Source of the DNA: a virus
Virus record (IMG/VR): IMGVR_UViG_3300048135_000262
Coordinates: 1 to 25,258 of that record
Reading direction: 5' to 3' (one strand)
DNA length: 25,258 nt
Shown: positions 1 through 25,258 of the stretch, piece after piece
Position numbering within the stretch: the first letter of the stretch is position 1
Layout of the letters: each line of letters opens with the position of its first letter
Made by a program: the position numbers and the translations under genes
The notes under the pieces: model-generated
What the model saw: the letters and a program-made list of their open reading frames with translations, nothing else
Told to the model about the DNA's origin: nothing
The model's database searches: none

Positions 1-461
1 GAGACTTTACAAGTAGGTTTCTGCATCACTAGGATAGCCTCTGAGATGGTATTAGGCTTATACATCACAGGTTTGCGCAACTGAAAGAATGCACCATTAC
101 GATTAGGTGCTGCACCTTCAGGCTTAACCCACTGAATATCATCAATGTATTTGAAGCCAACCTTCTCACAAAGATTGAAGATGTGGAATGGAATGGGCCA
201 GCGAGTAGAGTCTTCTTTACTAGGCTTCTCTGGTGCTGAGATGACAGGTGATGAATTCACAATGAACATTCTGCCATCATCTAGAAGACGATAGACTTCA
301 GAGAAGACTGACTCTAGAAAGTTCAGATAGTCTTCATACGTGGGCCATGTGGCGTATTCACGAGCATTATAATAAGGTGGTGAGGTGACAGCCATGTGAA
401 TACTCTTCTCATCAAGAGTCTTCATCATATCTACACAATCACCATGTAAGATTTGAAACAT
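1..461 (-). CDS. DNA methyltransferase, beta class, 3' end cut by window edge
   Basis: The open frame starts at the ATG at 461 and runs off the left edge, so about 153 residues are visible. It reads MFQILHGDCVDMM at the N-terminus, followed by the catalytic motif TSPPY (about residues 25-29) of N4-cytosine/N6-adenine amino-methyltransferases. The catalytic motif comes first, and the S-adenosylmethionine-binding motif is expected later (not visible), which is the beta-class order. The protein would methylate an exocyclic amino group in phage DNA, perhaps to evade host restriction. It is a paralogue of the next gene upstream (495-1349), with the same N-terminal layout (VTSPPY then a Y-rich segment). 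Its promoter overlaps the end of that neighbour. The target sequence cannot be inferred. Confidence 0.85.
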   Translation of the reverse strand, partial: MFQILHGDCVDMMKTLDEKSIHMAVTSPPYYNAREYATWPTYEDYLNFLESVFSEVYRLLDDGRMFIVNSSPVISAPEKPSKEDSTRWPIPFHIFNLCEKVGFKYIDDIQWVKPEGAAPNRNGAFFQLRKPVMYKPNTISEAILVMQKPTCKV

Positions 462-483
462 AGTTACTTTGATTTACTCTTTT

Positions 484-512
484 ATTATATCACATCAACC
501 AAAATCTAGACG
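484..512 (-). promoter_or_regulatory. Extended -10 promoter for the left methyltransferase
   Basis: On the minus strand TGATATAAT (TG-N-TATAAT, an extended -10) ends at 484, about 23 bases before the ATG at 461. No good -35 is visible at 17-nt spacing. The stretch GGTTGATGTGATATAAT closely matches the promoter of the second methyltransferase at 1371-1393. Confidence 0.6.
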
Positions 513-1349
513 ACCACGATTCATGTGTTCACCATTGATTTTCAAACACAACTCATGGAAGGTAGGATCAATCTCAAATCCAATGAAGTTTCTATCTACA
601 TCAAATGCTTGACGAGCTGTAGTACCTGAACCCATGAATGGATCTAGAACCAAATCACCTTCTTTACTGTAGGTTTTGATAAGATCTAGAGCTAAACCAG
701 GAGGCATCAGAGCAGGATGCTCATAGCAATCACGATTGGTGTGAGTATTAGTATACGTCCAGATGTTAGTACGTACACCAAACTCAGGTGTGAGATAAGT
801 TTTCTTATCTTTGCTTCTACCAACACGCTCACCAGTGGTTTTACGTCCACCACCTTTCACATAAGCTTTACCAGCACCTTTGTTGGGCTTATCAACTAGG
901 AGAGTGGTGGTATTGGGACGACCTTTAGAGAGAATGAAACAATACTCATAGATGTTGGAGTGACGTAATGATTTCACACCAGCAGCAAAGCGAGCAGCTG
1001 GTTTTGCATAGAGAAGGTTATCATGTAGATTCAAACCTTGATCCATGAAGTACAAGCACTGACGAAAGGATGTACCTGTTTGAGAAGTACCATCCTCTTT
1101 CTTCTTACCATGAAGATTCACTACAGCATCAGCAACATTCCATGCAATCACACCACCAGGCTTCAGAGTACGAATCAAACCATCAGCAACCTGCTTGAAT
1201 ACATCAAAGTTCCAAGTGGATGAATCATTGTAAGTACGTAGATTATCATAAGGAGGAGATGTAACAACTAAATCTACAGATTCAGCATCCATCTTCATCA
1301 TACCATCAATGTTGGACATCAGATGGACTGTATTGATATCTAAGCTCAT
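495..1349 (-). CDS. DNA methyltransferase, beta class (N4mC/N6mA)
   Basis: This 284-residue protein has the full amino-methyltransferase signature. The catalytic TSPPYDNLRTY is near residues 30-40, and the SAM-binding motif DPFMGSGTTARQA comes near the C-terminus (about residues 239-251), followed by FIGFEIDP, which holds the acidic residue that contacts the ribose of SAM. Catalytic motif before SAM motif is the beta-class arrangement, as in DpnA- and RsrI-type enzymes. It would act on phage or host DNA. No restriction nuclease is visible beside it, so an orphan role in protection or epigenetic marking is more likely than a restriction-modification pair. It is paralogous to the gene to its left. 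Its own promoter lies at 1371-1393. Confidence 0.92.
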   Translation of the reverse strand: MSLDINTVHLMSNIDGMMKMDAESVDLVVTSPPYDNLRTYNDSSTWNFDVFKQVADGLIRTLKPGGVIAWNVADAVVNLHGKKKEDGTSQTGTSFRQCLYFMDQGLNLHDNLLYAKPAARFAAGVKSLRHSNIYEYCFILSKGRPNTTTLLVDKPNKGAGKAYVKGGGRKTTGERVGRSKDKKTYLTPEFGVRTNIWTYTNTHTNRDCYEHPALMPPGLALDLIKTYSKEGDLVLDPFMGSGTTARQAFDVDRNFIGFEIDPTFHELCLKINGEHMNRGRLDFG

Positions 1350-1370
1350 AATATCATTGAGGTTTACTCA

Positions 1371-1393
1371 TCTATTATAACACAAATCAACCT
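1371..1393 (-). promoter_or_regulatory. Extended -10 promoter for the 284-aa methyltransferase
   Basis: The minus strand reads GGTTGATTTGTGTTATAATAG: a TG-N-TATAAT extended -10 just upstream of the start at 1349. It repeats the GGTTGAT...TATAATA...GAGTAAA pattern found before the other methyltransferase. It overlaps the 3' end of the 848-aa gene. Confidence 0.6.
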
Positions 1394-3933
1394 AAAAAGA
1401 AATAAGGACTAAATTCATTGCCCATCTTCATTGCTTTACGATAGATTTTTCTCTTTGAGAATTCTTCAAGTTTACCTTTTGACTCAAGTTCTTGAAGCAA
1501 TTTTACATACCTTAATTGTCTTACTTTGTTTCTAATAATAGCTCTAATGTTGACACCTGGTGTTCCACCCATCATCTCATCAGCTTCAGCTTTCTGCTCA
1601 TCAGTAAAATTTAAATCATATGGATTTACATTTCTATCTGTTGATCTTACTGGACTTTCAGGACGAAAATCTTGCATCTTATTATCAACTTCCATAAGCT
1701 TATCAATGAAGCTTGGAATATCTTCAATTCCTTTAGGTAATCTAGTTTTAAGTTTGAAATTACCATCATAATCTTGAACAGATTGGGCTAATTCTTTGAT
1801 TTTATTAACCTCTTCTTCTGTGAATCTTCGTGCTAACTTTGCTTTCTTATTCTCAGAACCATCATTATTCATTTTTGGATCAATACCCAACATATTCTGA
1901 AGTCCACCAAATCTATCAGCGAATGATTCCAGAATTGGATTACCTTCTTCATCCATCATATCATTACCTTCTTCGTCCATTTTACCATATCCCAACATTT
2001 CAGTTACTTCTGGATCTGAAAACCAATCTTGAGGAATTGTACCCGCCTTTGCTCCACTTCCTTTAATTTTGCCTTCAAATTTTGCATTACCAGCAAAATC
2101 AAATGGTGTATTTTTATTTGCATTACCAGAGTGAATGATAGCTGGAATTTCAAAATCTGTATCATATGCATCATCTTTCATTTTCCATGCTAATGTAAAT
2201 GCATCAGTAAGATCTGCAATATTATCCGCATCTGTTCCCCATCTTTGTGAAGCAGAATCTGAATCCGTAATCAAATCCATTGTTGCATCATCAACCTTTT
2301 TATTATCTTCTTCATTACTCACATTACGAGTGAGAGCGTGAACTCCATTCTTACCAGGTTTTTTGAGTGAGATGTTGAATAATTTCTTAGCAATAATAGC
2401 ATCACGTTTGATTTGCGCGACTGCCTTCATCATCTTCTCTTTGTCACCATCCATCTGAAAATCTTCAACTGCATCTTGAAGTTTTTCTTGAATTTCTTCT
2501 GCTGCTCCCTGTGCCATCAAAACAACATCAGTTGGATCGTGGTGTTCAATAAAATTACCACTATCCATTCCCATCATCTCAAGTAATGATTCAGATCCAA
2601 CATTATCAATTAATGCTTTGTTCAAAGAATCGTAAGTGTGATTTCTAGCTTCTTCAGGTATATCAGTCATTCTCATGCCATCATTACCACCATCAGCTTT
2701 TGAAATACTGTAGGTTTCATTTAAATCAAGATGAGGAAGTAATGATTGAACCATTTGTGCAGCTGCAGCTTCCCATTTCTTATTCAAACCACCTTTAGGA
2801 AGATGATCAGAAATGTGATCACTAAATGCTTGCACCTGTTCACGATATTCTTCAGGAATATCCTTTTCCTTCTTTCCAACATATTGTAGGATATCTGTAT
2901 TGTAATCACCATTCAATACAGAGTATAATCCTTGCATGAATGCTGTTTCACCTATCAAATCAGTTTCATTTGCACCTTGAGACCATCTTATATCAGCATC
3001 TCTTTCATCTGGTTTTCTCTTTTTTGATCGTGATGTATTTGAAAGTGTTCTGGGTATTGAACTTGGTTCAGATGGAGGTGATGGTTTTGCGATTTGTGGA
3101 AATTCTTCATCCTTTTTGATATCTTTAATCACTTTTGATATTACAGGTTTATTGATTGCTTCTTCACCACCAGCAGCATCAACTGCATCACTCATTCGTT
3201 GTGCTGTAGATTTTTTTTTAGATCCACCACCTTCTTCCTCACCAGGAGGATTTGGACTTACTTGCAATTCACCTCTCATCTGAGCAAATGTCTTTCCTAA
3301 TTTGGGTAATATACCCATCTTATCACGCATTTCAGCATTATCACCAACTCCCTCTGCCATTCCAGGCAGTTCCATGTTTGGACCTTGATCTACAGTTCCA
3401 CCAGAACCAATAGGATTAATACCAGAAGCAGGTGCTGCCTGCATTGGATTGTTTACATTATGAGTTGCATTTATTTGTTGATTTGCATTATACATCCTCA
3501 TCTTAGTCTGATTCATAAACGAATCATAACCAGCAGGTGCTGCTGCAGGAATTGCATCAGGAACTGCACCCTTCTCAAAGGGTGATTCAGGATGAGATGG
3601 TGGTGTGATTGCCAAACCTGTCATTGGATCACTCCAAGTTGGTTTTGCATTCACTAAGTCAGAACCACCTGACCCATCAGATACTGCACCACCACTCATT
3701 CCTCTATTATCATAGAAGACTAGTTCACCATTTACAGTGGCAGCAACCTTCTGTCCAGTCTCTGGATCAATATAACCACCACTACCATCAGATTGTAAAC
3801 CTAGTTGTCTTGCTCTCTCAGCAGGAGAAGAACCAACAGCAGGATTACCAGTATCTAATGCTTCTTTTACAAAGTTACCAAGAAACTTAGGCTTCTCTTG
3901 CTCTCCTCTACTCCAGTTACTCCAGCGCGACAT
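1387..3933 (-). CDS. Large late virion-type protein of unknown function (848 aa)
   Basis: I do not recognise a catalytic domain. The protein is hydrophilic, rich in Met, Asp, Lys and Gly, with a long Pro/Gly/Ser-rich low-complexity region (about residues 80-320) and a more ordered C-terminal half. Residues about 41-76 hold a small module (RQLGLQSDGSGGYIDPETG followed by a TVNGELVFYD-like strand). The same module recurs near the N-terminus of the 741-aa protein (MGLQYKGFGYWADPQTG then TVNDQLVPV). A T4-type late promoter (3952-3958) and the ribosome binding site AAAAGGG lie immediately upstream, which points to a virion component or an internal protein made late. It ends next to the methyltransferase promoter. 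An internal head or tail-associated role is inferred from promoter class and neighbours only. Confidence 0.85.
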   Translation of the reverse strand: MSRWSNWSRGEQEKPKFLGNFVKEALDTGNPAVGSSPAERARQLGLQSDGSGGYIDPETGQKVAATVNGELVFYDNRGMSGGAVSDGSGGSDLVNAKPTWSDPMTGLAITPPSHPESPFEKGAVPDAIPAAAPAGYDSFMNQTKMRMYNANQQINATHNVNNPMQAAPASGINPIGSGGTVDQGPNMELPGMAEGVGDNAEMRDKMGILPKLGKTFAQMRGELQVSPNPPGEEEGGGSKKKSTAQRMSDAVDAAGGEEAINKPVISKVIKDIKKDEEFPQIAKPSPPSEPSSIPRTLSNTSRSKKRKPDERDADIRWSQGANETDLIGETAFMQGLYSVLNGDYNTDILQYVGKKEKDIPEEYREQVQAFSDHISDHLPKGGLNKKWEAAAAQMVQSLLPHLDLNETYSISKADGGNDGMRMTDIPEEARNHTYDSLNKALIDNVGSESLLEMMGMDSGNFIEHHDPTDVVLMAQGAAEEIQEKLQDAVEDFQMDGDKEKMMKAVAQIKRDAIIAKKLFNISLKKPGKNGVHALTRNVSNEEDNKKVDDATMDLITDSDSASQRWGTDADNIADLTDAFTLAWKMKDDAYDTDFEIPAIIHSGNANKNTPFDFAGNAKFEGKIKGSGAKAGTIPQDWFSDPEVTEMLGYGKMDEEGNDMMDEEGNPILESFADRFGGLQNMLGIDPKMNNDGSENKKAKLARRFTEEEVNKIKELAQSVQDYDGNFKLKTRLPKGIEDIPSFIDKLMEVDNKMQDFRPESPVRSTDRNVNPYDLNFTDEQKAEADEMMGGTPGVNIRAIIRNKVRQLRYVKLLQELESKGKLEEFSKRKIYRKAMKMGNEFSPYFFLG

Positions 3934-3951
3934 TCTAATACCCTTTTCAGG

Positions 3952-3958
3952 TATTTAG
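3952..3958 (-). promoter_or_regulatory. T4-type late promoter (CTAAATA) for the 848-aa gene
   Basis: The minus strand reads CTAAATACCTGAAAAGGGTATTAGAATG: a late -10 box, then the SD-like AAAAGGG, then the start at 3933. The leader after the box is almost identical to that of the 564-aa adhesin gene. Confidence 0.7.
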
Positions 3959-3959
3959 T

Positions 3960-4193
3960 TCAGATGTAAGCGGCAGCAATCTTAGCGTTCTTAGAGACAT
4001 CACCATCTTTAGCAAGTTTGAATGCTTTCTCAAGCAACTCATTTGCTGCTTCCTTATCTGTCTTACGCAACTGCTTATACTCACCCATCATGGTAATGTA
4101 CTTCTTATCATCAGCACCTTCACCATCTTTGACAGTGTGAGCTTTCTTCTTCTCATCTTTCTTCTCAGAGAGGAAGTTGTTTAGATCTTTCAT
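3960..4193 (-). CDS. Small charged protein of unknown function (77 aa)
   Basis: This is a Lys/Glu/Asp-rich soluble protein (MKDLNNFLSEKKDEKKKAH at the start) with a predicted helical C-terminal half and no recognised domain. The start is supported by TTAGGAGTATCC directly before the ATG. A sigma70-like promoter with TTGACC, a 17-base spacer and TACAAT lies at 4216-4244, so it may be expressed separately from the late proteins around it. It sits between two large virion-type genes. The charge pattern would fit a chaperone-like or scaffold-type small protein, but nothing in the sequence proves that. Confidence 0.75.
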   Translation of the reverse strand: MKDLNNFLSEKKDEKKKAHTVKDGEGADDKKYITMMGEYKQLRKTDKEAANELLEKAFKLAKDGDVSKNAKIAAAYI

Positions 4194-4215
4194 GGATACT
4201 CCTAATTACATACTT

Positions 4216-4244
4216 ATTGTATCATAGTTAGTCATCAGGGTCAA
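4216..4244 (-). promoter_or_regulatory. Sigma70-like promoter before the 77-aa gene
   Basis: The minus strand has TTGACC (4244-4239), exactly 17 bases, then TACAAT (4221-4216), and the ATG follows at 4193. It overlaps the 3' end of the 741-aa coding region. Confidence 0.5.
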
Positions 4245-6453
4245 TACCCATTGCTTTACGAATCTTGCCTGATGCTCCTGTACCTATCTGTCCTTTACCT
4301 CTCATTCTATTGATAAGACTATCAACTCTACTTCTATTGCCCATCAAACCACCAGGTGTAGGTTCTTCTCTTGCTGCATCTTCAGGATACTCTGTATCCC
4401 ACAACCCATCATAGAGTTCAGCAAGTCTTTCTTTTACAAAATCACCATCTCCTAGGTTAGGAAATACACTTGTAATCTTCTCTAATTCTTCCCTATCCAT
4501 TCTGATATTACCACCCATCACACTGGAGAGAACTGATAAAGCGTTGTCATATCCTTCTTCATCATCCATATCACCTTCAAAAGAATCCATTATTCTCTCT
4601 TCAAATGCTGATCTTCTCTCAGTGATTCTATCCATAATCTCCTGAGGTAGGTTAGAACCTGAAACTTGATGAGCAAGTTGATAGTCATTACCTTCTTCAA
4701 AGTCTAGTCCACCCAATGCTTCCATAAGAGCAGAGGTAGGATTATCATCAGCAAGTCCTAAGTCAAGGATTGAAACCTCACCTGTCTCAGGATCCACCAT
4801 GATGTTACCACCATGCATATCATTGTGAGAGAAACCTGCCTTATGGAGTTCACCTCTTGCTTCCCAGAAACTCTTCAATGCTTTCTCTTGGATGTCAGGA
4901 GTCAAATCATTCCATACACTTGCAAGTTGTTCACCACCAGCAACACTCATTGCGTACTTACCCCAAGCACCAGGGAATCTCTTATCCCATGTTTGTGCTG
5001 TCTTAGGATCAAAGTAGTTTCCATCTGCACCCCTTCTCATGTTTGAGTTGTCACCAGGATTATTATAAGCAGCAGATTGATTGATGAAAGGTCCATCAAA
5101 TCTTGCATTGATAAGAGTAGGAAAGTGAGGATTATCTTTCATTGCATACAGAGCTGCAAGTTCACCAGGTCCAATGTTTCCTGTCTTCACACCCACACCA
5201 TCATCACCTAATGTGAATGAACCAAAAGCACCTGAGGCAAGTGGACTTCTATCATCATACTGATCCAAATCAAAATCTGCATCCTGTACCAGTTCTCTTG
5301 CTGATGCATTGAGTCCTAATACATTCTCTTCATCAGTATCTTGAACCTTAGGAGTTCCTCCACCTAACCAACTTGGTGGTTCTGGTGAATCATCATCATA
5401 AGGGTACGAATCGTATCTAGAATCTTGATTTATCTTTCCATCAGAATCACGGTATTCATTGCTGCCAGTTCCACCTGCTAAATCCTGATCCTTCATCCAT
5501 TTCAGACCTCTCTGATAGGCACCAGGACTTTGTGTATCCTTCTTTCTTCTAGCATTGAGTGCTCTAATAATTTGCCTGTCAAGAGGAAATTCTGGTTCAA
5601 TACCTTTGTCAAATAAATCATCTGCTATCTTCTTAGCAGGTGCCTTTCTTTGTTTATCTTTATTATTTTTATTTAATCTTTTTGCTCTATCTGCTTTTTG
5701 TTGTGTGTTTAGAGGTACAAAATCACTACCAAGTCCTTGATCATCTTCAGTTGATGAAGATGAAGTAGGTGGTGTAACACCAGCATTGTTAGCAACTCTC
5801 TTAAGATAACTTTTCAGCCATGCTGAACCTCTACCTTGTGCAAACATTACATCATTTTTTGTTTCAGTACCTGGATTAGAGTTGTTGCCGTCAGCAAAAT
5901 CTCTCACATTCTTAATGTGTTGCTTTCTATCTCTATTGAACTCTGCTTCACTAATCCACTGCCGCATCTCACCCAGTTCCATGGCATTATCGCCATCTGG
6001 ACCTGCTGTCCATCTTGCTGAGTTAGTTTTACCAACAAACATGTCTTGAGGTAGTTCCTCAGTTGGCTGTCCATCAACACAAGTATCGCCATCAGGACCT
6101 GCTTCCCAACCTTTCTTCTCAGTAGGTCTTTGTGCTTGTCCCATTGCAGGTCCAATGTTCTCACCAGAACCTACAGGTGGCGCTACTGGTGCGCCAGCAG
6201 CTGCACCACCTGGTACTGCCATCTGTCCACCAGCACCTGATTTAGTAGGTCCTTCATCTTCTCCATCACCCTTATACAACTCAGATTCAACATCACCTTC
6301 TACAGGCACCAGTTGATCGTTTACAGTCTTATATTTTGCTTCACCAGTCTGTGGATCTGCCCAGTATCCAAACCCTTTATACTGTAAGCCCATTGCTACA
6401 GCATCTCTATGAGCCTTCTCTCCTTTACGTTCTAGAAACTGTTGTAGTCTCAT
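4228..6453 (-). CDS. Virion-type protein with a protein-kinase-like catalytic core (741 aa)
   Basis: The N-terminal 55 residues carry the module shared with the 848-aa protein (MGLQYKGFGYWADPQTG). Residues about 60-400 are low-complexity, with the repeat AGPDGD at 118-123 and 150-155. Residues about 405-590 hold a kinase-fold core: a glycine-rich loop SGAFGSF (407-413), VGVK with Lys423, a candidate helix-C Glu431, the catalytic loop SHNDMHGGNIMV with His543, Asp545 and Asn550, and the metal-binding ILDLG with Asp564. The HxDxxxxN spacing resembles RIO/ABC1 and aminoglycoside-kinase families more than eukaryotic-type HRD kinases. All residues normally needed for phosphotransfer are present. 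The gene overlaps the 88-aa gene by ATGA and would share its late promoter. It may be a kinase packaged in the virion, in the way T4 Alt is, but that is inference. Confidence 0.8.
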   Translation of the reverse strand: MRLQQFLERKGEKAHRDAVAMGLQYKGFGYWADPQTGEAKYKTVNDQLVPVEGDVESELYKGDGEDEGPTKSGAGGQMAVPGGAAAGAPVAPPVGSGENIGPAMGQAQRPTEKKGWEAGPDGDTCVDGQPTEELPQDMFVGKTNSARWTAGPDGDNAMELGEMRQWISEAEFNRDRKQHIKNVRDFADGNNSNPGTETKNDVMFAQGRGSAWLKSYLKRVANNAGVTPPTSSSSTEDDQGLGSDFVPLNTQQKADRAKRLNKNNKDKQRKAPAKKIADDLFDKGIEPEFPLDRQIIRALNARRKKDTQSPGAYQRGLKWMKDQDLAGGTGSNEYRDSDGKINQDSRYDSYPYDDDSPEPPSWLGGGTPKVQDTDEENVLGLNASARELVQDADFDLDQYDDRSPLASGAFGSFTLGDDGVGVKTGNIGPGELAALYAMKDNPHFPTLINARFDGPFINQSAAYNNPGDNSNMRRGADGNYFDPKTAQTWDKRFPGAWGKYAMSVAGGEQLASVWNDLTPDIQEKALKSFWEARGELHKAGFSHNDMHGGNIMVDPETGEVSILDLGLADDNPTSALMEALGGLDFEEGNDYQLAHQVSGSNLPQEIMDRITERRSAFEERIMDSFEGDMDDEEGYDNALSVLSSVMGGNIRMDREELEKITSVFPNLGDGDFVKERLAELYDGLWDTEYPEDAAREEPTPGGLMGNRSRVDSLINRMRGKGQIGTGASGKIRKAMGIDPDD

Positions 6454-6716
6454 TCGCCATCACCAGAATCGTTATTACCTTGCTCCTCATAAGCATAAGG
6501 TGCACCATTCTGTCCATGTGAACCTAACACATTATAACCAGGTCCATTATCAGGCTTTCTGTCTTTACTATTATGTGCACCTACATCATCCTTAGCGGAT
6601 TTAGGGACGCACATCATTTGTTTCTTATCCCACCTGTAACCATTTGGGCAGGAGGGTTTATCATTCACTGTGAAAGGTGACTCTACAAGAGACTCTAACC
6701 ACTCGCTATAGTTCAT
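6450..6716 (-). CDS. Small late protein with CPNGYRWD...CVPK motif (88 aa)
   Basis: The N-terminal half contains a compact two-cysteine element, CPNGYRWDKKQMMCVPKS (about residues 23-40), typical of short Cys-bounded modules in marine T4-like virion proteins. The C-terminal half is Gly/Asn/Asp-rich and probably disordered. The gene has its own late promoter (6735-6741), and its stop overlaps the start of the 741-aa kinase-like gene (ATGA), so the two are likely translated together. A head-associated or accessory structural role is an inference from the promoter and the motif. No enzymatic domain is visible. Confidence 0.8.
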   Translation of the reverse strand: MNYSEWLESLVESPFTVNDKPSCPNGYRWDKKQMMCVPKSAKDDVGAHNSKDRKPDNGPGYNVLGSHGQNGAPYAYEEQGNNDSGDGE

Positions 6717-6734
6717 CTAACTGACGCTTTCTTT

Positions 6735-6741
6735 TATTTAT
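6735..6741 (-). promoter_or_regulatory. T4-type late promoter (ATAAATA) for the 88-aa/741-aa pair
   Basis: The minus strand reads GGTAATAAATAAAAGAAAGCG, 19 bases or so before the ATG at 6716. The box overlaps the stop of the 397-aa gene. Confidence 0.65.
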
Positions 6742-7934
6742 TACCAAGTTTTAGGTACAGTAAAATTCAAACGTGAGAACTCTAGTCTATCAATGAGTTT
6801 TACTGCTGACTTACCTGAAATTGCAACGAATCCTTCGGGGGTGGTGACTTCATAATCACCAGAGGATGTAGCAACAAAGAGATTGAGTCTTGAAATCTTC
6901 TTCATCTTATCTACAAGAATGTTCTTTGCAACTGCCAGATTCATGTAGGTTGCAATCAACATCTTGAATTGATTTTGCATCTTCTGATAGTTGTCAAGAT
7001 GTTCAAGTAACTCTGCCATCTTCCTATCTTGAGACTTCTGAGTCTTTAACTTGTCAATCTGTTTCTTATACTCTTTCTCAAGATGTTTGGAGAAATCTGT
7101 GTATGCTTTCTCAACTGATGGTATTGACTGTCCTGCCTTCACATAGTTGTTGAAGAACTTCTTGAACTCAGTATCAATCTGTAACGTCCTCTTACCAGAT
7201 TGAATAAAGTCAAGTACTCCTTTTGTTTGCTTTGCTGAACCTTCTGCCTTGTTCACTGCTGCATTGTATTTCTGAAGTTCACCTGAAGTAAAACTTGCTG
7301 CATTACCAATGTTCTTGAACTCTGCTTTCTGGATCCATACACCATTACTTGCTTTGAAATCACTATCTTTCACATTGAAACTTGATGTCATTGTAGGTAA
7401 TGAATCACCATTGTATTTGGTGTGAAATACAATACCAAGTTGAGCAGCAGAAATCTCTCTCTCCATCTTGCTTCCTACCTTTGCTGCGTAGGTGATGGTG
7501 TTAGGGCGGAAGGTTGTGTACCTCTCACCCTGAATTGTCTCTGTCTTCTTATCATCAGTGAACATCAAGTCACCTTGTAGAACTCCTTTGATTCCACACT
7601 CTTTGAGTAGATTATAAGAAGCAATCAACTTCTGTGCAAGAGCTCCACTGTATAGCTTATTAACATCTTCTACTGATTTACAAATCTTAGGATCGTTCTT
7701 ATTGAATACTGACTTAGTACCAACAAAGAATTTCCCATCTGCTGGATCAATACCACACACAACTGCGGGTGCACCATCCCACTTGGTGGTGACAGAGACA
7801 CCAGCACCAGTATCTCCTGAGAGCATCTTACCCATCTCTCTCAAGATGCTGATTGCTTGTTGAGCACCAGCAGTTCCCTTATTGATGATCTCATCCTCAA
7901 TATGTTCGAGATGTGTGTTCTTACCAGCAGCCAT
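6741..7934 (-). CDS. KxDG ligase/nucleotidyltransferase-like protein (397 aa)
   Basis: Residues 51-54 are KWDG in the context VTTKWDGAPAVV, the nucleotide-accepting lysine motif (motif I) of ATP-dependent DNA/RNA ligases and capping enzymes. Downstream there are plausible counterparts of motif III (VLQGDLMF, 118-125), a basic IIIa-like stretch, and motif IV (LGIVFHTKYNG, 166-176). Residues about 230-350 are Lys-rich and coiled-coil-like. I recall proteins like this as conserved hypotheticals of marine T4-like phages (a DUF6267-type family), without assigned activity. The motif pattern suggests covalent AMP transfer to a lysine, with RNA or DNA end sealing as one possible role. It starts at the ATG after GGGAG, behind a TATAAT promoter at 7959-7964. 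Confidence 0.75.
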   Translation of the reverse strand: MAAGKNTHLEHIEDEIINKGTAGAQQAISILREMGKMLSGDTGAGVSVTTKWDGAPAVVCGIDPADGKFFVGTKSVFNKNDPKICKSVEDVNKLYSGALAQKLIASYNLLKECGIKGVLQGDLMFTDDKKTETIQGERYTTFRPNTITYAAKVGSKMEREISAAQLGIVFHTKYNGDSLPTMTSSFNVKDSDFKASNGVWIQKAEFKNIGNAASFTSGELQKYNAAVNKAEGSAKQTKGVLDFIQSGKRTLQIDTEFKKFFNNYVKAGQSIPSVEKAYTDFSKHLEKEYKKQIDKLKTQKSQDRKMAELLEHLDNYQKMQNQFKMLIATYMNLAVAKNILVDKMKKISRLNLFVATSSGDYEVTTPEGFVAISGKSAVKLIDRLEFSRLNFTVPKTW

Positions 7935-7958
7935 GGGATCTCCCTTTCTTACCTAGTT

Positions 7959-7964
7959 ATTATA
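7959..7964 (-). promoter_or_regulatory. Putative -10 (TATAAT) for the 397-aa gene
   Basis: The minus strand reads GGTAGTTGAGTTATAATAAC, about 25 bases before the ATG at 7934. It resembles the GGTTGA...TATAATA promoters of the methyltransferases. No clear -35 is present. Confidence 0.5.
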
Positions 7965-8175
7965 ACTCAACTACCTTGCTCTCTTTAGGGTATGATGCAT
8001 AACTTAACTGAAACCCATTCAGGTGTTCACGTGCCCAGAAGATGACTGCACTCTTATCTAAACCAGAGCAGAGTCCTTTACCATCACAGGTGGTTGCTGC
8101 CCATGTACCCCAACGTGTTAGAAACACGTTGAAGTCACCATTGTCATAAACTTCAAAGTCTGTTGGTAATTCCAT
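7960..8175 (-). CDS. Small protein of unknown function (71 aa)
   Basis: This is a compact, probably folded protein with beta-rich character (FEVYDNGDFNVFLTRWGTW) and two cysteines (CDGKGLC). No family is recognised with confidence. Its start lies 23 bases inside the end of the glutaredoxin-like gene, so translation is probably coupled to it. It is the last gene of the string that begins at uvsX/gp41. The TATAAT of the next gene lies within its stop region. Confidence 0.7.
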   Translation of the reverse strand: MELPTDFEVYDNGDFNVFLTRWGTWAATTCDGKGLCSGLDKSAVIFWAREHLNGFQLSYASYPKESKVVEL

Positions 8176-8398
8176 TATGATTAAAGTATTGTAATGTTTC
8201 TTTTAGTGAACCAATGTGTTTGACTCCAACTGCAATCTGAGGAAATGTTGCCTCCTCACCAAACTCATTTCTGAATTGCGATTCAGTGAAGTCTCTTCCT
8301 AGAACATACTCAACAAACTTATGTTCTAGGCTCTGCATCAAACTTACGGCACGATCACATTCTTGTGTACGATCTGAGTAAATGATTGCAAGACTCAT
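8153..8398 (-). CDS. Glutaredoxin-like protein with altered active site (81 aa)
   Basis: The length and motif order fit a glutaredoxin: an N-terminal strand (LAIIYSD), an active-site helix, the cis-proline strand TFPQIAVG (about residues 50-57), then HIGSLKETLQYF, the glutathione-binding end. In place of CPYC it has TQEC (residues 11-14), so the usual nucleophilic first cysteine is Thr and only the second cysteine remains. It may act as an unusual monothiol protein or a redox-inactive binding protein rather than a standard reductant of ribonucleotide reductase. The start overlaps the stop of the MazG-like gene (ATGA). Confidence 0.8.
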   Translation of the reverse strand: MSLAIIYSDRTQECDRAVSLMQSLEHKFVEYVLGRDFTESQFRNEFGEEATFPQIAVGVKHIGSLKETLQYFNHNGITNRL

Positions 8399-8805
8399 AG
8401 ATCGTTAACCTCTCTATTCTCACTGTAGTATGCATCAAACTCACCACCAGGATAACGCTTCTTCAGTTTCTCAATGTTCATATTGATAACCTCTTCCATG
8501 TCTGAATCAAGAGCAATGAGACACTGCATCACGTACCAAAGAACATCGCCGAGTTCACGCTTCAGGTGATAGATGGTTTCATCATCCCACTTCTTACCTT
8601 GGAAGATAAGCTTCTTGACGATCTCCATCACTTCACCACCTTCTGCATTGATACCAACGGCACCAGTCAGAAGACGTTCAATGTTAGCGCCCTTCTCATC
8701 AAGAGCCACCACTCTGTCACTAAAAGCGACGAAATCACGAGATTCGTCAGAAGTAACAGCATTAACAAATTTTGAGTACTTTTCAAAATCAATACGTTTT
8801 GTCAT
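8395..8805 (-). CDS. mazG: MazG-like nucleotide pyrophosphohydrolase
   Basis: At 136 residues it has a single all-helical MazG domain. The metal-binding pattern is visible as AEGGEVMEIVKK (about residues 54-65) and, after a spacer, ELGDVLWYVMQ (about residues 85-95), giving the ExxE...ExxD set. Such enzymes hydrolyse (d)NTPs to NMPs, and in marine phages they have been discussed as acting on nucleotide pools or alarmones. The true substrate is not readable here. It overlaps its neighbours on both sides by ATGA, placing it in one translational unit with gp41 and the glutaredoxin-like gene, which fits a nucleotide-supply role during replication. Confidence 0.88.
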   Translation of the reverse strand: MTKRIDFEKYSKFVNAVTSDESRDFVAFSDRVVALDEKGANIERLLTGAVGINAEGGEVMEIVKKLIFQGKKWDDETIYHLKRELGDVLWYVMQCLIALDSDMEEVINMNIEKLKKRYPGGEFDAYYSENREVNDL

Positions 8806-9020
8806 AAGTCTAGAGTTTCTAATTCAGATTGCGGAAGTTGCTTAGCACCTTCATTTAGCGAGTTTTCTATACCCAGATTCTGGGCAGTAATGTTAACAGT
8901 TTTGGGGACTTCAGGAGGATAAACCTTTTCAACAATAGCATCAGGATACATCTCCTTCAGTCTAACTGCATCGCGGTATTGTCCACAACATCTTGTTCCT
9001 CCATCAGGAAGATACATCAT
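8802..9020 (-). CDS. Small conserved phage protein, TRCCG motif (72 aa)
   Basis: The frame is open back to 9164, inside gp41, but the start at 9020 (MMYLPDGGTRCCGQYRDA) fits better: AGGAAG lies about 14 bases upstream, and it begins after the gp41 stop at 9052. The frame upstream of that point has the composition of a shadow of gp41. An LPDGxxRCCGxxxDA motif with a Cys pair is followed by a short beta strand and a Val/Pro-rich middle. I recall it as a small hypothetical of marine T4-like phages with no known function. Its stop overlaps the start of the MazG-like gene (ATGA). Confidence 0.7.
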   Translation of the reverse strand: MMYLPDGGTRCCGQYRDAVRLKEMYPDAIVEKVYPPEVPKTVNITAQNLGIENSLNEGAKQLPQSELETLDL

Positions 9021-9051
9021 ATAATAGTGTGGAGCTTCCTGTTGGACAAGA

Positions 9052-10437
9052 CTAGAAGCTGAAGTCTGCAAAGTTTTTAGATTTGAATTTTGGTTCATTG
9101 TCATTATACTTGAATTCAGGTTCTTTTTCAAGGATGTCATCTTGAGCTGATTGCTCAACGTCAAAGAGTCTCATCTTAGCTCTATCAATACCAACCACAA
9201 ACTTACGGTGGGTATTGGCATCATTGTAACGATTCTTCAGTTGCTTCACCATAATCTGTCCCATGGATTCTAATTCATCATTAGAGATGAGAGCAAACAT
9301 CAAGTCAGCAGTTGCTGGAAGTCCAAATGATTCACTGGTATCAGTCAATTCAACATCAGAGGATGAGAAACCTGAACGAGTGGTTTGTGTGGCTGAGACT
9401 ATTGGAACTTGGTATTGAACAGCAAGTCCTCTAAGTTCTTCGGCAATACTCTTGACAACAGTATAGCTATTGACGTTGGAACCAGCACGATAGCGACTAG
9501 AGTTACATATGTTGAGATAATCAATGAATATGATATCAGGGGTGAAATTTTGCTTAAGTTGCAATTCTTTGATGAGTGCATCAAAATGTCCTGAGTGAGC
9601 TGAGGCAGTTGGATACTCTTTGATGAAGAGTTTGCCCTGTGTTTTTGCCTGTATCTTACTTATCTTCGTCTCAAACATGGGACGAGGAATCTCTACAATG
9701 TCTTGGATGTTGGTGTTGAGGAGGTTTGCATCAATTCTCTCAGCAATTCTTTCCTCTGCCATCTCAAGAGTGATGTAGAGAACGTTCTTCCCCTGCAAGA
9801 GGCAGGAGCTAGCGAACGAGCACATGAATAGAGATTTTCCGACGCCAGTACCAGCAAGTGCGATGTTGAGAGTTTTATTAGGGATGCCACCTTTTGTAAC
9901 TTTGTCAAAGTATTCTAGTCCAAATGAAATTCTTTCCTCCTTAGCGTGATAGAAATCGTATCTATCATCATAGTCGTTTAGATAATCATGTCCAACATGA
10001 GAATCAAAGGAGACAGCTAGAGCTTCTGATAGTAGTTGAGGAATTGCACCACGATCTGATTCACCCTTGCCATCATGAATAGAGATGGACTCTAGAAGAG
10101 CCAGGTAAACTGCTCTCTCCTTACACCACTTCTCAGTCTCATTGATTAGAAAATCCACCTCCTTAGGCGGTTCCTCATTCCAGAGTTCGATGCAGGTGTT
10201 TCCAATTTCTTTGAACTCGTCATCGGTGAGACCGTCAAGAGCTTCGATTCTGATGGCGAACTCCTGCTTTGATGGGCAGGTGTTGTATTGTTGAAAGTGT
10301 GAATCACTGAGCTCAAATAAAGTACGTCCGATGGACGTCGTATAATATGATTCCTTAATGTATGGAAGTACTTTTCTGGCGTAAGTCTCATTCTGTGTTA
10401 ATCCTCTAAGGATAGATAATTCAATTGCTGATAGCAT
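9052..10437 (-). CDS. 41: Replicative DNA helicase gp41 (DnaB-like)
   Basis: This 461-residue protein matches T4 gp41 in length. It has an N-terminal helical domain (about 1-150) and a RecA-type ATPase domain with Walker A AGTGVGKS (195-202), an LEMAEERIAERI segment (about 224-235), Walker B DIIFIDYL (301-308) and a sensor-like SATQTTRSG (348-356). It is the hexameric 5'-3' helicase that unwinds the fork and works with primase gp61, which is not in the window. The start ATG shares one base with the stop of the 2OG oxygenase gene (TAATG), so translation is likely coupled. The C-terminal tail is acidic, ending FADFSF. Confidence 0.95.
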   Translation of the reverse strand: MLSAIELSILRGLTQNETYARKVLPYIKESYYTTSIGRTLFELSDSHFQQYNTCPSKQEFAIRIEALDGLTDDEFKEIGNTCIELWNEEPPKEVDFLINETEKWCKERAVYLALLESISIHDGKGESDRGAIPQLLSEALAVSFDSHVGHDYLNDYDDRYDFYHAKEERISFGLEYFDKVTKGGIPNKTLNIALAGTGVGKSLFMCSFASSCLLQGKNVLYITLEMAEERIAERIDANLLNTNIQDIVEIPRPMFETKISKIQAKTQGKLFIKEYPTASAHSGHFDALIKELQLKQNFTPDIIFIDYLNICNSSRYRAGSNVNSYTVVKSIAEELRGLAVQYQVPIVSATQTTRSGFSSSDVELTDTSESFGLPATADLMFALISNDELESMGQIMVKQLKNRYNDANTHRKFVVGIDRAKMRLFDVEQSAQDDILEKEPEFKYNDNEPKFKSKNFADFSF

Positions 10438-10964
10438 TAAGAGTAGTGAAGGTATGAAGACATAATGTATTTGGTGCCTTTAACTACAGGTAAACCTGCA
10501 TGAGGGAACATCCACATGGGTGGGAATACTAGTATATCACCTTTCCTTGGTTTTATAAAGACGTCATCAAACTTTGTACCACCGCCTGTGAAATCATCAT
10601 TGAGATAGAACAGGAATGATAATTGACGTCTTGCTGATTGATAGTTTCCAACATCAACATGTGTCTCAAAACACTCACCCTTCTCTCTGTATCTTTTGAT
10701 TCTAAACTCCTCCAGAGCATGCAAACCAAGATACTTAGCGTACTCTGGGTTGTCATCTTTGTAGAGTTCTAATGCTCTCTTGAGGTAATTGATGCAGAGA
10801 GGAACAATCTCTGGATGGTGTTCATTGATGTTGAGTTCAGTGAACCACTTGTATTCATCTTCTCTCTTAACATGAAAAGAGGATGAGTCCTCAAACAAAG
10901 CTGTGATGGAATCACAGAATGCTTCAGGACACACCCTATAAGTTTTTATTAGATTAGTTTGCAT
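10437..10964 (-). CDS. 2OG-Fe(II) oxygenase (prolyl-4-hydroxylase-like)
   Basis: About 175 residues from the ATG at 10964. A TTG at 10976 would add four residues but has no better support. The metal triad is visible as HVD (His and Asp about residues 102 and 104) and His about 155 in MFPHAG, with a Lys a few residues later for 2-oxoglutarate. The core GTKFDDVFIKPRKGDILVFP is typical of viral and bacterial P4H-like enzymes. The substrate is unknown; protein hydroxylation is known for the family, and other oxidations are possible. It is inserted between uvsX and gp41. No Shine-Dalgarno is evident, so initiation may depend on coupling to the short overlapping frame that ends at 10954. Confidence 0.9.
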   Translation of the reverse strand: MQTNLIKTYRVCPEAFCDSITALFEDSSSFHVKREDEYKWFTELNINEHHPEIVPLCINYLKRALELYKDDNPEYAKYLGLHALEEFRIKRYREKGECFETHVDVGNYQSARRQLSFLFYLNDDFTGGGTKFDDVFIKPRKGDILVFPPMWMFPHAGLPVVKGTKYIMSSYLHYS

Positions 10965-11055
10965 CGTTGTGATCAAAGTATATCAGGATGTCTTGTATCT
11001 CATCCTTCGTCAGTGTTGGGTACTCCTTCATCCAGAACTGCATCTCCTCCTCCAT
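10954..11055 (-). CDS. Possible 33-aa overlapping gene at the uvsX 3' end
   Basis: In the frame different from uvsX, an ATG at 11055 opens a coherent, protein-like stretch: MEEEMQFWMKEYPTLTKDEI and then a hydrophobic ILIYFD segment, ending at 10954. It overlaps the last 56 bases of uvsX and the first 11 of the oxygenase gene. The segment is clearly more protein-like than the shadow frame upstream of it. The oxygenase gene lacks a ribosome binding site, which fits coupling to this frame. There is no strong SD before the ATG. Function unknown. Confidence 0.45.
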   Translation of the reverse strand: MEEEMQFWMKEYPTLTKDEIQDILIYFDHNDAN

Positions 11056-12052
11056 AACTGAACTGTTGTCTGGCGACGGCGTCAAGCTTGTCAAGGACTT
11101 CTGGGGTGAAGTATTTTTCTGGGTCGGCGAGGATAGCTTTCGCATAAACCTTCTTACCGTCGAACTCATAACGCCCAGCCACGTTCTTCCAGAGTCCGCC
11201 TGCCTCACCGAGTTCAAGAAGTCCGTAGTAGGTGTCCAATCCTCTTTGATCATAATAAAGTCTCACTTCAACTTGTTGGTTCTCTTTACTTAGACGCGAC
11301 TTAGCAGTCTTTGCGCGGATAATGTTTCCAACAATTTCTTTTCCATCTTTCTCCTTTTTCTTGCTAAGGTAGATAATCGAACTTGCTGCATACTTGAGTC
11401 CAGAACCACCTCCCATCTCTTTAGTTGGTACGTAAGCTCCGATGACGTCGTAAGTATGGTTGGTAACAATAAGCGGAACATCTGCTTGTCCTAGTTTGAG
11501 TGTGAGCATTCTGAAAGCACCTTTGACGAGTTGAGACTTCGTCATGTCTTTCACTTGTTTGTCAATGAGTGCGTCTCCAATCTCTTTCTCTGTGGAGAGC
11601 ATTCCAAGAGAGTCAAGAACGAACATCATAGGCTGTCTATCAGCCTTGTCCAGTTTCATGTATTTATCTACAGATTGAAGAGCCTTGACTCTGAACTCTT
11701 CAATTGTAACAACATTCATTACAACAAAGCGAGAGGTATCGATATCACGCTCTTCAAGTAAGGAACGAGTAATAGCTGACTCAGTATCAAAATAGACGAC
11801 AATCCCGTCAGGATTAGTATCCAGGAAGTTTCTGACAACTGCAAGAGCGAAGAAAGTCTTTCCTGTGGAACTTTCACCAGCGATAGCAGTAATCTTATTA
11901 CCAGAAAGGCCGCCGTAGATGCTGCCAGAAACAAGAGCGTTAAAGATATACGAACCAGTACTAACGTATCTTTCATCTTCTTCGATATCTTTTGCGAGAA
12001 GGGCGTATTCTTGTCCGACATCTTTGATTAGTGATTTTAGAAATGTGCTCAT
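11000..12052 (-). CDS. uvsX: RecA-like recombinase UvsX
   Basis: At 350 residues it has a RecA/UvsX core: Walker A GESSTGKT (59-66), the strand GIVVYFDTES (about 83-92) and the Walker B-like PMMFVLDSLGML (about 140-151). There is also a mobile-loop region around GGGSGLKYAASS (about 217-228). It forms filaments on single-stranded DNA, drives strand exchange and recombination-dependent replication, and normally works with UvsY and gp32. Its ATG overlaps the stop of the upstream 53-aa gene (ATGA). The acidic C-terminal tail is encoded in a stretch that is also open in another frame (see 10954-11055). Confidence 0.95.
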   Translation of the reverse strand: MSTFLKSLIKDVGQEYALLAKDIEEDERYVSTGSYIFNALVSGSIYGGLSGNKITAIAGESSTGKTFFALAVVRNFLDTNPDGIVVYFDTESAITRSLLEERDIDTSRFVVMNVVTIEEFRVKALQSVDKYMKLDKADRQPMMFVLDSLGMLSTEKEIGDALIDKQVKDMTKSQLVKGAFRMLTLKLGQADVPLIVTNHTYDVIGAYVPTKEMGGGSGLKYAASSIIYLSKKKEKDGKEIVGNIIRAKTAKSRLSKENQQVEVRLYYDQRGLDTYYGLLELGEAGGLWKNVAGRYEFDGKKVYAKAILADPEKYFTPEVLDKLDAVARQQFSYGGGDAVLDEGVPNTDEG

Positions 12053-12210
12053 GGGTTGCAGCAGAGAGTAATAAGTTCGTAGTTGTTGAGGGATTCAAGA
12101 TGTTTGCGATATTCATCTGGATCCCAATCTGGGTTGCCTTCACAATCAACCTGTACAGATTCGTCAATGATTTCTTTTCTCCTTTCTTTTGTAAGAAAAT
12201 AATTTATCAT
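12049..12210 (-). CDS. Small conserved gene between polymerase and uvsX (53 aa)
   Basis: The start at 12210 reads MINYFLTKERRKEIIDESVQ and the stop is at 12049. Its ATG overlaps the polymerase stop (ATGA), and its own stop overlaps the uvsX start (ATGA), so gp43B, this gene and uvsX form a continuous translational relay. The protein is charged and helical, with an acidic middle (GNPDWDPDEY) and a C-terminal CC pair. No domain is recognised. The position between polymerase and recombinase suggests a replication or recombination accessory, but that is inference. Confidence 0.85.
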   Translation of the reverse strand: MINYFLTKERRKEIIDESVQVDCEGNPDWDPDEYRKHLESLNNYELITLCCNP

Positions 12211-13370
12211 GTGAAAAAATCAAATAGGGTTGCGGTTTTTTCTGATTGCCATCCAATGGTATCCAGAATAACCTGGAGTGGATCAATGAATGACTTTTGA
12301 AACATTGTATCATAATCCAAGAACTTATGTAAATCAAACTCAGGTGGTAATTCAGTAATGAATGACATAATGTTACCACCAGTTGGATTAGGAACTCTGA
12401 GGAAGACGAATCTAATCTTCTCACCATCTTGAATGATGTTGTACTTATTAGTCAGTTGATTCTGTCTCAGGAGGTGGTTGAACATGATACAACCTCTGAT
12501 GTGAATGGGACATCCTTTCTTATACAGAGTAGAGACATCCATAAACTTAGAGATGTTATTACCTGTTCTTGGAAAGGCAATTACTTCAGGTGGTAGAGAT
12601 TCAAACTCCTTACGTTTAGAAGCAACATACTCAATGAGTTCCTCCTCTGTACCTTCCATAATAATCTTGAGAGACTCTTTGATGTAAGCACGACAAGGCT
12701 TAGGTGTTGAGGACTTGACAGCCTCAATACCCATCATCTTGAGCTTAGGTTCCTCATACCTAACACCCTCATTGTCCCATACATTCAGGATGTATCGCTT
12801 CTTAGCAGTCCAGATACCACGTTCAGCAATACACTCTCGCTTCATCACGAGAGTCTCTTCATAACAGTTCAGGTAGTCAGAGAGCTCTTTGTATGACTCA
12901 TCAATGAATGGTTCAATCTTATCCTGACAGAACTTGTTTAGAATGTCGACAGTTCTTTCGCTTGGTAAGCTACCGTTGGATGCAGCCCTATCCACAAGAC
13001 TCCCAAGATTAAGGTAGATACTATCAGTATCCGAAGCAACAACATAATCTGTATCCTTAGTACCCAACATCTTATTTACATACTCATTGAGCTTACGTTC
13101 AATCCAACGAATAGCAACCTGTCCTGTACATGTGATAGCCTCAGCATTCTCAAGACGATAGTGCCTGAAGTAGTTGTTACCAATTGCTCCATACAACGAA
13201 TTCAAACAGATCTTTCGCACCATCTGGAAGTTACTGAACTTAGTTACATCCTTCACAGTCTGAGCATGAAGTTCTAGTAGTTGTTCATTAGAGAGGTGAG
13301 ATAAGTCTTTACCTGACTTTACAATCTCTTCTTGTGCTTCTTCACCAGCACCACCGATTAAATATCCCAC
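12207..13370 (-). CDS. 43: DNA polymerase gp43, C-terminal cistron (43B: fingers, palm motif C, thumb)
   Basis: Begins at a GTG at 13370 and encodes 387 residues with family B motif B KICLNSLYGAIGN (about 53-65) and motif C SDTDSIY (113-119, catalytic Asp114 and Asp116). A thumb domain follows. The last residues, TATLFDFFT, match the sliding-clamp-binding tail of T4 gp43. The GTG shares its first G with the TAG stop of 43A (TAGTG), and GAGG lies 9 bases upstream, so it is a plausible re-initiation site. Together with 43A all polymerase motifs are present with T4-like spacing, so nothing appears lost at the split. It must assemble with 43A to be active. Confidence 0.92.
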   Translation of the reverse strand: MGYLIGGAGEEAQEEIVKSGKDLSHLSNEQLLELHAQTVKDVTKFSNFQMVRKICLNSLYGAIGNNYFRHYRLENAEAITCTGQVAIRWIERKLNEYVNKMLGTKDTDYVVASDTDSIYLNLGSLVDRAASNGSLPSERTVDILNKFCQDKIEPFIDESYKELSDYLNCYEETLVMKRECIAERGIWTAKKRYILNVWDNEGVRYEEPKLKMMGIEAVKSSTPKPCRAYIKESLKIIMEGTEEELIEYVASKRKEFESLPPEVIAFPRTGNNISKFMDVSTLYKKGCPIHIRGCIMFNHLLRQNQLTNKYNIIQDGEKIRFVFLRVPNPTGGNIMSFITELPPEFDLHKFLDYDTMFQKSFIDPLQVILDTIGWQSEKTATLFDFFT

Positions 13371-14836
13371 TAGTTAATACCTCTCTTCTTCATCTCAGAT
13401 TCCACATCAACTAACAACTGTTTATATTGTAGCATACGTTTCTTATAACCTACACGTTCTTCATACATCTTGATGACTAACTCAGGCATCATACCAGTCA
13501 TAGTCTTATCATACAGGGCACCATTAGCTGCTACAGCATAATCACCAGGTGGATTGACTGTCTCTTTCTTATCAATCAATTTAAGATGATTCACATCAAC
13601 ATGTTTGTTGGGAATCAATGTCTCTGGTGATACATTAAGAAATCTAATGAGTGAAGGATACAGTGAGTTCAAGTCAAAGGATACAATCCAATCATAAGCA
13701 CCTGGTTTAGGTTCTTTAACATAAGCACCAATAAATTGATCTGGTTTCTCATTGCTCTTCATCAATGGAAGGACAATGTTCTGTTTCTTCAGGTAATTAT
13801 AGATGATGATGTCCCATAGTCTTACCTGTGCAAATGTATCAGTGTAGTTACACTTGGCATCATACGCCATCAACATCACCAAGTCAATGAGTTTCATCTT
13901 CTCTTCTAACCTGTCAACCAGATCCACGTCAACTAGGTTGTAATCAACGAACTTCTGCCAGTTGCCATCATAGAACTCTTTGAAGGTAGCAAACTCAGAG
14001 TGATCAAGTTTCTTCTGTCCTAACTCAACCTCAGCAATGTAATCAAGGCGATAAGATTCTTGGTTGGTATAGGTAAACTTCTTATAGATGTCAAGGTAGT
14101 CAAGAACTGAGACACCAGCAATGTCATAAGTCTGTTGCTTTCTACCAAACACCTCTACCAACTTCTCACTCACCATTCTCCAAGGTGAGATGTCTCTCAT
14201 TTGATTCAAACCTAGGACATTACGTACACGATTGACAATGAATGGGATGTCAAACATGTTCACATTCCAACCTGTAATCACTTCAGGTCCAACATCTTGC
14301 CACCATGCAAGGAATGTCTTCAATAGAATGATTTCATCTTCACAATAGATGTACTCTACATCATCACGTGTAGGTGTATAAGGACGTGATCCAAAGGTAA
14401 TCAGTCTCTTAGTATTAAAATTCTTGAGTGTGATGAGTAGGATTTCTTCTGTTGCTTCTTCAGGTTTAGGAAATCCATTCTCTGATGATGTCTCAATATC
14501 TAGAGACCAGAGTTTAATCTTATCAATGTCATAGTTGATGTCTTCTGGATACTGTTCCGAGATGAACTGATACAGATATCTTTCAAATCCATACACCTTG
14601 GTGCCTGAGACATTGGAGTAGTCTTCAATGAATTGACGACACTCCTTCATTGAACCAGGTTGAATAGGTGACACAGAAACACCATCCAAGGTTTTAAACT
14701 TAGATGGTTTTTTAGACTGCAAAAAGAGGGTGGGTTGAAAACGGGTTTTCTCCATAAAGGATCCGCCCTTTTGATCATCCCAACCTCTCAGGAGTATTTC
14801 ATTGCCGTACAAACGAGCGAAGGTATAGAAACGAAT
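13370..14836 (-). CDS. 43: DNA polymerase gp43, N-terminal cistron (43A: exonuclease and palm motif A), ATT start
   Basis: The first 488 residues of a T4-type family B polymerase. With the ATT start the Exo I motif WSLDIETS has Asp113 and Glu115, nearly the same positions as Asp112 and Glu114 of T4 gp43. Exo II is GWNVNMFDIPF (Asp about 196), Exo III YNLVDVD (about 299-305), and palm motif A SFDLNSLYPS (catalytic Asp about 388). The frame ends at TAG just before the fingers. The start choice: a TTG at 14812 has no ribosome binding site, whereas ATT at 14836 has AGGAG seven bases upstream and restores the expected N-terminus RFYTFARLYGNEILLRGWD. No ATG is available in frame. Confidence 0.92.
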   Translation of the reverse strand: MRFYTFARLYGNEILLRGWDDQKGGSFMEKTRFQPTLFLQSKKPSKFKTLDGVSVSPIQPGSMKECRQFIEDYSNVSGTKVYGFERYLYQFISEQYPEDINYDIDKIKLWSLDIETSSENGFPKPEEATEEILLITLKNFNTKRLITFGSRPYTPTRDDVEYIYCEDEIILLKTFLAWWQDVGPEVITGWNVNMFDIPFIVNRVRNVLGLNQMRDISPWRMVSEKLVEVFGRKQQTYDIAGVSVLDYLDIYKKFTYTNQESYRLDYIAEVELGQKKLDHSEFATFKEFYDGNWQKFVDYNLVDVDLVDRLEEKMKLIDLVMLMAYDAKCNYTDTFAQVRLWDIIIYNYLKKQNIVLPLMKSNEKPDQFIGAYVKEPKPGAYDWIVSFDLNSLYPSLIRFLNVSPETLIPNKHVDVNHLKLIDKKETVNPPGDYAVAANGALYDKTMTGMMPELVIKMYEERVGYKKRMLQYKQLLVDVESEMKKRGIN

Positions 14837-14843
14837 GGTCTTA

Positions 14844-14848
14844 CTCCT
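14844..14848 (-). promoter_or_regulatory. Ribosome binding site that fixes the ATT start of 43A
   Basis: AGGAG on the minus strand, 7 bases before ATT (14836-14834). It is the only good SD near the 5' end of the polymerase frame, and no ATG or GTG lies at the right distance. Confidence 0.7.
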
Positions 14849-14853
14849 AAATA
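14847..14853 (+). promoter_or_regulatory. Late-promoter-like box (CTAAATA) before the homing endonuclease
   Basis: The plus strand reads TCCTAAATAATAATAACG, 24 bases before the ATG at 14877. Homing endonuclease genes of T4-like phages are often driven late. The box overlaps the SD of 43A on the other strand. Confidence 0.4.
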
Positions 14854-14876
14854 ATAATAACGAACGTTTAGAATAA

Positions 14877-15356
14877 ATGTATTCTATCTATCTCATACAT
14901 TGTATCACAACTGGTAAGAAATATGTAGGGCAAACCAAAGGAAAGGTTGAGAATAGGGTACAACAACATTTCAACAAGAATACACCTACTCACTCACGTA
15001 GCCCACGCTTGTATCAAGCAATGGAGAAGTATGGTAGAGAGAACTTCATTTGGGGTTTAGTAGAGCAGTGTGATGAGAGCTTAGCAAATGAGAGAGAATG
15101 CGATATAATAAGAGAATACGCTACATTTTCTCACGGATACAACTCTACTATTGGTGGTTCTACATTCAAAAAGCACTCACCTGAGACTAAAGCAAAGATG
15201 AGTGCTACTTGGAAATCAAAAGGTACTTCAAACCGTAAAGGTAAGAAGAATAGTGAGGAAAGTAATGCAAAAAGAAGGGCGACAATGCTTGCCAGAAAGG
15301 AGGCAGGACTTTATTGTGGTCGCCCTAAAGGTTCAATACCTTGGAATAAGAAATAA
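14877..15356 (+). CDS. GIY-YIG homing endonuclease with NUMOD3-type motifs (159 aa)
   Basis: The only plus-strand gene. The N-terminal GIY-YIG domain starts YSIYLIHC (SIY at 3-5) and continues KKYVGQTKG (YVG at 16-18), with catalytic Arg27 in ENRVQQHF and a Glu in the NERECD region (about 71-76). The C-terminal part has two short DNA-binding repeats of the NUMOD3 type: HSPETKAKMSATWK and then NSEESNAKRRATMLARK. This is the Seg/Mob-like free-standing endonuclease layout, which spreads by cutting relatives that lack it. It is inserted between the 62/72-aa gene and the split DNA polymerase. Its GIY-YIG domain looks intact, so it is probably active. Confidence 0.93.
   Translation: MYSIYLIHCITTGKKYVGQTKGKVENRVQQHFNKNTPTHSRSPRLYQAMEKYGRENFIWGLVEQCDESLANERECDIIREYATFSHGYNSTIGGSTFKKHSPETKAKMSATWKSKGTSNRKGKKNSEESNAKRRATMLARKEAGLYCGRPKGSIPWNKK
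14877..15356 (+). mobile_element. Free-standing homing endonuclease insertion
   Basis: A self-contained opposite-strand gene breaks an otherwise continuous minus-strand gene order. It ends 3 bases from the next gene's stop, and its late box overlaps the polymerase SD. No intron or intein boundaries are visible, so it is a free-standing (Seg/Mob-like) element. Confidence 0.7.
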
Positions 15357-15358
15357 TC

Positions 15359-15547
15359 TCACAGGTTCTTTTTACGTTGTTCCTGTAGATATTGTATCAC
15401 ATCTTCTCTGATTTGCATCAACTCATCATAACAACCTTGGTTGCGTGCACACTGACGCAACCTGTGGTCTGCTTTTAGAACTGACTCAGTGAATAGTGTC
15501 AGACCATCAATATATTGGGTCTTCGATGTACTTGGGTTCGTACTCAT
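15359..15547 (-). CDS. Small protein of unknown function (62 aa)
   Basis: Read from MSTNPSTSKT at 15547. A longer form from 15577 (72 aa) is possible, but no start has a clear ribosome binding site. The frame overlaps the end of the 119-aa gene by about 40 bases, so coupling is likely. The protein is helical and charged in its C-terminal two thirds (DELMQIREDVIQYLQEQR). Two cysteines are visible (CARNQGC). It was probably the direct upstream neighbour of gp43 before the endonuclease inserted. Family not recognised. Confidence 0.6.
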   Translation of the reverse strand: MSTNPSTSKTQYIDGLTLFTESVLKADHRLRQCARNQGCYDELMQIREDVIQYLQEQRKKNL

Positions 15548-15866
15548 CGTCAGGCTCAGTAGGGATGTTATCTTCATTTAGGACAATAGGCTCAGCCTTC
15601 TTACGAGCTTCACTTATTTGTTTACTAAACTTATTTGTGTACGCTTCAGCAACTGCCTCAGTTGGTTCACACATTGTCAGAAGAATGTCTGACTGTAGGA
15701 GGATGTGCTCATCAGGTGTATGCTCAGGCCATCGCGTGAGCACCACCTTTTGCTTTCCTGAAATGACACAAGGACACAATAGATGTACCTTGGGTTCATA
15801 TTCAAGTTGATCAGTCGCTGCTATTAGCGTCTGTCCCGTCTTCAACACTACTATCGCCAGGTCCAT
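15507..15866 (-). CDS. Small beta-rich protein, paralogue of its neighbour (119 aa)
   Basis: The N-terminal 85 residues align by eye with the 124-aa upstream protein: both open with a VxVLxTGQxxIA / VLVTALGQHIVA strand pair, an acidic tract, a Pro-containing turn and a block ILLTMCEPTEAVAEAYTNKF versus HIVAILEPRDDVATRYKEIV. The acidic C-terminus differs. The strand pattern recalls an Sm/Lsm-like small beta barrel, but this is only an impression. The start at 15866 lies 56 bases inside the end of the 124-aa gene. I recall such pairs as conserved hypotheticals near gp43 and hsp20 in marine T4-like phages. Confidence 0.75.
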   Translation of the reverse strand: MDLAIVVLKTGQTLIAATDQLEYEPKVHLLCPCVISGKQKVVLTRWPEHTPDEHILLQSDILLTMCEPTEAVAEAYTNKFSKQISEARKKAEPIVLNEDNIPTEPDDEYEPKYIEDPIY

Positions 15867-16185
15867 CAGTCAAATCCATACTTGTTAGGGGTTCATCAGG
15901 TGTTACAATTTCTTTGTAACGTGTTGCTACATCATCACGTGGTTCAAGGATTGCCACAATGTGATCAGCCTTGATGGTGAATGATTGCTCATCAGAGAGG
16001 ATACAGTATGGAAGGTATTGGATTGCAATACCCTTCTCATCATTATCCTCAGTTGGTGCATAAGACACCAGACGTGGACGATCAAGCCAATACCCAATCA
16101 GCTCTTCTGTTTCTTTGTTCTCTACCTGCTTAGCGTCAGCAACGATATGCTGACCCAATGCGGTTACTAATACTTTTACGGCCAT
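15811..16185 (-). CDS. Small beta-rich protein, paralogue of its neighbour (124 aa)
   Basis: Begins MAVKVLVTALGQHIVADAKQ. About 95 structured residues are followed by an acidic Ser/Asp-rich tail (about 98-124). It is related to the 119-aa protein downstream and overlaps it by 56 bases. Its expression signals are striking: a consensus sigma70 promoter sits inside an inverted repeat whose second arm contains AAGGAGG, about 14 bases before the ATG. The function is unknown; the controlled expression suggests an early role, possibly in RNA or replication control, but nothing in the protein proves it. Confidence 0.8.
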   Translation of the reverse strand: MAVKVLVTALGQHIVADAKQVENKETEELIGYWLDRPRLVSYAPTEDNDEKGIAIQYLPYCILSDEQSFTIKADHIVAILEPRDDVATRYKEIVTPDEPLTSMDLTDGPGDSSVEDGTDANSSD

Positions 16186-16196
16186 AATTGTTAGTA

Positions 16197-16222
16197 AAGC
16201 CTCCTTATTATACAGGAGGCTT
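16197..16222 (-). promoter_or_regulatory. Inverted repeat that contains the -10 box and the SD of the 124-aa gene
   Basis: A perfect 9-bp inverted repeat (AAGCCTCCT / AGGAGGCTT) with an 8-base loop. On the minus strand the second arm holds the SD AAGGAGG and the loop holds most of TATAAT. In RNA read through from hsp20 the SD would be paired. In RNA started at the embedded promoter the first arm is missing. It could also act as a weak terminator for hsp20, since only TTT follows the stem. Confidence 0.75.
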
Positions 16223-16235
16223 GGTTAAATGTCAA
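16207..16235 (-). promoter_or_regulatory. Consensus sigma70 promoter (TTGACA-N17-TATAAT) for the 124-aa gene
   Basis: TTGACA at 16235-16230 and TATAAT at 16212-16207 on the minus strand, separated by exactly 17 bases. Both hexamers are perfect consensus. The -35 overlaps the hsp20 stop codon. It probably serves host RNA polymerase early in infection. Confidence 0.8.
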
Positions 16236-16645
16236 GTGATTGGAAGTTCTTTACGTTTCTGTTCTTCTGGAACAACGAGAGTGATAGGAATGATAAGCAT
16301 TCCATTCTCATAACGTGGTGTGCCAACTTCAGCTTGATCTCCAAGCTGCCAGTTGCGACTGAATGTTCTCTGTGCAATTCCTCTATGGAGGAACTGACGT
16401 GTGTCTGCTGTTGGTGCAGTTGTGCTGACACCTAAGACTCCACGATGAGTTGTGACACTAATGTCTTCTTTGGCAATTCCTGCCAAAGCAATATGCAACT
16501 CCTGAGAGAATTCATCAACCTTGATGATGTTGTATGGAGGGTAGTTGGAAGATGTGTTGTCCACTAGAGCATCTAGCCTGTGAAACATGTCTTCTACACC
16601 CAGTGTGACAGGAGCATAGCGCTCCCAACGTGTTAGGTTATTCAT
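16232..16645 (-). CDS. hsp20: Small heat-shock protein Hsp20
   Basis: 137 residues from the ATG at 16645, preceded by AAAGGAGAACCA; an upstream frame extension lacks such a signal and lies in the leader terminator. The alpha-crystallin core runs from about residue 35 to 130: YNIIKVDEFSQELHIALAG, KEDISVTTHRGVLGVS, FLHRGIAQRTFSRNWQL and MLIIPITLVVP are the expected strands. The final strand carries IPI, and the short tail ends ELPIT. It acts as an ATP-independent holdase; in marine T4-like phages it is a core gene thought to assist virion assembly. A late promoter TATAAATA (16700-16707) fits this. A terminator-like hairpin lies in its leader. Confidence 0.93.
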   Translation of the reverse strand: MNNLTRWERYAPVTLGVEDMFHRLDALVDNTSSNYPPYNIIKVDEFSQELHIALAGIAKEDISVTTHRGVLGVSTTAPTADTRQFLHRGIAQRTFSRNWQLGDQAEVGTPRYENGMLIIPITLVVPEEQKRKELPIT

Positions 16646-16666
16646 TTGGTTCTCCTTTAAAAGCAA

Positions 16667-16697
16667 GAAAAAAGTGAGTCCCTTACGGCAACTCACT
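16667..16697 (-). terminator. Rho-independent terminator-like hairpin in the hsp20 leader
   Basis: The minus strand has AGTGAGT, an 11-base loop that can pair further at CC/GG around GTAA, then ACTCACT followed by TTTTT. It lies downstream of the 380-aa gene and also just downstream of the late promoter at 16700-16707, so it would sit in the 5' leader of the hsp20 transcript. Confidence 0.65.
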
Positions 16698-16699
16698 CT

Positions 16700-16707
16700 T
16701 ATTTATA
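16700..16707 (-). promoter_or_regulatory. T4-type late promoter (TATAAATA) for hsp20
   Basis: An exact T4 late consensus TATAAATA on the minus strand, 55 bases before the hsp20 ATG and just after the 380-aa stop. Confidence 0.75.
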
Positions 16708-16731
16708 ACCTAATTTGAGGTGATTGTCAAA

Positions 16732-17874
16732 TTATTGATTTTGTACATTTCCATGGGGTTCAATGTTTCTGCCACTGACTTTACCAACACCCTGTCTCTT
16801 ACGAGCACCAACGCCAAGTCCTTCACCTTTCCTCATTTTACGTGGCTTAAGAACCTTAGTCTTTTGAGCAGGTGCATCATAAACAGGCTTCTTAGGCTCA
16901 GGTTTTACTGATACTTTCTCTTCATCAGGATTCTTGCGATTCTCTCTTCTCTCTTTTTGAGCTTTCCTAAACTTATCAAGATTCTCATCAAGAATGTCTT
17001 CAACAATGGTATCATACCAATCATCAGACATGTGAGTCATGATGTTGATTGCAGATTCCTCATCATGTGCAATACCTTCACCAATCAGTGTAGCAAAGAC
17101 TGCTTCTAGTTCCTCTTTCTTAGGACCATAACGCTTATTCAGGTCTTGACGACGATCAGCCTCAAGTTTGTAAGCCTTGTTCTTAGTCTTGTTGTAAGCA
17201 GGCTTGGCGAATCTCTTCTCAAGTCCTCTCTTCTTATTGGACATCTCCTGTCCTTTCACTGCATCCTTCACCATGCCTTCAGAACCTTGAGTTGCCTTAC
17301 GTACAACTTCCATCTTACGAGCTTGTGCAGGTCCATCACCATCACGTGACTTACCTTTCTGCTGATTCTTCATCTTATCAGCAGGAAGACTCTTATAACC
17401 TTCCATGTAAGCTGATGTGTAGTTCTCTTCAGTCTCATACTCAAATTCCTCTTTCTTAGAGGATTTCTTAGAAGAGTTACCCCAATTAGAAGCACCTTTA
17501 GCACGACACTTCACAAGAGCACCAGAAGCATAAGCTGAAGGCCACACATCATAACGTGACTTCACCTTATGATAGCAAGCATCCTTCTCACCTTCATCAA
17601 GTACTTCATACTCTTCATTCTTAGAAGTCATGCTGCTGGTAACCTTATTACCAACTGCATTAGAACCAGCACTGATTGCTTTCTTACCCAGAGAGGAACT
17701 TGCTGCCTTAGCAAGTCCACCACCAGCTTTAGCTGCTGCACCAGTTGCTGCCTTACCAGCTAGAGCACCGGCTGCCTTCCCAGCTAAACCAGCAATCAAA
17801 GGAGCGACTTCATCAATCTGCTCTTTATTTTCGTAAATGCCAGCATATGCGCCAGCTAAGTCAATGTTTCTCAT
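16732..17874 (-). CDS. Late protein with ACYHKVK...WPSAYASG motif (380 aa)
   Basis: The N-terminus MRNIDLAGAYAGIYENKEQI is a signature I associate with marine T4-like virion proteins. Residues about 22-78 are Ala/Gly-rich (APLIAGLAGKAAGALAGKAA) and could insert in or cross a membrane. Residues about 97-133 hold DACYHKVKSRYDVWPSAYAS then GALVKCR and WGN, a conserved short domain found in several phages and large viruses (DUF5872-like, from memory). The rest is strongly basic and low-complexity (Lys/Arg-rich, 150-380), which suits nucleic-acid contact. A late promoter precedes it. A head-internal or ejected protein is a reasonable inference; no enzyme motif is visible. Confidence 0.82.
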   Translation of the reverse strand: MRNIDLAGAYAGIYENKEQIDEVAPLIAGLAGKAAGALAGKAATGAAAKAGGGLAKAASSSLGKKAISAGSNAVGNKVTSSMTSKNEEYEVLDEGEKDACYHKVKSRYDVWPSAYASGALVKCRAKGASNWGNSSKKSSKKEEFEYETEENYTSAYMEGYKSLPADKMKNQQKGKSRDGDGPAQARKMEVVRKATQGSEGMVKDAVKGQEMSNKKRGLEKRFAKPAYNKTKNKAYKLEADRRQDLNKRYGPKKEELEAVFATLIGEGIAHDEESAINIMTHMSDDWYDTIVEDILDENLDKFRKAQKERRENRKNPDEEKVSVKPEPKKPVYDAPAQKTKVLKPRKMRKGEGLGVGARKRQGVGKVSGRNIEPHGNVQNQ

Positions 17875-17893
17875 TGGTATTGAACTTTATTTT

Positions 17894-17900
17894 TATTTAT
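17894..17900 (-). promoter_or_regulatory. T4-type late promoter (ATAAATA) for the 380-aa gene
   Basis: The minus strand reads GAGATAAATAAAAATAAAG, about 20 bases before the ATG at 17874, overlapping the end of the glycosyltransferase gene. Confidence 0.65.
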
Positions 17901-17901
17901 C

Positions 17902-18588
17902 TCATTTTCTTTTGGCTCTTTCTGATTCTTTTAAATTAAGAGCTGAATCCAATATGTGCTTAGGCACAAGGGCCTTTGATTGGCCACCTTTGTGAATAAC
18001 ACGAATTGATGAGATTCCAATAGCGTGACCGTCTTTAAGAATTTTATGGTTTAATTCAACATCACTATTCCAGTGCTCAAATCCTTCAGATTCATTCAAT
18101 GTTCCATATTCCTTGAATACTTCACTCTCTATCATCATAAAGAAGAATGCAATAGGTGCGTAACGCTTTCTAAACTTAAGACCAAACTTATCTGTACTTC
18201 TGGCTGATAGTAATCTGATGTCTTTATTAGCCTCAAATTCACTAACCATCACATCAAGCCAATCTTTTCTACGAACAATGGTGTCACTGTTCATCATGAT
18301 AAAGTACTTAGATGTTACATGAGAGAATCCATGATTGACTGTGCCGCTGAAATATTTCCTCTCAGTGTTTCTAACAAACTTAACATCAGGATATTCATCA
18401 CCAAAGTATTCTTCAAGAGAACCCTGTGATGTTGACATATCATCAACAACAATAATGTTCCCAAATGTATTGGGATTGTACTTTTTTGTTTTAACAACAG
18501 AGTCAATGCAAGCTCTTAGAGTTTCATACAACTCGTGGCAAGGGATGACTATATCTACTTTAGGCATGATTGAATTTACTAAGGACAT
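17902..18588 (-). CDS. Glycosyltransferase family 2
   Basis: 228 residues with a GT-A fold: PKVDIVIPCHELYETLRACI at the N-terminus, the nucleotide-binding IIVVDDMST (Asp49, Asp50) and the DxD-equivalent FIMMNSDTIV (Asn100, Asp102). An acceptor-side EGFEHWNSDVELNHK segment at about 163-177 is expected to hold the catalytic acid. It would move a sugar from a nucleotide-sugar to an acceptor. It starts 10 bases inside the end of the 564-aa adhesin-like gene (a second ATG at 18567 would also fit), so it is co-expressed late with it. Glycosylation of that protein or of another virion surface protein is an attractive inference; modification of host glycans is the alternative. It ends in a basic Lys/Arg tail. 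Confidence 0.92.
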   Translation of the reverse strand: MSLVNSIMPKVDIVIPCHELYETLRACIDSVVKTKKYNPNTFGNIIVVDDMSTSQGSLEEYFGDEYPDVKFVRNTERKYFSGTVNHGFSHVTSKYFIMMNSDTIVRRKDWLDVMVSEFEANKDIRLLSARSTDKFGLKFRKRYAPIAFFFMMIESEVFKEYGTLNESEGFEHWNSDVELNHKILKDGHAIGISSIRVIHKGGQSKALVPKHILDSALNLKESERAKRK

Positions 18589-20273
18589 GGTGGATACTCA
18601 CCAAATATTGGTTGTGTACCATAAGTATCCCAACCTGCTGCATTTTCATCATTGACGCTAGGAACACCAGGAATATACAATGTACCAAAATTTGTAGCAG
18701 TGAAGCCTCCAAATGTATTAAACATGTTTTTTACATTTGTTGCCATTGTGAAGTCAAACGTATCTGCAACTGATTCTGAAGTAAAGCTCATACAATAATC
18801 GAACATACTCTCAAAACTAGTTATTGTTGATGTGTCTGTTAATGGACCAAAATCCCAATCAGCGGTTGAACCTTCAAGGGCATTCTTCATGCTTTCATCA
18901 TCCCACAATATAACAAATTCATCTCCAACTTCACCCTGTATAAAATCACCATAAGTTAATAAATTTCCATCCATATCAAGAACATGAAGTTTTTTAGATT
19001 TTCCACTGTATGTATAAAAATACAACGCACCAGATTGTGTGATCTTTATATGAAGAATTGCTCTATCCTGATCCCAACGATCACATATTTTCCAAGTTTC
19101 CCAAGCTGGTTTACCAGGCTCACCTTTTCCCCATTTTGGTTGTTTACTAAACCCTGACCAACCTGATGCACCATCCGCATCACTTGTTAATAGGGGCATG
19201 TAAATTTCATCAGCATTACTTTCAATCTCACCACCACCAAAATTATCCAACATATACTTAACATTTGTTGCATTATTGAAATTAAACGTTTCAGCAATTG
19301 TTGTTGTAGTGAGATTCATACAATAATCAAACATACTCTCAAAAGTTTTGATGCCAGATGTGTCTGTTAATGGACCAAAATCCCAATTTCCTGATGAACT
19401 TTCAAATAAAGCTTTGGCTTCATCATTAGAACCAGTAATTATAACAACATAATCTTGGTTATCATCAGGAATTTCTATCATACCTTCATCTGAAGGTAAT
19501 GGAGCTCCAGTCATATCATAAACTGTACCCCTTCCCATATAACTATGTGAGATAGATGTAGTGCCAGTTCTGTTAATAAGATGAAAAATCCTACCCTTTG
19601 CGTTTGCTCTTTCCCAGGGCTTCAGATTGTCACAAGCTGTGATTGAACCATAAACTGGAGCACTACCCAATACTGGAGTAGTTTTATCTGACCAATCATA
19701 CCATGAATCACGGTCATTACTGATTTCATTATGCATTGGAATATTCAACTTATTTAATTCAGTTGAAGTCCAACTAGAACCAGCGGATGTAATCATATCG
19801 TATGTGTTATTAGCATTACAAAGACTAAAATAATCAATTAAAGTAGTTGATGTAAAATCATAGCAATAACTAAACACCGAATCAAAATTTTCTACCATAC
19901 TGGTGTCTGTTAATGGTCCAAAGTCCCAATCATGTCCATCCCAGTTGTATCCAAAGAAACTGTTAAGACTCTTACCACTTGCAAGAAGTATGAACTCCTC
20001 TCCAGTCTCAGATGGAATATTACGTGTTAATCCAAGATACTCACCATCTGGATAAGTGAAAGCATGACATGTACCCACACTTAAGTCAGCTGTGGTTCCT
20101 CTGATGTTCAATATATGAAGAATAGGTCCTCTTGTCCAACAATCCCAAGGCATGTTTCCAGCACTTGAACTGAGTAGTTTCTTGAATTGTTGACCTGTAA
20201 CGTTGTATGTCTTACCATCTTCAGCTGTACAGACAAATAAGTCATCTTCTAATATATTTGTGATCCAGCTCAT
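18579..20273 (-). CDS. Modular adhesin-like late protein with three lead-domain/DUF285-like units (564 aa)
   Basis: The N-terminal 35 residues (DLFVCTAEDGKTYNV) resemble the short strand modules of marine T4-like tail proteins. Three tandem units follow, at about 41-200, 218-380 and 390-560. Each opens with a 60-80 residue lead domain (PW...R.iLHI), then a near-invariant WDFGPLTDTS and SMFDYC, then one degenerate DUF285-like repeat, and units end in a GW...QPxxG cap. The WDFGxxTDTS block is shared with the 760-aa protein, so the two belong to one system. A late promoter and SD AAAAGGG precede it, and the GT2 gene overlaps its end. A tail-fibre or other surface adhesin is the best reading; no enzyme motif is seen. 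Confidence 0.82.
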   Translation of the reverse strand: MSWITNILEDDLFVCTAEDGKTYNVTGQQFKKLLSSSAGNMPWDCWTRGPILHILNIRGTTADLSVGTCHAFTYPDGEYLGLTRNIPSETGEEFILLASGKSLNSFFGYNWDGHDWDFGPLTDTSMVENFDSVFSYCYDFTSTTLIDYFSLCNANNTYDMITSAGSSWTSTELNKLNIPMHNEISNDRDSWYDWSDKTTPVLGSAPVYGSITACDNLKPWERANAKGRIFHLINRTGTTSISHSYMGRGTVYDMTGAPLPSDEGMIEIPDDNQDYVVIITGSNDEAKALFESSSGNWDFGPLTDTSGIKTFESMFDYCMNLTTTTIAETFNFNNATNVKYMLDNFGGGEIESNADEIYMPLLTSDADGASGWSGFSKQPKWGKGEPGKPAWETWKICDRWDQDRAILHIKITQSGALYFYTYSGKSKKLHVLDMDGNLLTYGDFIQGEVGDEFVILWDDESMKNALEGSTADWDFGPLTDTSTITSFESMFDYCMSFTSESVADTFDFTMATNVKNMFNTFGGFTATNFGTLYIPGVPSVNDENAAGWDTYGTQPIFGEYPPCP

Positions 20274-20291
20274 TTTAATACCCTTTTCATT

Positions 20292-20298
20292 TATTTAT
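20292..20298 (-). promoter_or_regulatory. T4-type late promoter (ATAAATA) for the 564-aa adhesin gene
   Basis: The minus strand reads TGATAAATAAATGAAAAGG and then GTATTAAAATG. The stretch TGAAAAGGGTATTAxAATG matches the 848-aa gene leader. Confidence 0.7.
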
Positions 20299-20696
20299 CA
20301 TTCTTTTTTGGATCCAATTGAGTACTTTGGAATGAGTTCCCAATCTGCTTTCTGCTTATGAGGAAGGATTTTAATCTGAGACATAGAACACATCTCTTCC
20401 TCTTTCATCTCACTCACAGCCTCCACCAGTCCCCAATCAGTGAGGAGTTTGGTGATACGGTTACGTCTCTGTGAGTCATTCTCTGAGAAGTCAGAGTGTT
20501 TACCATCCAACAAGAATAACTCCTTGAAGTGGACAATGTAATACTTACCTTGCTTATGCAGGATGTGACAAGACTGAAAAAGTTTATTTTCTGTTCTTGA
20601 AGCAACTCCTATTCTGGTGAGTGTTTCCCTAACTTTAAGGAAATCGTCAGGTTGTGCTAGTTTTACCTCGCACATCATTGTAGCGTTCCAATCCAT
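20298..20696 (-). CDS. regA: Translational repressor RegA
   Basis: 132 residues; strong resemblance to T4 RegA along its length: PDDFLKVRETLTRIGVASR (about 16-34), FQSCHILHKQGKYYIVHFKE (about 40-59), LLTDWGLVEAV and the C-terminal WELIPKYSIG. RegA binds the start region of many early phage mRNAs and blocks translation, including its own in T4. Known RNA-contact basic residues lie in the helix-loop part at the N-terminus. The start used is the ATG at 20696; a second ATG at 20678 (MMCEVKLAQPDDF) would give a protein closer to T4 length. It lies upstream of the 564-aa gene, with a late-like box just before it. Confidence 0.95.
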   Translation of the reverse strand: MDWNATMMCEVKLAQPDDFLKVRETLTRIGVASRTENKLFQSCHILHKQGKYYIVHFKELFLLDGKHSDFSENDSQRRNRITKLLTDWGLVEAVSEMKEEEMCSMSQIKILPHKQKADWELIPKYSIGSKKE

Positions 20697-20722
20697 AACA
20701 AATGTTACATTATTTCTCTATT

Positions 20723-20729
20723 ATTTAGA
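20723..20729 (-). promoter_or_regulatory. Late-promoter-like box (CTAAATA) before regA
   Basis: The minus strand reads CTCTAAATAATAGAG, 27 bases before the ATG at 20696. A 5-base palindrome (CTCTA/TAGAG) surrounds it. Weaker case than the other late boxes, because regA is usually also expressed early. Confidence 0.4.
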
Positions 20730-20739
20730 GAAAGATCAA

Positions 20740-21030
20740 TTATGGGTTAAGAGTTTCAGATAATCTATCAACATAACATTTCATTGTATAATCCATCTCT
20801 TCTTCGGGTTCTAACACACTCTCCATGAACATCTGTTCAACTTCCTTATCCAACTCAGGATCAGGTTCAAGTCCTTTATAAGCCTCTTCAAAGTAATCAG
20901 ATGTCTTACCAAGGTCAAGTGGACCTATTTCACTGATAGCATTCAACCTCTCTTGTAAGGACAACTCTTTCTTAGGTTCTACTTTCTCTTCTGGTTGATT
21001 GTAACCAAAATACTCGTCAATACCAGACAT
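20740..21030 (-). CDS. Small acidic late protein of unknown function (96 aa)
   Basis: A strongly acidic, helical protein (MSGIDEYFGYNQPEEKVEPK at the start; DPELDKEVEQMFMESVLEPE in the middle). No domain is recognised. The start is given by a leader that is nearly identical to that of the 760-aa gene, including the first codons (MSGID versus MSNID). A late promoter at 21049-21055 fits expression with structural proteins. It lies between the 760-aa adhesin and regA. It may be a small chaperone or assembly partner of the adhesin, which is only positional inference. Confidence 0.75.
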   Translation of the reverse strand: MSGIDEYFGYNQPEEKVEPKKELSLQERLNAISEIGPLDLGKTSDYFEEAYKGLEPDPELDKEVEQMFMESVLEPEEEMDYTMKCYVDRLSETLNP

Positions 21031-21048
21031 TTGTCAAATACTTTCAGG

Positions 21049-21055
21049 TATTTAT
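21049..21055 (-). promoter_or_regulatory. T4-type late promoter (ATAAATA) for the 96-aa gene
   Basis: The minus strand reads CATAAATACCTGAAAGTATT and then TGACAAATG. The leader matches that of the 760-aa gene with one gap and a few mismatches. No Shine-Dalgarno is present. Confidence 0.7.
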
Positions 21056-21073
21056 GGATTGCTACCATCCCCC

Positions 21074-23356
21074 TTAAGGAGGACATGTGCCCCATTTAGG
21101 TTTAGGTTTAGTCCAGGCATCTGCATCTTCAGAAAAGTAACTTGGTTCCCAACCAATTTCAATTACACACCAACCAGACAGGTTTTGGTTGAAGCTTTCG
21201 GCTTCGAAGAACATATAATCCATATCCTCCACCTTCGCCGTATCCCAATTACTGATGTCTTGGTTGAACTTCTTGGTGCCGCCACCAAACAGATAACGCA
21301 TATTCGTCACATTTGACGTATCCCAACTACCGATGTCTTGGTTAAACTTGGTGGCGCGGGCAAACATCTGTTCCATATTCTCCGCCTTCGAAGTAGTCCA
21401 ATTACCGATGTTTTGGTCGAAGGATATGGCGGAGGAGAACATCATTGAAAAACTAGTCACATTCGACGTATCCCATCTACCAATGTTTTTGTTGAAGGAG
21501 CTGGCATCCTTGAACATAGAGGTCATTGTCACCACCTTCGACGTATCCCAGTTACCAATGTCTTGGTTGAAGGCATCGGCATTATAGAACATATTTGACA
21601 TATTCTCCACCTTCGAAGTAGTCCAATTACCGATGTCTTGGTTGAAGGCAGAGGCTTTATAGAATGTATTACGCATATTCGTCACATTTGACGTATCCCA
21701 TTTACCAATGTCTTGGTTGAAGTCTTTGGCCTCGGCGAACATATAACTCGTATTCTCCACCTTCGACGTATTCAAATTACCGATGTTTTGGTTGAAGGCA
21801 TCGGCTTTGTTGAACATATAACTCATATCCGTCACATTTGACGTATCCCAGTTACCGCCAAATGTTCCATTAAAGGATTGCAACAGGTAGAACATTTTAT
21901 GCATCGTCGTCACACTTGACGTATCAGTATGTTCTCCAAATTCCCATCTGGCCCCTTTTCTGGTAGATCCATCGTAACTGTTACTACCAGAAAATAGTCC
22001 CTCCGCCCAGCCGCTGGTTACGAAAACTACTTCCTCACCAGGATTAAAGCCATAAATTTCACCTAAATCAGTTCCATCAACTTTCCAAGCTTGATACGGT
22101 CCACCATAGAAATTTATTTGATTAGATGCACCCTTAACATGCCAGATGCCACCATCATGTCCTTCCCATGGCAGAGGACAAAGATCTCCCTCCGGTGGGC
22201 AATGACCCCAGCAAGGTTTATCTTCAGTCCATGAAGTTGCGCCAGTGGCAAAATTAACAGGCTCATCTGGAATTAATTTTACACACCAATCACGGAGGTC
22301 TTTGTTGAATGATGTTGCACCACGAAACATACCATCCATCGTGTCACACCCCGACACATCCCAACCGCTGATGTCTTGGTCGAAAGCTTTAGCATCCATA
22401 AACATGTCGCTCATTCCATACACGTGCGATACGTCCCAACCGCTGATGTCTTGGTTGAAAGCTTCAGCACCACTGAACATTGTATCCAAACTGTATGCTG
22501 ACGTTATTTTCCAGCCACCAATGGGTTGGTTGAAATCTTTAGCGTCCCAGAACATCCCAGATATACTCGACACATTACTAACATCCCAACCACTAATGTC
22601 CTGGTTGAATGGCGAGTTTGTGAACATATTGTTCATATATTCCACGTTTGACACGTTCCACTTACCAATGGGTTGGTTGAAGGCGCGGGCATCGGTAAAC
22701 AAGTTTTCCATATCCTCCACCTTCGACACGTCCCAGTCACCAATGGGTTGGTTGAAATTATGGACGCTGGACAGCATTGCATACATCTCCGTCACATTTG
22801 ACGTGTCCCAATGACCAATGGGTTGGTCAAAGACTTCCGCTGACCAAAACATCTCAGACATATTCGTCACATTTGACGTGTCCCAGTTACCACCTAATTT
22901 ACCATTAAATACATAACAATTATTAAACAGTTTGCGGAAACTTGTAACTTTACTGGTGTCAGTATATTTACCAAAATCCCAATTGGCATCTACTTGGCTA
23001 TAAAAGCAATTAAGCGGGTCAGGGTCAGTTACAAAGACAACTTCTTCACCAGGCTGAATAGTCGAGATTTCTCTTTCATTGGTACCATCAACATCCCAAG
23101 CTTTGTAAGGGCTATTACCATAAATGTCCATTAGATTGGTTACATTCTCAATGTGCCAAATACCACCATTATGTCCTTCCCATGGCATCGGTGGCAATTC
23201 TACTTCCAACTTATAAACAGCACCACCACGCTGAAGAGTAAACAAATCACCAGTTTCACATTTAGTTTCTAAATCGGAGCCTAAAATTTTAAAATTTTCC
23301 TCTCCTCTGCGTATAACAAACCAGGAGGTTAGTAATCTTTCATCAATATTAGACAT
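21074..23356 (-). CDS. Large adhesin-like late protein with two DUF285/PARCEL-type repeat arrays (760 aa)
   Basis: Residues 10-53 hold two short strand modules (TSWFVIRRGEENFKI; GDLFTLQRGGAVYKL). Two large units follow. Each has a lead domain (about 57-155 and 395-500) with PWEGHxGGIWH, a KVDGT strand, PGEEVVFVT and WxFGxxTDTS, then a tandem array of 25-residue repeats (about 157-357 and 502-730). Each repeat reads like FNQDIGNWDTSNVTNMxxMF. Each array closes with a WCV...W...WGxCPP cap. These repeats are the DUF285/BspA-like class, known in Mycoplasma and others as PARCEL-encoded adhesion proteins. The late promoter and the position suggest a tail-fibre or surface adhesin. Array 1 uses mainly DQPIGxWDVS forms; array 2 alternates SNVT and SKVE forms. 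Confidence 0.88.
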   Translation of the reverse strand: MSNIDERLLTSWFVIRRGEENFKILGSDLETKCETGDLFTLQRGGAVYKLEVELPPMPWEGHNGGIWHIENVTNLMDIYGNSPYKAWDVDGTNEREISTIQPGEEVVFVTDPDPLNCFYSQVDANWDFGKYTDTSKVTSFRKLFNNCYVFNGKLGGNWDTSNVTNMSEMFWSAEVFDQPIGHWDTSNVTEMYAMLSSVHNFNQPIGDWDVSKVEDMENLFTDARAFNQPIGKWNVSNVEYMNNMFTNSPFNQDISGWDVSNVSSISGMFWDAKDFNQPIGGWKITSAYSLDTMFSGAEAFNQDISGWDVSHVYGMSDMFMDAKAFDQDISGWDVSGCDTMDGMFRGATSFNKDLRDWCVKLIPDEPVNFATGATSWTEDKPCWGHCPPEGDLCPLPWEGHDGGIWHVKGASNQINFYGGPYQAWKVDGTDLGEIYGFNPGEEVVFVTSGWAEGLFSGSNSYDGSTRKGARWEFGEHTDTSSVTTMHKMFYLLQSFNGTFGGNWDTSNVTDMSYMFNKADAFNQNIGNLNTSKVENTSYMFAEAKDFNQDIGKWDTSNVTNMRNTFYKASAFNQDIGNWTTSKVENMSNMFYNADAFNQDIGNWDTSKVVTMTSMFKDASSFNKNIGRWDTSNVTSFSMMFSSAISFDQNIGNWTTSKAENMEQMFARATKFNQDIGSWDTSNVTNMRYLFGGGTKKFNQDISNWDTAKVEDMDYMFFEAESFNQNLSGWCVIEIGWEPSYFSEDADAWTKPKPKWGTCPP
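21167..21853 (-). repeat. Coding tandem repeat array 2 (75-bp units, PARCEL-like)
   Basis: Nine units of 75 bases (one of 78), each giving FNQDIGxWDTSxVxxMxxMF. Neighbouring units tend to alternate DTSNVTNM and TTSKVENM, so a 150-bp higher-order period is visible. The nucleotide units are much more alike than codon degeneracy requires, which suggests recent duplication or gene conversion. Confidence 0.85.
22286..22888 (-). repeat. Coding tandem repeat array 1 (75-bp units, PARCEL-like)
   Basis: About eight units of 75 bases (one shorter), encoding FNQPIGxWDVSxVxxMxxMF and related forms. They are more diverged than array 2, with exchanges such as KITSAYSLDTMF and SGCDTMDGMF. The array ends at the first WCV cap. 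Confidence 0.82.
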
Positions 23357-23375
23357 TTGACAATTACTTTTTAGT

Positions 23376-23382
23376 TATTTAT
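23376..23382 (-). promoter_or_regulatory. T4-type late promoter (ATAAATA) for the 760-aa adhesin gene
   Basis: The minus strand reads GAATAAATAACTAAAAAGTA and then ATTGTCAAATG. The box overlaps the stop codon of the 56-aa gene. No Shine-Dalgarno is present. Confidence 0.7.
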
Positions 23383-23549
23383 TCAGGTGGACAAGTGAGC
23401 CTCTCAGCACACGCCTCCTCACCATAAGCTTCTAGCTTCTTCTGTAAGTCATCAAAGACATCCCACATAAACTCTGAGCCTGTCTTCTCCTTATAACACT
23501 CACATGCCCTAAGGAGATTACAGACTTCACCTTTGTTGAAACGAATCAT
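23379..23549 (-). CDS. Small protein of unknown function (56 aa)
   Basis: Starts at the ATG at 23549, overlapping the gp62 stop (ATGA), and ends at 23379. It reads MIRFNKGEVCNLLRACECYK at the N-terminus, has five cysteines in all and a helical charged middle (DVFDDLQKKLEAYGEE). No domain recognised. The coupling to gp62 suggests it is made with the clamp-loader set. The cysteine count is unusual for so small a phage protein and might indicate metal binding, though the spacing is not a classic zinc-finger pattern. Confidence 0.8.
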   Translation of the reverse strand: MIRFNKGEVCNLLRACECYKEKTGSEFMWDVFDDLQKKLEAYGEEACAERLTCPPE

Positions 23550-23917
23550 TTGTTGCCACCTTTGTCCATTGATTGTATCATACCTTTAATGTCCTGTTTA
23601 CTCAGTAGAGACATTACTTCAAGGGCTTTCTGTTTCGAATAGTTGAAGTAAGCCATAACCACCTCAAGTCCCTCTGGTTCTGAGGGTTTACTGATGGGAT
23701 CGAAACGAGATCCTTTGCGAACGCCATAATAATAGAACTGATACTGTAGATAAGGGCTGAGATCAGAGTGTTGATTCATTGATTCAGCAAACATGATGGT
23801 GTCAATGAACCCAGCAAATGCACGATTAGTCAGGAATGGATTATAACCTGACAGATCGAGTTCATAAGTCTTCTTGTTGATGCTCTTAACATAATGAAAG
23901 GGACTAATCTTTGCCAT
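23546..23917 (-). CDS. 62: Clamp-loader small subunit gp62
   Basis: About 123 residues from MAKISPFHYVKSINKK (ATG at 23917); an earlier TTG adds four residues. The order of short motifs FLTNRAFAGFIDTIMFAE, YLQYQFYYYGVRKGSRF and YFNYSKQKALEVMSLLS fits the gp62 form I recall from marine T4-like phages, which is shorter than T4 gp62 (187 residues). With gp44 it loads the sliding clamp gp45. gp44 is not visible in this window. Its start overlaps the 52-aa gene by 14 bases, and its stop overlaps the 56-aa gene. Confidence 0.85.
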   Translation of the reverse strand: MAKISPFHYVKSINKKTYELDLSGYNPFLTNRAFAGFIDTIMFAESMNQHSDLSPYLQYQFYYYGVRKGSRFDPISKPSEPEGLEVVMAYFNYSKQKALEVMSLLSKQDIKGMIQSMDKGGNK

Positions 23918-24062
23918 ACTTCTCTTCAAACTCCTTATAGTTTATCACACTGTGAGAGTAACCAGGATACTGCCTCTTCATAATGTGTGGAATGCCCATC
24001 ACTGTAGGCCAGTCACCTTGAAAGTAAACTGTCTTAGTATCCTCATCAACATGACGCTTCAT
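23904..24062 (-). CDS. Small conserved gene upstream of gp62 (52 aa)
   Basis: Starts at 24062 and stops at 23904. It reads MKRHVDEDTKTVYFQGDWPT, followed by VMGIPHIMKRQYPGYSH and a charged EFEEKYGKD end. Overlaps both neighbours (61-aa gene by 17 bases, gp62 by 14), and an AAGGAG inside it serves as the gp62 ribosome binding site. No domain is recognised; the Trp/Pro/Tyr-rich composition shows it is a real protein rather than a shadow. Confidence 0.78.
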   Translation of the reverse strand: MKRHVDEDTKTVYFQGDWPTVMGIPHIMKRQYPGYSHSVINYKEFEEKYGKD

Positions 24063-24231
24063 CAGTCTTATCCCTCTTGTTGTATGTGATAGTTATTTTA
24101 TCATACATCTTACCTGTGCTGTCAACTCCAGTGGAGAATTCTAACTCTCCCTCTAGGAGTTGAGCAACGCTCTTAGCTTGATGATCAGCCATCAGCTTAA
24201 TGGTTCTTTTATCCACGGTAATACGATTCAT
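24046..24231 (-). CDS. Small protein of unknown function (61 aa)
   Basis: Read from MNRITVDKRTIKLMADHQAK at 24231; the frame is open further back, but that part is a shadow of the 71-aa gene. A beta-rich end (MYDKITITYNKRDK) follows a helix (SVAQLLEGELEFS). It overlaps the 71-aa gene by 23 bases. No domain recognised and no strong ribosome binding site. Confidence 0.7.
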   Translation of the reverse strand: MNRITVDKRTIKLMADHQAKSVAQLLEGELEFSTGVDSTGKMYDKITITYNKRDKTDEASC

Positions 24232-24424
24232 AGTAGGCAACAATTCCCATTGGTGTTGGATGACCCTGTGACACCCAATCGTGTGCACAGGCATAGATGG
24301 ACTCAGTTGAGAACTTAGGTGTCCCATCCTCATTGAGGACAGAACCATATTTCTTTAATAACACTGAGAGGGACTGTTCTCTCAGTGCCATTCTATCAGG
24401 GGAGTAAAGCCAATCTTGGATCAT
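24209..24424 (-). CDS. Small protein of unknown function (71 aa)
   Basis: Begins MIQDWLYSPDRMALREQSLS and is helical in its first half, ending AYYESYYRG. Its ATG overlaps the stop of the 251-aa gene (ATGA), and its end overlaps the 61-aa gene. The SESIYACAHDW-like segment with Cys and His has no recognised motif. No function can be assigned. Confidence 0.72.
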   Translation of the reverse strand: MIQDWLYSPDRMALREQSLSVLLKKYGSVLNEDGTPKFSTESIYACAHDWVSQGHPTPMGIVAYYESYYRG

Positions 24425-25155
24425 TGAATTGGAATTGTAGATTCTTTATTTAAACCATCATAAACCTTCTTGCCAGCAATTGCAAGTCTGTATCCTGCAA
24501 ACCCTAGCATAGCCAGTTGACCTGGAGGTGTCATAGCTAGTAAAGCAGCTCCACCTGCAGCCAGTGCGCCGTATCCAAGTCGATCCTCTTTCTTTTCAAA
24601 CTTATCACCAACATATGCACCAGCAGTAACAGCAGCAGCTGCTGGTAGGACTCCTTCCCATGCTGCACCAAGAGCTGCGTCTAATAGTGTTTCCTCAGCT
24701 ATTGGAGCAATGATTTCTGTTTCGTTAAACATTAGTTTCTCCGCAAAGTTGTTTTCTATATTATAAGCGTCAACAGCGTTGTTGTCAACTATCTGCTGAT
24801 ACTCCTCGGAAGTCATGTCAACTCCACCACGTGAGCGGTTGGCTGACATATCCTCCATGATGGTGTTATCTACTGAGTATTCACCGCCATTCTTTCCCGC
24901 CTGGATACGAGAAATATCTTTATCAGGAACTTCAATAAGCTCATAATGCCCACTCGCTCTCCCCTGATCGTAAACCCACACTTCCTGTTCGATAGTCCCT
25001 CCGTTCATAAACATTCTTATTTCTTCAGGATTATCTCTTAGGTGTTCAGGAATAAGGTGGTGATATGCCTCCTCATTAGTCCATTCACCCTTTTGACCTG
25101 CGTAATAGAATTGGTCTTTGATGTCCTGTGGCAGCTCTGAAAATGGAATACTCAT
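24421..25155 (-). CDS. Membrane-interacting phage protein of unknown function (244 aa)
   Basis: Read from MSIPFSELPQDIKDQFYYAG at 25155; this ATG shares a base with the stop of the upstream gene (TGATG), while a longer form from 25176 lies inside that gene. Residues 1-150 are soluble and acidic. The C-terminal part is Ala/Gly-rich with hydrophobic helices (AALGAAWEGVLPAAAAVTAG, then YGALAAGGAALLAMTPP and GQLAMLGFAGYRLAIAG), which suggests membrane insertion or a glycine-zipper-like pore. Such proteins in phages can be ejected to help DNA entry, which is inference. No family recognised. Confidence 0.72.
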   Translation of the reverse strand: MSIPFSELPQDIKDQFYYAGQKGEWTNEEAYHHLIPEHLRDNPEEIRMFMNGGTIEQEVWVYDQGRASGHYELIEVPDKDISRIQAGKNGGEYSVDNTIMEDMSANRSRGGVDMTSEEYQQIVDNNAVDAYNIENNFAEKLMFNETEIIAPIAEETLLDAALGAAWEGVLPAAAAVTAGAYVGDKFEKKEDRLGYGALAAGGAALLAMTPPGQLAMLGFAGYRLAIAGKKVYDGLNKESTIPIQ

Positions 25156-25258
25156 CAGCCACCGTCTACTTGGCAACCAAGTAAAGCGCCTGCAACCGCA
25201 CCAGTTGGGACAGCAATCCAGCGCCCGTTACCACGGCTGACAAGACCACCAATACCAC
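25155..25258 (-). CDS. C-terminal end of a glycine-zipper-type protein, cut by window edge
   Basis: Only the last 33 codons and a stop are visible: GIGGLVSRGNGRWIAVPTGA then VAGALLGCQVDGG. The Gly/Ala-rich VPTGAVAGALLGC end is like a lipoprotein-type or glycine-zipper membrane element. The stop overlaps the start of the 244-aa gene by TGATG, so the two are probably co-translated. The rest of the gene lies to the right of the window. Confidence 0.7.
   Translation of the reverse strand, partial: GIGGLVSRGNGRWIAVPTGAVAGALLGCQVDGG

Follow-up and report, generated by a model that had tools for sequence, protein, structure and literature searches.

IPII and IPIII of phage T4 both start with MKTYQEFIAE. 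According to a review of T4 head assembly, the first ten residues of IPIII are enough for packaging; residues 4 and 7 of this leader matter most for targeting, residues 8 and 10 for processing, and the T4 prohead protease cleaves after L/I-x-E. T4 Alt, an ADP-ribosyltransferase, is ejected together with the DNA. The virion proteomes of cyanophages repeatedly hold non-structural enzymes, and the authors of two studies left it undecided whether these are cargo or contaminants. In the T4-like cluster C, to which S-CREM2, S-CRM01, S-N03, S-H34, and S-B68 belong (PMC10665884), the S-CREM2 kinase ORF14 was identified by mass spectrometry of CsCl-purified virions with 21 unique peptides, alongside ORF12, ORF15, and, by one peptide, ORF13; the same paper cites a report of the kinase in S-CRM01 virions and lists APH-like, RIO-like, and ChoK-like kinases of the non-T4 cyanophage S-CBWM1 as reported in virions (PMC10665884). 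A further group of kinase domains occurs in polyvalent proteins, which are thought to be injected; there, the C-lobe is lost and an insert separates His from Asp (PMC5512222).

The window analysed here, the whole stretch of 25,258 nucleotides from IMG/VR record IMGVR_UViG_3300048135_000262, encodes a 741-residue protein (Table 1) that is homologous over most of its length to S-CREM2 ORF14 (APH/ChoK-like; 40% identity) and S-CRM01 g130 (serine/threonine kinase PKN8; 35% identity). Gene order and catalytic set are the same as in these two phages, whereas the N-terminal leader of the window kinase is shorter. The protein is known as a family; what is new is a likely packaging route, read from the sequences, through the leader and a shared module.

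Table 1. Features of the kinase locus, with positions counted from the first nucleotide of the window
Feature	Position	Strand	Basis or remark
848-aa protein with internal leader-like LGNFVKE and shared module	1387..3933	-	positional counterpart of S-CREM2 ORF12
77-aa protein, start MKDLNNFLSE (strict leader match)	3960..4193	-	position and leader as S-CREM2 ORF13
741-aa virion-type kinase ORF	4228..6453	-	homologue of S-CREM2 ORF14 and S-CRM01 g130
Kinase-like catalytic domain, N-lobe and C-lobe, residues 395-681	4411..5271	-	AlphaFold model and 41-sequence alignment
Metal-binding DLG, residues 564-566	4756..4764	-	Asp564 and Gly566 invariant
Catalytic loop HNDMHGGN, residues 543-550	4804..4827	-	sequence and alignment
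Glu431	5161..5163	-	invariant 41/41
Lys423	5185..5187	-	invariant 41/41
Glycine-rich loop SGAFGSF, residues 407-413	5215..5235	-	
Low-complexity linker, little conserved, residues 53-394	5272..6297	-	alignment
GFGYW module, residues 9-52	6298..6429	-	common to virion cytidylyltransferase/NMNAT and phrog_3561 proteins
Residues 1-8, MRLQQFLE, short variant of T4-type capsid-targeting leader	6430..6453	-	alignment with L005, L017, S-CREM2, and T4 IPIII
88-aa ORF overlapping the kinase start	6450..6716	-	position of S-CREM2 ORF15, a virion protein
ATAAATA, late-promoter-like	6735..6741	-	19-25 nt upstream of the kinase operon's first gene

Family and gene neighbourhood

A tblastn search matched 12 of 50,697 phage records, all of them Synechococcus phages and including S-CREM2, S-CRM01, S-N03, S-H34, and S-B68. 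Among phage isolates, the family is confined to cluster-C T4-like cyanophages, and the existing annotation of several homologues is serine/threonine or APH-like kinase. We take the window to come from a virus of marine cyanobacteria with a Synechococcus-like host. The relatives keep the same gene order, in which a small gene precedes the kinase and a gene of 74-79 aa and usually a large protein follow it; in S-CRM01, the short g128 and a cytidyltransferase come after the third gene of the cassette. The window genes at 1387, 3960, 4228, and 6450 are the counterparts of S-CREM2 ORF12, 13, 14, and 15, respectively.

S-CREM2 ORF12 (L074:7704-10313), a virion protein belonging to phrog_3561, is annotated as Cas9. 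This looks like a misannotation: searches of four libraries (Pfam, NCBIfam, PADLOC, and PHROGs) gave the protein neither a nuclease nor a Cas match, and with the Cas9 identity unsupported, a nuclease reading of the 848-aa neighbour in the window was rejected as well. The gene at L003:5494-7716 is identical to the window kinase gene over residues 1-380 and carries 91 nucleotide differences beyond them, a pattern that points either to recombination inside the gene or to an assembly chimera. Elsewhere in the window, positions 6741-7934 encode a DUF6267 protein whose phrog_455 also covers cytidylyltransferase, suggesting DUF6267-cytidylyltransferase fusions in other phages. A DNA polymerase is split over two abutting ORFs (12207-14812 and 14877-15356), and just past its upstream half, on the opposite strand, lies an ORF that by eye resembles a GIY-YIG endonuclease.

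Late expression of the kinase had been claimed in the preliminary description, and a late-promoter-like ATAAATA is indeed found upstream of its operon (Table 1). The window contains seven ATAAATA sites, all on the minus strand; as 23 of 100 shuffles have at least as many, the count by itself does not exceed chance. Five of the seven, this one included, precede the start of a minus-strand ORF by ~19-26 nt, a distance at which the late promoters of T4-like phages are expected. Late-promoter-like sites also stand just upstream of two proteins, at 18579-20273 and 21074-23356, in which repeated motifs of the BspA-like type were recognized by eye.

The kinase-like domain

The preliminary description placed a complete kinase-like catalytic core at positions 4684-5241, which correspond to residues 405-590 of the 741-aa ORF. 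SGAFGSF, Lys423, Glu431, HNDMHGGN, and Asp564 within ILDLG lie exactly where it had located them, and the Gly-rich loop, Lys, Glu, HxD(x4)N, and DxG follow one another in kinase order. In an alignment of the window protein with 40 relatives from viral contigs, with identity down to 16-27%, every one of the 41 sequences carries Lys423, Glu431, His543, Asn544, Asp545, His547, Asn550, Asp564, and Gly566. The invariance of the catalytic loop arises partly by selection, because the patterns used to find the relatives contained that loop; Lys423, Glu431, and Asp564 lie outside these patterns. The set of phosphotransfer residues (Lys423, Glu431, His543, Asp545, Asn550, and Asp564) is thus complete as first described, with chance ruled out, and no homologue among the 41 has lost Lys423, Asp545, or Asp564. 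The kinase core of two near relatives shows a dN/dS of 0.30, indicating purifying selection.

In Pfam, the C-terminal part of the window protein matches Pkinase (1.2e-5), APH (4.5e-5), and ABC1 (8e-4). Taken alone, the protein scores 25.3 for Pkinase, below the gathering score of 31.7, and for APH 23.8 when cropped and 22.5 as the whole protein, against a gathering score of 23.2; since the Pkinase score is sub-gathering and the APH score barely above when cropped, we regard the protein as a divergent kinase. A profile of the 41-sequence alignment matched 898 PDB sequences at E ≤ 0.01, and the best 60 of these 898 are essentially all kinases. The AlphaFold2 model of residues 356-741 (mean pLDDT 80, core > 90) predicts a bilobal kinase, with three strands, helix C, two strands, a long helix E, the catalytic loop, DLG, and a helical C-lobe in this order. 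Five more confident helices extend the domain to about residue 681; its start and its motifs stand as originally proposed, but its end at about residue 590-600 does not. Of the 480 Foldseek matches in the PDB at E ≤ 0.001, counted irrespective of type, the top ones are protein kinases with CK2 alpha first (E 8.5e-6); the global TM-scores against solved kinases are low (0.3-0.4), which likewise marks the kinase as divergent. Judged by alignment and predicted structure, the ORF carries a divergent, atypical protein-kinase-like domain.

It is conceivable, though on balance unlikely, that the packaged enzyme is a small-molecule phosphotransferase of the aminoglycoside- or choline-kinase type and not a protein kinase. 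Typical Ser/Thr kinases have a Lys in the catalytic loop (HRDxKxxN), the position of which is occupied by His547 in the window protein. HNDMHGGN resembles the loop of APH and ABC1 more than that of Ser/Thr kinases, APH alone among Pfam families has its threshold passed, and this by the cropped protein, and the S-CREM2 authors label their kinase APH/ChoK-like (PMC10665884). However, Pkinase is matched by 41/41 family sequences at E ≤ 1e-3 and APH by only 23, and both the profile and the Foldseek matches are led by protein kinases.

In the viral Foldseek library, the best matches are S-H34 and an 821-residue protein, the length of S-CRM01 g130, followed by the APH-, RIO-, and ChoK-like kinases of S-CBWM1 (271-318 aa; E 1.9e-7 to 3.2e-6). 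Relatives with HND[ML]HxxN include L027 and L036 with a MuF head domain (in L027 together with a zeta-toxin-like domain), L058 with a portal-family match, and L070 with a tape-measure-family match; these are consistent with the kinase domain having been recruited repeatedly to virion proteins. The polyvalent-protein kinases resemble the window kinase in being kinase domains of phages that sit in presumably injected proteins (PMC5512222), but membership of this group was ruled out, as the window kinase has C-lobe helices after DLG and a contiguous HND.

N-terminal leader and GFGYW module

The kinase homologues start with VKRFDAFLTE (S-CREM2), MISFDQFLSE (S-CRM01), MKSFSTYIAE (L005), and MKRFNNFLAE (L017), and that of S-B68 with MKRLGRLLAE if the start is the ATG one codon into the annotated gene. 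T4 IPII and IPIII, which unlike the cyanophage protein are not kinases, share with these kinases a ten-residue leader that ends in [IL]xE and is hydrophobic at residues 4 and 7. We used a strict T4-derived pattern, applied at residue 1, with hydrophobic residues at 4, 7, and 8 and Glu at 10; it was picked after the kinase N-termini had been seen, and its positions come from published T4 mutagenesis. The kinases of S-CREM2, S-CRM01, L005, and L017 match it, as does that of S-B68 from the ATG one codon in; the leader of the window kinase is two residues shorter and fails it. The prohead protease is predicted to cut the window kinase after Glu8.

In S-CREM2, the strict pattern is found in 6 of 219 proteins: the SAM lyase, ORF13, the kinase, ORF136, the cytidylyltransferase, and one 55-aa protein undetected in the virion. 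Five of the six are virion-detected (Fisher p = 0.003; 0.011 without the kinase), 2000 within-protein shuffles gave a mean of 0.30 matches and a maximum of 3, and the pattern at other offsets gave at most two matches each. Five of the 297 S-CRM01 proteins match, including the kinase, g129, the cytidylyltransferase, and g33, compared to a shuffle mean of 0.45 and a maximum of 5. A looser leader pattern showed no separation of virion from other proteins in S-CREM2 (4/52 versus 4/167, p = 0.09), and for that reason only the strict register was used.

The virion-found SAM lyase of S-CREM2 (ORF6, L074:3837-5081) starts with MKDFDSFLEE, a strict leader; if packaged, such an enzyme could neutralize the restriction-modification of the host at entry. 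An S-CRM01 protein annotated as acetyltransferase (record 139045; L081:41045-41440, plus strand) starts with MKTFDEFLTE, and this strict match makes it a candidate packaged enzyme. Cyanophage cytidylyltransferase/NMNAT proteins (L081:1847-2704, L084-L090) often start with a T4-type leader.

The GFGYW module, ~45 residues long, directly follows the leader. A profile of five kinases, run against 6,950 ORFs, found it in no more than three families: the kinases; proteins of the ORF12 type, among them S-CRM01 g128 and, weakly, the 848-aa ORF of the window (E 0.003); and the cytidylyltransferases of other cyanophages. Residues 1-58 of the S-RIM14 cytidylyltransferase align with kinase N-termini from residue 1, with a BLASTP E of 2.5e-11 for S-CREM2 and, over the module only, 2.3e-6 for the window kinase, both being pairwise values against a handful of sequences. 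Matches to the same 58 residues occur in 362 phage records, for the most part from cyanophages; one record is reached through the S-B68 kinase (E 4e-5). The NMNAT of S-SCSM1, detected in the virion of that phage, starts with MKSFLQFLKE and continues into the module, and in non-cluster-C cyanophages the cytidylyltransferase/NMNAT leader precedes the same module as in the kinase. The virion NMNAT/cytidylyltransferase of cyanophages is therefore homologous to the kinase over its first ~52 residues (leader and module) and is likewise virion-detected, whereas its catalytic domain differs. None of three module sequences tested reached the Pfam cut-off. Neither a link of cyanophage proteins to T4 capsid targeting nor a reading of leader and module as a joint address was found in the open-access literature searched, and in the passages of the S-CREM2 paper that we consulted we found no mention of a capsid-targeting leader or a shared module (PMC10665884).

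Packaging and proposed role

Packaging of the enzyme, as the preliminary description had suggested, is well supported by the 21 peptides of the S-CREM2 orthologue, the T4-like leader in homologues, and the late-promoter-like ATAAATA, and the window kinase is very probably packed inside the phage particle. We propose a course of events in which we have fair confidence as a whole. A competent atypical kinase would be expressed late in infection, its N-terminal leader of the T4 internal-protein type would take it to the prohead core and would be cut off behind its Glu by the head-maturation protease. The module of ~45 residues beside the leader, common to other cargo, would probably be part of the packaging or release apparatus. 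The kinase would then pass with the DNA into the Synechococcus-like host and phosphorylate a host target before phage gene expression. Leader cleavage, injection, kinase activity, and target are steps that we infer. The likeness to T4 Alt lies in the proposed strategy, a packaged enzyme modifying the host at once; the enzyme classes are unrelated.

The enzyme may modify the host or, as also considered in the preliminary description, act on virion proteins. A role confined to the particle or to its assembly, with virion proteins or the kinase itself as substrate and no action in the next host, seems rather improbable to us. In its favour, the kinase shares its operon with counterparts of other virion proteins, the operon has a late-promoter-like site, and the kinase-like domain also occurs inside head, portal-family, and tape-measure-family proteins. 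However, a T4-type leader marks the T4 internal proteins, some of which are active in the host, and the co-cargo SAM lyase and cytidylyltransferase/NMNAT make more sense in the host cell. The S-CREM2 authors noted that abundant non-virion proteins may co-purify (PMC10665884), and the authors of the S-SCSM1 proteome raised the same possibility of late products adhering to particles. We consider it quite doubtful that the kinase is such an adhering product and no true cargo, given the enrichment of the leader among MS-detected proteins, the peptide count of the S-CREM2 orthologue, and the kinase reported in S-CRM01 virions too. A pseudokinase whose fold is kept as a binding platform would fit the divergence from Pfam kinases, and is very improbable in view of the phosphotransfer residues, all invariant in 41 divergent relatives.

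Beyond the single enzyme, we think it likely that one modular address, the T4-type leader with the GFGYW module, loads the kinase and the NMNAT/cytidylyltransferase into heads, and the leader alone the SAM lyase and perhaps the acetyltransferase, for ejection into cyanobacteria. As the leader matches the T4 capsid-targeting sequence and picks the same enzymes, the cargo-or-contaminant question becomes directly testable. That this kinase type recurs in head, portal-family, and tape-measure-family proteins points to the delivery of a kinase together with the genome as a strategy common among phages, and the shared tag suggests both the entry route of the kinases into the particle and which other proteins travel along. 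The T4 capsid-targeting rule would in this way be extended to cyanophages, and with the leader, candidates for the first-wave effectors of cyanobacterial infection can be listed from sequence. If it is true that one address loads different enzymes, the set of injected proteins would be readable from genome sequence.

Follow-up and report, generated by a model that had tools for sequence, protein, structure and literature searches.

The window analysed here is the whole 25,258-bp virus record IMGVR_UViG_3300048135_000262, a fragment of a marine T4-type cyanophage. Its minus strand carries two DUF6561 genes, the small gene phrog_495 (15359..15577), 43A (13370..14836), 43B (12207..13370) and uvsX. 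Profile matches (PF03104, PF00136 and phrog_262/2062/1918) revealed that 43A and 43B jointly form a T4-type family B DNA polymerase, with the exonuclease and polymerase domains of DNA_pol_B divided between them. 43A contains the exonuclease domain and the first part of the polymerase domain, and 43B, which begins with a GTG in a TAGTG overlap with the 43A stop, contains the remaining polymerase part. RB69 gp43 matched the split polymerase with an E value of 1.5e-76, and no papers naming split gp43A/gp43B as such were found in our literature search. The gene order DUF6561-DUF6561-phrog_495-43A recurs across the clade of the window, phrog_495 lying directly before gp43A in most relatives. In the window, this order is interrupted by a free-standing GIY-YIG homing endonuclease gene between phrog_495 and 43A (14877..15356, plus strand, opposite to 43A; 159 residues), which matched PF01541 over the full profile (E 1.4e-9) and phrog_314. 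Some variation was also seen around the polymerase genes of other sequences (L numbers are our own handles): a DruA-like protein (PF14236) is inserted between 43A and 43B in L016 (3393-4457), and the gp43B start appears to be ATC in L010 (about 4620), L012 and L120, where relatives have ATG or GTG. An insert between phrog_495 and 43A in L014 was dismissed as ordinary genes, the gp43 start there being ATG.

The stop-to-stop frame of 43A extends from 14887 to 13370, and its first ATG, GTG or TTG is a TTG at 14812 (14810..14812); no such codon lies between the upstream stop and this TTG, in agreement with the initial annotation, which had reported no in-frame ATG and proposed that 43A starts at an ATT (14834..14836). 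The minus strand reads AGGAG TAAGACC ATT at 14848-14834, so that the frame, the coordinates, the Shine-Dalgarno (SD) sequence AGGAG (14844..14848) and its 7-nt spacing were all as proposed. Reading from the ATT yields (M)RFYTFARLYGNEILL, the gp43 N-terminus that had been predicted, and places the Exo I acidic pair at 113/115, likewise as predicted, where D114/E116 of RB69 gp43 align. The calculated energy with the anti-SD was −6.8 kcal/mol before the ATT vs +1.3 kcal/mol before TTG 14812. An energy as good as that of the ATT occurred at 6% of the sampled minus-strand positions, and a 5-nt SD core at −13..−5 accompanies only 1.7% of the ATT/ATC trinucleotides counted over the whole window. In SD strength and spacing, the ATT is better than every other plausible in-frame start codon, and with an SD at working distance and no canonical in-frame start, 43A falls into the class of AUU/AUC-start genes. 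No strong RNA structure was seen at the start site.

Two other starts within the frame were weighed against the ATT. No canonical codon precedes TTG 14812 in the frame, and an annotation program would choose it, but it lacks an SD and would deprive 43A of its first eight residues, including RFYTFAR, which is conserved in the clade and lies at the N-terminus of the RB69 gp43 alignment (beginning at RB69 residue 4). The earlier claim that this TTG has no ribosome binding site and costs a conserved strand was thus borne out, and we consider a start there very unlikely. Another non-AUG codon farther upstream, giving an N-terminal extension, would be compatible with the frame being open to 14887 and with the two residues added by an insertion in the relative L093 (see below). 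However, the codons in this stretch have no SD at working distance, none of them is a good start codon, and a longer conserved N-terminus, which had been named as an observation that would speak against the ATT, was seen in no relative examined. An upstream start is therefore very unlikely.

In the relatives fetched, the codon aligned with ATT 14836 serves as the start; it is ATG in L005, L009 and phages S-B68 and S-CREM2, TTG in L004, L007, L011 and L015, and GTG in L018 and L020. A few relatives begin one to three codons farther upstream, at ATG, GTG or TTG. Among the 28 rows assigned to the window's clade by tree placement, the start was ATG in 11, TTG in 11, GTG in 2, ATC in 2 and ATT in 2. 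The differences of 43A codons 2-12 from L004 and L005 are mostly synonymous. Across all gp43 families sampled, 326 N-termini collapsed into 147 groups, and 144 of the 147 had a canonical start among the matches listed; the pattern scan is a sample rather than a census, and three further rows without a canonical start, which begin at the M of MYT, were left out of the tally. The remaining three groups among these matches were the window, L016 and L019 (the latter two being one contig each), all with AUU or AUC at this position and located on three separate branches of the tree with TTG and ATG neighbours. Arbitrary sense codons would give AUY in all three with a probability of about 4e-5 (2/58 cubed, by our own arithmetic). 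When IMG/VR was scanned for the clade N-terminus preceded by ATH, a pattern that does not cover the L019 N-terminus, only L016 and two near-copies of the window matched. In control genes from the same loci, a canonical start was missing in 0/86 uvsX (after removal of two false alarms), 0/56 gp41 and 0/27 DUF6561 genes. Candidate non-AUG gp43 starts in L362, L388, L413 and L423 were rejected because the next codon is ATG, TTG or GTG, and those in L080, L194 and L230 were explained by MYT starts.

The two near-copies, L002 and L003, come from two other metagenomes and have the same ATT, with 1 difference from the window in 7186 nt and 36 differences in 4460 nt, respectively; a base-calling error is therefore unlikely. 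The initial annotation had regarded an ATG at 14836-14834 in reads as refuting its proposal, and both assemblies show ATT instead. L003 is identical to the window around the 43A start and departs from it in the 3′ half of 43A. Since 34 changes fall within 13380-14129 and none from 14130 to 17238, the sequences point to a recombination break probably inside 43A. A check for co-conversion showed near-identity of the two extending several kb beyond the insertion. If 43A were untranslated here, the ATT pointing to a defunct gene or an error in the sequence, the missing canonical start would be accounted for. Against this, three assemblies agree on the ATT, the 43A and 43B frames are intact, the 43A frame of L003 remains open despite its 3′-half differences, and gene 43 is essential in T4, which makes this explanation highly improbable.

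The gene order of relatives and the junctions placed the insertion at approximately 14837..15358, about 520 bp. In the clade, the 43A start codon often overlaps the stop of phrog_495 (TTGA, GTGA or ATGA, as read from the sequences), suggesting that 43A may be translationally coupled to phrog_495 in relatives. In the window, phrog_495 ends in CTGTGAGATT, and the endonuclease comes next instead of the polymerase. At this end lies GTGAGATT (15355..15362, minus strand; GTG AGA TT), which shares bases with the TGA stop of the upstream gene and with the end of the endonuclease stop codon; it is the gp43 start sequence in L031/L032 and L020, and by comparison with relatives it is probably what is left of the original start of gene 43. 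The GATT of the left junction may be part of the endonuclease tail rather than of gene 43.

The nearest relatives of the endonuclease, with 44% identity, were found in L093-L100 and L448-L457 (several metagenomes, another cyanophage clade). In the L093-type clade, gp43 also lies on the strand opposite to the endonuclease, with 25 nt between the two ATG codons. The empty site in L040 is GGTGAAGGAATGAAGTTTTATACG, and the occupied site in L093 consists of GGTGAAGGAATGA, an insert of about 579 bp with ATGTCACTT at its end, and then AAGTTTTACACG. The two match on both flanks, the BLAST pieces join at the A after the ATG, and the old gene 43 start is stranded beyond the insert, as in the window. This insertion right after the ATG implied that the start codon of gene 43 is where this endonuclease lineage inserts, and the endonuclease of the window presumably cleaves there. 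Occupied and empty alleles could thus be compared directly for the homologue (L093 vs L040), and for the window through gene order. In L093, the endonuclease flank provides a new ATG, with two residues added (MSL-KFYT), and L100 retains MSLK with synonymous changes, which suggests that this leader is translated; the flank in the window provides AGGAG and ATT. Because the L093-type insertion brought a new ATG, AUU is not a necessary outcome of insertion. In L092, the endonuclease and the intact gp43 start are separated by a short copy of the gp43 N-terminus that ends in a stop (ATG..YTNVYC stop; about 100-190, minus strand) and looks like the leftover of an earlier insertion.

Upstream of the endonuclease in the window is a late-promoter-like sequence, CCTAAATA (14846..14853, plus strand), which matches the cyanophage late promoter motif NATAAATA (PMC2984593) at all but one position. 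At +14846 it overlaps the SD of 43A, which lies on the opposite strand, in agreement with the earlier remark that the 43A start is squeezed against the endonuclease promoter. Late-type promoter sequences are present in both endonuclease flanks, CATAAATAA being that of L093 and CCTAAATAA that of the window. Since gene 43 of T4-type phages is known to contain group I introns (PMC2993671), the insertion might be an intron or part of one, with splicing restoring the GTG start. Yet an Rfam intron search of the window, L016 and L019 gave nothing above threshold, and the opposite-strand endonuclease takes up about 480 of the 520 bp, too much for a ribozyme core to fit as well, so that an intron is extremely improbable.

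We therefore propose, with a probability of roughly 0.84, that 43A is translated from AUU 14836 via AGGAG, and that insertion of the GIY-YIG endonuclease displaced the original GTG start. The relatives, the SD, the controls and the RB69 alignment combine into a case for the ATT that falls short of direct proof, and the AUU start most likely resulted from the endonuclease gene landing on the original start codon of 43A. On sequence comparison, the insertion is shown to lie at the start codon, a site that the related endonuclease has also used. In the ancestor, gene 43 would have begun at a GTG that shared bases with the stop of the preceding small gene (GTGA). An endonuclease gene with its own late-type promoter would then have inserted at this start codon, stranding the old GTG behind it and placing new DNA directly before codon 2. 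Gene 43A would now use AUU at the start position, where ribosomes would initiate, directed by AGGAG 7 nt upstream, a new SD within the endonuclease promoter region; its output would be expected to be low and IF3-sensitive.

The initial annotation had guessed that relatives have ATG at this position and that ATT occurs only in endonuclease-carrying genomes, which was half right. ATG is indeed found there, but among relatives free of the endonuclease TTG is as frequent as ATG, and GTG also occurs. L016 starts with ATC, preceded only by the phrog_495 stop and by GAGG 6 nt upstream, with no upstream endonuclease, and L093-L100 and L448-L457 carry the endonuclease at the same site with an ATG start of gp43. 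AUU is thus not simply a mark of the endonuclease. In L019, the ATC lies 22 nt after an HNH endonuclease and has a weak SD (−2.4). All these cases have the start at the same fixed codon position, and the window's clade also tolerates weak start codons, which by analogy with AUU in infC and pcnB might keep the polymerase low.

Non-AUG starts of this kind are known from infC (AUU in E. coli, ATC in Streptomyces) and S. aureus cvfC1 (AUU); those of infC, pcnB and cvfC1 yield less than AUG, infC being held down by IF3 and cvfC1 having a strong SD (PMC5472188, PMC13009471). 43A resembles these genes in its AUU start, whereas they are host genes with conserved non-AUG starts and 43A is a phage replication gene whose start was apparently replaced through a mobile element. 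In T4 and RB69, gp43 limits its own synthesis at translation initiation through an RNA hairpin operator (PMC3014915). Synthesis of 43A would likewise be limited at initiation, but at a site without strong structure. The GIY-YIG endonuclease gene seg43 of Aeromonas phage 25 is associated with a split gene 43 (PMC2988022), so that a GIY-YIG-type insertion beside gene 43 is already known. The window shares with it a seg-type endonuclease adjoining a split T4-type polymerase gene; seg43, as described there, is tied to the 43A/43B split, whereas the endonuclease of the window lies at the 43A start codon on the opposite strand. The 43A/43B split is also present in relatives without the window-type endonuclease. 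The likeness to T4 segG, segA and mobE, as far as the available text on them goes, lies in a free-standing gene inserted near conserved replication genes with expression signals rearranged; all T4 free-standing endonucleases except segD are given there in the orientation of their neighbours, in contrast to that of the window. This text contains no description of start-codon displacement by T4 free-standing homing endonucleases, and within our partial coverage of the literature no start-codon insertion with a non-AUG replacement was described.

AUU starts are very rare and overlooked by gene finders. The comparative data place such a start on a phage replication gene that is essential, where its historical cause is clear and relatives offer parallels, and they provide a concrete example in which the initiation signal of a host gene was rewritten by a selfish endonuclease. 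They also connect the choice of start codon and IF3 with the dose of DNA polymerase in marine viruses in a way that can be tested. A broader idea, which we regard as possible but doubtful, is that the endonuclease lineage targets the polymerase start codon and thereby seizes the translation start, and that T4-type viruses repeatedly evolve AUU/AUC starts of gene 43 as an IF3 brake replacing the T4 RNA operator.

Other gp43 families of uncultured viruses also seem to lack a canonical start near the N-terminus, and no cultured phages with a non-AUG gp43 were found as close relatives of these groups. In L360, L370, L378 and L442, ATGGAGTAA lies before gp43 and forms a reading frame of two codons that overlaps the SD, and GGAGTAA is followed by AUC or AUU with no canonical in-frame start. 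L379 and about ten similar contigs (L380, L407, L408, L419, L429, L434, L445 and others) have a hairpin, a T-run, AAGGAGG and then AUC-AUU, and L359 with four others (L372, L384, L420, L439) has a hairpin, GGAGG and AUU, a TTG being buried in the SD. The hairpin and T-run before gp43 in the L379 and L359 types resemble a terminator or an operator; because the T-run differs in length, only some of these contigs have an upstream ATG in frame.
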